The notes under the pieces: generated by a model
What the model saw: only the letters and a program-made list of their open reading frames with translations
Told to the model about the DNA's origin: nothing
The model's database searches: none
Assembly (NCBI GenBank): GCA_016195025.1
Contig: JACQAL010000078.1
Span: 1 to 43,000, forward strand
DNA length: 43,000 bases
Direction: 5' to 3'
Source of the DNA: Bacteroidota bacterium
GTDB taxonomy: Bacteria > Bacteroidota > Bacteroidia > Palsa-948
Shown: piece by piece, positions 1 to 43,000 of the stretch
Position numbering within the stretch: position 1 is the stretch's first letter
Layout of the letters: the number at the start of each line of letters is the position of its first letter
Program-made: the position numbers and the translations under genes

Positions 1-8
1 ATGATGTA

Positions 9-58
9 GTGTTAATGTTCGGTAATAACTCGCCACGAGTTATTCTGAACATTAATAC
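9..58. repeat. imperfect palindrome at window edge
   Basis: Two arms of about 23 bases (9-32 and 36-58) are complementary apart from one bulge and two substitutions, with a loop of about three bases. It lies just downstream of the truncated minus-strand gene at 93-539. No T-run follows on either strand, so it looks like a dispersed palindromic element rather than a standard terminator. Confidence 0.6.
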
Positions 59-92
59 TGTTGCTCTAAAACAAAAAATGTAACTTTAAACT

Positions 93-539
93 CTAAACCA
101 AAAATCGCCTTGTTGCGCTAAGGCCTTGAATGCACCACAGGTAATTATAATTGAAAGTTTCCTCTGCAAGTTTTTCCGCTTTGTCAAGAATTTTCTTTGC
201 CGGTTTGAACAGCCGCTTTGCTTTCAGCAGTTCGATGCGCTGAAGGAGCCGCTGCAATTTTATGTCGGCTGAGTAATCGGAATAATGATGTTCGAGGAAC
301 CGGAGCAGTGCCTCTTGAAGGTAACTTTTAATGCGTTTCAGGTTTTTCAGCGCTCCCTGACGATGTAACATTGCGCCCAGTTTTCTTTCATCGTATTGTT
401 CAAGGGAGTTGATGCAGTCAAACAGCCGGATGAATCCCGCGTTCTCCTGCTTTCCCTGGTAAAATAATTTAAAGTGCCGTTTTTCCTGGCTGGAAAGAGA
501 ATGAATCAAGTGAAAAAGTTCATCTGAAGGTGTTTTCAT
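93..539 (-). pseudogene. truncated helical-repeat protein (N-terminal part)
   Basis: This encodes 148 residues, all predicted alpha-helical, with many Lys, Leu and Glu and the segment EKRHFKLFYQGK near the N terminus. From memory, this resembles the N-terminal part of a Bacteroidota family of roughly 500-residue TPR-like proteins. The gene at 10777 (495 aa) has a comparable layout: helices, Lys-rich, starting with a short element that positions an LF-rich helix. Here the frame stops right after the first helical block (ending TRRFLV), so I read it as a 3'-truncated remnant. Its role is unknown. It is divergent from the 661 gene. It could instead be a short intact gene. Confidence 0.5.
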
Positions 540-609
540 ATATCAGTGCAAAAGGAAACACCGCGAATATATGAATGTTTTCTTAAAGGTATCTTTTGAA
601 CAACTTTGA

Positions 610-641
610 TTTGTATTGCAAGCCGCCTCTGCTTACTTTTG
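610..641 (+). promoter_or_regulatory. Bacteroidota-type promoter (TTTG-N20-TACTTTTG)
   Basis: TTTG at 610-613 and TACTTTTG at 634-641 are separated by 20 bases. This matches the -33/-7 elements known for the Bacteroidota primary sigma factor. The ATG of the CHU_C adhesin gene follows 19 bases after the -7 element. Confidence 0.65.
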
Positions 642-660
642 AATCATAAAACTTTCAGAT

Positions 661-3207
661 ATGAAAAAATATTTTTTACTCACCTCCGCTTGTCTCCTTG
701 TTTCTTATTTTATTTCCGCTCAGGTTTGGAATGATGAAATAATTTTCCGCATGGAAATGAAAAACCAGGGAATGACAGAGGAAATGATAAACCAGGCGGT
801 GAATGAGCACACCCAATTTTTAAAAGAAGGAAAAACTATTTCCACTCCTGCTCAGTTTAAAAATAATTTCATTCCTGTTCCCAATGCCGTGTGCAGCGAT
901 TTAGGCGTGGAGAACGGATGGGGCGCCTGGCAGGCGTTCCAGGGGAAAAATATTCAGGGCGGAGGATTGTCGCTTGCGCCAACTTCGCCTGTTTCTCCGC
1001 GCTTCACTCTGATGAGCGGAAACGGAATTGATGCCTGCACACCCGGTCCGCTTGCCGGCTCTCCCGTCATTACTGAAGTGGCTCCGGGTTTTGGAAACTA
1101 TACCATCCGCCTTGGCGAGCCGAATACAAACGGAGTTCAGGGCGGCTGCTGCAACACGGTTACCGCTGGATGTGCCGAGCAGTTAATTTATCCGCTGAGC
1201 GTGACTGCGCAGGATACAAATTTTGTTTACTCGTATGCCATTGTGATTGAGAACCCGCAGAACGGGCATCTTGTTTCGGAAGCGCCTTATGCCGAAATTT
1301 ATATTCTGGATTCCAAAGGCGACACGGTGCCGTGCAGCCATCACAAGTACATGGGAAATGTTTTGGATTCATCCGTTGCGCCCGGAATGTATCGTGGCGG
1401 CTGCGCGAGCACTTATATTCCCGCCTGGAAAGATATTACCTACAAGCCATGGACCATTGAAGGAATAAATTTATCGGCTTATGTGGGGCAGGCGCTCACC
1501 GTTGTGCTCACGAATGCCGATTGCCAGCAGGGCGGGCATTTTTGCCATTCGTACTGGGATTTTTCCTGCGGAATAATTAACGGAACAAAAACGTTGAACT
1601 GCAACGCTGCGGTGCAGGATACTTTTTGCGCCCCGGGTTCTGACCCCAGCAATCCCTATACCTACGCATGGACTCAAAACGGAAATGCTGCCGTAATCGG
1701 AACTTCGCAATGTTTGATTGCCACCGTGAATCCTAACGATACTTTTTATGTGGAGGTGCAGCAGCAATCGGGCTGCCCGTTTCATTTGATTTATGTTCCG
1801 AACACGCAGCAGGTCAGTCCTGCGTTTTCCACTTCGGGAAATTGTTCCTCCCTATCCTTTACCGATAACACTGCTTCCAATCCTGCGTGGACTATTGCTT
1901 CGTGGAACTGGAGTTTTCCCGGAGGAAATCCTTCTTCGTCCACATTGCAGAATCCCGGACCCATTATTTTTCCTGCGGGAACGTATACCATAACGCTGAC
2001 TGTTACAACCAATACCGGCTGCACGGGAACGGTTCAGCAGGTTATCACTTTCGGAACGCCTCCGACTATTTCGGTTACGAGTTTTTCTTCCTGCTCCAGC
2101 GCAAACAACGGAAGCGCCTCTGCAATTGTTTCCGGTGGAAGCAGCCCTTATACCTATAACTGGTCGCCTGCGGCAGGAAGCAATTCATCGGTTTCAGGAT
2201 TGGCGGGCGGAACTTATACGGTGCTTGTGACTGATGCAAACGGATGCGCAACTTCTGCAACCACTACGGTTTCTGTTTCTCCTCCTCCCGTTGCTTCGGC
2301 AACTTCGGCAACTGTTTGCGCAGGACAAAATGCAATTCTTACTGCGAGCGGTGGCGGCAATTATTTATGGAGCAATGGAGCAACCGCTTCTTCCATTACT
2401 ATTTCTTCTGCCGGAAATTATTCCGTAATTGTTTCGGTGGGCTCGTGTGCCGATACCGCCTATAGTTCCGTAATGGTTACTCCTTCGCCTTCGGTGAATC
2501 TCGGAAACAATCAAACGCTTTGTGACGGACAAAATTTTATGCTCAATGCAGGCAATGCGGGCGCGGGCTATTTATGGAGCACGGGTGAAACTTCGCAGAC
2601 AATTTCGGTTTCGGGAGCGGGAACTTACTGGGTGATTGTGGCGTTGAATAATTGCCTGGCGAAAGATACGGTGCAGACATTCATTGCTCCGAAGGTGCAT
2701 CTTTTTGATTCATCGCTTTGCACGGCTTCGCCCATTGTGCTTGATGCGGGAAGCAATGCTTCTTCGTATAGTTGGAGCAATGGCGCTGCCACGCAAACCA
2801 TTTCGGTTAGTGAAGCGGGAAATTACTGGGTTCAGGCAAGTTTTGGAAACTGCGTTTCGTCCGATACGGCAAAAATCACCGGCATGGAAGGAGGAGCGGG
2901 CGCGCTCTATGTTCCAAACGCATTTACTCCGAATGGCGATCGCCTGAATGAAATTTTCCTGGCGAAAGGGGAAGGAATCACATCCTTTGATATGAAAATT
3001 TTTGACCGCTGGGGAAATTTAATTTTTGCTTCCGCCAATATGAAGGAGGGATGGGATGGAAAAATTCAGGGCGGGCATTATTTGCTGAAAGAAGATGGAA
3101 GCGAACCCGCGCAGGAAGATGTTTACATCTGGAAAATTAATTATACCACGCAGTGTTTTCCTGCAAAAGAGATGCGCGAGACGGGGCAGGTGAGCATTGT
3201 GAAGTAA
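661..3207 (+). CDS. large secreted adhesin-like protein with PKD and SprB-type repeats and CHU_C (T9SS type B) C terminus
   Basis: 848 aa. An N-terminal signal peptide (about residues 1-20, ending ISAQ) is followed by a region of about 380 residues with paired cysteines. Next come a PKD-like domain (about 405-465, WNWSFPGGNP), a SprB-type repeat (about 475-530, SSVSGLAGGTYTVLVTDANG) and two or three Ig-like repeats of the form YLWSxGxTxxxI. The last 95 residues carry VPNAFTPNGDRLNE and FDRWGNLIF, the signature of the gliding-motility-associated C-terminal domain (CHU_C), which directs T9SS export and surface attachment. Expected location is the cell surface. No catalytic domain was recognised, so adhesion is an inference. 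Its last codons (SIVK and stop) are copied downstream at 3871-3885. Confidence 0.9.
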   Translation: MKKYFLLTSACLLVSYFISAQVWNDEIIFRMEMKNQGMTEEMINQAVNEHTQFLKEGKTISTPAQFKNNFIPVPNAVCSDLGVENGWGAWQAFQGKNIQGGGLSLAPTSPVSPRFTLMSGNGIDACTPGPLAGSPVITEVAPGFGNYTIRLGEPNTNGVQGGCCNTVTAGCAEQLIYPLSVTAQDTNFVYSYAIVIENPQNGHLVSEAPYAEIYILDSKGDTVPCSHHKYMGNVLDSSVAPGMYRGGCASTYIPAWKDITYKPWTIEGINLSAYVGQALTVVLTNADCQQGGHFCHSYWDFSCGIINGTKTLNCNAAVQDTFCAPGSDPSNPYTYAWTQNGNAAVIGTSQCLIATVNPNDTFYVEVQQQSGCPFHLIYVPNTQQVSPAFSTSGNCSSLSFTDNTASNPAWTIASWNWSFPGGNPSSSTLQNPGPIIFPAGTYTITLTVTTNTGCTGTVQQVITFGTPPTISVTSFSSCSSANNGSASAIVSGGSSPYTYNWSPAAGSNSSVSGLAGGTYTVLVTDANGCATSATTTVSVSPPPVASATSATVCAGQNAILTASGGGNYLWSNGATASSITISSAGNYSVIVSVGSCADTAYSSVMVTPSPSVNLGNNQTLCDGQNFMLNAGNAGAGYLWSTGETSQTISVSGAGTYWVIVALNNCLAKDTVQTFIAPKVHLFDSSLCTASPIVLDAGSNASSYSWSNGAATQTISVSEAGNYWVQASFGNCVSSDTAKITGMEGGAGALYVPNAFTPNGDRLNEIFLAKGEGITSFDMKIFDRWGNLIFASANMKEGWDGKIQGGHYLLKEDGSEPAQEDVYIWKINYTTQCFPAKEMRETGQVSIVK

Positions 3208-3237
3208 AATGGAAGGCGATATACGAATAGCGTTGAC
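3193..3237. repeat. 45-bp direct repeat, copy 1 (flanks toxin-antitoxin pair)
   Basis: This is 43/45 identical to 3871-3915. It starts in the last four codons of the CHU_C gene, includes its stop codon and continues about 30 bases into the 3' flank. The two copies bracket the toxin-antitoxin module. Confidence 0.85.
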
Positions 3238-3246
3238 GAGGCAGTA

Positions 3247-3495
3247 TTATTTATAATGATTTGTAATTTGAAAAACTTCCGCTTCTCCTTGAGGAGTAAT
3301 GAAAAACAATGCCCTATACTTTGAATCAAGACGGAAAGAATAAATTCCGCGCCAATGCGGCTCAAGGATTTCGGTATTTAAAGAAGGGTGGCGGATATTT
3401 ATTTCAAACAGGCGAACAGATTTTTCCCATTTCTTTTGAAGATGATGCTTGTGAATGTATTCAAGCAAATCATTCCGCAGAGATTTTATTTTCAT
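3247..3495 (-). CDS. RelE/ParE-family toxin
   Basis: 82 aa. The fold signals fit the RelE/ParE toxin superfamily: N-terminal helices, then IYSFRLDSKYRALFFI with the arginine-rich beta-strand pattern (RGIYSFRL, KYRALF), and a short C-terminal strand ending in ITNHYK. RelE-type members are ribosome-dependent mRNA endonucleases; ParE-type members target gyrase. Sequence alone does not separate the two here, though the family resemblance is closer to RelE. The start codon overlaps the stop of the upstream antitoxin (ATGA), the usual translational coupling of these modules. Confidence 0.75.
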   Translation of the reverse strand: MKIKSLRNDLLEYIHKHHLQKKWEKSVRLFEINIRHPSLNTEILEPHWRGIYSFRLDSKYRALFFITPQGEAEVFQITNHYK

Positions 3496-3707
3496 CGTTT
3501 GACGTACGATGATTTTTTCAACCCCGCTTCAAGGTCTGAAAGGAATGCTTCAGAATATAATTTTGTTTTACGGAAATCTTCAACCACTGCTTCCGCTGAA
3601 TCAGTGATAACAGATTCGAATATGCGCCCTGCCAGCTTTTGAAATGCTTTGGCTTGCTTGCGAAGCTTTTGATATTCATCTCGGGATATTACAACGGTTG
3701 AACTCAT
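3492..3707 (-). CDS. antitoxin partner of RelE-type toxin
   Basis: 71 aa, with a helical, charged N-terminal half (SRDEYQKLRKQAKAFQKL) and a C-terminal segment (LYSEAFLSDLEAGLKKSSYVKR) that would wrap around the toxin. It precedes the toxin and overlaps it by four bases, the normal antitoxin-first order. By analogy it neutralises the toxin and autorepresses the operon; no DNA-binding domain is obvious. Assignment rests mainly on context and size. Confidence 0.7.
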   Translation of the reverse strand: MSSTVVISRDEYQKLRKQAKAFQKLAGRIFESVITDSAEAVVEDFRKTKLYSEAFLSDLEAGLKKSSYVKR

Positions 3708-3870
3708 AGAGTATATAGATTTATATTGTTCAACAAAAATACGAATTTATTCCCTGTTTACCATTTTGAATGCAGAACAAAAAAATAATTCATTTCGCAG
3801 CCGAGTATCCGTTTCGGGACTCGGATTAGTTATACGCAGTGTCCCTTTCAGGAGACACTGCTGCGAATGA

Positions 3871-3915
3871 AGCATTGTGAAATAAAATGGAAGGCGATAT
3901 ACGAATAGCGTTAAC
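3871..3915. repeat. 45-bp direct repeat, copy 2
   Basis: Second copy of the 3193-3237 sequence, with two substitutions. It still encodes SIVK and a stop codon (AAATAA in place of AAGTAA), so it looks like the 3' end of a CHU_C-type gene carried or left on the far side of the toxin-antitoxin cassette. Confidence 0.85.
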
Positions 3916-3934
3916 AAATGCGCATATACGAATA

Positions 3935-3987
3935 TCACTTTACTACAATCATCTTCTTACTCCCCACACTTCCTTTGCTCGTTTGCA
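3935..3987 (-). repeat. copied tail of a T9SS cargo gene
   Basis: On the minus strand this encodes QTSKGSVGSKKMIVVK and a stop, nearly the same as the last codons of the intact gene at 4049. It is separated from that gene's stop codon only by the palindromic element at 3991-4050, and has no reading frame of its own. Confidence 0.85.
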
Positions 3988-3990
3988 AAA

Positions 3991-4050
3991 AACTCACCCT
4001 GTCCTTCGGACATCCCTCTCTATCAGATAGAGAGGGAATGAGGGTGAGTT
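3991..4050. repeat. palindromic element P1 (CTCACCC...GGGTGAG)
   Basis: A 60-base inverted repeat with outer arms AACTCACCCT/AGGGTGAGTT, an inner hairpin CCCTCTCTATC/GATAGAGAGGG and the family word GTCCTTCGGACAT. Related copies lie at 4952-5011, 14943-15004, 20374-20436 and 20975-21043. It sits immediately after, and supplies the first base pairs of, the stop codon region of the 4049 gene. Confidence 0.85.
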
Positions 4051-4873
4051 ATTTCACCACCACCATCTTCTTGCTCCCCACACTTCCTTTACTTGTTTGC
4101 AGTTGGTAAAAATAAGTTCCCGCTTGCAGTTGCGTGTTATCAAGCAGTAAATCATTAAAAGTATCATCCACTTTGTAGCGTTTTACCTCTGCGCCTTGCG
4201 TGTTGTATAAAATTATTTCTCCCTCGCGCTCTCCTTTTGGCAACTCATATTGCAGGGTTGCTTTGCCGGTGCTGGGGTTTGGGTAAAGGTTGCCTAAGCC
4301 CTGCGCCTGCATAAGCGCGGCATTGCCCTCTTGTATGCCGCTGCTTAATGTGCCGGGTAAGCCAAATACTTTTGCCTGCCCGTTAGGGCAACTTAAAATC
4401 ATTTTTGTCCCAAAAGAGGTATTGTAAATTGGTAATTGTTGTTGCTCATAATTTGTTTTTATCCAAGCTAAACTTGTATCTGAAAAAAGCAAAGTACCAT
4501 CTTCATTATATATGCCTGTATAAAAACCTCCCGAAACAGGAGTATCATACATAAATTCGATTTTATCATCCAAATTAAACAGATGTTCTGACAAATAAAG
4601 AACATCGAAAACACCACTTGGCGTTGGAACGCCAGCAAGAGAAATGGTTTTGACTAAAGAATGATTCATATCATAAATATCAATTACCGCCTGAGCCCTG
4701 TTGACTTTAACATAGTGCTCTCCTGAAACTTCAAATTTTATTATCATTAACTGACTGCCTTTACTACTCGGAACATTCCATGTTGCTGCACTATCGTAAA
4801 TGTGTTCCAGAGTTATCTGCGCTTGTGTATTTGTTGCAAACGCGATAAGAGATATAATAATATATTTTTTCAT
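4049..4873 (-). CDS. T9SS type A sorted secreted protein (paralogue 1)
   Basis: 274 aa with a signal peptide (residues 1-19, ending TQAQ) and a middle region of beta-rich, unrecognised sequence with the phrase YVKVNRAQAVIDIYDMNHS. The C-terminal sorting domain spans about 195-274 (LYPNPSTGK, EIILYNTQGAEV, LQAGTYFYQLQTSKG). It is a close paralogue of the gene at 5010 (the sorting domains are almost identical) and a more distant one of 17167. Such proteins leave through the T9SS and are anchored or released at the surface; the middle region has no assigned function. A duplicated tail lies just downstream. Confidence 0.85.
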   Translation of the reverse strand: MKKYIIISLIAFATNTQAQITLEHIYDSAATWNVPSSKGSQLMIIKFEVSGEHYVKVNRAQAVIDIYDMNHSLVKTISLAGVPTPSGVFDVLYLSEHLFNLDDKIEFMYDTPVSGGFYTGIYNEDGTLLFSDTSLAWIKTNYEQQQLPIYNTSFGTKMILSCPNGQAKVFGLPGTLSSGIQEGNAALMQAQGLGNLYPNPSTGKATLQYELPKGEREGEIILYNTQGAEVKRYKVDDTFNDLLLDNTQLQAGTYFYQLQTSKGSVGSKKMVVVK

Positions 4874-4905
4874 GTTAAATGTGTTTTTGTAATTTTTATT
4901 TTACT

Positions 4906-4947
4906 ACAATCATCTTTTTCGCTCCCACACTTCCCTTACTCGTTTGC
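4906..4947 (-). repeat. copied T9SS gene tail, second instance
   Basis: On the minus strand this reads TSKGSVGAKKMIVVK and a stop, matching the last codons of the gene at 5010. It is separated from that gene's stop only by the palindromic element at 4952-5011, repeating the arrangement at 3935-4050. Confidence 0.85.
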
Positions 4948-4951
4948 AAAA

Positions 4952-5011
4952 AACTCACCCTGTCTTTCAGACATCCCTCTCTTTCTGAAAGAGAGGGAAT
5001 GAGGGAGAGTT
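4952..5011. repeat. palindromic element P1, second copy
   Basis: Same family as 3991-4050: AACTCACCCTGTCTTTCAGA followed by an inner hairpin CCCTCTCTTTC/GAAAGAGAGGG. It abuts the stop codon of the gene at 5010. Confidence 0.85.
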
Positions 5012-5861
5012 ATTTGATTACCACCATTTTTTTTGTTCCCACACTTCCCTTGCTTGTTTGCAGTTGATAAAAATAAGTTCCCGCAGGCAGTTGCGTGTTA
5101 TCAAGCAGTAAATCCTTAAAAGTATCATCTACTTTGTAGCGTTTTACCTCTGCGCCCTGTGTGTTGTATAAAATTATTTCTCCCTCGCGCTCGCCTTTGG
5201 GCAACTCATATTGCAGTGTTACTTTGCCGGTGCTGGGGTTTGGGTAAAGGTTGCTTATTGCGCCCTGCGCCTGCATGAGCGCGGCATTGCCCTCCTGTAT
5301 GCCTGCGCTTAATGTGCCAGGCAAAGAAAATACTTTTGCCTTAAAACTACTTAAAGTACTTCCCTTATAACTTAAAATCATTTTTGTGCCTTGCGTAGTA
5401 TTATAAATAGGATATTGCTGCGAAGGGAAATTAATCAAAATTTCCGCAATAGCAGTGTCAGAAAAAATCAAAGTGCCATCGTCATTATATATTCCGGTAT
5501 AAATATAAGGCGGAGTAGATGTTTGATCTGACGTGTACATAAATTCAATTCCAGGGTCAGTATCAAACAATGATTCTGAAAGATATAGTATGTACAGATT
5601 TGGCGACCCGGGAAAACCTGAAAGGTCAATTGTTTTAAGTAAAACATGATTCAAATCATATATAGATATTTTTTCTCCGTGCCTGTTTATTTTAACATAT
5701 CTGTCTCCTGAAACTTCAAAATGTACTAACTCCAATTGGTCGCTTAAGGCTGGGCTTCCACTTTTAAAAGTGGAAGCAGTATCGTAGGAATGTTCCAAAG
5801 CAATCTGTGCATTTGCATTTATACTATATGCAAGCAAGATAATGTATATGATTTTTTTCAT
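5010..5861 (-). CDS. T9SS type A sorted secreted protein (paralogue 2)
   Basis: 283 aa when started at the ATG at 5861, which gives a proper signal peptide (MKKIIYIILLAYSINANAQ). An upstream in-frame start at 5936 would add 25 residues without signal-peptide character and was rejected. The middle region matches the 4049 paralogue (RYVKINRHGEKISIYDLNHV). The sorting domain is about 204-283 (NLYPNPSTGKVTLQYELP). Exported by the T9SS, function unknown. A TATCTTTA motif about 25 bases upstream on the minus strand is a possible -7 element. Confidence 0.85.
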   Translation of the reverse strand: MKKIIYIILLAYSINANAQIALEHSYDTASTFKSGSPALSDQLELVHFEVSGDRYVKINRHGEKISIYDLNHVLLKTIDLSGFPGSPNLYILYLSESLFDTDPGIEFMYTSDQTSTPPYIYTGIYNDDGTLIFSDTAIAEILINFPSQQYPIYNTTQGTKMILSYKGSTLSSFKAKVFSLPGTLSAGIQEGNAALMQAQGAISNLYPNPSTGKVTLQYELPKGEREGEIILYNTQGAEVKRYKVDDTFKDLLLDNTQLPAGTYFYQLQTSKGSVGTKKMVVIK

Positions 5862-5945
5862 AGTAGTAGTTTTATTAGTTTGTGTAAAGATAAATATTTT
5901 TGAGATAAATAAAAAAAGCCAATCTGCAGGTCTCACGCCAAGTCA

Positions 5946-5970
5946 TGCAGGGAAAATCATTTTCCCTGCA
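5946..5970. repeat. perfect palindrome at the edge of array A
   Basis: TGCAGGGAAAAT and ATTTTCCCTGCA are exact reverse complements around one central C. The right arm is the first unit of array A, so the array begins with an inverted unit. Confidence 0.8.
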
Positions 5971-6234
5971 AGTCCGTTTGTTGTCCTTACAGGGATGGCG
6001 TTTTCGCTGCAAGTCCGTTTGCTGTCCTTGCATGGATGGCGTTTTCCCTGCAAGTCCGTTTGCTTTCCTTGCAAGTCCGAGTGTTTTCCCTGCAAGTCCG
6101 TTCGCTTTCCTTGCAGGGATGGCGTTTTCGCTGCAAGTCCGTTCGCTGTCCTTGCAGGGATGGCGTTTTCGCTGCAAGTCCGTTCGTTTTCCTTGCAAGT
6201 CCGAGCGTCATTCCTGTATGTCTGTTCATCATTC
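5966..6234. repeat. tandem array A (13 units, 20/21-bp period)
   Basis: Units with the core (C/T)TGCA start at 5966, 5987, 6007, 6028, 6048, 6069, 6090, 6111, 6131, 6152, 6172, 6193 and 6214, a spacing of 20 or 21 bases. Two unit types alternate: CTGCAAGTCCGTT, and TTGCAGGGATGGCG, the latter being the 20-base variant. All six frames are open through most of the array (about 5987-6198). On the minus strand a possible start (MNDEQTYRNDARTCKENERT) leads into heptad repeats. There are no unique spacers between units, so it is not a CRISPR. Confidence 0.85.
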
Positions 6235-6364
6235 ATCGCAAAACCATTGTTTTTTATGTGCAGATAACGAATTGTTACGAATCTTTGAATAACTGCTATT
6301 GTATTCCTGCCCGTTCCGCAGGCGGGCATTCGAAGATTCGCAGTTGTTCGTTATCCGTACCTCT

Positions 6365-7123
6365 CTACATGACTCCCGTATAAAGAAAATCCGTCCACAG
6401 ATAAGGGTCTGCATTGGTGTGGCTGTAAACCGGATGTTTCGCCTTGTTTGCCGGAACGGAAGAGGCGGCTTTGCTGGTTTGCGTAGTTGCCGCGCTGGTT
6501 TTTTTTGTATGCGAAACAGGAAGAATGCTGGTGTGCTGAATGCCCACGATGCTGCCGCTGGCAAGGTCGGAAATAATAATGTCGGCTTCGAGGGTGAAGC
6601 GAAGAATAACGATTACAGGCGGTGTGCCTTTTTGCGTGGTGATTCCATACCTCCATATATGACCTTCATTTCCTTTCTTTGCTTTTTTCACGCGGTAATG
6701 CTCCCAGCCCGGTCCGCTGTCCACCAGTTCAAAATCGCGCGGGTGCAGTTCGGGTTTCTTTTTTAATTTATAGCCGGTTCCGAGAATAAGCCCTTCGGCT
6801 TTTTTTTCATCGCCCGCGCCAAGAGTGTTAGCCACATCTTCTACATAATGCCCGTTGGAAGTGAGCGAGAGCATGAGCGCGGTTGCCTGCTGCTGCATCT
6901 GGTTGGTGAGGGTTTCTGATTTATCACCCCCGGCAATCAGTTTAAGCGTGGCGCGCAGGTTAACCACTTGCGTATTTACAGTAGAGAGCGGCACCAGCGG
7001 ACTGGGAAAATTAGTGTTGCCGGTGAGTCCCTGCACGGTGCCATCGCCAAAAGTGGCGAGTTTGCTTGCATCCATTTCTCTGAATTCGAACGATACTTTT
7101 GCTTTTCTGATGATGAGTTTCAT
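6365..7123 (-). CDS. uncharacterised Bacteroidota protein, possibly fibronectin-III-like
   Basis: 252 aa with no signal peptide or membrane segment. The N-terminal half has the phrase LTGNTNFPSPLVPLSTVNTQ followed by a long helix (ATLKLIAGGDKSETLTNQMQ). I recall this layout from a family of Bacteroidota hypothetical proteins annotated around fibronectin type III folds. The middle (about residues 130-175: PRDFELVDSGPGWEHYRVKK, then WRYGIT) fits a beta-sandwich. The C-terminal 60 residues are Ser/Thr/Ala/Lys-rich and low-complexity. Function unknown. It lies beside array A, as the gene at 42623 lies beside array D. Its upstream region resembles that of the gene at 8942. Confidence 0.7.
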   Translation of the reverse strand: MKLIIRKAKVSFEFREMDASKLATFGDGTVQGLTGNTNFPSPLVPLSTVNTQVVNLRATLKLIAGGDKSETLTNQMQQQATALMLSLTSNGHYVEDVANTLGAGDEKKAEGLILGTGYKLKKKPELHPRDFELVDSGPGWEHYRVKKAKKGNEGHIWRYGITTQKGTPPVIVILRFTLEADIIISDLASGSIVGIQHTSILPVSHTKKTSAATTQTSKAASSVPANKAKHPVYSHTNADPYLWTDFLYTGVM

Positions 7124-7220
7124 AAGTGGTCGGTTTTAGTGAGTGTAAAATTTATTTTGTACAAAACTAACCTTGCCTGCCGGAATGAACAAGAAAAAAC
7201 GACTGTACTTAAATTACACG

Positions 7221-7320
7221 GGCAGAAAGAAAAGTTAATAACTGCGCGTTTGATTTCATAGCGGAAACCATATAACTTCATGTACTTTGATTACACGAGT
7301 TGAAAGATGTTACTAACTTT
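7221..7320. repeat. 100-bp promoter-type direct repeat, copy 1 (orphan)
   Basis: This is 99/100 identical to 10672-10771, the region immediately upstream of the gene at 10777. Weaker similarity extends about 60 bases further left in both copies. Here it is followed by GGAATG, as in the other copy, but the frame stops after five codons, so the downstream gene is missing. Confidence 0.9.
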
Positions 7321-7342
7321 TTAAAGGAATGAGTGCAAAAAA

Positions 7343-7430
7343 ATGACAGCAAAGCGGGAGAAAAAATTATTCAAGGTGCATAAAACAAAAATCCCCCGCG
7401 CTGTCATGATGGCGAAGGGGAGTTTTTTGC
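7343..7430. terminator. nested hairpins with bidirectional T-runs
   Basis: ATGACAGC (7343-7350) can pair with GCTGTCAT (7400-7407). A second stem, CCCC-CGC (about 7394-7400) with GCG-AA-GGGG (about 7412-7420), is followed by TTTTTT on the plus strand and by ATTTTTGTTTT on the minus strand. The second stem is a good terminator for the minus-strand RCC1 gene ending at 7461, and would also end any transcript started from the orphan promoter repeat at 7221-7320. Confidence 0.6.
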
Positions 7431-7460
7431 TGCTTCTGTTCAAACAATGGAACAGGGAGA

Positions 7461-8870
7461 TTATCTTGCCAAAATTATTTTCTTTGAAATGATTGCTTCT
7501 CTTGTAATGATTTGTCCGCCAGAGGACGGATTCGTCCATTTGGCGAACAGAAAATAAATTCCCGCGGGCTGAGTACTTAAATCAATTTCTGATTTTTCAT
7601 TTTGAAATTTTTGAGAAAGAATTTTTTCTCCAAGAGTGTTTGTTAGTATAATTGCATATTCTTTTTCTTTACTTTCAATAGTGAATGTTTCGGCAGATGG
7701 ATTTGGATAAATGGAAATATTTTCTAAAACTTCTTCATTCTCTTCTGCTGATGAAATATTACATAATCCGATAACTTGCTCTGGAATTGAATCATTCAAG
7801 GTTGTTCCATTGCCTAATTGTCCGTAGCCATTGTAACCGCAAGCCCAAACTGTGCCATCGTTTTTTAGAAAAAGAGAATGGATATTTCCTGATGCTATTG
7901 CAACAATGCCTGTTAAACCCAACACCTGAGCAGGTGTTGGATGTGGATTTGCATCTGCACTTCCATTACCCAATTGCCCGTATTGATTATTGCCACAAGC
8001 CCAAACTGTGCCATCGTTTTTTAAAAAAAGGCTGGTTTCGTGTTTTGATGCTACTGCAATAATTCCTGTAATACCCTGCACTTGAACAGGAGTAGTTTTC
8101 GTAACGGTTGTTCCATCTCCAAGTTGTCCGCGTGTATTATCACCACAAGCCCAAACTGTACCATCACTTTTGAGAAAAAGTGAATGACTATTTCCTGCTC
8201 CAACTGCTGTAATGCCATTTAAAACTGCTGATTTAACAGGAACCAATTTATTGGAAGATGTAAATCCTAATCCAAGTTGACCAACATTATTTGCTCCGCA
8301 AGCCCAAACCGTGCTGTCATTTTTAAGAAAAAGTGAATGATAAACCCCGCCTGCTGCCGAAATAATTCCTGTTAAGCCCACTACCTGAACGGGCGAATGC
8401 CTATCTGTTGCTGTTCCATCACCAAGTTGACCAGCACCATTAAAACCGCAAGCCCATGCTGTTCCATCGCTTTTTATAAAAAGAGATTGATTGCATCCGC
8501 TTGCCATTATTGCAATAATGCCTGTTAAGTTAGATACCTGAACAGGCATTAACTGGTTTGTGCTTGTACCATCGCCAAGTTCGCCTTCCCCATTATATCC
8601 GCAAGCCCAAACGGTACTATCGTTTTTCAGAAAAAGAGAATGGATGCTGCCACCTGCTACAGCAATTACACCTATTAAACCCATTACCTGAACCGGAGTT
8701 GACCGGGGAGTAGTTGTTGCATCTCCAAGCGAGCCATAGGTATTTGCTCCCCATGAGCGCGCTGAATTATTTGAACAAAGTGATAAAGAATGTTCGGTAC
8801 CGCATGAAATTGTTTGAGTATTTCCAATTCGACATAATACTAATAAAGAAATCAGTAATTTTGTTTTCAT
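7461..8870 (-). CDS. secreted RCC1-repeat beta-propeller protein with T9SS type A tail
   Basis: 469 aa. A signal peptide (about residues 1-19) is followed by about seven RCC1-type repeats, each with HSLFLKNDGTVWACGxNxxGQLGxG and TPVQVxGLTGI, predicted to form one seven-bladed propeller (about 20-375). The sorting domain covers about 385-469 (ISIYPNPSAETFTIES). RCC1 propellers mediate protein binding; the partner is unknown. The tail contains a palindrome-derived in-frame segment (WTNPSSGGQIITRE) between the usual FAKW strand and the terminal ISKKIILAR. A TATCTTTA motif about 10 bases upstream of the ATG is a possible -7 element. Confidence 0.9.
   Translation of the reverse strand: MKTKLLISLLVLCRIGNTQTISCGTEHSLSLCSNNSARSWGANTYGSLGDATTTPRSTPVQVMGLIGVIAVAGGSIHSLFLKNDSTVWACGYNGEGELGDGTSTNQLMPVQVSNLTGIIAIMASGCNQSLFIKSDGTAWACGFNGAGQLGDGTATDRHSPVQVVGLTGIISAAGGVYHSLFLKNDSTVWACGANNVGQLGLGFTSSNKLVPVKSAVLNGITAVGAGNSHSLFLKSDGTVWACGDNTRGQLGDGTTVTKTTPVQVQGITGIIAVASKHETSLFLKNDGTVWACGNNQYGQLGNGSADANPHPTPAQVLGLTGIVAIASGNIHSLFLKNDGTVWACGYNGYGQLGNGTTLNDSIPEQVIGLCNISSAEENEEVLENISIYPNPSAETFTIESKEKEYAIILTNTLGEKILSQKFQNEKSEIDLSTQPAGIYFLFAKWTNPSSGGQIITREAIISKKIILAR
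7513..7547. repeat. palindromic element inside the RCC1 gene's sorting domain
   Basis: GTCCGCCAGAGGACG and CGTCCATTTGGCGAAC form an imperfect inverted repeat inside coding sequence, giving the extra residues TNPSSGG in frame. It resembles the short palindromic families found elsewhere in the window. Confidence 0.6.
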
Positions 8871-8879
8871 ATATGTAAA

Positions 8880-8923
8880 GATAAAAAGAAAAGGCGGACT
8901 CTGAAAACAGAATTGCCGCCTTT
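8880..8923 (-). terminator. Rho-independent terminator of the S74 gene
   Basis: On the minus strand, AAAGGCGG (from 8923) pairs with CCGCCTTT (ending 8890), and the run TTTTCTTTTTATC follows. It lies 18 bases past the stop codon at 8942 and just before the RCC1 gene's start. Confidence 0.7.
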
Positions 8924-8941
8924 GAATATTTAAGTATAAAA

Positions 8942-10579
8942 TTAATTATTCTTAATCATCTTTTTTGTGTCCACCACTTTTCCGTTTATAATAAGAGAAT
9001 AAGAATAAAAACCTGAAGAAAGATTCACAGTTGAAACATTCAACTGTCCCATTCCTTTTTCTTCCACTTTAAATTCTTTCAATTTATTTCCGAACTCATC
9101 AAGGAAAATTATTTGTGCATTGCTGTTATCGGATACAAAATATTTGATGGTTGTTCCATCGCCAAAAGGATTCGGTGCATTTTGATAGAGCATTGCATTG
9201 TTTGCAAGTTCAATCTGACTGACCGTTGCATTTTTTCCTTGCGCGTCATTATTCATTGTGCGTTGAGAACTTTTTGCGTTTGATAAACTATCAACTTTAT
9301 GACTTAATTCCTGCACTGCTTTGATTAGCGGCACAACAAAATCGCTATAATTTAAGCCGCACATGCCGCCCAAGGCGCAAGCGCTGACAACTCCGCTAAA
9401 ATCATAATTGATTTTCTTTGCAGCAGAGTCAACCTGCTGTGCAATTAAGCCCGAGTAAGTAATTTTTTCTTTATCATATTTTCCATCCCAGTAAGAAGTA
9501 TCAACAACTTCTTTAGTTACTGCTGCGGTAAAAATTCCATTAGCAGTATCATTTACAGCCGGACTGATTTCAATAACTCTTTTTGGATATCCAAGTATAT
9601 TATTCATTTTATGAATATCATAATTAAAAGAAACCGGCTTCAATAAATTAATAAAAGCAAGTCCCGGAATATTTTCCTTGATATTGTTTTTAACGCGCCT
9701 GTCGCTGCATGATGTAATTGAAGTTGCGCCACAATAGAGCGTTGTGGTGCTGGTATTTCCTAATTGTACCTGATTGCTGCCGGTTAAACAACTGCCGGAT
9801 GAATTGCCCAATGCAACATCATTTGTCCAAGTAGTGGAAGAAACATTTGCGCCATAACCTATAATGGTATTACTTCCATTTGTAACAGGTGTTTGCCCTG
9901 CCGCTGCACCCACTACTACATTATGCGTTGCGGTTGTAATTCCATTTCCTGCCTGAAAACCTACAATGCAATTATCGGCTCCGGTTGTATTTACATCGGC
10001 TGCCTGATAACCCATAAAAACATTTTCGCCTCCGCTTGTGTTTGCAAGGCCTGCTTCAGAACCTATAAAAGTATTGAAACCGATTGTGTTCACAAGCCCA
10101 GCCTGATAACCCACAAAACAATTATTGCCGCCTGTTGTAATGGCATTTCCGGCTTTGTAGCCGAAAAAAGAATTATTACTATTGTTGTTGCCTGCTACTC
10201 CTTGCCCCGCACCATATCCACAAGAAGTATTATTGTTTCCTGTGGCATTATTAAAACCTGCCGCTAATCCTACAGCAATATTTTGCGCTCCAGATGTATT
10301 TGCATTTCCTGAATTATGCCCGAAAAAAGAATTACCGCTACCTGTGCTAATGGCAGTTCCGGCTTGATAGCCATATGAACTATTTCCTGTTCCGCTCATA
10401 GCTGCAGCGCCTGCTCCGCATCCAACAGAAGTATTGTTTACTCCTCCATCATTTGCTCCACTAGTACATGAATTTGTCATTCCACCACTGCCTTTAGTTT
10501 GTCCCTGCGCATTAAACGCAACCATTGCTCCTGCAATTACCATTGCAAAGAAAATGGATTTCATTTTTGTTGTTTTCAT
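8942..10579 (-). CDS. YadA-head-like repeat protein with S74 endosialidase chaperone domain and T9SS tail
   Basis: 545 aa: signal peptide (about residues 1-27), then about 230 residues of YadA-head-type repeats (motifs such as NTSVGCGAGAAA, NSFFGHNSGNANTSG, NIAVGLAAG). From about 290 an intramolecular chaperone region of peptidase family S74 follows (CSDRRVKNNIKENIPGL, LIAQQVDS). The sorting domain is about 463-545 (NAPNPFGDGTTIKYF). S74 domains fold trimeric fibres and usually cleave themselves off. Here the domain is followed by a surface sorting signal, a combination seen in Bacteroidota secreted proteins. Likely a trimeric surface fibre. Confidence 0.85.
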   Translation of the reverse strand: MKTTKMKSIFFAMVIAGAMVAFNAQGQTKGSGGMTNSCTSGANDGGVNNTSVGCGAGAAAMSGTGNSSYGYQAGTAISTGSGNSFFGHNSGNANTSGAQNIAVGLAAGFNNATGNNNTSCGYGAGQGVAGNNNSNNSFFGYKAGNAITTGGNNCFVGYQAGLVNTIGFNTFIGSEAGLANTSGGENVFMGYQAADVNTTGADNCIVGFQAGNGITTATHNVVVGAAAGQTPVTNGSNTIIGYGANVSSTTWTNDVALGNSSGSCLTGSNQVQLGNTSTTTLYCGATSITSCSDRRVKNNIKENIPGLAFINLLKPVSFNYDIHKMNNILGYPKRVIEISPAVNDTANGIFTAAVTKEVVDTSYWDGKYDKEKITYSGLIAQQVDSAAKKINYDFSGVVSACALGGMCGLNYSDFVVPLIKAVQELSHKVDSLSNAKSSQRTMNNDAQGKNATVSQIELANNAMLYQNAPNPFGDGTTIKYFVSDNSNAQIIFLDEFGNKLKEFKVEEKGMGQLNVSTVNLSSGFYSYSLIINGKVVDTKKMIKNN

Positions 10580-10671
10580 TGTAATTGTTTTATATTGATC
10601 TTTTGTTTTACATAAAACTAAGCCGCCTTTTTATAATAAAGAAGAAAAAACGCGTTATCCTGAATTACATT

Positions 10672-10771
10672 GGCAGAAAGAAAAGTTAATAACTGCGCCT
10701 TTGATTTCATAGCGGAAACCATATAACTTCATGTACTTTGATTACACGAGTTGAAAGATGTTACTAACTTT
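10672..10771. repeat. 100-bp promoter-type direct repeat, copy 2
   Basis: It fills most of the 197-bp divergent gap between the S74 gene and the gene at 10777, and ends five bases before the ATG at 10777. TTACTAACTTT near its right end could contain a degenerate -7 element (TAACTTTA). It differs from 7221-7320 at a single base. Confidence 0.9.
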
Positions 10772-10776
10772 ACGGA

Positions 10777-12264
10777 ATGAAAGCGATAAGAAACATTGCC
10801 ACGTTGCTGAAAAAGCACGAAGCGCAGCGGTTTATAAATTATTTATACCCGCAGCAAAAGCCGGATAAAACGCTTGAACTCTTCCGCCTGCTGCGCGCGC
10901 ATAAGAGAAAAAAAATAAGCGTTCAGGAAATGCAGGAGTTCGGGAAAAAAATCTATCCCATTGCCGGTCGGGATTTGAAATCCCGACCAACAAACCGCCT
11001 CGATGTATTGCACCACCGCCTGCGCGAAGACGTGCTTGATTTTTTAACCAGCAATTCATTTCTGAAAAACCACCCCGTGCTTGAGCCGCTTCATGCCGCG
11101 CAGGTGGAAATAAAAAAGAAATGGGCGCAGCAGTATATTCTCCGCTTCACGGGCAGAACAGGAGAACCTGCCGATTCATTGCTTGATGAAGCCATTGCGC
11201 TGGCAAAAAAATATGAATACTATAATGAACTGATTAAACTGATTCAGACAAGGCGGCTGGAAAGGGCGTACCGTTTTGGCGAGCGCGAATTGAACAAAAC
11301 CACCGCAGAAATAAAGCGCTATGAAAAATGCGAGCGGGCGGTGCGCAGGGCAAATGAAATTTATTACCGCATACTCATCTGGCAAAAATTCCATGCGAAT
11401 CCTGACAAGAAGAAATTGCGTGCCTACGAAAAAAAAGTAATAAAGGAATTACACCGGCTGCATGCGCAAACCAAGGCATCGGAGGTATTGTATTTTCTGA
11501 GGTACATTGAAATAGATTTTTACCAGCAGCGGCAGCAATATGACAAAGCAAGGGAAGCGTGCATCCAACTGTTGAATATAGTTTATCATTACCCTGCCGT
11601 GCAAACCCGCCCGCGTTTCGATTATGTATTCGGCAATCTCGCCCAATGCCATGTGTACGAAGGCGATTATTCCAAAGCGCTGGATGCATTAAGCGAGATA
11701 CATTATTTGACCCATCAGCCGCTCGACTGGGCGGAAAGCAAAGAAATGGAAACGCGGATTTTATTTTATCAGAGAAAATATCAGGAAGCCATGCGCCTGC
11801 TTAATAAAATAATTAAAAAACTTCCGGAAGATGCCGAGCCGGTTCGCGTATCGCGCCTTCACTTCATCCGCGCCTGCATTTTATTCGCGCAGGAAAACAA
11901 GGAAGCGGCAAAAAAAATTATGGAACGCAAATTATATATACGGAAAGATAAAACGGGCTGGAACATTGCCGTGCGCATGCTGGAACTTATGCTGCTAACG
12001 GAAGAAAAGAGCGTTCGCTCATTCCGCATGGCAAAACACCTGAAAAAATTTCTGCTGACACAGGAAAAAAAATCCACACGTGATACGATGCTCGCTGCTT
12101 TGTTTTTTCAAATGAGCAAAAATAATTTTATGTTCCGCAATTATAAAGAGCAATTCCGCAGAACGCAAAAACTTTTTTCCATGCAAAAAGGCAAATACGC
12201 ATGGAATCCCCTGGGACATGAACTGATTAAATATGATGCATGGCTGAAGAAAATTTATTCCTGA
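10777..12264 (+). CDS. TPR-like all-helical cytoplasmic protein
   Basis: 495 aa, helical throughout, very rich in Lys, Arg and Leu, with no signal peptide. Repeating helix pairs such as YDKAREACIQLLNIVYHY, DYSKALDALSEIHYL and QEAMRLLNKIIKKL have TPR spacing, so a scaffold for protein contacts is likely. It belongs to a Bacteroidota family of unknown function that appears related to the fragment at 93-539. A perfect 23-base palindrome (10966-10988) is embedded in frame and encodes GRDLKSRP. The gene is divergent from the S74 protein and shares its promoter region. Confidence 0.7.
   Translation: MKAIRNIATLLKKHEAQRFINYLYPQQKPDKTLELFRLLRAHKRKKISVQEMQEFGKKIYPIAGRDLKSRPTNRLDVLHHRLREDVLDFLTSNSFLKNHPVLEPLHAAQVEIKKKWAQQYILRFTGRTGEPADSLLDEAIALAKKYEYYNELIKLIQTRRLERAYRFGERELNKTTAEIKRYEKCERAVRRANEIYYRILIWQKFHANPDKKKLRAYEKKVIKELHRLHAQTKASEVLYFLRYIEIDFYQQRQQYDKAREACIQLLNIVYHYPAVQTRPRFDYVFGNLAQCHVYEGDYSKALDALSEIHYLTHQPLDWAESKEMETRILFYQRKYQEAMRLLNKIIKKLPEDAEPVRVSRLHFIRACILFAQENKEAAKKIMERKLYIRKDKTGWNIAVRMLELMLLTEEKSVRSFRMAKHLKKFLLTQEKKSTRDTMLAALFFQMSKNNFMFRNYKEQFRRTQKLFSMQKGKYAWNPLGHELIKYDAWLKKIYS
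10966..10988. repeat. perfect palindrome within coding sequence
   Basis: GGTCGGGATTT and AAATCCCGACC are exact reverse complements around one G. The short words GTCGGG and CCCGAC recur in the riboswitch arm palindromes near 25950, suggesting a shared element family. Confidence 0.75.
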
Positions 12265-12276
12265 TTCGCAGCGCAT

Positions 12277-14940
12277 TTACAACTCACCGAGGTTATAGCC
12301 AATCGTAAAGTGGAACTGTGATTTCTGCATGCCGGTGCGGAAGGGCACATCGTCAAACCGCCAGCCATAATCAAAGCCCAGCATTCCGAACATGGGGAGG
12401 AAAAAGCGAATGCCCACTCCGGCAGAGCGCCTCACGTCAAAGGGCTTGAAATCGCGTATGCTTCCCCAGGAATTTCCGGCTTCGGCAAACACCAGCCCGA
12501 AAATAGTTGCCTGCGGATTGAGCGAAAGCGGATAGCGCAACTCAGCCGTGTATTTTGCAATGCTCGATGCGCCCGGGTTGTTCTGCGGCTTGCTGAAATT
12601 ATATACTTCGCCATCGTCATAGCCGCGCAGGGCAATAATTTCCCGTCCATCAAGGGGATTGTAGCCGGTGAGCCCGCTTCCTCCGAGATAAAACCGTTCA
12701 AAGGGAGTTAATCCCAGTTCTTTGTTGTAGAAGCCGAGAAATCCGTAACCGAAGCGGTTCATCAGCACTAATTTCCCGGTGAGTTTGATAAACCACTCCG
12801 AAGTTATTTTGAGTTTATAATATTCCAGCCAGTGGTATTTCTGCTGCGCGCTCATTTCGGAGAAGGCGGTGTCGGGGAAAAAATATTTCTTCAGCAGTTT
12901 GCCGGAAACAGGCAGCGTGCTTTGCGCGGAGAAAGTGAGTTTGGAGCAGGTGTAATTCTTTCCCGGGTAAATATTATCATCGAGGGCGTTCCGCGAAAGA
13001 GAATATTTAAAGTTAAGGTCATTGGCAAAGCCATTGGTGAAAGAGAACACGCTGCGGTAATTCTTCAGCACATAGTAGCGGTAATTGATTTCAAAGAGTT
13101 CGGAGAAAAAATCATCGGGCACTTTTTTTCTTCTTCCCAAGCCCACGTCCATTCCCCAAATGTTCAAATCGCCAAACTGCGGGTCGCTCTTGGTTCGCCC
13201 GTTGGTAATGCGGTTCACATAGGGAGTGATGCTGAGGGAGTTTGGTTTTTTTCCGCCCAGCCACGGCTCGGTGAACGACATGTTCAGCGATTGATAGTAA
13301 CGTCCGTTCGATTGCCCGCGAACGCTCAGCCGCTGCCCATCACCCGAAGGAAGCGGCTGCCACGCGCCTTTCCTGAAAAAATTCTTTGCTGAAAAATTAT
13401 TGAACGCCACTCCCATGGAACCCACCACGCGGTTCGCTCCAAAGCCGCCCGAGAGTTCCAATTGGTCGGATGATTTTTCTTCCACCTGGTATTCTATATC
13501 CACCGTTCCGTTTTCGGGATGGGGAATAGGGGTGACGCCCATTTTTTCCGTATCGAAATAACCGAGCACCGATAGTTCGCGCTGCGAGCGGATGACATCG
13601 CTTCTGCGGAACAATTGCCCGGGGCGCGTGCGTATTTCGCGCATGATAACGTGGTCGTTTGTTTTGGTGTTGCCTTTCACCGTTACTTTATTTATGGTTG
13701 CCTGCTTGCCTTCGTAAATTCGAATTTCAATGTCAATGGAATCGCCCACCACTAAAATTTCCACGGGTGTTACCTGGAAGAAAAGATAGCCGTCATCCAT
13801 GTAAAGCGAACTCACATCGGTGGCGTTAGCGTTCATGGTAAGGCGCGAATCGAGCAGCGACTGGTTGAACACATCTCCTTTTTTTATGCCGAGCGCTTTG
13901 TCGAGTTCTCTGGTAGAGTATTTTGAATTTCCCACCCACGTAATGTTTCGGAAATAATATTTCTTGCCTTCGCTCACGTGAATGTCAATGGCAATGCGGT
14001 TGTTTTTCAAATCGCCTTCGCTGCGCTTTTTAATTAAATGCCCGAGGGAATAAAAAGCAATTCCGTTCTCAATCACTTTTCCATAGAGCGGAGCAACAAA
14101 ATCGGGAAGTTCGGTTTCTTCTATGCTGTAAACCGGATAAATGGTATCGCTTGTAATTTTCGCATCGCGGAAACCTTTGGATAAATATTTATCAATGACT
14201 TTCTGCTTGTCGTCTTCGTATTTTGTTTCGAGCAGCGTGTGGGAATTGAAAATGGCATACCAGCGTTTTTGCTTGGTGTCTTTCATGGCGCGCCTCAAGG
14301 TTCCGCTGCTAACATTTTCATTTCCGAAAAAGTTCACGTCTCCGATTTTCACTTTTGAACCTTTGTTCACGCTGATGTAAAGAACCACGCTGTTGGCAAG
14401 TTCTTTGTCTTTTTCCTGCGAAACAATCACCGTGCAATTCTTGTAGCCCTTATCCCTGAAATGTTCGAGCGTACGGTTTTTTGTATTCACCAACACATTT
14501 TGGGTTACCACTTTTCCGCGGTTGAGGTCGAGTTTCTTTTTCAGGTCGTCAATTTCTCCTTTCTTCAATCCGTTGAAAGAAAATTTGGAAAGGCGCGGAC
14601 GTTCTTTCACTTGTATTTCAAGAGTAATGGTTTTTCCCATTACCCTCGTAGCGACCACTTTTACATCTTCAAAAAATCCTTCCTTCCATAAATTTTTAAT
14701 GGCGGAAGAAATGGATTCTCCGGGAATTTTTATTTTATCGCCCACATACAAGCCGGCAATGGAGAGCAGCACGCTGTTATCGAGCGAGCCGGCACCGGTA
14801 ATGGTTATTCCGCCAATTTCATATTCTTTGGGATTGGAATAATCGAGCGTGAGCGAATCTTGTCCGGAAATTAATTGAGAAAAAGCAGAAGCAGAAAAAA
14901 GAAAACAGAAGAGAGAGGCGAGGAGAGTTGTTTTTTTCAT
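12277..14940 (-). CDS. bamA: outer-membrane protein assembly factor BamA (Omp85)
   Basis: 887 aa from the ATG at 14940, which begins a good signal peptide (MKKTTLLASLFCFLFSASAF). An in-frame start at 15018 would translate a palindromic repeat into 26 extra residues and was rejected. POTRA domains (about 40-450) show the typical pattern (ITGAGSLDNSVLLSIAGLYVGD; VTVKGNTKTNDHVIMREIRT; FDTEKMGVTPIPHPENGTVD). The C-terminal half is a surface-antigen barrel with YLGGSGLTGYNPLDG and MLGFDYGWRFD. BamA inserts beta-barrel proteins into the outer membrane. It lies downstream of uppS on the same strand, a common Bacteroidota neighbourhood. Length is typical for the phylum. Confidence 0.95.
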   Translation of the reverse strand: MKKTTLLASLFCFLFSASAFSQLISGQDSLTLDYSNPKEYEIGGITITGAGSLDNSVLLSIAGLYVGDKIKIPGESISSAIKNLWKEGFFEDVKVVATRVMGKTITLEIQVKERPRLSKFSFNGLKKGEIDDLKKKLDLNRGKVVTQNVLVNTKNRTLEHFRDKGYKNCTVIVSQEKDKELANSVVLYISVNKGSKVKIGDVNFFGNENVSSGTLRRAMKDTKQKRWYAIFNSHTLLETKYEDDKQKVIDKYLSKGFRDAKITSDTIYPVYSIEETELPDFVAPLYGKVIENGIAFYSLGHLIKKRSEGDLKNNRIAIDIHVSEGKKYYFRNITWVGNSKYSTRELDKALGIKKGDVFNQSLLDSRLTMNANATDVSSLYMDDGYLFFQVTPVEILVVGDSIDIEIRIYEGKQATINKVTVKGNTKTNDHVIMREIRTRPGQLFRRSDVIRSQRELSVLGYFDTEKMGVTPIPHPENGTVDIEYQVEEKSSDQLELSGGFGANRVVGSMGVAFNNFSAKNFFRKGAWQPLPSGDGQRLSVRGQSNGRYYQSLNMSFTEPWLGGKKPNSLSITPYVNRITNGRTKSDPQFGDLNIWGMDVGLGRRKKVPDDFFSELFEINYRYYVLKNYRSVFSFTNGFANDLNFKYSLSRNALDDNIYPGKNYTCSKLTFSAQSTLPVSGKLLKKYFFPDTAFSEMSAQQKYHWLEYYKLKITSEWFIKLTGKLVLMNRFGYGFLGFYNKELGLTPFERFYLGGSGLTGYNPLDGREIIALRGYDDGEVYNFSKPQNNPGASSIAKYTAELRYPLSLNPQATIFGLVFAEAGNSWGSIRDFKPFDVRRSAGVGIRFFLPMFGMLGFDYGWRFDDVPFRTGMQKSQFHFTIGYNLGEL

Positions 14941-14942
14941 AG

Positions 14943-15004
14943 ACCTCACCCCCTTCCCCTCTCCTTGAAAAAGGAGAGGGGTGTCTGAAAGACGGGGTGA
15001 GGTT
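14943..15004. repeat. palindromic element P1 between uppS and bamA
   Basis: Outer arms ACCTCACCCC/GGGGTGAGGT with an inner hairpin CCCCTCTCCTT/AAGGAGAGGGG. It occupies nearly the whole gap in front of bamA and ends two bases before the ATG, so it forms the bamA 5' leader. Confidence 0.85.
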
Positions 15005-15063
15005 TTCAGTAACGACATTCCTTCAATTAAATTTTACTCTTCATTAACTTTGCACTTTAAACA

Positions 15064-15807
15064 TTAAACCTTCACCTGCTCGCTTGTTTTCCCGAATCTT
15101 CTTTCGCGCTGCTGGTAATCGAGAATGGCTTCAAAAAAATCTTCCTTGCGGAAATCGGGCCATAACTTTTCAGTGAAGTACAATTCGGCATACGCAATCT
15201 GCCACAGCAGAAAATTGCTGACGCGCTGCTCCCCGCTGGTGCGGATGAGCAGTTCGGGGTCGGGAAAGTTGGGGGTTTTCAGATAGCGGGAAAAAACTTT
15301 TTCGTCAATATCTTTTTCTTTTAGTTTTTCTCTCTTTACTTTTGATGCAATCAGTTTTACCGCTTCCAGAATTTCCCACCTTGCACTATAACTCAGCGCG
15401 AGCACCAGCGTCATGTGTGTGTTGCCTGCGGTTTCCTGCATGGCGCTTAGCAGTTCGTTGCAGCAACTTTCGGGCAGCGTTTTTAAGTTTCCGATTGCGA
15501 TTAGGCGTATTTTATTTTTGTTCAGCGTGGGCACTTCTTTATGAATGGTGCTTACGAGCAATGTCATGAGCGCGTCCACTTCTTCTTTCGGGCGGCTCCA
15601 GTTTTCGGTGGAGAAAGCATAGAGCGTGAGGTATTTTATTCCTATTTCTGCAGCGGCTTCGGTAATTTCGCGCACGGATTCCACGCCATGCTGATGCCCG
15701 AAAATGCGGTGTTCGCCCTGCTGTTTTGCCCAGCGCCCGTTGCCGTCCATGATAATTGCAACGTGGCGGGGGAGTTTATCTGCATCTATTTGTTCTTTCA
15801 GCGACAT
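15064..15807 (-). CDS. uppS: isoprenyl (undecaprenyl) diphosphate synthase
   Basis: 247 aa from the ATG at 15807 (MSLKEQIDADKLPRHVAIIM). An upstream start at 15906 would add 33 basic residues that do not fit the family. Catalytic Asp21 lies in IMDGNGRWAK. FSTENWSRPKEEV and RTSGEQRVSNFLLWQ are family signatures. The enzyme adds isopentenyl diphosphate units to farnesyl diphosphate to make the undecaprenyl carrier used for peptidoglycan and other envelope polymers. It is a cytosolic or membrane-peripheral dimer. Length matches the family. Confidence 0.95.
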   Translation of the reverse strand: MSLKEQIDADKLPRHVAIIMDGNGRWAKQQGEHRIFGHQHGVESVREITEAAAEIGIKYLTLYAFSTENWSRPKEEVDALMTLLVSTIHKEVPTLNKNKIRLIAIGNLKTLPESCCNELLSAMQETAGNTHMTLVLALSYSARWEILEAVKLIASKVKREKLKEKDIDEKVFSRYLKTPNFPDPELLIRTSGEQRVSNFLLWQIAYAELYFTEKLWPDFRKEDFFEAILDYQQRERRFGKTSEQVKV

Positions 15808-15891
15808 AGTAATTTTTAGCGGCAAAAGTAATGTAAAATGTTTCGCTCCCTGTTGTTTATATTTTTTTAACACATTTCTGATAAATATTTT

Positions 15892-15899
15892 TATCTTTG
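15892..15899 (+). promoter_or_regulatory. -7 element (TATCTTTG) of the exosortase operon
   Basis: This matches TAnnTTTG and lies 18 bases before the first ATG of the operon. No clear -33 TTTG is seen at the usual spacing. Confidence 0.5.
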
Positions 15900-15917
15900 A
15901 TTTCAAACCGAACTATC

Positions 15918-16133
15918 ATGATGAAGAAAATAGTTGTCTCTCTTTTCTTTTTCACTCTTGTTTTTTTAGCAACTGAAAGTTTTGCGGGCGGTCCTCCCGG
16001 TCCTCCCACCGGTCCTCCTCCTTGCTGGCCTCCTCCGTGTTCCATTCCTCTCGATGGAGGCATCAGCATTTTGATTGCCGCAGGCGCAGCGCTGGGCGGA
16101 AAAAAATTATTCGATCTTAAGAAGAAAAAGTGA
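15918..16133 (+). CDS. small PID-CTERM-like exosortase substrate
   Basis: 71 aa from the ATG at 15918 (the ATG at 15921 is equally possible). It has a signal peptide (about residues 1-23, ending SFA), a very short mature part made almost wholly of Gly, Pro and two Cys (GGPPGPPTGPPPCWPPPC), and then a tripartite C-terminal sorting signal: PLDGG (44-48), a hydrophobic stretch (ISILIAAGAALG) and a basic tail (KKLFDLKKKK). This matches my recollection of the PID-CTERM sorting domain. The protein would be exported, held by its tail helix and processed by the exosortase encoded next. The function of the mature peptide is unknown. Confidence 0.75.
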   Translation: MMKKIVVSLFFFTLVFLATESFAGGPPGPPTGPPPCWPPPCSIPLDGGISILIAAGAALGGKKLFDLKKKK

Positions 16134-16161
16134 TTCCACTTTTTTCTGTGTAATCTTTTTT

Positions 16162-16719
16162 ATGAAAAAGTTTTTTCAGGAGCCGGTGGTAAGATTTTTA
16201 TTCTTCGGCTTGGCGCTTTATCTTGGCTGGCTCGCAATATATGAATGGTGGATTCAGCCGATGCGGTGGGCGGATAATGCAGTTATCAGCAACACGCTTT
16301 TTCTCAGCCGGAAAATTCTCGGAGGATTCGGTTATGAAACTGCTTCGTGCAGCGAACGAATGATATGCCTGAAAGGAACTCCCGGCCTTTTCATGGGCGA
16401 CAGTTGCAACGGCATTTCTCTTTTTGCGCTCTACAGCATTTTCCTCATCGCTTTTCCGGGGAAAATTATTTCCAAACTTATTTTTATTCCAGCGGGCATT
16501 GTATGCATTCACCTGTTAAATGTGTTTCGCGTGGTTTGTCTTTCGGTGATTGAAACGTATTCTTATTCCTGGACGGAATTTAACCACACCTACACCTTCA
16601 CCATTCTGATTTACGTTTTTATTTTCGGAGCGTGGCTGTATTGGGTAAATAAATTTTCTTCAATCACCGGAAAACGCCCTTCGACTTCACTCAGGGAGAC
16701 AACGAAAAATACGAAATGA
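16162..16719 (+). CDS. exosortase/archaeosortase family transpeptidase
   Basis: 185 aa from the ATG at 16162, with several transmembrane segments (about 11-30, 86-98, 104-130, 143-163). The three residues of the exosortase active site are visible: Cys82 in GDSCNGI, Arg123 in NVFRV and His142 in FNHTYTF. It should cleave the C-terminal signal of the PID-CTERM protein encoded 28 bases upstream. I recall this Bacteroidota type as exosortase X, but the subtype label is tentative. The last 16 residues (KRPSTSLRETTKNTK) come from a palindromic repeat. It overlaps the next gene by four bases (ATGA). Confidence 0.85.
   Translation: MKKFFQEPVVRFLFFGLALYLGWLAIYEWWIQPMRWADNAVISNTLFLSRKILGGFGYETASCSERMICLKGTPGLFMGDSCNGISLFALYSIFLIAFPGKIISKLIFIPAGIVCIHLLNVFRVVCLSVIETYSYSWTEFNHTYTFTILIYVFIFGAWLYWVNKFSSITGKRPSTSLRETTKNTK
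16674..16716. repeat. repeat fragment forming the exosortase C terminus
   Basis: The CCTTCGACTTCACTCAGGGA-type word followed by AACGAAAAATACGAAA resembles two of the intergenic palindromic families (compare 40687-40713 and 30851-30919). Here it is read as coding sequence up to the stop codon. Confidence 0.5.
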
Positions 16720-17153
16720 GGAAAAAGAAACTCTTCATTGCGCTGCTGATTATTCTTACAATTGGTTTAGGATTTTTGCGAGATTATGTTTTTGTTCACA
16801 TCAACGAAAAAACGGGTCAAGGATTGGCCGGGATTTCAAATCACGAACAGCGGGAACTTTTCATGTTGAAATGGCTGCTCACATTTGCTTTCGCGTTTTT
16901 ATATTTCGGAGCCGCTGTTTTATTCCTGCATTTGCTTTTCAAAAAGAAAAAATATTTTCAACTCACCGCGCTTATTTATGCCGCACTTATCCTGATTTCT
17001 GTTTTTACTGGAGCAACAGGATATTTTTTTTTCTCCTTCGAAAAAGCGTATCCTTTTATACGCACCGTGATGGGAATCGCTCAATCGCCCATTGTGCTGA
17101 TGATTCTGATTCCCGCCTGCCTTATAAATGAATCAAAACTTTTTATAAAATGA
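16716..17153 (+). CDS. exosortase-associated membrane protein
   Basis: 145 aa with four predicted membrane helices (about 6-22, 52-76, 82-104, 120-138) and short basic loops. No catalytic motif is visible. Its start codon overlaps the exosortase stop, so the two are translationally coupled. In Bacteroidota a small membrane protein of this kind accompanies the exosortase; I recall the name XrtX-associated membrane protein. A role in sortase stability or substrate handling is inference from position only. Confidence 0.65.
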   Translation: MRKKKLFIALLIILTIGLGFLRDYVFVHINEKTGQGLAGISNHEQRELFMLKWLLTFAFAFLYFGAAVLFLHLLFKKKKYFQLTALIYAALILISVFTGATGYFFFSFEKAYPFIRTVMGIAQSPIVLMILIPACLINESKLFIK

Positions 17154-17166
17154 TTACTTTTGCTTT

Positions 17167-17976
17167 ATGAAAAAATTCCTTCTAATCCTTTTCGCATCGC
17201 TTGCCATGAATGTGCAGGCGCAGGTTAATTTTGAACATAATTATCCCAACTCAACTATTAATTATGCCGAATTCGGAATGACAAGGTTGGACAGTTCAAC
17301 TTATATGTATTACCTGATAAATTACGACAGCACAAAATTCAGGTTGTACAATCTTAATCACTCTCTTTATCTCACCGTGCAGATTCCTGTTGCCTATATT
17401 TCTTACGATTATAATATTCAACATATCACAAAATCATTATTTGACTGCGATACCTCAAACATCGAATACTTGTTAGCGTACCACAGCGGAACTACCTACT
17501 ATGTAAAAATATTCAGAACAGACGGAACACAGTTATTTTTTTCTGACAGCGCACAAGTTGTAAATTGTTTCGATTGTGCTTCTGTAGAAAATTATTATAT
17601 CGTGAACACTCCTTTAGGTGCCAAAATGTTTTTGCAATATCCTAACGGATCCACTTCTGTATTCGGATTGTGCGGTACACTGCCTGTTGAAAATCACGAA
17701 TACGGCACCATGGAAAATGGTTTTAAAATCTCCAATCCATATCCAAACCCAACAACGAATTCAACACGCATCAACTACCAATTGCCTCCGAATGTAAACC
17801 AGGGCGAAATTGTTTTTTATAATTTACAGGGGAGAGAAATTAAACGCTTTATGGTGGATAGAGCATTTGACCACCTGCTTATTTCCGCTGCCGACATTGC
17901 TGCAGGAACTTACATTTATCAGTTGCAAACCAACGCTCAAGCCAGCGCAAGCAAAAAAATAGTAGTAATAAAGTAA
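17167..17976 (+). CDS. T9SS type A sorted secreted protein (paralogue 3)
   Basis: 269 aa: signal peptide (residues 1-19, ending NVQAQ), an unrecognised beta-rich middle with the paralogue phrase FRLYNLNHSLYLTVQI, and a sorting domain at about 190-269 (NPYPNPTTNSTRINYQ, AAGTYIYQLQTNAQ). Same family as the genes at 4049 and 5010. It starts 13 bases after the exosortase-associated gene, and a TACTTTTG motif (17155-17162) lies directly before its ATG. It may be read with the exosortase operon, but it carries a T9SS signal rather than a PID-CTERM. Confidence 0.85.
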   Translation: MKKFLLILFASLAMNVQAQVNFEHNYPNSTINYAEFGMTRLDSSTYMYYLINYDSTKFRLYNLNHSLYLTVQIPVAYISYDYNIQHITKSLFDCDTSNIEYLLAYHSGTTYYVKIFRTDGTQLFFSDSAQVVNCFDCASVENYYIVNTPLGAKMFLQYPNGSTSVFGLCGTLPVENHEYGTMENGFKISNPYPNPTTNSTRINYQLPPNVNQGEIVFYNLQGREIKRFMVDRAFDHLLISAADIAAGTYIYQLQTNAQASASKKIVVIK

Positions 17977-18139
17977 TATTTCGGAGCAGATTACATGGTT
18001 GCCATCACACGCTATCTGTTGAAAAATATTTTTTCGTCTTCTTACTATTAAGCGATTTTTTGTTACTTTTAGAGTGTTGTTTTGCCATCCCCGTGAAACC
18101 GTTAATTGTTCTTTAACTGACAGGTTAAATTTTTTTTCT

Positions 18140-20326
18140 ATGAAAAAGAAAACATTATGGAGCATGGGGATGTGTATTTTTTTCTGCTCCGGAAAAATTC
18201 TTTCACAGGGCATCGGCATCAGCAACAGTTCCATAACGCCTGATGCTTCTTCCATTTTAGAATTGCGTTCTACAACACAGGGTTTTTTACCTGTGCGAAT
18301 GACCACCGCGCAGCGCGGTGCGATTGCATCGCCTGCAACCGGGTTAACCATTTTTAATACCAGCACTCTTCAATTTAATTTTTATGATGGAAGCGCGTGG
18401 CAAGTGCTTTTAGGAGGCGCTGGAAACGGAATAACTTCGCTAAATGGATTGACAGGAGCATCACAAACATTTACAAATGGAACAAACATCAGCATTACTT
18501 CTGCTGGAAGTGCGCACACTATTGGAATCACGGGAACAATTGGAGTAACCAATGGCGGAACAGGATTATCTTCTGTTGCACAAGGAGATTTACTTTACGG
18601 TTCGGCTGCGAATACAATTTCTGCTCTTGCAAAAAACACAACTGCGACAAGATATTTATCCAACACAGGCGCGAGCAATAATCCCGCTTGGACGCAAATA
18701 GATTTATCAAATGGCGTTACCGGAAATTTACCTGTAGGAAATCTGAATTCAGGAACGGGAGCATCCGCAACAACTTTTTGGACAGGCAATGGAACTTGGT
18801 CCACTCCTGCGGGAACTGGGGTAACATCTGTTACCGGTTCAGGAAATATTGCTTCGTCAGGTGGCACAACTCCTAATATTACATTCACTGGAACATTGCC
18901 TATAGCAAATGGCGGAACAAACTCATCAACAGCATTAAATAATAACAGAGTAATGATTTCTTCCGGAGGTACAATAGCAGAGCAATCTGCCCTTACGGCT
19001 TCTAAACCCATGCGAACTGATGCAAGCGGACTTCCGACAACAGGAAATACTGATTTGTCTTCGGAAGTAACCGGCAATTTGCCTGTAGGAAATTTGAATT
19101 CAGGAACATTAGCATCGGCAACCACATTTTGGAGAGGAGATGGAACCTGGGTAACCCCTGCAGGAACAGGAGTTACTTCCGTTACCGCTTCTTCGCCTTT
19201 ATCTTCCAGCGGAGGAACTACTCCGAACATTACGATTACCAGTCCGCTGCCGGTTACCAATGGCGGAACAGCATTATCATCCGGAACTTCGGGAGGAATA
19301 TTGGGATTTACCGCTGCAGGAACTTTAGCGTCATCGGCTCTTCTCACTGCAAATGCAATTATGATTGGCGGAGGAGCGGGAGCAACACCCGCTGTGCTGG
19401 GAAGTTTAGGAACAACCACAAGTGTTCTTCACGGAAACGCGGCTGGCGCGCCAACATTTAGTGCAGTAAGTTTGACAGCAGATGTTACCGGTATTTTGCC
19501 CGTTGCTAACGGAGGAACCGGTTCTGCCGCACAAAACTATGTTGACCTTACCACCGCACAAACGGCTGCTGGCGCTAAGACATGGAGTAATCTCGGAACA
19601 TTCAATGCAGGTATAACTTCCATTGGCGCGGCAGTTAATTTGAATGCGAGTTCAAATTTTGCTGCTAATATAAATACCGGAACTTCTACAGGAGCCGTTT
19701 CGATTGGAAACAGTTCAAGCGGATTGATTTCGATTGCTTCGGGAGCGAGCGGAGTCAGCATCAACGATGCAATTAATAATCCCATTAACATAGGAACAAG
19801 CACTTCAACGGGAACAATTTCTCTTGGAGGAACAGGCGCACAAACAATAAGCATTGGAAACGGAGCCGCAGCAAAAACAGTGAACCTTGGAAGTTTAAAC
19901 ACAACGAGTACCACCACAATACTATCCGGTTCAGGAGCGGTAAATATAAATGCCAGCAACAATCAACCTACAAATATTAACACCGGAACTTCTACGGGAG
20001 TTGTGAATCTGGGCAACAGCACCGGATTAGGCGGCATAACTGTTGGAGGCGGAGCGGTGATAAAACAAATTTTATCTGCTACTGCTTCTCTGAATTTTCC
20101 GGCTACGGGTAATGGTGCTTCAAACACTTTAACAATGACTGTTGCAGGAGCAGCCGATGGGGACCCGGTTTTTGTTGGCGTTCCTAATTCCATGAATTTT
20201 ATAAACGCTGCTTACTCCGCATGGGTTTCGGCAGCAAATACTGTTACCGTTCAGTTTTCAAACTTTGGAGGAGGAAATAAAAACCCCGGAATCGGCACAG
20301 TCAGAGCAACGGTGTTTCATTATTAA
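18140..20326 (+). CDS. tail-fibre-like repeat protein with signal peptide
   Basis: 728 aa from the ATG at 18140 (an upstream in-frame start at 18074 was rejected because it has no signal-peptide features). After the signal peptide comes a conserved Bacteroidota segment ([41 protein letters not shown]). Long Gly/Ser/Thr/Asn-rich repeats follow, such as [28 protein letters not shown] (twice) and [15 protein letters not shown], predicted to form beta-helix or fibre structure. The end ([20 protein letters not shown]) resembles tail-fibre ends. It has neither an S74 domain nor a T9SS sorting domain. Surface fibre is the likely role. Confidence 0.75.
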
Positions 20327-20373
20327 AGCGCACCTTATATGTTTACTGCTGTTTTTGAAAAATATACTATGAT

Positions 20374-20436
20374 AACCTCACTCCCTTCCCCTCTCCTTGC
20401 ACAAGCAGAGAGGGGTGTCCGCAGGACGGGGTGAGT
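20374..20436. repeat. palindromic element P1, fourth copy
   Basis: Outer arms AACCTCACTCCC/GGGGTGAGTT and an inner stem CCCCTCTCCTTG/CAGAGAGGGG. It follows the stop codon of the fibre gene by about 50 bases and could act in transcription termination. Confidence 0.8.
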
Positions 20437-20473
20437 TCCTGATGTGACAATGTTGGCGACTCACGTAATAGTC

Positions 20474-20746
20474 GCGCAGGTTGTTATAAGAGAAGCGAAG
20501 ATTGTTCTAAGAGAAGCGAAGGTTGTTAGAAGAGAAGCATAGGTTGTTATAATAGTCGCGCATACTATTATAAGAGTCGCGCAGATTGTTACAGCAACAG
20601 CACAGGTTGTTAAAGGAGTCACGCAGATTGATGCATGAGTAGCGCAGATTGATACATGAGTCGCGCAGATTGATACATGAGTCGCGAAGATTGATGCATG
20701 AGTAGCGAAGATAGATGCAGGAGTAACGCAGGTTGCTGCAATAGGA
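20474..20746. repeat. tandem array B (13 units, exact 21-bp period)
   Basis: Thirteen consecutive 21-base units without a single insertion or deletion, close to GCGCAGATTGATACATGAGTC, with the right half more variable. Units begin at 20474 and every 21 bases to 20726. Plus-strand translation gives heptads such as AKIVLRE and AQIDT-V, with stop codons in several units; the minus strand is open in two frames. Confidence 0.9.
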
Positions 20747-20811
20747 TGAATAAGCGTGAAAAATACAGCCATGCGGAAAATTGAGTTCTTCAGCAATATA
20801 ACTGATGCAGA

Positions 20812-21243
20812 ATGAAAAAAGAAAAGTATAAAACAGGAAGCACGAACAACACCATATATGGTAAAATGCATGAGTTGTTTCTTGAAATGAAAGAAATGAG
20901 TAAAGAAATGCACGAAATGTATGACGAAGTAGTAGAAATATACAACAAAGCAACCCGGCTTTTGGAACCTTGCAAACAAACCCCCTCTTTAATTCTCCCC
21001 CTTGTTCAAGGGGGAGATGTCCGAAGGACTGAGGGGGTTTGTTCGGAAATGAACGCCTTTGGCGCCATCACGCAAGGCGTGACCCGGCTACTTTCGGTAT
21101 ATAATAAGAAATGGCTCATAGCGCTCTTGCTTCTTCCTTCGCTTTGGCAGGGGGTCGGGGATGAACTGCTTTTCCCAAGTTATTTCAAACTCCGGAGCCG
21201 TTGCAAATATCACTTCAGGCACGGTTATCAGCAACGCAAGTGA
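20812..21243 (+). CDS. possible small coiled-coil protein
   Basis: The frame encodes 143 aa, but only the first 55 or so look protein-like: MKKEKYKTG, then a heptad coiled coil (LFLEMKEMSKEMHEMYDEVV) whose codons also repeat every 21 bases. After that it runs through a P1 palindrome (20975-21043) and then through NKKWLIALLLLPSLWQG, which looks like the signal peptide of the next gene in another frame. Either a short coiled-coil gene has lost its stop to the inserted palindrome, or the frame is a chance extension. No function assigned. Confidence 0.35.
   Translation: MKKEKYKTGSTNNTIYGKMHELFLEMKEMSKEMHEMYDEVVEIYNKATRLLEPCKQTPSLILPLVQGGDVRRTEGVCSEMNAFGAITQGVTRLLSVYNKKWLIALLLLPSLWQGVGDELLFPSYFKLRSRCKYHFRHGYQQRK
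20975..21043. repeat. palindromic element P1 variant
   Basis: Outer arms AACAAACCCCCTC/GAGGGGGTTTGTT and an inner stem CTCCCCCTTG/CAAGGGGGAG, with the family word ATGTCCGAAGGAC. It lies inside the weak frame at 20812. Confidence 0.8.
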
Positions 21244-23902
21244 TGTTGGCAACACCAGCGGCACTATCAGCAATTCGGGAACAATTACAATGTCCGGAAA
21301 TCTCACCAACAGCGGCACTATTAACGGAAGCGGGCTTATTAACCTTCCGGGCAACTTAACCAACAATGCAACTTTTACCGGCAACAGCGTAACTTTTAAC
21401 GGAACAACAAGCATTCTCGGTTCTGCCGTCAGTTCTTTCAATGATGTAACCATTGCAGGCGGCAGTTCGCTTACTGCCTATTCCGGTAATATGAACATTG
21501 CAGGCAATTTTACGAATAACGGCACCTTCACACACAACAGCGGCACTGCAACATTTAACGGCAGCAGCGCACAAACAATAGGAGGAGGCGACCTGAGTGA
21601 TTTTTATAACATCACGCTTAACAACAGCAGCGGGGCAAGCATTTTGCGCGATGAGCATTTGATTAACACGCTCACCATTTCCAACGGAACATTCACCACC
21701 ACCGGCTATGACTTCACCCTTCTTTCCAATTCAAGCGGAACTGCGCGCATTGCCGCCATTCCTTCGGGAGCAAATTTAACGGGCAACATTAACATGCTGC
21801 GCTATACCGGAACGGGTCCAACCGACTGGCGGTTTCTTGGCGCGCCTGTGAGCGGAGCCACCATTGCCGATTGGGCGGATGATTTCGCCACCAGCGGATT
21901 CACCGGCTCCACGTGCCCCGCGTGCGCTTTCAAATCCATTTACTGGTACGATGAAACGCAACCGGGCGACAAAGACCAGTTCGGCTATGTTGCCGCAACG
22001 AATGTTACCAACCCGCTGTATGTGGGAAGAGGATACTGGGTATATCTCGGACCCAATCCGAAAACATTTGCGGTGAAAAATACTCCCAACAAATTTACGC
22101 AGTCAATACCGGTAACTTTCACCAGCAGCAGCGCGGGAATAACTCATGACGGATGGAATCTGGTTTCCAATCCCTATCCCTGCGCGCTTGACTGGAATTC
22201 CGCTAACTGGACAAAAACAAAATTAGACAACGCCATTTACATTTATAATTCTTCCACCGGAAGTTATGCGAGTTATGTGAGCGGAGTGGGCGTGAACGGA
22301 GGCACGCAGTACATTCCTTCTTCGCAGGCGTTTTGGGTGCACACCAATGCCGCCTCACCTGTTCTTACCGCAGTGGAAAATGTAAAATCAACTTCCGCCA
22401 ATCCCGTTTTCCTGAAAACAAATCCACAGAACATTTCACATTACCCGCTTGCGTTCAAAGATTTTCCGGTTCCGCTTAACGCGAACACCATTCCGAACAG
22501 CATTAAACTTACCGCGAAGGGGGGAGGATATGAAGATGAAACATTCATCCGCTTCCTACCGGGCGCCACCGATAGTTTCGATGTGCAATACGATGCCTAT
22601 AAAATGTGGGGCACACTGAACCTTGCTTCCGTGATAAATGATTCGCTCGATTTATCCATTAACAGTTTGCCCGATTTAACTTCGGATGTAACCGTAAAAA
22701 TGCGCCTCACTATTCCCACAAACAAATCCGGAAATTATTCCATCCGCAGAGACAGCACGCTGATGCTTCCGATGAGTTCGTGTTTGATTCTTGAAGACCT
22801 TGCAAACGGAAGCATGACCGATTTGCGCGCGAACATTTCGTATTCATTCACTATTTCAGACACCACTGCCGCACCGCGCTTTCTTCTGCACGTGTACGCG
22901 CCCATCACCAAGCAGGCAGTCAACACGCATTGCGCCAGCGACAGCACCGGTATGGCAATTGCCATGGGAACAGGAAGCGGTCCGTGGACGTATACATGGA
23001 AGGATTCCATCGGAACTATTTTGAAAACTACAATCAGTTCTTCCACAGCCGATACATTGTTCAATCTTCCGAAAGGGCTTTATTGGGTGGAAGTTTCTTC
23101 GGGCGTTTGCGGAACGGTGAAAGATACACTGCGCATTAATTCTTCTTCCAACCTGCTTGTGATGGTGAACTACAGCGATGTTTCCTGCTATGGCGCAAAC
23201 GATGGCTCTGCTTACACCACCCTTTCGGGAGGAATTGCTCCGTTCACGTATTCGTGGAGCAGCGGGCAAACCGCTTCCGCCATTACTAATCTTTCTGCGG
23301 GAAATTATTCCGTAACGGTGATTGATTCCAACGGATGTTCCCAAACCCAGTTTATTATTATTTCGCAGCCCAACCTGCTCGCTGCCGCTTTCACTCCTGG
23401 CGCGGACACGGTGAATCTTTTTATAAGCGGAACCGATTCATTCACGAATACTTCTTCGGGCGCGCTTTCCTGGCTCTGGAATTTTGGCGATGGCTCGCCT
23501 GCCGATACTGCCATGAATACTTCGCATACCTACACTGCCGTGGGCACATACACGGTAATGCTCATTGCGCAAAACGGAAACTGCTCTGACACTTCGTATA
23601 AGGTGATTGAAGTGATTTACGACAATCTCACGGGCGCGAATGTGCTGTTTACTTCTTCCGATGTAAATGTTATGTACGGCAATGGCGAAGTGTATTTGGA
23701 TTTTGATTTGCCCGCCATCACCGATGTGAGCATCAGCATTTATAGTTTGCTGGGAGAAAAAATTGGCACGCAATACGAAGAGCATATCCGGAAAAAGCGT
23801 GTGCGCCTCGAAACCTCCCTGCTCTCTGCCGGAATTTATATTTCTGTTTCCTCCATGAAAGAGGCGGTGATTTCAAAAAAGATTATGCTGCCGGGGAGGT
23901 GA
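21161..23902 (+). CDS. large T9SS cargo protein with SprB and PKD repeats
   Basis: 913 aa as given. The first 150 residues are Asn/Gly/Thr-rich beta-helix-like repeats (GNLTNSGTINGSG, AGNFTNNGTFTHNSG). A long unrecognised region follows (200-620) with WNLVSNPYPCALDWNS. Next are a SprB-type repeat (about 700-750, SAITNLSAGNYSVTVIDSNG) and a PKD domain (about 780-850, WLWNFGDGSP). The sorting domain occupies the last 80 residues (ISIYSLLGEKIG, SAGIYISVSSM). The start is uncertain: a hydrophobic signal sequence (KKWLIALLLLPSLWQG) lies just upstream in another frame, so a frameshift near 21150 is likely. Followed 15 bases later by another cargo gene. Confidence 0.8.
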   Translation: MNCFSQVISNSGAVANITSGTVISNASDVGNTSGTISNSGTITMSGNLTNSGTINGSGLINLPGNLTNNATFTGNSVTFNGTTSILGSAVSSFNDVTIAGGSSLTAYSGNMNIAGNFTNNGTFTHNSGTATFNGSSAQTIGGGDLSDFYNITLNNSSGASILRDEHLINTLTISNGTFTTTGYDFTLLSNSSGTARIAAIPSGANLTGNINMLRYTGTGPTDWRFLGAPVSGATIADWADDFATSGFTGSTCPACAFKSIYWYDETQPGDKDQFGYVAATNVTNPLYVGRGYWVYLGPNPKTFAVKNTPNKFTQSIPVTFTSSSAGITHDGWNLVSNPYPCALDWNSANWTKTKLDNAIYIYNSSTGSYASYVSGVGVNGGTQYIPSSQAFWVHTNAASPVLTAVENVKSTSANPVFLKTNPQNISHYPLAFKDFPVPLNANTIPNSIKLTAKGGGYEDETFIRFLPGATDSFDVQYDAYKMWGTLNLASVINDSLDLSINSLPDLTSDVTVKMRLTIPTNKSGNYSIRRDSTLMLPMSSCLILEDLANGSMTDLRANISYSFTISDTTAAPRFLLHVYAPITKQAVNTHCASDSTGMAIAMGTGSGPWTYTWKDSIGTILKTTISSSTADTLFNLPKGLYWVEVSSGVCGTVKDTLRINSSSNLLVMVNYSDVSCYGANDGSAYTTLSGGIAPFTYSWSSGQTASAITNLSAGNYSVTVIDSNGCSQTQFIIISQPNLLAAAFTPGADTVNLFISGTDSFTNTSSGALSWLWNFGDGSPADTAMNTSHTYTAVGTYTVMLIAQNGNCSDTSYKVIEVIYDNLTGANVLFTSSDVNVMYGNGEVYLDFDLPAITDVSISIYSLLGEKIGTQYEEHIRKKRVRLETSLLSAGIYISVSSMKEAVISKKIMLPGR

Positions 23903-23917
23903 GTAAAATAAAAGAGG

Positions 23918-25489
23918 ATGAAAAAAGTAGTATTCATCTTATTGTTATCCGTTTCTATCTGCACTATAGCAAGTGCGCAGCAGATAACTTTTTCAAAAGT
24001 ATATTATGATTCACTAAACATGGGGATAGGCGCTAATGCATTTGTTCCCACATTTGATAATAAGTATATTGTTGCAGGCGGGTCATTCAGCAGCGCAGGG
24101 GGATACATTATGAAAATTGATTCGGCAGGAAATTCTCTCTGGAGTAAAACCATTGCTTGTGATGGATTTAATTGTATTGTTTCAACCAATGATTCCTGTT
24201 ACATTCTTGGCGGCAGCAAATATAACGGCACTTTCTCCGATGCATTTTGTACAAAAATAAATTCAGCAGGAAGTGTTATTTGGTCGAAAACTTTCAGCGC
24301 GAATGACAACTTAAAGATTAATTCCATTCTGCAAACATTTGATTCGGGCTTTGTGATGACCGGCACTTTAAATATGAATGCTGCTCCTTATTCGAAAATA
24401 TTTATCGCAAAAATGGATGCGGCTCTAACTATTTCCTGGGTGAAATTTATTGTTATAGGTAGCGATGACAACGAAGGATTTTCTGTGAAGCAGGCGCCTG
24501 ACAGCAGTTATTATGTGGCTGGAAATACTGCCGATTATCCTCCTTACAATGCATACGCATTTGCCATTCATCTCTCAGAAAGCGGAACTGTATTGTGGGC
24601 GAAAAAATATAATTCAGGAAGTTATATTGTATTCAGTGATTTTATTGTTATATATAACGGACTTGTTTTCTATTTGGATGATGGTGGTAATGCGGAGCTT
24701 GCGAAGACAGATTTTTCAGGAAATATTTTATGGAATAAATGTTATCAAATTTTTCCTCAAGGTCCGCATATGTTTTTTCCCCAGGTTACAAGTAAAGTTC
24801 ATCAAACAGCCGATACTTCTCTTGTTTTTGTAAGCGGTTCCTGTGGCGGAAGTTCCATGGCAAAAACCGATTCCTCCGGAAATGTGATATGGAGCAGAAG
24901 TTTAATTCTTGATGTGGTAGAAGCCGTAGAGACAAAGGATAAGGGATATTTCATTTTTGGAAATGGTCCCATGTGCGGCAGCAAACAACCACCCACTACT
25001 AGTTCTCAGATTGGCATTCTCAAAACCGATTCACTCGGAAATGATACGATTAATTCATGGTGGGGATGTATGTATGATAATCCATTTTCTGCTTCCTCCT
25101 GCATCATTAATTCCATTCTGGCAACCTTTGGAGTTTCTGGCGGTATAACATCAAATACTATTGCTTCTTCGGCAAATAATGTTGCAATTGTGGTTGAAGG
25201 TGGCTGTGTGGCGGTTTTAGGAGCAGTATCTGAAAATAAGGAGGATGAGTCCATTTCCATTTCCCCCAACCCCTTCACCACGCAAACCACAGTGGAGATA
25301 AAAGGAAATAGAGGTATAGGGGAAATAAGGGCAGAGGTCTATGATGTTTTCGGACGAGAGGTGAAATCATTAGTCATTAGTCATTCGCCATTTACCATTG
25401 AGCGCGGCAATCTTGGCAGCGGAGTGTATTTTCTGCGGCTGACTGAGGAGAATAAAATCTTCACTGGCAAATTAGTAATTACTGACTGA
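23918..25489 (+). CDS. secreted beta-propeller-like protein with T9SS type A tail
   Basis: 523 aa with a signal peptide (residues 1-20, ending IASAQ). The body has repeats of the type IMKIDSAGNSLWSKTIACDG, AKMDAALTISWVKF, LAKTDFSGNILWNKCY and GILKTDSLGND, each about 45-60 residues, consistent with a propeller. The sorting domain (about 445-523) has SISPNPFTTQTTVEIKG and GSGVYFLRLTEENK. A small insertion coded by a 7-base repeat (ATTAGTC twice) gives SLVISHSP in the tail. Likely cotranscribed with the gene at 21161. Function unknown. Confidence 0.85.
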   Translation: MKKVVFILLLSVSICTIASAQQITFSKVYYDSLNMGIGANAFVPTFDNKYIVAGGSFSSAGGYIMKIDSAGNSLWSKTIACDGFNCIVSTNDSCYILGGSKYNGTFSDAFCTKINSAGSVIWSKTFSANDNLKINSILQTFDSGFVMTGTLNMNAAPYSKIFIAKMDAALTISWVKFIVIGSDDNEGFSVKQAPDSSYYVAGNTADYPPYNAYAFAIHLSESGTVLWAKKYNSGSYIVFSDFIVIYNGLVFYLDDGGNAELAKTDFSGNILWNKCYQIFPQGPHMFFPQVTSKVHQTADTSLVFVSGSCGGSSMAKTDSSGNVIWSRSLILDVVEAVETKDKGYFIFGNGPMCGSKQPPTTSSQIGILKTDSLGNDTINSWWGCMYDNPFSASSCIINSILATFGVSGGITSNTIASSANNVAIVVEGGCVAVLGAVSENKEDESISISPNPFTTQTTVEIKGNRGIGEIRAEVYDVFGREVKSLVISHSPFTIERGNLGSGVYFLRLTEENKIFTGKLVITD

Positions 25490-25928
25490 CACAATGATGT
25501 GCCGTCAGGTGTTCCCATTTCTCTGAAACGCTTCAGGATTCCTCTGAAACGCCTCAGGATTTTTCTGAAACGCCTCAGGATTTTTCTGAAACACCTCAGG
25601 ATTTTTCTGAAACGCCTCAGGATTTTTCTGAAACGCCTCAGGATTCTTCTGAAACGCTTCAGGATTCCTCTGAAACGCCTCAGGATTCTTCTGAAATGCC
25701 TCAGAATAGTCCTGAAGTAACGCAGCATTTCTCTGCGGTAATGCGGGAACTTTCCGTGCTGACGCGAGATTGTTTCGTGCTAACGCGAAGGTTTCTCGCG
25801 GTGACGCGAAATTGTTTCGCGGTTGCTAAATCGTATAAATCAATCAAAAAACATATAAACAACTAAATTCATACATCTTTTGCGTTAATGACAAAAAAAG
25901 CGAAAACATTCTCCAATCCTATTTTTTC
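25490..25928. other. intergenic region holding tandem array C
   Basis: Between the 23918 gene and the riboswitch promoter lies the 21-bp array at 25523-25837 and about 90 bases of A/T-rich sequence. One plus-strand frame is open from 25498 to about 25866 (SETPQDF heptads, then SVLTRDCFVLTRRF, ending HINN) but has no ATG until late. Another, from a GTG at 25499, gives cationic heptads (RIFLKRL). Confidence 0.7.
25523..25837. repeat. tandem array C (15 units, exact 21-bp period, two unit types)
   Basis: Ten units close to CTGAAACGCCTCAGGATTTTT start at 25523 and recur every 21 bases up to 25712. Five further units of a different sequence (type CCGTGCTGACGCGAGATTG) continue in the same 21-base phase at 25733-25817. 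No base is gained or lost across the junction. The first type contains CTGA/TCAG half-sites around AACGCC. Confidence 0.9.
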
Positions 25929-25936
25929 TACTTTTG
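25929..25936 (+). promoter_or_regulatory. -7 element (TACTTTTG) of the cobalamin riboswitch transcript
   Basis: This matches TAnnTTTG and sits a few bases before the first paired region of the riboswitch, as expected for the transcription start. Confidence 0.6.
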
Positions 25937-25940
25937 CGTT

Positions 25941-26124
25941 GCATTGGTTTCCCGACAAGTCGGGATGAAAAGGGAATCACGTGAAAATCGTGAGCAGTTC
26001 CCGCTGCTGTGAGTCCGTTAAAAAGCCTGCCTGCCGGCAGGCAGGTTTCTGTTTCATTTGCCACTATCCCGATGGCTATCGGGATGGGAAGGCGGCAGAA
26101 ACCGGACAAGCCAGAAGACCTGCC
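25941..26124 (+). promoter_or_regulatory. cobalamin (B12) riboswitch
   Basis: The conserved core is present in order: AAAGGGAATC, GTGAAAATC, GCAGTTCCCGCTGCTGTGAG, TCCG, GCCACT, GGGAAGG and GCCAGAAGACCTGCC. This is the Cobalamin element that binds B12 and represses downstream genes when B12 is plentiful. Three peripheral stems are short palindromes of types found elsewhere in the window (CCCGACAAGTCGGG, CCTGCCTGCCGGCAGGCAGG, ATCCCGATGGCTATCGGGAT). The gene under control is the TonB-dependent receptor at 26322. Confidence 0.95.
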
Positions 26125-26130
26125 AAAGCA

Positions 26131-26155
26131 AAACAATGTTTCCACAACATTGTTT
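26131..26155 (+). promoter_or_regulatory. hairpin after the riboswitch, possible expression platform
   Basis: AAACAATGTT and AACATTGTTT pair perfectly around TCCAC, seven bases after the aptamer. No T-run follows at once; a T7 tract lies 50 bases further on. Its role in switching is inferred from position only. Confidence 0.4.
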
Positions 26156-26321
26156 CATTCGGAACTTCGGGAGAAAGTAACTGAGTGAGAAAAGAAAAAC
26201 CGCTTCCTTTTTTTCTTATCTCCTCTTTTTATTTTCTCTTCTGGTTGCGAAAAGAAAATCAGTATAATACTGCTTTTTCCTTGCGGTGGAACTTTGAAAA
26301 GGCAGAACAAAAACAAAAACT

Positions 26322-28622
26322 ATGCAAACAATTCTATCTTTGCAGGACAAAAACAAAATCTCCGTGGCAAAAAATTTCTCTTCTCTTTTAATTGCTGTTT
26401 GCCTCTTCAGCAATTTTTCTTTTTCGCAATACCTTCCCATCCGCAACCGCGCGGTTTGGAAAAGCCATGCGAAAGCCGACACAACTAAAGGGCAAAAACA
26501 TGAAGCCAAAGCGAACAATTCACTCCCCCCGATGGGGGGAGATGGAGGGGGGCTTGACACTGCAAAGCGCTTAACCGAATTTATTGTTACCGCTTCGCGC
26601 ACGGAGAAAAAAATAGAGGATGTGGGCAGAAGCGTTACTGTAATTTCTTCCGAAGAAATAAAAAAATCAGGCGCCAACTCGCTGGCGGAACTTCTTTCGC
26701 TGGCAGAAGGAATTTACATCACCGGCACACAGCAGAATTTCGGAGCCAACCAGAGTTTGTTCATGCGCGGGGCAAACAGCAATCAATCCGTTGTGATGCT
26801 CGATGGAATTCCAATTGCTGACCCATCCACGCCCAACAGCGCGCTCGACCTTTCCGAACTTTCGCTCATGGATATTGACCGCATAGAAATTGTGCGCGGC
26901 TCGCATAGCACGCTCTACGGCTCTTCGGCAATCGGAGGAGTCATCAACATCATCACAAATAAAAAAATGAAAGAGGGATTGAACATGAACGTAACCGGCA
27001 CTGCCGGAAATTTCGGAAAAGGAACTTCGCTGCTTTCGGAAAATGTTGGAATGAATTACACTTTCAGCAATGGTTTATATGCAGGATTGACTTTTGCCAA
27101 TGCCGATATTAACGGATTGGATGCAACGGTTGATACGAGCACGGCTGTTCCTAAAGTTCCGCGCGATAAAGATAACTTCAACCGCTTTGATTACGGAGGG
27201 AAAATCGGATTCACAAATCACCGGTGGAATTTATTTCTCTCGCAGCGGAACAGCGAAACACATTCCGATATTGATGCGGGCGCTTTTGCCGATGACAACA
27301 ATTACACGCTCGCGCTCACGCGCAAACTTTTTTCGTATGGCATTTCCTGCAGGGTGGACAGCGGCTTCACGGTTTCTCTAAATGGCGGGCATTCCATTCT
27401 TTCGCGCACCGCGCTGAATGATTCTTCGCTCGTTGACAATCTCGGAAACTACGACCACATTTATTCGAATCAGGTTTATTCCGCAGAAACATTCACCAAT
27501 GAAATGCAGTTCAAGTTCAGCCAAAAATCTTTTCACGTCATCTTAGGCGGAGGAATGAATGACCAGACCATGAACCAGAAATATTTTTCTTCTTACTACG
27601 GCACCATTTACCAAGGGGATTTGGATTCATTGAAACTTGCTTCGCGCACAAATAGTTTTTTTATTCTCACGGATATCAGCGGCACGGCATTTTCAGAAAA
27701 AGTAAAAAACTTTTCTCTTGCACTGGGCGCGCGCAGCAACCGCAACAATACCTTCGGAAGCAGCATCACGTACCAGGTGAATCCCATGCTGAAAGTTTCT
27801 TCCACTTCGTCCATTTATGTGAATATTTCCACCGGCTATAATGCGCCTTCGCTGTATCAACTTCATTCGCCCGATAAAACCGATTCCATTACGCGCGGCA
27901 ACATTAATCTTCATCCTGAAACTTCGCTCACAAAAGAGTTTGGCGTGTATCAGAAAATAAATGAGAGCACCGGCTTGCGCATCGGGTATTTTCAAACGGT
28001 GGTGAAAGATATTGTCGAATATGTTTATCTCTGGGATAAAAATATTCCGGTGAATTCTCTTTCCTATTCCGATTACCGCGGAGATACGTATCTGAACCTT
28101 GGCACGCTCACTACTGAGGGAATTGAATTTGAAGCGCACGGTGCCATTGGAAAAAAGTTTTTGGTTGCAGGCAATTTCACTTATCTGCGCGGGCATCAGT
28201 TGAATTCGTATGAAGCCATTGACACCGTGAAAACAAAAGGCAATCACGTGCAGTTGGTTTCTAACGGTGGATTTGTTGACCAGAAAGATATTTCCGTGAA
28301 CGGGTTATCGCGCAGGCCCTCCGCTGCAACTATTTCTTTGACTTATTCTCCTGTGGAAAAATTTTTCCTGAAAGCAGTTGTTAAAACCATTGGCGGAAGA
28401 AACGATATTGTCTATGATTATTCGCTCGGTCCCTATGGCGCGCTGGGAAAAATGCCGCTTACTTCTTACACGCTGGTTGATTTTATTTCAGGCGCAACCT
28501 TCAGTTCAAATCTTTCTGCGCTGGTGCGCGTGGAAAATATTTTCAACATCAACTATACCGAAATCATCGGTTACACTACGCGCGGGAGGGGAATTTATTT
28601 GAGCGTTCATTATTCGTTTTGA
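26322..28622 (+). CDS. btuB: TonB-dependent outer-membrane receptor, BtuB-like
   Basis: 766 aa: signal peptide (about residues 16-36), then a linker, a TonB box and plug start (EFIVTASRTEKKIEDV), a plug domain (SLFMRGANSNQSVVMLDGIP, IEIVRGSHSTLYGSSAIGGV) and a barrel ending in GRGIYLSVHYSF. It is the first gene after a cobalamin riboswitch, so import of B12 or a related corrinoid across the outer membrane is strongly indicated. The linker contains an in-frame palindromic repeat (encoding SLPPMGGDGGG at about residues 67-77). It is followed after 3 bases by surE, so it may head the surE-lpxB operon. Confidence 0.9.
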   Translation: MQTILSLQDKNKISVAKNFSSLLIAVCLFSNFSFSQYLPIRNRAVWKSHAKADTTKGQKHEAKANNSLPPMGGDGGGLDTAKRLTEFIVTASRTEKKIEDVGRSVTVISSEEIKKSGANSLAELLSLAEGIYITGTQQNFGANQSLFMRGANSNQSVVMLDGIPIADPSTPNSALDLSELSLMDIDRIEIVRGSHSTLYGSSAIGGVINIITNKKMKEGLNMNVTGTAGNFGKGTSLLSENVGMNYTFSNGLYAGLTFANADINGLDATVDTSTAVPKVPRDKDNFNRFDYGGKIGFTNHRWNLFLSQRNSETHSDIDAGAFADDNNYTLALTRKLFSYGISCRVDSGFTVSLNGGHSILSRTALNDSSLVDNLGNYDHIYSNQVYSAETFTNEMQFKFSQKSFHVILGGGMNDQTMNQKYFSSYYGTIYQGDLDSLKLASRTNSFFILTDISGTAFSEKVKNFSLALGARSNRNNTFGSSITYQVNPMLKVSSTSSIYVNISTGYNAPSLYQLHSPDKTDSITRGNINLHPETSLTKEFGVYQKINESTGLRIGYFQTVVKDIVEYVYLWDKNIPVNSLSYSDYRGDTYLNLGTLTTEGIEFEAHGAIGKKFLVAGNFTYLRGHQLNSYEAIDTVKTKGNHVQLVSNGGFVDQKDISVNGLSRRPSAATISLTYSPVEKFFLKAVVKTIGGRNDIVYDYSLGPYGALGKMPLTSYTLVDFISGATFSSNLSALVRVENIFNINYTEIIGYTTRGRGIYLSVHYSF
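26520..26555. repeat. palindromic element inside the receptor gene
   Basis: CTCCCCCCGATGGGGGGAG is a near-perfect palindrome followed by ATGGAGGGGGGCTTGA, resembling the P1 group. It lies in frame between the signal peptide and the TonB box. Confidence 0.75.
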
Positions 28623-28625
28623 TTT

Positions 28626-29429
28626 ATGGCTAAGAAACCTCTCATTCTTGTAACCAACGATGACGGAATTTCTTCTCCCGGAATTTCTTCGCTGGTGGAA
28701 GTGATGAAAGAAATCGGAGAAGTAATTGTTGTTGCGCCTGACAAACCGCAATCGGGAGTGGGGCACGCCATCACCATTAATTCCACGCTGCGCATTCATA
28801 AAACAAAATTTCACAACGTAAAAATTGAGTACAGCGTTACCGGCACTCCGGTGGATTGCGTGAAAATGTGCATCAGCGAAATTTTAAAAGTGAAACCCGA
28901 TTTAATTGTTTCGGGCATTAATCACGGCTCAAATATTTCCATCAATGTAATTTATTCGGGAACGATGAGTGCTGCGATTGAAGGAGCGATAGAATCCATT
29001 CCCTCTATAGGATTTTCGCTCATGCACGATTCTATTGATGCTGATTTTTTCGCATCAAAACAGATTGCAAAAACTATTTCCAAACAAGTTTTGCAGCACG
29101 GCTTGCCGAAGGACACGTGTTTGAATGTAAATATTCCCAAACTGCATCTTTCCGAAATCAAAGGAATAAAAATCTGCCGTCAGGCGCGCGCCAACTGGAT
29201 TGAAGAATTTGACAAGCGCAAAGACCCTTCGGGAAATCCTTACTACTGGCTCACCGGAAAATTTATAAACTACGATGAAGGCAAAACCGATACGGATGTG
29301 TGGGCGGTTAAAAATAATTTTGTCTCCGTTGTGCCCATTCAGTTTGACATGACGGGCTACACAGCGCTTTCGCATATAGAAAAATGGAAGTGGGAACAGG
29401 AATTTCCAGTGGATAAAAAGAAAAAATGA
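28626..29429 (+). CDS. surE: 5'/3'-nucleotidase SurE
   Basis: 267 aa. The metal-binding motif LVTNDDGISSPG is at residues 8-19 (Asp12, Asp13), the Ser of PQSGVGHAIT is near 41, and SGINHGSN (about 98) supplies the Asn ligand. The enzyme removes phosphate from nucleoside monophosphates with a divalent metal and is cytosolic. It starts 3 bases after the receptor gene and overlaps the next gene by four bases (ATGA), so it is part of an operon. Length is normal for the family. Confidence 0.95.
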   Translation: MAKKPLILVTNDDGISSPGISSLVEVMKEIGEVIVVAPDKPQSGVGHAITINSTLRIHKTKFHNVKIEYSVTGTPVDCVKMCISEILKVKPDLIVSGINHGSNISINVIYSGTMSAAIEGAIESIPSIGFSLMHDSIDADFFASKQIAKTISKQVLQHGLPKDTCLNVNIPKLHLSEIKGIKICRQARANWIEEFDKRKDPSGNPYYWLTGKFINYDEGKTDTDVWAVKNNFVSVVPIQFDMTGYTALSHIEKWKWEQEFPVDKKKK

Positions 29430-29731
29430 TTCACTCCGGAAAAAAGTTTGACAAAGTATGGCTCGGTGCAGCGCTCGGATTGGGCGCGCCATGGCTCACA
29501 CTTTTTATTTTTTATTTAATCAAGTACAGCCAGATTTCTTTTTCCGAGTTTTTCAAAACCATTATTCTCGGCTATAATATTCTCACGCCTTCCGTTAGTT
29601 TATGCGTGCTTACAAACCTGCTGGTGTTTTTTATTTTCATCTGGACTGACCGCAACCACAGTGCGCGGGGAGTTTTGCTGTCTACATTTATTTATGCGGC
29701 ATTCGTAGTTTACCAAAAATATCTCCGATGA
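29426..29731 (+). CDS. small three-helix membrane protein
   Basis: 101 aa with three hydrophobic segments (about 14-34, 44-77 in part, 83-97) and no recognised domain. Coupled by ATGA overlaps on both sides (surE before, lpxB after), a conserved-looking arrangement that suggests an envelope or lipid role, but no function can be read from the sequence. Confidence 0.75.
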   Translation: MIHSGKKFDKVWLGAALGLGAPWLTLFIFYLIKYSQISFSEFFKTIILGYNILTPSVSLCVLTNLLVFFIFIWTDRNHSARGVLLSTFIYAAFVVYQKYLR

Positions 29732-30846
29732 AATTTTATATCATAGCAGGCGAGGCATCGGGCGATTTGCATGCATCTAATTTAATGCGCGGATTAAAAA
29801 ACCTGAATCCGTCTATAGAATTTCGCTGCTGGGGCGGTGATTTGATGAAAGCACAGGGCGGAGAGTTGGTGAAACATTATTCCGAACTTGCGTTCATGGG
29901 ATTTACGGAAGTGATTTTTAACCTCAGAATCATTCTGAAAAATATTGAATTCTGCAAAAAAGATATTCTGCAATATAAACCCGATGCATTAATTCTTGTT
30001 GATTATCCCGGTTTTAATCTTCGCATGGCAGAATTTGCTAAAAGGAACGGAATCAAAGTTTTTTATTACATCTCTCCGCAGGTGTGGGCGTGGAAGCAAT
30101 CGCGCGTGCAGCACATAAAAAAATTTGTAGATAAAATGTTTGTGATTCTTCCGTTTGAAAAAGATTTTTATAAAAAGTTTGATTACGAGGTGGATTTTGT
30201 CGGGCATCCGCTGCTCGATGCGCTGGAGCAGAGAAAGCAAACAAAAGAATCGTTTGAGGACTTCACAAAGAAAAATAAATTAAATGGCAAATCCATTGTT
30301 GCCATTCTTCCCGGTAGCCGCAGGCAGGAAATAGAAAAAATGCTTCCGGTAATGTATAAAATGATTCCTTCATTTCCCGATTACCAGTTTGTGATTGCCG
30401 GAATTTCTTTACATGAAAAAGATTTTTATCAGAAACTTATTGGGAAAGCAAATGCAAAAATTATTTTTGGCAAAACGTATGAGTTGCTCGAACAATCAGC
30501 CGTTGCGCTGGTAACTTCAGGAACTGCCACGCTTGAAACCGCTTTGTTCGGAGTGCCGGAAGTAGTATGCTACAAAGGAGGAAAAATTTCTTTTGCTATT
30601 GCAAAACGATTAGTGAAGGTGAATTACATCTCGCTCGTGAATCTGATTATGGAAAAAGAAGTGGTGAAAGAATTAATTCAAAATGATTTCAATGAAACTA
30701 ATCTTAGAAAAGAAACCGAAAAACTTCTCAACGATAAAACATACCGCAGCAAAATGATTTCTTCACTCGAAGAATTAAAAGAGAATCTCGGTGGAGCAGG
30801 CGCTTCGGAAAAAGTTGCTCGCTTAATGTTAAAATATCTCATGTAA
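29728..30846 (+). CDS. lpxB: lipid-A-disaccharide synthase
   Basis: 372 aa. Family signatures are YIIAGEASGDLHASNLMRGL at the start, FMGFTEV, VDYPGFNLR, YYISPQVWAWKQSR, FVGHPLLD and ILPGSRRQEI. The enzyme joins UDP-diacylglucosamine and lipid X into the lipid A disaccharide at the inner face of the cytoplasmic membrane. It confirms a lipopolysaccharide-bearing Gram-negative. Its start overlaps the stop of the small membrane gene by four bases. Confidence 0.95.
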   Translation: MKFYIIAGEASGDLHASNLMRGLKNLNPSIEFRCWGGDLMKAQGGELVKHYSELAFMGFTEVIFNLRIILKNIEFCKKDILQYKPDALILVDYPGFNLRMAEFAKRNGIKVFYYISPQVWAWKQSRVQHIKKFVDKMFVILPFEKDFYKKFDYEVDFVGHPLLDALEQRKQTKESFEDFTKKNKLNGKSIVAILPGSRRQEIEKMLPVMYKMIPSFPDYQFVIAGISLHEKDFYQKLIGKANAKIIFGKTYELLEQSAVALVTSGTATLETALFGVPEVVCYKGGKISFAIAKRLVKVNYISLVNLIMEKEVVKELIQNDFNETNLRKETEKLLNDKTYRSKMISSLEELKENLGGAGASEKVARLMLKYLM

Positions 30847-30850
30847 TCAT

Positions 30851-30919
30851 CGAAAAACGAAACAATACGAAAAATACGAAAGTGTATTCTTTCGTACGTT
30901 CGCACAAATTCGTTTTTCG
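30851..30919. repeat. palindromic element P2 (CGAAAAACGAA...), convergent junction
   Basis: Outer arms CGAAAAACGAA/TTCGTTTTTCG and an inner stem TACGAAAG/CTTTCGTA. It lies between the convergent ends of lpxB and the 30926 gene, where it could terminate transcription from both sides. A related copy is at 37098-37201. Confidence 0.8.
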
Positions 30920-30925
30920 TAGATT

Positions 30926-31108
30926 TCAGAATTCCAGAATCCATGCAGAAATTTTATCCGCCCATCTTGGACTGCAGCGCTGAATAATCGCCATCGTAAT
31001 CCAGAAGGGAATCATTGAAATGAGAAACATCAGGGTGAATGTTCCAAAAGTAATGATGAATAACCAGATGAAGAACCCGATTATTTGCGCTGATGTTACA
31101 ACTTCCAT
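30926..31108 (-). CDS. small two-helix membrane protein
   Basis: 60 aa from the ATG at 31108. A longer version from a TTG at 31135 would overlap the -7 element, so the shorter start is preferred. Two hydrophobic segments (about 10-30 and 32-43) precede a short charged tail (RCSPRWADKISAWILEF). No family recognised. Real gene status is supported by the well-placed promoter motif and its composition. Confidence 0.55.
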   Translation of the reverse strand: MEVVTSAQIIGFFIWLFIITFGTFTLMFLISMIPFWITMAIIQRCSPRWADKISAWILEF

Positions 31109-31132
31109 AAGAGAGATTTTAATTTGTTGAGA

Positions 31133-31140
31133 CAAAAATA
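31133..31140 (-). promoter_or_regulatory. -7 element (TATTTTTG) of the small membrane gene
   Basis: On the minus strand TATTTTTG matches TAnnTTTG and lies 24 bases before the ATG at 31108. Confidence 0.45.
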
Positions 31141-31189
31141 TACATTTTATTATATCTCCGAAATCATTTCATTCTTCTCTTATAAACAA

Positions 31190-31222
31190 AGACCTTTCAG
31201 GTTTTCAAAACCTGAAAGGTCT
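31190..31222. repeat. perfect 16-bp-arm palindrome P3
   Basis: AGACCTTTCAGGTTTT and AAAACCTGAAAGGTCT are exact reverse complements around one C. It lies just past the stop of the Spy-like gene (31232) and may work as its terminator. I recall this palindrome as a common dispersed repeat in Bacteroidota. Confidence 0.85.
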
Positions 31223-31231
31223 GCGGAAGAA

Positions 31232-31765
31232 TTAATGCTCCTCGCCTGGAGGCGGAGGTGGCGGTTCCATCATTCCTTTTTTCTTTCCTCCATGTCCTTC
31301 TCTTCCTCTTTCTGAAATTTGTTCAAGCAAACGGTGCGCAAACATATCTTCTGCACGGTAAAGTTTTGCAACTTTTTTAACAGGAAGAACTGATTTGAAT
31401 TTTCCATGGTATTCTTTTTCCAAATCCAGATTTTTTTGCCGGAATGCCATTTCTTCGTCCACAATTTTTTCCACTTGCTTGTCAGAAAGCGAGTCGATAT
31501 TTTCTTTTGCATTCTTTACGTCCTCTCTGCGTTTCTTGTGAAGTTCCTCCCGCTTTTTCTGAAACTCATTGTACACGGGCCAGAACTTTTGCGCTTCTTC
31601 CGGAGTTAAATCCAGTTTTTGCGTGAGAAACGCAATGCGCATGGATTCCACTTTTTCTTTTTTGGGTCCGTCAGGAGGAGGTGGAGCAGAAGGCGGAGCG
31701 GGCGGCTGCTGCGAAAAAGATTTTGCCGCAAGGGCAATCAAAAAAATAATGATTGTGTTTTTCAT
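31232..31765 (-). CDS. periplasmic Spy/CpxP-like helical protein
   Basis: 177 aa from the ATG at 31765; an upstream ATG at 31786 would overlap the anti-sigma gene, so the later start (with signal peptide MKNTIIIFLIALAAKSFS) is preferred. The mature part is Pro-rich at both ends (PPAPPSAPPPP; EPPPPPPGEEH). A central helical region contains LDLTPEEAQKFWPVYNEF, the LTPEE-type motif of Spy/CpxP-like sensors, and long coiled-coil segments. Third gene of the sigma-factor operon, suggesting an envelope-stress or metal-response role by analogy. Confidence 0.65.
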   Translation of the reverse strand: MKNTIIIFLIALAAKSFSQQPPAPPSAPPPPDGPKKEKVESMRIAFLTQKLDLTPEEAQKFWPVYNEFQKKREELHKKRREDVKNAKENIDSLSDKQVEKIVDEEMAFRQKNLDLEKEYHGKFKSVLPVKKVAKLYRAEDMFAHRLLEQISERGREGHGGKKKGMMEPPPPPPGEEH

Positions 31766-31775
31766 ATGATGTGTT

Positions 31776-32201
31776 TTAGAGTTCATTGATAATAGTATTT
31801 ACATCGGTATTTTCCTCGAGATAGGAATTTATTTCTTCATTTGAAATATTTGTTTCTTCCTTTAACGCTTCTTCCGAAACAGAAGAAAGAAATTGTTCGG
31901 TAATGACAGATTCACTGATGTTATACAATTCAGGAGTGTCAATAATCTGCTGCACATCGTTATCGGAAAGAATAATTTCATTTTGGGAAATATTTTTCTT
32001 CAGGAGAAATATAGTAAGCAGAATGATTCCTGATAAAACTGCAAGCGAAGAAATAATTATAGAGGGCTTCAGAAGAAAAAATCTTTCTTTTGATTTTTCC
32101 CTGCTATGAATCCTGTCCATTATTTCTTCAGGCAGGTAATCGAAATAATTTTCGGGAATCTTAAAGTGGTTTTCTTTTTTTATGTTTTCAAGTTTGCTCA
32201 T
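31776..32201 (-). CDS. putative membrane anti-sigma factor
   Basis: 141 aa with a cytoplasmic N-terminal part of about 45 residues (NHFKIPENYFDYLPEEIMDR), one transmembrane helix (about 47-68) and an acidic Glu/Asn/Ser-rich outer part. This topology and its place directly after the ECF sigma gene fit an anti-sigma factor. No zinc-binding HxxxCxxC motif is present, so binding mode is unknown. It could also be a structural partner. Confidence 0.6.
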   Translation of the reverse strand: MSKLENIKKENHFKIPENYFDYLPEEIMDRIHSREKSKERFFLLKPSIIISSLAVLSGIILLTIFLLKKNISQNEIILSDNDVQQIIDTPELYNISESVITEQFLSSVSEEALKEETNISNEEINSYLEENTDVNTIINEL

Positions 32202-32232
32202 CGTCTGTTTGATGTTTGAAAAGGTGAATGGT

Positions 32233-32784
32233 TTAATTGTTTTTCAAATAGTCCTCAATCTTTTTCACGGCATGATGATACGATGCTTTCAATGCACCCA
32301 CCGATGTGCCGAGCACTGCCGACATTTCTTCATACTTTAATTCATCGTAATATTTCATGTTGAAAACGATTCGCTGTTTTTCCGGCAATCGCAAAATTGC
32401 CTGCTGAAGTTGCTGCTGAATGACATCTCCTTCGAAAAAATTATCGTCCTTTAACGTTCGCTCAAGTTTTCTTTCAACTTTAATTAATGGAATAAAAAAT
32501 ATAGTTCGCTTTTTTCGGAGAAATGAAAGCGCTTCGTTGGTTGCAATGCGGTATATCCATGTGAAGAGTTGCGATTCTTCTTTGAATGAATCCAGATTTT
32601 TCCAAACCTTCAGAAAAGTTTCCTGCGTAACATCATCGGCATCATCGTGGTCAATTACAATTCTTCTTGCGTGCCAATAAACTTTCTGCTGATATTTCCG
32701 AATGAGAAGGTTGAAAGAATAATTCTTTGTATCCGGATGGCGAAACCGCTCCAGCAATTCTTTATCGCTTAAATTTTCTGGCAC
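32233..32784 (-). CDS. ECF RNA polymerase sigma factor
   Basis: 183 aa with region 2 (YQQKVYWHARRIVIDHDDAD, DDVTQETFLKVWKNLDSF) and region 4 (LPEKQRIVFNMKYYDELKYE, EEMSAVLGTSVGALKASYHH, a helix-turn-helix). It should direct RNA polymerase to a regulon that probably includes its own operon (anti-sigma and Spy-like genes, 31 and 10 bases apart). Divergent from recN. Length is typical. Confidence 0.9.
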   Translation of the reverse strand: MPENLSDKELLERFRHPDTKNYSFNLLIRKYQQKVYWHARRIVIDHDDADDVTQETFLKVWKNLDSFKEESQLFTWIYRIATNEALSFLRKKRTIFFIPLIKVERKLERTLKDDNFFEGDVIQQQLQQAILRLPEKQRIVFNMKYYDELKYEEMSAVLGTSVGALKASYHHAVKKIEDYLKNN

Positions 32785-32850
32785 AACTGTTAGTTAGACC
32801 AAAATTAACAGGGTTGGTTTAATGGAATGAAAAGAAATAAATTTTATTTC

Positions 32851-32858
32851 TACTTTTG
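32851..32858 (+). promoter_or_regulatory. -7 element (TACTTTTG) of recN
   Basis: This matches TAnnTTTG, seven bases before the recN ATG, so the leader would be extremely short or absent. Confidence 0.5.
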
Positions 32859-32865
32859 ACTTAAC

Positions 32866-34521
32866 ATGCTTCGCCATCTTTCCATACAAAATTATGCACT
32901 GATTGAAAAAATTGAAATTGATTTTCCAGAAGGGCTGTCCATCATTACCGGAGAAACGGGTGCAGGAAAATCTATTTTACTTGGCGCGCTGTCATTGATT
33001 GCCGGCAGCCGTGCAGATTCAGGCACGCTTCAGGATAAAACAAAAAAATGCATTGTAGAAGGAATGTTTGATATAAAAAATTCTTCTCTTGAAAATTTTT
33101 TCAAACAACATGAATTGGATTATTCAGAGCACACGGTTGTGAGAAGAGAAATTTCTCCCGATGGAAAATCACGCGCCTTTATTAATGACACACCGGTTAC
33201 CCTCTCGCAATTAAAAGAATTATCGGTTTGTTTGATTGACATTCATTCGCAGCACGAAACGCTTACATTGAACGAATCCGAATATCAGTTATCGGTTGTT
33301 GATGCTTTTGCCGGCATAAATGACGCCATTCAAAAATATAAAATAGAATTCAAAAAATATAAAGAGGTTGAAAAAAAACTTGCTGAACTAACGGAGAAGG
33401 AAAAGCAATCGAAGTTAGATGCCGACTATTGGAAATTTCAGTACGATGAATTTGAAAAATTGAATTTGCAGCCGGGCGAGCAGGAGAAATCCGAACAAGA
33501 ATTGAAATTACTTGAGAATGCGGAAGAAATAAAATCTGTTCTTGAAAAAATTTATGATGCGCTGAACGGAGGTGAATCAACTATTTTATCTGCGCTGAAT
33601 GAAAATAAATCGCAGTTATCATCCATATCGAAATTAAATTCTGCTTACAATGAATTGCTCTTGCGCATCAGCAGTTCTTATGTGGAGTTGAAGGATATTG
33701 CAACTGAAATAGAAAATCTTTCGCAGAAAATTTCTTTCAACCCGAATCGCGCAGAAGAATTAACCAACCGCCTCGATGAAATTTACCGCTTGCAGAAAAA
33801 ACACCGGGTAAATTCGGTAGAAGAATTGCTCGATGTAAAAACAAATGTGAAGCAGAAACTGAAAGAAAATTCTTCACTTGAAATTGAAATTAATAAACTG
33901 CAAAAGGAAGCCGAAATAGTTAGGGAAAAACTTTTTGCTCTTGCAAAGAAAATTTCATCTGACAGAAAAAAATCTCTTCCCAAATTAGAAAAAGAAGTAA
34001 ATGCGCTGCTTGCTTCGCTTGCCATGCCCAATGCGCAGTTCAGAGCGGAACATTTGCTTCTCGAAATGCTGACAGAACACGGAATAGATAAAATCAGATT
34101 TCTTTTTTCAGCCAACAAAGGAATTGAACTCAAACAAATTTCCAAAGTGGCTTCAGGAGGAGAACTTTCGCGGCTGATGCTTTCCATCAAATCACTGATT
34201 GCAAAAAACACTTCTTTGCCTGCAATTATTTTTGATGAAATTGATTCCGGAGTGAGCGGAGGAATAGCAGAACAAGTTGGAAAATTAATTTTTGAGATGT
34301 CAAAAACAATGCAGGTGATTGCCATTACCCATCTTCCGCAAATTGCAAGCAAGGGAAATTCTCACTTCACAGTTTTCAAGCAGGAAAGAGCGGGAAAAAC
34401 TTTTACGCAAATAAAAAATCTAAGCAAGGAAGAACGAATAAACGAAATTGCAAAGATGCTGAGTGCGGGCAAGCCAACTGAAACTTCAATGAAGAATGCA
34501 AAGGAACTACTGAGAATATAA
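32866..34521 (+). CDS. recN: DNA repair protein RecN
   Basis: 551 aa. Walker A is GETGAGKS (29-36). Long coiled-coil arms occupy about 150-360. The ABC signature SGGELSRLML and Walker B IIFDEIDSGVSGG lie at about 430-465, followed by ITHLPQIASKG. RecN is an SMC-like ATPase acting on double-strand breaks ahead of recombination. Length matches the family. Its 3' end is 3 bases from the convergent glycosyltransferase gene. Confidence 0.95.
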   Translation: MLRHLSIQNYALIEKIEIDFPEGLSIITGETGAGKSILLGALSLIAGSRADSGTLQDKTKKCIVEGMFDIKNSSLENFFKQHELDYSEHTVVRREISPDGKSRAFINDTPVTLSQLKELSVCLIDIHSQHETLTLNESEYQLSVVDAFAGINDAIQKYKIEFKKYKEVEKKLAELTEKEKQSKLDADYWKFQYDEFEKLNLQPGEQEKSEQELKLLENAEEIKSVLEKIYDALNGGESTILSALNENKSQLSSISKLNSAYNELLLRISSSYVELKDIATEIENLSQKISFNPNRAEELTNRLDEIYRLQKKHRVNSVEELLDVKTNVKQKLKENSSLEIEINKLQKEAEIVREKLFALAKKISSDRKKSLPKLEKEVNALLASLAMPNAQFRAEHLLLEMLTEHGIDKIRFLFSANKGIELKQISKVASGGELSRLMLSIKSLIAKNTSLPAIIFDEIDSGVSGGIAEQVGKLIFEMSKTMQVIAITHLPQIASKGNSHFTVFKQERAGKTFTQIKNLSKEERINEIAKMLSAGKPTETSMKNAKELLRI

Positions 34522-34524
34522 ATT

Positions 34525-36462
34525 TTATGCGCCCAGTTTTCTCAATCCTTTCAAAATAATTTTCACTTCATTCATTGAATTATAATCCTTCTCGTAAATT
34601 TTATTAAGCCGCTCTGAAATTTCAGGAATGCTGTTTTTTATATCCATTGCTTCCGAAGGAAAAATAATTCCTTTTCTTTTTTCAGAAAAATCAGGCGTGA
34701 ATTCGTAGCCAACCCAGGTGTTGAACCCAAATAACACTTTGAAAATATTTAGAATAAAATTCAGCGGATATCTTACAATGAAAATTAAAACAGGAAGAAG
34801 AGGAATAAACAAAATTGAAAATAAAATATCTATGATTCTTTTCTTGCGCTGATTGGAGGGTTTGTTTACTGAATTTACATCAATGGTGTATAAATCTCCT
34901 GCTGTGTCAATGGAATTGCTTCCGATGATGGATAAACTTTCTTGCGGAGCAATTTTAAATTCCACGTTTGAATTTCCAAGTGATGACATTGCGTCAATAA
35001 TTTTTTCAGAAGAAATATTTTTCGAGCAGAAAATTATTTCATCAATTTTATAGATGCTGATTATTTCGTTGAGTTGAGAAAATTTTCCTATATAATTTTC
35101 AGAGTTGTGTTCTCCGTCAATGTTTACAAAGCCGACAAATCCTGTTTTGATATTTGATTCTTTCAGCAGTCCGAAAACTCTTTTGTATTCTTCTTCGCTT
35201 CCAATAATAGCAATGCGTCCGGAAGAACTTCCATCAAGAGAAAAATTTTTTATTCCAAAAAGATGAAACAACATTCGCGTGGCGAGCATTGAAATGGTTG
35301 CCCATCCGGTTCCGATGAGAATTAACGCGCGCGAGAAACGGTATTGTTCAGGAAGCAGGGCATAGGCAATGAGAATGATAGCACTTCCCCAAAAAATTCC
35401 ACGGACAATTTTTTGAAGACGAATGGGTTTATCATAACCACCGCTGAGAAAAACAGAAAAGATCCAGATGAAAACATAAATGCCAAACGCAAGGAGAACG
35501 AGATTTTCAGGATAAGAAATGTTTTTTACATTGTGTTCATAGTAATCTTTTATGAAATATAATCCTGCAAAAAGACAGGAAGCATCAAGAAGCGGAACAA
35601 AAATTTGTGTGAGAAATCTTTTTGCAAGCGATATGTCTGCGCGGAGAGCAATGGCAAAATAAATCAGTAGTGAAAAAGTTTTTGCACGGCTCTTTGCAAA
35701 ATGTTTCTTTGCGAAAATCGCCATTGCATTATAGAAAACCAAAACATAATTCACCGAACTTTTTTTCGTACTCTCGCCTTTATAATGAATGATTCTTGTC
35801 TCCGGAAAATAATAATTTTTAAATCCTGCCTGTGTAATTCTATAGGACAAATCAATATCTTCGCCATACATAAAAAAAGTTTCGTCAAGCAAACCGGTTT
35901 TATCGAGAACAGATTTTCGGATGAGCATGAATGCGCCCGCGAGCACATCCGCTTCGTGAATTTTATTTTTGTCGAGAAAGCCGAGATGATACTTGCCGAA
36001 TGTTTTTGATTTGGGAAAAAGTTTTGCCAGCCCGAAAATTTTATAGAACGCAACCGATGGAGTGGGCAGTCCGCGTTTCGATTCTGGAAGAAAATTTCCT
36101 TTTCCATCCAGCATCATCACGCCAAGGGCGCCTGCATTTTTATTTTCATCCATGAATTTAATGGTCTTCTCAAATGTATCTTCCTGCACAACTGTATCCG
36201 GATTCAGAAGTAAAATATATTCTCCTTTCGCCTGCCTGATTGCCTGGTTGTTTGCTTTTGCAAATCCGACATTCCTCTCATTGGAAATTAATTTTACTTC
36301 GGGAAATTTTCCCTTTACCATTGACACAGAACCATCCACTGAAGTGTTATCCACTACAAAAATTTCTGCAGGAATATTTTTTATCGCTTTGCGAACGGAA
36401 TGCAAACATTGTTCGAGAAAAGGCTCGACATTGTAGTTGACAATAATTACAGATAATTTCAT
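34525..36462 (-). CDS. family 2 glycosyltransferase fused to a membrane/nucleotide-binding region
   Basis: 645 aa. The N-terminal 260 residues are a GT2 domain ([49 protein letters not shown]). Four membrane helices follow (about 270-400). A Rossmann-like segment ([37 protein letters not shown]) resembles the nucleotide-sugar-binding half of polyprenyl glycosylphosphotransferases, then a further membrane region. The phosphotransferase catalytic tail of that family is not evident. It probably transfers a sugar to a surface polysaccharide or glycoprotein glycan. Start codon overlaps the recR stop (ATGA). Confidence 0.8.
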
Positions 36463-37091
36463 TTAATCGGCAGGACGTTTTCGTAAGGAACGCGGTTCGT
36501 AATAGAACGCCCGAGCGTAATTTCATCCGTGTATTCCAGTTCATCGCCTATGGAAATTCCGCGCGCAATGGTTGTCATGGTGAGATTAAAATCTTTCAGC
36601 CGCTTGTAGATATAGAAATTTGTTGTGTCTCCTTCCATGGTTGTGCTGAGCGCCATAATAATTTCTTTTATTGAATTTCCATTTTCTCCTGAAGAAATTC
36701 TTTTCACCAGCGATTCAATGTTCAAATCATTCGGACCAATTCCATCGAGCGGAGAAATAATTCCACCGAGAACGTGATACATTCCTTTATATTGTTGCGT
36801 GCTTTCAATCGCCATCACATCGCGGATATCTTCCACCACGCAGACAATAGTTTTATCACGATTATGATTGGAGCAGATGCTGCAAACTTCTTTGTCGGAA
36901 ATATTATGACAAACAGAACAATACTTCAACTCGTTTCGCAAATTGACTATTGAATTTACAAATGCTTCCACTTCTTTTGTTTCCTGCCTGAGAACATGCA
37001 GCACATAGCGCGTAGCGGTTTTTCTTCCCACGCCCGGAAGTTTTGCAAACTCGTTGATGGCTTCTTCAATATGTTTTGAACTAAAGTTCAT
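36459..37091 (-). CDS. recR: recombination protein RecR
   Basis: 210 aa: N-terminal helix-hairpin-helix ([20 protein letters not shown]), four-cysteine zinc finger ([16 protein letters not shown]) and Toprim domain ([31 protein letters not shown]). RecR works with RecF/RecO to load RecA at gaps. Length is normal. It is the first gene of a two-gene unit with the glycosyltransferase. Confidence 0.95.
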
Positions 37092-37097
37092 AATCTT

Positions 37098-37201
37098 CGA
37101 AAAACGAAATTGTACGAAAAATACGAAAGAAAAATAAATTCATACAAAAGTAAGCAAAACAAGTAAAGCCATTTCGTACTTTCGTACAATTTCGCTTTTC
37201 G
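37098..37201. repeat. palindromic element P2, long copy between recR and the aminotransferase
   Basis: Arms of about 30 bases (37098-37128 and 37172-37201) built from CGAAAAACGAAATTGTACGA and its complement pair with a few mismatches around a 43-base loop. Same family as 30851-30919. It lies in a divergent gap, so it also covers both promoters' region. Confidence 0.8.
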
Positions 37202-37208
37202 TTGATTT

Positions 37209-38060
37209 ATGAATTACTTCTGCTACGCAAACGGAAAAATCCTTCGCAAGAATGCAATCAAGGTTGGCATTACCGATTTGGTGATGCTGCGCGGCTATGG
37301 AGCGTTTGATTACATGAGAACTTATTACGGAGTTCCTTTTCGTGTGAATGATTACCTGAACCGTTTTGAAAATTCTGCACGGGGAATGAAATTGAAACTT
37401 CCTCTTTCAAAAGGGAAAATAATTTCTGTTATTACTACTCTTCTGAAAAAAAATTCTTCTCCCTTCGGGGCAGGGGCAAAAGATTTCGGAATACGCTTGC
37501 TGCTCACAGGCGGCTACTCGCTCGATTCCTATTTGCCGGCAGCCAAACCTAATTTATTTATTCTGGTTGAGGACTTGCCAACTTATCCTGAATGGTGGCC
37601 GGAAAAAGGAATTAAATTAATGCTTCACGAACATCACAGGGAACTGGCAAGAGTAAAAACCACCAACTACCTCACTGCAATCCGCCTGGCAGATGAAAGG
37701 AGAAAACAAAAAGCGCAAGACACGCTCTATGTTTCCGATGGAAAAATTCTGGAAACAACTCGCAATAATTTTTTTCTGTTTCATGGAAACACACTTATAA
37801 CTTCGCAGGATGAAATTCTTCACGGCATTACCCGAAAAGTTGTGTTGGAGATTGCAAGTAAAAAATTTAAAGTGGAAGTCCGCGAGGTGTTGAAAGAAGA
37901 ATTAAATTCGTGCACCGAAAGTTTCATCACCGGCACCACGCGCGGCATTACTCCGGTGGTGCAAATTGATAAATTAAAAATCGGCAACGGAAAAGCCGGA
38001 AAGAACACGAAAGAGTTAATGCAGCTTTTCGAACAAACAGTAAACAAAGAATGTAGATGA
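37209..38060 (+). CDS. PLP-dependent class IV aminotransferase
   Basis: 283 aa. The fold-type IV pattern is clear: RGYGAFDYMRTYYGVPFRVN at the start, Lys150 in ELARVKTTNYL as the likely PLP lysine, SDGKILETTRNNFFLF and TGTTRGITPVVQID. Members include branched-chain aminotransferases, D-amino-acid transaminases and aminodeoxychorismate lyase; which one cannot be decided here. SSPFGAGAKD at about 83-92 may be a repeat-derived loop. Its stop overlaps the start of the FadL gene (ATGA). Confidence 0.85.
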   Translation: MNYFCYANGKILRKNAIKVGITDLVMLRGYGAFDYMRTYYGVPFRVNDYLNRFENSARGMKLKLPLSKGKIISVITTLLKKNSSPFGAGAKDFGIRLLLTGGYSLDSYLPAAKPNLFILVEDLPTYPEWWPEKGIKLMLHEHHRELARVKTTNYLTAIRLADERRKQKAQDTLYVSDGKILETTRNNFFLFHGNTLITSQDEILHGITRKVVLEIASKKFKVEVREVLKEELNSCTESFITGTTRGITPVVQIDKLKIGNGKAGKNTKELMQLFEQTVNKECR

Positions 38061-39292
38061 AAAAACGGTATACACTTTTTTTAATTTTTAATTTTTCATT
38101 TTTAATTTCCCATGCCGGAGGATTCCAGGTAAACCTTCAGGGACAAAAGCAAATGGGAATGGGACATACCGGAACCGGATTGCTTCTCGATGGTGCTTCC
38201 TTGTTTTTTAATCCCGGCTCCACTGCTTTTCTTGATTCAGTTCGTTTGGTTCAGATTGGCGCGAGTTTTATTATTCCACGAACAGAATATCTGGAAGCGT
38301 ATCCCGGAATTTACACGGCAGAAATGGTTCATCATACAGGCACTCCCTTTTCAATTTATGCAGCGGGAAAAATAAAAAACAGCAGCAAGTTGACATTGGG
38401 TTTGGCAGTTTATACTCCGTTCGGCAGTCACGAGGAGTGGCCCAAAGATTGGAAAGGGCAATTTCTGCTGCGCGAAATTGACTTGAAAGCAATTTTTATT
38501 CAGCCCACCGCTTCCTATAAAATAAATGATAAACTCGGAATTGGTTTCGGTGTTGCTTATGTGGAAGGAGATTTTAGTTTGCAGCAGGGAATTCCTGTTC
38601 AGGATTCAACAGGAACATACGGCACCGCAACGCTTCATGGCTCGGCAAACAGCTGGGGATTTAACGGAGGAATTTATTTTAAACCCACTGCTAAATTTTC
38701 TGTTGGATTAGATTACCGCTCTTCCGTGAAAATAAAAATGAAAAATGGCGATGCCAACTTCACCGTTGCTTCCGCCCTTGCCGATTCTTTTCCCCCTACA
38801 ACATTCAATACGACTTTGACTCTTCCTTCCACTACCACAATCGGTTTCGGATATATTGTAAATGAAAAATTAAAAACCGCTCTCGATATAAATTATATTG
38901 CATGGCATGTATACGATACACTTGCTTTTGATTTTACAAACAACACCACGCTGCTGAAAGATGTTCACTCACCGCGCATGTATAAAAACACATTCATTAT
39001 TCGCGGAGGCGTGCAGTATAAGATGAACGGAAATATTTTTCTGCGCGGAGGAATTTACTTTGATAAAACTCCTGTTCAGAGCGGCTACCTCACTCCTGAA
39101 ACTCCCGATGCAAACCGCCTTGGCGTTACGGCAGGTTTATCGTGGAAAGCGAATGCGCATTTTAATTTTGATGTTTCTTTTTTATATATAGAAGGAATGA
39201 AACGCACCGACACCAATATTGAAACCCAGTTCAGCGGAACGTATAAAGCAAGAGCCGTTGCTCCGGGATTTGCCATTGAATATTTATTTTAG
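38057..39292 (+). CDS. FadL/TodX-family outer-membrane transport protein
   Basis: 411 aa: signal peptide (about residues 1-20, partly coded by an imperfect 7-base tandem repeat at 38078-38112), then the typical start GGFQVNLQGQKQMGMGHTGT, FNPGSTAFLDS and a long beta-barrel ending in PGFAIEYLF. These channels take up hydrophobic molecules such as fatty acids. It is followed by an esterase and an SGNH-like lipoprotein, which could process lipid-like substrates outside or in the periplasm. Confidence 0.9.
   Translation: MKKRYTLFLIFNFSFLISHAGGFQVNLQGQKQMGMGHTGTGLLLDGASLFFNPGSTAFLDSVRLVQIGASFIIPRTEYLEAYPGIYTAEMVHHTGTPFSIYAAGKIKNSSKLTLGLAVYTPFGSHEEWPKDWKGQFLLREIDLKAIFIQPTASYKINDKLGIGFGVAYVEGDFSLQQGIPVQDSTGTYGTATLHGSANSWGFNGGIYFKPTAKFSVGLDYRSSVKIKMKNGDANFTVASALADSFPPTTFNTTLTLPSTTTIGFGYIVNEKLKTALDINYIAWHVYDTLAFDFTNNTTLLKDVHSPRMYKNTFIIRGGVQYKMNGNIFLRGGIYFDKTPVQSGYLTPETPDANRLGVTAGLSWKANAHFNFDVSFLYIEGMKRTDTNIETQFSGTYKARAVAPGFAIEYLF
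38078..38112. repeat. 7-bp tandem repeat in signal-peptide coding region
   Basis: Five consecutive 7-base units (TTTTTAA, TTTTTAA, TTTTTCA, TTTTTAA, TTTCCCA) within the FadL signal peptide. Unit length is not a multiple of three. Confidence 0.75.
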
Positions 39293-39305
39293 AAAAATAT
39301 TTTGT

Positions 39306-39313
39306 TACTTTTG
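39306..39313 (+). promoter_or_regulatory. -7 element (TACTTTTG) of the secreted esterase gene
   Basis: This matches TAnnTTTG in the 49-base gap after the FadL gene and lies 28 bases before the esterase ATG. Confidence 0.55.
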
Positions 39314-39341
39314 TAATGCTCAACATCTAAAACTTCCACAC

Positions 39342-40676
39342 ATGAAAAAACTTTTACTTCTTTTCCCGCTTTCCTACTTTCTCACTTTCTCACTTTCTCA
39401 CGCTCAAACTTATTGCGGCACTCCGCGCTACGACACTGTGGTGTTCAGCAGCACAACGGTTACGAGCAACGTGGTGTTCGGCTCAAATGTTGACCTGAAC
39501 GGAAATACCGTAACGCTGAAAATGGATATCTATGAACCCGCAGGCGATACTGCTTCCATGCGCCCGGTAATTGTGTTTGCGCACGGAGGAAGTTTTGTAG
39601 GCGGGGATAAAGCCGATTCTTACTGCGTGGATTTTTGCCAGCGCTTTGCAAAGCGCGGTTACGTTACTTGCTCCATTAATTACCGCCTCGGCATGGGCTT
39701 TCCCATCAATCAAGATAATGGGCAGAAAGCCGTTTGGCGTGCAGTGCAGGATATGAAAGCGGCTGTGCGTTTCTTCCGCAAAGATGCCAACACAACGAAC
39801 ACCTACAAGATTGACCCGAATTATGTTTTCATTGCAGGAATGTCTGCCGGAGGATTTATGACTGTGCATTATGCTTATCTTGACCAGCCCTCTGAAATTC
39901 CATCCGGAATTGACACCACCAAACTTGGCAACTTGGAAGGCAGCAGCGGAAACCCATATTATTGCTCAAGAGTAAATGCAATTATAAACTATGCCGGTGC
40001 CATTGCAGATACCAATTGGATGCACACAGGCGATGAGCCCATGATAACTTGCCAGGGCAATAACGATAACACCGTTCCTTACTGCACCGCCATGATTTAC
40101 GTGGGTGGCTTTCCCATCATGGTGGTGAGCGGTGGCGGCACCATGACCAGCCGCTGCAAAAACATTGGATTGGAAAATCCCATGCACACCTATTACACGC
40201 AGGGACATTCTTCGCCTATGGATACGGTGCATGTGAATGGCTATTGCAATATGGATACTACCGCAGTTCTTACCAGTAATTTTCTTTACCACCAACTCGG
40301 ATGCGCAGCCGCTTCAGCCATGTTTGTAAACCAGCAAACCTGCAATCCCACTGACGGAATTGATACTGTTACTTCCTTTTATACAAGCGACCCGTGCCCG
40401 CTCGATGCCGGAATTAATGAAATGCTTTTGAACGAAGAAAAAATTTCTATCGTGCCAAATCCTGCGGTGGAAGCGGCAATGCTTATGCTGAAAGATGTGA
40501 AAGGAAAAAAGTTCTCGGCAGAAATTCATGATGTGACCGGAAGAAAAGTAAGGCAGTTTGAATTTAGTGGAAAGAATTACCTGCTTGAACGGAATAAAAT
40601 TCCTCCGGGAATTTATTTTATACGATTGAAATCAGATGCGGGAGAACTATTGACAGCGAAACTGATTTTTGAATAA
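39342..40676 (+). CDS. secreted alpha/beta-hydrolase (carboxylesterase-like) with T9SS type A tail
   Basis: 444 aa from the ATG at 39342; a longer frame from 39219 overlaps the FadL gene and lacks a signal peptide. Signal peptide about 1-21. The catalytic pattern is complete: oxyanion loop AHGGSFVGG, nucleophile GMSAGG, Asp in GNNDNTVPYC, and His in YTQGHSSPMD. The sorting domain covers about the last 75 residues (ISIVPNPAVEAAMLML, PGIYFIRLKS). It likely hydrolyses an ester outside the cell or at its surface. The signal peptide contains an 8-base tandem repeat. Confidence 0.85.
   Translation: MKKLLLLFPLSYFLTFSLSHAQTYCGTPRYDTVVFSSTTVTSNVVFGSNVDLNGNTVTLKMDIYEPAGDTASMRPVIVFAHGGSFVGGDKADSYCVDFCQRFAKRGYVTCSINYRLGMGFPINQDNGQKAVWRAVQDMKAAVRFFRKDANTTNTYKIDPNYVFIAGMSAGGFMTVHYAYLDQPSEIPSGIDTTKLGNLEGSSGNPYYCSRVNAIINYAGAIADTNWMHTGDEPMITCQGNNDNTVPYCTAMIYVGGFPIMVVSGGGTMTSRCKNIGLENPMHTYYTQGHSSPMDTVHVNGYCNMDTTAVLTSNFLYHQLGCAAASAMFVNQQTCNPTDGIDTVTSFYTSDPCPLDAGINEMLLNEEKISIVPNPAVEAAMLMLKDVKGKKFSAEIHDVTGRKVRQFEFSGKNYLLERNKIPPGIYFIRLKSDAGELLTAKLIFE
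39376..39399. repeat. 8-bp tandem repeat in esterase signal peptide
   Basis: ACTTTCTC occurs three times in a row within the signal-peptide coding region. The unit is not a multiple of three, so slippage would shift the frame. Confidence 0.85.
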
Positions 40677-40682
40677 TAAGCA

Positions 40683-40717
40683 TTTGTCACTTCGAGCGGA
40701 GTCGAGAAGTGACGAAA
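40683..40717. repeat. palindromic element P4 (TCACTTCGAG...GAAGTGA)
   Basis: TTTGTCACTTC and GAAGTGACGAAA pair around GAGCGGAGTCGA. It fills the gap between the esterase stop and the next ATG. A related fragment is at 40817-40848. Confidence 0.75.
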
Positions 40718-40725
40718 TAAAATAA

Positions 40726-42123
40726 ATGAGAAAAGGTTTTTTCTTCTTACCTGCCCGCCATCTATTGTTAAACATATTGACGGCAGGCGGGCTTCTTACT
40801 TCTTACTTCTTACTTGTCGCACTGAGCGTAGCCGAAGTGTCCTGCAAGCCAAACTTAAAAGCGCCAAAGCCCTCATCAGGCGATGCTGACTTTACAAAGT
40901 TTGTTGCGCTGGGCGGAAACTTTATGGCGGGCTATCAGGATTGGGCGCTCTACAAAGACGGGCAGCAATATTCTCTCCCGTATCTTCTTGCAAAGTTTAT
41001 GCATCTCGCAGGAGGTTCGGCAAACTTCGCTCAACCATTCATGCCGGATAATTCAGGATTGGGATTGAACAGCAAAACATGGGAGAACACCTATTTCAAA
41101 GCTGCGCATTTGAATTATGCTGCCGATTGCAAAGGCGTGACAAGTTTAATGCCGATTGTAAATTCATTTCCTGTTTCTTCTGCCGGAAGTTATTTGCAGC
41201 ACACAAGCGATTATGTTTTTCAAAACATGAGCGTGCCTTATGCAAAGATTTCTGACTACAATAATTCCGGGCTTGGAATTTCCGGAAATGCAAATCCGTA
41301 TTATGCGCGCTTTGCAAACAACCCGGGAACTTCAACCATGCTCAGTGATGCAATGGCGCAGAAACCAACCTTCTTTGCTTTGTGGGCGGGCATGGAAGAT
41401 ATTTATGATTATGTGAGCAGCGGAGCGTATGGAAAAACAATTCTTCCTTCTTCCACGTTCAGTTTATATCTTGATTCCATTCTTTCAAAGTTGAATACGA
41501 AAGGAGTTATAGCAAACATTCCCGATTTCACTTCCTGTCCTTTTTACACCACTGTTCCCTGGAATGGGCTTGACTTAACGCAGCATCAGGCAGATTCGCT
41601 CAACACTGCCATTGGCGTTTCAAATTTTTTCAAGTTGGGAAAAAACGGTTTCATGATTGCCGATGCGAATTCAACCACTCCTCCTGCGGGATACCGCCAC
41701 ATGATTGATGGAGAATATATTTTGTTAACGGTGCCGCTCGATTCTATAAAATGTATCGGCATGGGCGTTGCCACTTCAGAACTTCCTGACCGTTATGTTC
41801 TCGATACAACGGAAATTCCTTACATCAACAAACTGATTTCTGATTACAATGTGGTGATTGCCGCCAAAGCCCAGCAATATAATCTTGCGATGGTGGATAT
41901 GAATGCGTATTTCAAAAAAGTTCAGTCGGGAATAAAATGGGATGGCGTGGATTACAACGCGCAGTTTGTGAGCGGAGGATTTTTTTCGCTCGATGGCTAT
42001 TGCCCCAATCAGAAAGGATATGCGCTCCTTGCAAATGAATTTATCCGCGCTATAAACGATAAATATAATTCAACAATTCCCTGGGTGAACTGCCCCGAAT
42101 GCAATGGCGTGAAGTTTCCGTGA
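40726..42123 (+). CDS. SGNH/GDSL-hydrolase-like lipoprotein with altered active site
   Basis: 465 aa. The N terminus is hydrophobic and may be a lipoprotein signal ending VAEVSC (Cys40), although Glu at -3 is unusual. Conserved blocks are FVALGGNFMAGYQDWALY (residues 59-76) and LDGYCPNQKGYALLANEFIR, typical of Bacteroidota proteins encoded next to FadL. At the catalytic Ser position of block I (usually GNSLTAG) this protein has Asn65, and at the catalytic His position of block V (usually DGxHP) it has Cys426. It may be inactive or use other chemistry. The leader region contains two repeat elements. Confidence 0.75.
   Translation: MRKGFFFLPARHLLLNILTAGGLLTSYFLLVALSVAEVSCKPNLKAPKPSSGDADFTKFVALGGNFMAGYQDWALYKDGQQYSLPYLLAKFMHLAGGSANFAQPFMPDNSGLGLNSKTWENTYFKAAHLNYAADCKGVTSLMPIVNSFPVSSAGSYLQHTSDYVFQNMSVPYAKISDYNNSGLGISGNANPYYARFANNPGTSTMLSDAMAQKPTFFALWAGMEDIYDYVSSGAYGKTILPSSTFSLYLDSILSKLNTKGVIANIPDFTSCPFYTTVPWNGLDLTQHQADSLNTAIGVSNFFKLGKNGFMIADANSTTPPAGYRHMIDGEYILLTVPLDSIKCIGMGVATSELPDRYVLDTTEIPYINKLISDYNVVIAAKAQQYNLAMVDMNAYFKKVQSGIKWDGVDYNAQFVSGGFFSLDGYCPNQKGYALLANEFIRAINDKYNSTIPWVNCPECNGVKFP
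40751..40792. repeat. inverted repeat (CTGCCCGCC...GGCAGGCGGGC) in the leader-coding region
   Basis: It is placed between one TTCTTAC unit (40744-40750) and three more (40793-40813), as if inserted into a 7-base tandem array. The words are shared with inverted repeats at 6309-6328 and 26025-26047. Confidence 0.6.
40793..40813. repeat. 7-bp tandem repeat in lipoprotein leader
   Basis: TTCTTAC three times in a row, inside coding sequence for the hydrophobic leader; the unit is not a multiple of three. Confidence 0.85.
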
Positions 42124-42186
42124 GATTATTTCTTTAACCTTTTTTCCCGAATGCGCGCTTTGTTAATAAGTTTTGGCAAGTAGTTT

Positions 42187-42308
42187 TAGGACTTACGCAG
42201 AAGTTTAGTGAGTATTGTCATTTCGACCATAGGGAGAAATCTCGTATGTTTGGCACAAAGGAGATTCCTCGCTTCGCTCGGAATGACACCGTTTTGCGTA
42301 AGTCCTAT
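42187..42308. mobile_element. MITE-like element with terminal inverted repeats
   Basis: Ends AGGACTTACGCA and TGCGTAAGTCCT are exact inverted repeats of at least 12 bases. Inside lies a second imperfect inverted repeat: GTCATTTCGA/GGAGAAATCTC on the left and GGAGATTCC/GGAATGAC on the right. It contains no transposase gene. The outer ends look like insertion-sequence termini, so mobilisation in trans is plausible. Confidence 0.65.
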
Positions 42309-42358
42309 TATTATATGTTCATCCCCGCCTTCGGGGCATTGCGGCTCTGCTTCGTGCA

Positions 42359-42607
42359 TTGGCTGAGGCACTCCGCAGGGCAGCAAAATTATTCAAAAAA
42401 CGCGGTTCTCTTAACCGGAAGGCATTTATCCGCATGGCTGAGCCATTCATCCATACGGCTCAGCCATTCAGCCGTATGGAAAAACCACTCATCCACGCGG
42501 CTCAGCCACTCAGCCATACGGAAAAATTATTCAGCCATGTGGCTGAATTTCCAAGCCGCAGGGCTGCCCGGTTCATTGCTTTTCTAACCAAATACAACCA
42601 TAACTAA
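42359..42607 (+). CDS. possible small heptad-repeat protein (array D in frame)
   Basis: 82 aa if started at a TTG; no ATG is available upstream in frame. The frame is exactly in phase with the 21-base array, giving heptads: FIRMAEP, FIHTAQP, FSRMEKP, LIHAAQP, LSHTEKL, FSHVAEF. The ends are Ala/Lys/Arg-rich (LRRAAKLFKKRG; RRAARFIAFLTKYNHN), as in a real amphipathic protein. It stops 15 bases before the ATG at 42623, so the two could be cotranscribed. It may equally be array DNA that happens to stay open. Confidence 0.4.
   Translation: MAEALRRAAKLFKKRGSLNRKAFIRMAEPFIHTAQPFSRMEKPLIHAAQPLSHTEKLFSHVAEFPSRRAARFIAFLTKYNHN
42401..42568. repeat. tandem array D (8 units, exact 21-bp period)
   Basis: Units begin at 42401, 42422, 42443, 42464, 42485, 42506, 42527 and 42548, with no insertions or deletions. 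Two types alternate in the core: CCATTCATCCATACGGCTCAG and CCATTCAGCCGTATGGAAAAA, giving a 42-base higher-order period. The outermost units are more divergent. Confidence 0.9.
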
Positions 42608-42622
42608 AACCAATTTTCAATC

Positions 42623-43000
42623 ATGGCTAACACACGCATCCCCAACAAACCCTCGGAGTTTGCCGCTTATATGGTGAACACCGATAACTACCAACTTGCC
42701 AATAACCGCTACCAGAACTGGGGCTGGACGGGGCAGGAAAGCACTGACTGGCATAACTTCCGCAGCCAGAGCGATACGCTTTACGCGCAGTATGCCGACA
42801 AGCGGCACAAGAACACCGACATTAAAGACCAACTGCTTATTCTGATTAAGAATGTGCTTCGCTACGACCACGATAAAAACACGGGGCATCACCTGCTCGA
42901 TAAAATTGCGCTCAACGGAACGGTGAGCGACTGCGAAACCTTCCGCATTAAGAAAGGAACGCTTTTGCAGGATACCACCCTCACGCGCACTGCCGCGCCC
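42623..43000 (+). CDS. uncharacterised Bacteroidota protein, 5' part (runs off window)
   Basis: The first 126 residues are present and the frame is open at the window end. It has no signal peptide, is helical and rich in aromatic residues: RIPNKPSEFAAYMVNTDNY, WTGQESTDWHNF, LYAQYADKRHKNTDIKDQLL, then DHDKNTGHHLLDKIAL and ETFRIKKGTLL. I recall a widespread Bacteroidota family of this form (conserved Trp, DKR and an IKD-L helix) with unknown function. It lies next to a 21-bp array, as the gene at 6365 does. Confidence 0.7.
   Translation, partial: MANTRIPNKPSEFAAYMVNTDNYQLANNRYQNWGWTGQESTDWHNFRSQSDTLYAQYADKRHKNTDIKDQLLILIKNVLRYDHDKNTGHHLLDKIALNGTVSDCETFRIKKGTLLQDTTLTRTAAP

What the first reader, a model, noticed from the sequence alone, without database searches (positions are those of the whole stretch)
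3935..4102. Duplicated T9SS gene tail around a palindromic element, first instance
The last codons of the cargo gene at 4049 (TSKGSVGSKKMVVVK) are present again right after its stop, separated only by a 60-base palindrome. Both copies carry their own stop. This looks like insertion of the palindrome with a duplication of about 50 bases that regenerates the gene's end, a known trick of elements integrating at gene 3' ends but here with a tiny non-coding element.
Basis: seen in the sequence. Interest (0 to 1): 0.65.

Follow-up and report, generated by a model that had tools for sequence, protein, structure and literature searches.

The report
Stacked secretion-signal gene ends around palindrome
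A bacterial gene for a secreted protein is followed by a 60-base hairpin and then by a second, slightly different copy of its own last codons; the evidence points to gene ends being swapped by recombination, with the old end left behind, rather than to a tiny hairpin copying 50 bases as it jumped in.

Summary
The T9SS type A cargo gene at 4049-4873 (minus) ends in TSKGSVGSKKMVVVK-TAA (tail A). A 60-bp palindrome P (3991-4050) follows, then TSKGSVGSKKMIVVK-TGA (tail B). The same layout follows the tandem paralogue (5010-5936).

The proposed mechanism, P inserting with a ~50-bp target duplication, is not supported. A and B are 82% identical, no closer than A is to paralogue tails elsewhere (82-87%), and 7 of 8 differences are at third codon positions. 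P copies differ by only 5-10%. A P copy inside a signal-peptide coding region has no duplication.

Instead, tail-P and tail-Q are recurrent gene ends. A-P-type ends recur elsewhere, and B plus the next palindrome Q matches the functional end of another T9SS gene (85% over 66 nt). The sorting-domain cores of the two window paralogues are homogenised (0.89 identical same-residue codons versus 0.61 in the cargo). Best reading: recombination among the many T9SS sorting-domain genes replaced the tail with an A-P end and left the older B-Q end as an orphan. Fungal mitochondrial genes show similar C-terminal replacement, but carried by endonuclease ORFs. No empty allele was available, so direction and mechanism are inferred.

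The parts
4049..4873 (-). G1, T9SS type A cargo gene (274 aa); sorting domain residues 196-272
   Evidence: TIGR04183 38.8 bits and PF18962 43.7 bits
4049..4102 (-). tail A1: last codons of G1 (QTSKGSVGSKKMVVVK + TAA); the stop's AA are the first bases of P
   Evidence: sequence
3991..4050 (-). P1, 60-bp imperfect palindrome AACTCACCC...GGGTGAGTT
   Evidence: predicted RNA fold -34.5 kcal/mol; 12 good copies in the genome, most with these boundaries
3935..3988 (-). tail B1: orphan T9SS gene end (QTSKGSVGSKKMIVVK + TGA)
   Evidence: 82% to A1, 7 of 8 differences at third codon positions; with Q matches a functional gene end at C16:139618-139683
3898..3934 (-). Q, second palindromic repeat flush with B1's stop
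   Evidence: same tail-TGA-Q junction at C16:139665 and C64:3657
5010..5936 (-). G2, tandem paralogue of G1, T9SS type A cargo gene (ORF as listed; the homologous start is an ATG further in, MKKIIYIILLAYS)
   Evidence: TIGR04183 38.1 bits
5010..5063 (-). tail A2 (TSKGSVGTKKMVVIK + TAA)
4952..5011 (-). P2, second copy of the palindrome
   Evidence: 6 of 60 differences to P1, each 3 of 60 from the C17 copy
4896..4949 (-). tail B2, orphan gene end (TSKGSVGAKKMIVVK + TAA), about 20 bp before the start of G1

Best explanation
Tail B is an authentic older T9SS gene end that was cut off from the gene, not a target-site duplication made when P inserted. T9SS sorting-domain ends are a large family of related sequences in this genome and recombine with each other. 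An end consisting of a tail plus its downstream palindrome (A-P) was joined into the gene through the shared tail and sorting-domain sequence. It gave the gene a new in-frame tail and stop (the TAA uses P's AA) and pushed the previous end (B, in G1 with its palindrome Q) downstream as an orphan. Copies of the composite tail-P-tail can then spread between T9SS genes by homologous recombination or gene conversion, because both sides of P match other T9SS gene ends. Shown: the composite structure, its recurrence, the coding-type divergence of the tails, sorting-domain homogenisation, and the small divergence of P relative to the A/B split. Inferred: the order of events, which tail was native, and whether a circle, a double crossover or template switching did it.
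For: (1) A1/B1 differ at 8 of 45 sites, 7 of them third positions, and A1 is as close to other paralogue tails (82-87%) as to B1. (2) P1 and P2 differ from the C17 copy by 3 of 60 each, so P looks younger than the A/B split. (3) Tail-P is found joined to an unrelated half-site at C17, with no second tail. Tail B + TGA + Q matches the end of an intact gene at C16 (85% over 66 nt), and the TGA-Q junction recurs at the C64 gene end. (4) G1-G2 same-residue codons are identical at 0.61 in cargo, 0.89 in the sorting-domain core and 0.54 in the last 16 codons, a sign of conversion of the core. (5) In class-2 loci, tails after P have a constant 5' half and a variable 3' half including the stop (TAA/TAG/TGA), and tails before P lean the other way (permutation P 0.011 and 0.042). 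This is the pattern expected if P arrives by recombination inside a resident tail. (6) In the middle of the tail, A and B share locus-specific bases (codons 3, 7, 8, 9), while codons 1 and 12 group by type. (7) C15 has tail-P-tail-P-tail.
Against: No empty or ancestral allele was found, because close relatives lack both P and the locus. Tails are only 45 nt, so the tests are weak one by one, and the class-2 copies are related, so their permutation P values are optimistic. Hairpin constraint or conversion among P copies could make P look younger than it is. G1 and G2 share the same P-B junction, so the window probably gives one founding event, not two. The genome is a draft assembly whose reads I could not check.
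Confidence: 0.62

Rival explanations
1. P is a mobile palindrome whose insertion at the stop codon duplicates about 36-54 bp of the gene end. A and B later drifted apart, helped by conversion from paralogues.
For: P sits exactly at T|AA of T9SS stop codons in 8 of 12 copies. Left and right tails match within class. C15 shows a tail-P-tail-P-tail array.
Against: A/B divergence is paralogue-level and mostly synonymous, while P copies differ by 5-10%. P at C37 has no duplication. P at C17 and C53 has a tail on one side only. The duplicated length differs between classes. Orphan tails occur without P.
Confidence: 0.13
2. Tail B is the remnant of a neighbouring tandem T9SS gene whose body was deleted, P being the original spacer.
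For: The family occurs in tandem pairs (G2-G1 in the window, two genes on C12). B evolved like a coding end. Larger sorting-domain fragments sit behind other genes (C32, C16, G005 C54).
Against: The deletion would have had to stop within the last ~18 codons at the same spot in G1 and G2, and within the last ~12 codons at several class-2 loci with a constant P-tail junction, unless all were copied from one founder. It does not by itself explain tail-P-tail-P-tail at C15.
Confidence: 0.13
3. Tail B is a spare sorting signal reached by stop-codon readthrough: in both window genes P is open and B is in frame with A.
For: Reading through the TAA gives an open frame of P codons and tail B in W1 and W2.
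Against: At C26, C15b, C13 and C42 tail B is out of frame, and C15a has a TGA inside P. No recoding signal was sought or is known.
Confidence: 0.04
4. Assembly artefact from repeats in a draft assembly.
For: 79 contigs, and P and the tails are multicopy.
Against: The structure recurs at several places with different sequences on both sides of P, and A, B and P of the two window genes differ from each other.
Confidence: 0.04

Closest known systems
Mobile-ORF C-terminal replacement in fungal mitochondrial genes (Allomyces atp6; Glomus atp6, atp9, cox2, nad3; PMC3630166)
   Same: An inserted element supplies a new in-frame gene end, and the native C-terminal end is displaced downstream, the two ends differing much more in DNA than in protein.
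   Different: There the element encodes a homing endonuclease. Here there is only a 60-bp palindrome with no ORF, in a bacterial secreted-protein family where donor ends exist in the same genome.
Repetitive extragenic palindromes (GTAG and CGTC REPs; PMC3733652)
   Same: Short multicopy palindromes close to gene ends. GTAG REPs often provide the stop codon of the flanking ORF, as P does here.
   Different: P has no GTAG or CGTC tag at its ends, is 60 bp, has about 12 good copies, and none of the three Y1 transposase genes of the genome is flanked by it.
Rickettsia palindromic elements (in-frame insertion in genes; from general knowledge and PMC3733652)
   Same: The C37 copy of P is a clean in-frame 60-bp insertion in a coding region.
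   Different: The window copies lie at the stop codon; no CGTC end.
Domain exchange and gene conversion among T9SS surface proteins of Porphyromonas gingivalis (PMC5266723)
   Same: Recombination between segments of T9SS cargo genes.
   Different: That paper describes adhesin-domain and allele exchange; the passages I read do not mention stacked sorting-signal ends or palindromes.

Membership tests
GTAG REP / RAYT system | GTAG tetranucleotide at one end of the palindrome | tested here: not met
   P ends are AACTC...GAGTT in the copies read
GTAG REP / RAYT system | dedicated tyrosine transposase gene flanked by the repeat | tested here: not met
   three PF01797 genes in the genome; no P near any of them
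CGTC REP / Rickettsia palindromic element | CGTC at one end | tested here: not met
   ends of the 12 copies
MITE | terminal inverted repeats plus a short target-site duplication | tested here: not met
   P is palindromic end to end, but no short duplication flanks the C37 copy, and flanks of other copies match only through tails
Fungal mitochondrial mobile-ORF tail replacement | replacement tail in frame, second tail displaced downstream with mainly synonymous differences | tested here: met
Fungal mitochondrial mobile-ORF tail replacement | endonuclease ORF in the inserted element | tested here: not met
   only about 60 bp between the tails
Fungal mitochondrial mobile-ORF tail replacement | displaced tail matches that of a relative without the element | tested here: inconclusive
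   no relative with the locus; B+Q matches another gene end in the same genome
T9SS type A cargo | C-terminal sorting domain TIGR04183/PF18962 above cut-off | tested here: met
Target-site duplication by transposition | a duplication of similar length at each insertion, no more diverged than the element itself | tested here: not met

The most novel reading that the evidence does not exclude
P plus a T9SS tail is a protein-free mobile unit of about 100 bp that uses the tail it carries as homology to settle at the ends of T9SS cargo genes. It keeps the reading frame, donates a new sorting-signal end and a hairpin, and piles up displaced ends behind genes: a bacterial counterpart of the fungal tail-replacing elements without an endonuclease.
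Probability: 0.2. Interest if true: 0.72.

Novelty: new variant of a known kind. Interest (0 to 1): 0.48.

Why it matters
T9SS cargo families are large, and exchange of homologous sorting domains normally leaves no scar. Orphan ends behind palindromes would be such a scar: they record that the C-terminal end of a gene was replaced, and by which subtype. If confirmed, they would allow sorting-signal replacements to be counted, and would allow a test of whether palindromes promote recombination at gene ends.

Tried and rejected
Stop-codon readthrough was rejected for most loci by frame. REP/RAYT was rejected by end sequence and transposase neighbourhood. Rfam gave only weak sub-threshold hits to plastid 3'UTR hairpins. 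The intrinsic-terminator scan did not list P, possibly because P folds with an internal side hairpin; P1 and P2 are followed by six T. A PSSM scan for orphan tails behind 90 T9SS genes found 4 hits against 3.6 in shuffles and missed a known class-2 tail (C26), so it was uninformative. The P family in relatives: essentially only this genome (3 of 395 class genomes with any hit, own included). No viral contig held the tested 30-base core of P. The named-genome search for G1 gave only two distant relatives (46% and 25%), in Chitinophagales and Bacteroidetes MAGs. Searches for literature on T9SS tail conversion or shuffling gave one related paper or none.

Full report
What is there. On the minus strand the gene at 4049-4873 (G1) and its tandem paralogue at 5010-5936 (G2) are T9SS type A cargo proteins with a C-terminal sorting domain. 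Each ends in a tail (A), is followed by a 60-bp imperfect palindrome P, and then by a second tail (B) with its own stop. P begins with AA, and these two bases complete the TAA stop of the gene.

P in the genome. P has 12 good copies, with the same 60-bp limits in most. Relatives in the genus lack it apart from degenerate stretches in one, and only 3 of 395 genomes of the class, this one included, gave any hit. Eight copies start exactly at T|AA of a T9SS tail, and two more follow such a stop after a 19-bp palindrome. A second tail follows P at both window genes, C26, C15, C13 and C42; C15 has tail-P-tail-P-tail. C17 has tail-P and no tail after it, C53 has P-tail and no tail before it, and C37 has P alone inside the signal-peptide coding region, in frame and without any flanking duplication. 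P is inverted in the class-2 loci relative to the window.

Is B a target-site duplication? A1 and B1 are 82% identical over 15 codons; seven of eight differences are at third positions. A1 is equally close, or closer, to tails of paralogues on other contigs and in a sister species (82-87%). P copies, in contrast, differ by 2-6 of 60 bases in the six compared. A duplication made at P's insertion should be about as diverged as P and should not be diverged in a coding manner, since B has no evident way to be translated. Class-2 A and B tails (SKIYTEKVVIQ and LKVFTEKVVIQ) are different sequences. Together with the C37, C17 and C53 copies, this argues against a duplication produced by P.

What B is. 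B1 plus Q matches, across the stop codon, the functional end of a T9SS gene at C16:139665 (85% over 66 nt), and the TGA-Q junction recurs at another gene end at C64. B therefore has the form of a real gene end. Orphan sorting-domain ends without P lie behind other T9SS genes at C16:71556 and C32:18643 and, in the sister genome G005, behind an unrelated type B-like gene. Gene ends of this family are thus found joined behind other gene ends with or without P.

Signs of recombination. Between G1 and G2, codons for the same residue are identical in 0.61 of cases in the cargo part, 0.89 in the first 64 codons of the sorting domain and 0.54 in the last 16 codons. The core is homogenised and the extreme end is not. 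In the tail, codons 3, 7, 8 and 9 carry bases shared by A and B of the same locus, while codons 1 and 12 group by type. In class-2 loci the tails after P have a constant first half and a variable second half with all three stop codons; tails before P are more variable at the start and more constant at the end (permutation P 0.011 and 0.042; the copies are related, so these values are optimistic). This is the pattern left when a P-bearing end recombines inside a resident tail.

Most likely mechanism. A T9SS end consisting of tail plus palindrome was joined into the gene by recombination through shared sorting-domain and tail sequence. It gave the gene a new in-frame end and left the previous end, B with Q, as an orphan. 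The tail-P-tail composite can then spread among the T9SS genes of this genome (at least 150 sorting-domain matches), because both its sides match them. The order of events and the molecular route are inferred. The deleted-neighbour rival remains possible for the window alone.

Comparison. The closest described case is the replacement of C-terminal ends of mitochondrial genes by mobile endonuclease ORFs, with the native end displaced downstream (PMC3630166). The logic is alike, but here no ORF is present. P resembles REPs in place and in supplying a stop codon (PMC3733652), but it lacks their GTAG or CGTC ends and any transposase partner found here. I file it as a new variant of a known kind.

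Noticed in passing
3193-3237 and 3871-3915: 45-bp direct repeats (96%) that both carry the end of the T9SS type B gene 661-3207 (SIVK + stop) plus 30 bp of flank. They enclose a small module on the minus strand with a weak Txe/YoeB-like toxin match (3247-3495) and a likely antitoxin upstream: a second, more recent-looking gene-tail duplication in the same window.
   Followed up: partly
L176 (G000:C37) 4803-4862: P inserted in frame in the signal-peptide coding region of a T9SS kelch-like gene; joined flanks read an ordinary signal peptide, and P supplies a new ATG just upstream of the hydrophobic stretch.
   Followed up: partly
L101 and L132 (C19, C55), L109 (C17): attC-like palindromic structures (GTAACAG...CGGAACGTTAGC) behind T9SS genes ending DKLVIADK; at C17 what looks like the left half of such a site is fused to a T9SS tail-P unit.
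   Followed up: no
L085 / L166 (C42:53390, C76:135178): A different palindrome (CATCCCCCTTATTCCCCCTTCAAAAAGGGGGACAGAAGTTC) lies inside T9SS sorting domains just before the last strand, apparently in frame, reminiscent of Rickettsia palindromic elements.
   Followed up: no
L069 and L118 (C26): Two T9SS genes on one contig are followed right after the stop by another P-like palindrome (ACTCACCCCGACTTCGTCACCCCTCTCTATGCATAGAGAGGGGAAGGGGGAGAGT), without a tail copy.
   Followed up: no
L083, L084, L165 (C18, C60, C4): Half-P sequences preceded by a shared segment (GATTTRTTTCAGTAT); two of them run on into the LKVFTEKVVIQ tail, at C18 forming a tiny ORF with a signal peptide and a tail.
   Followed up: no
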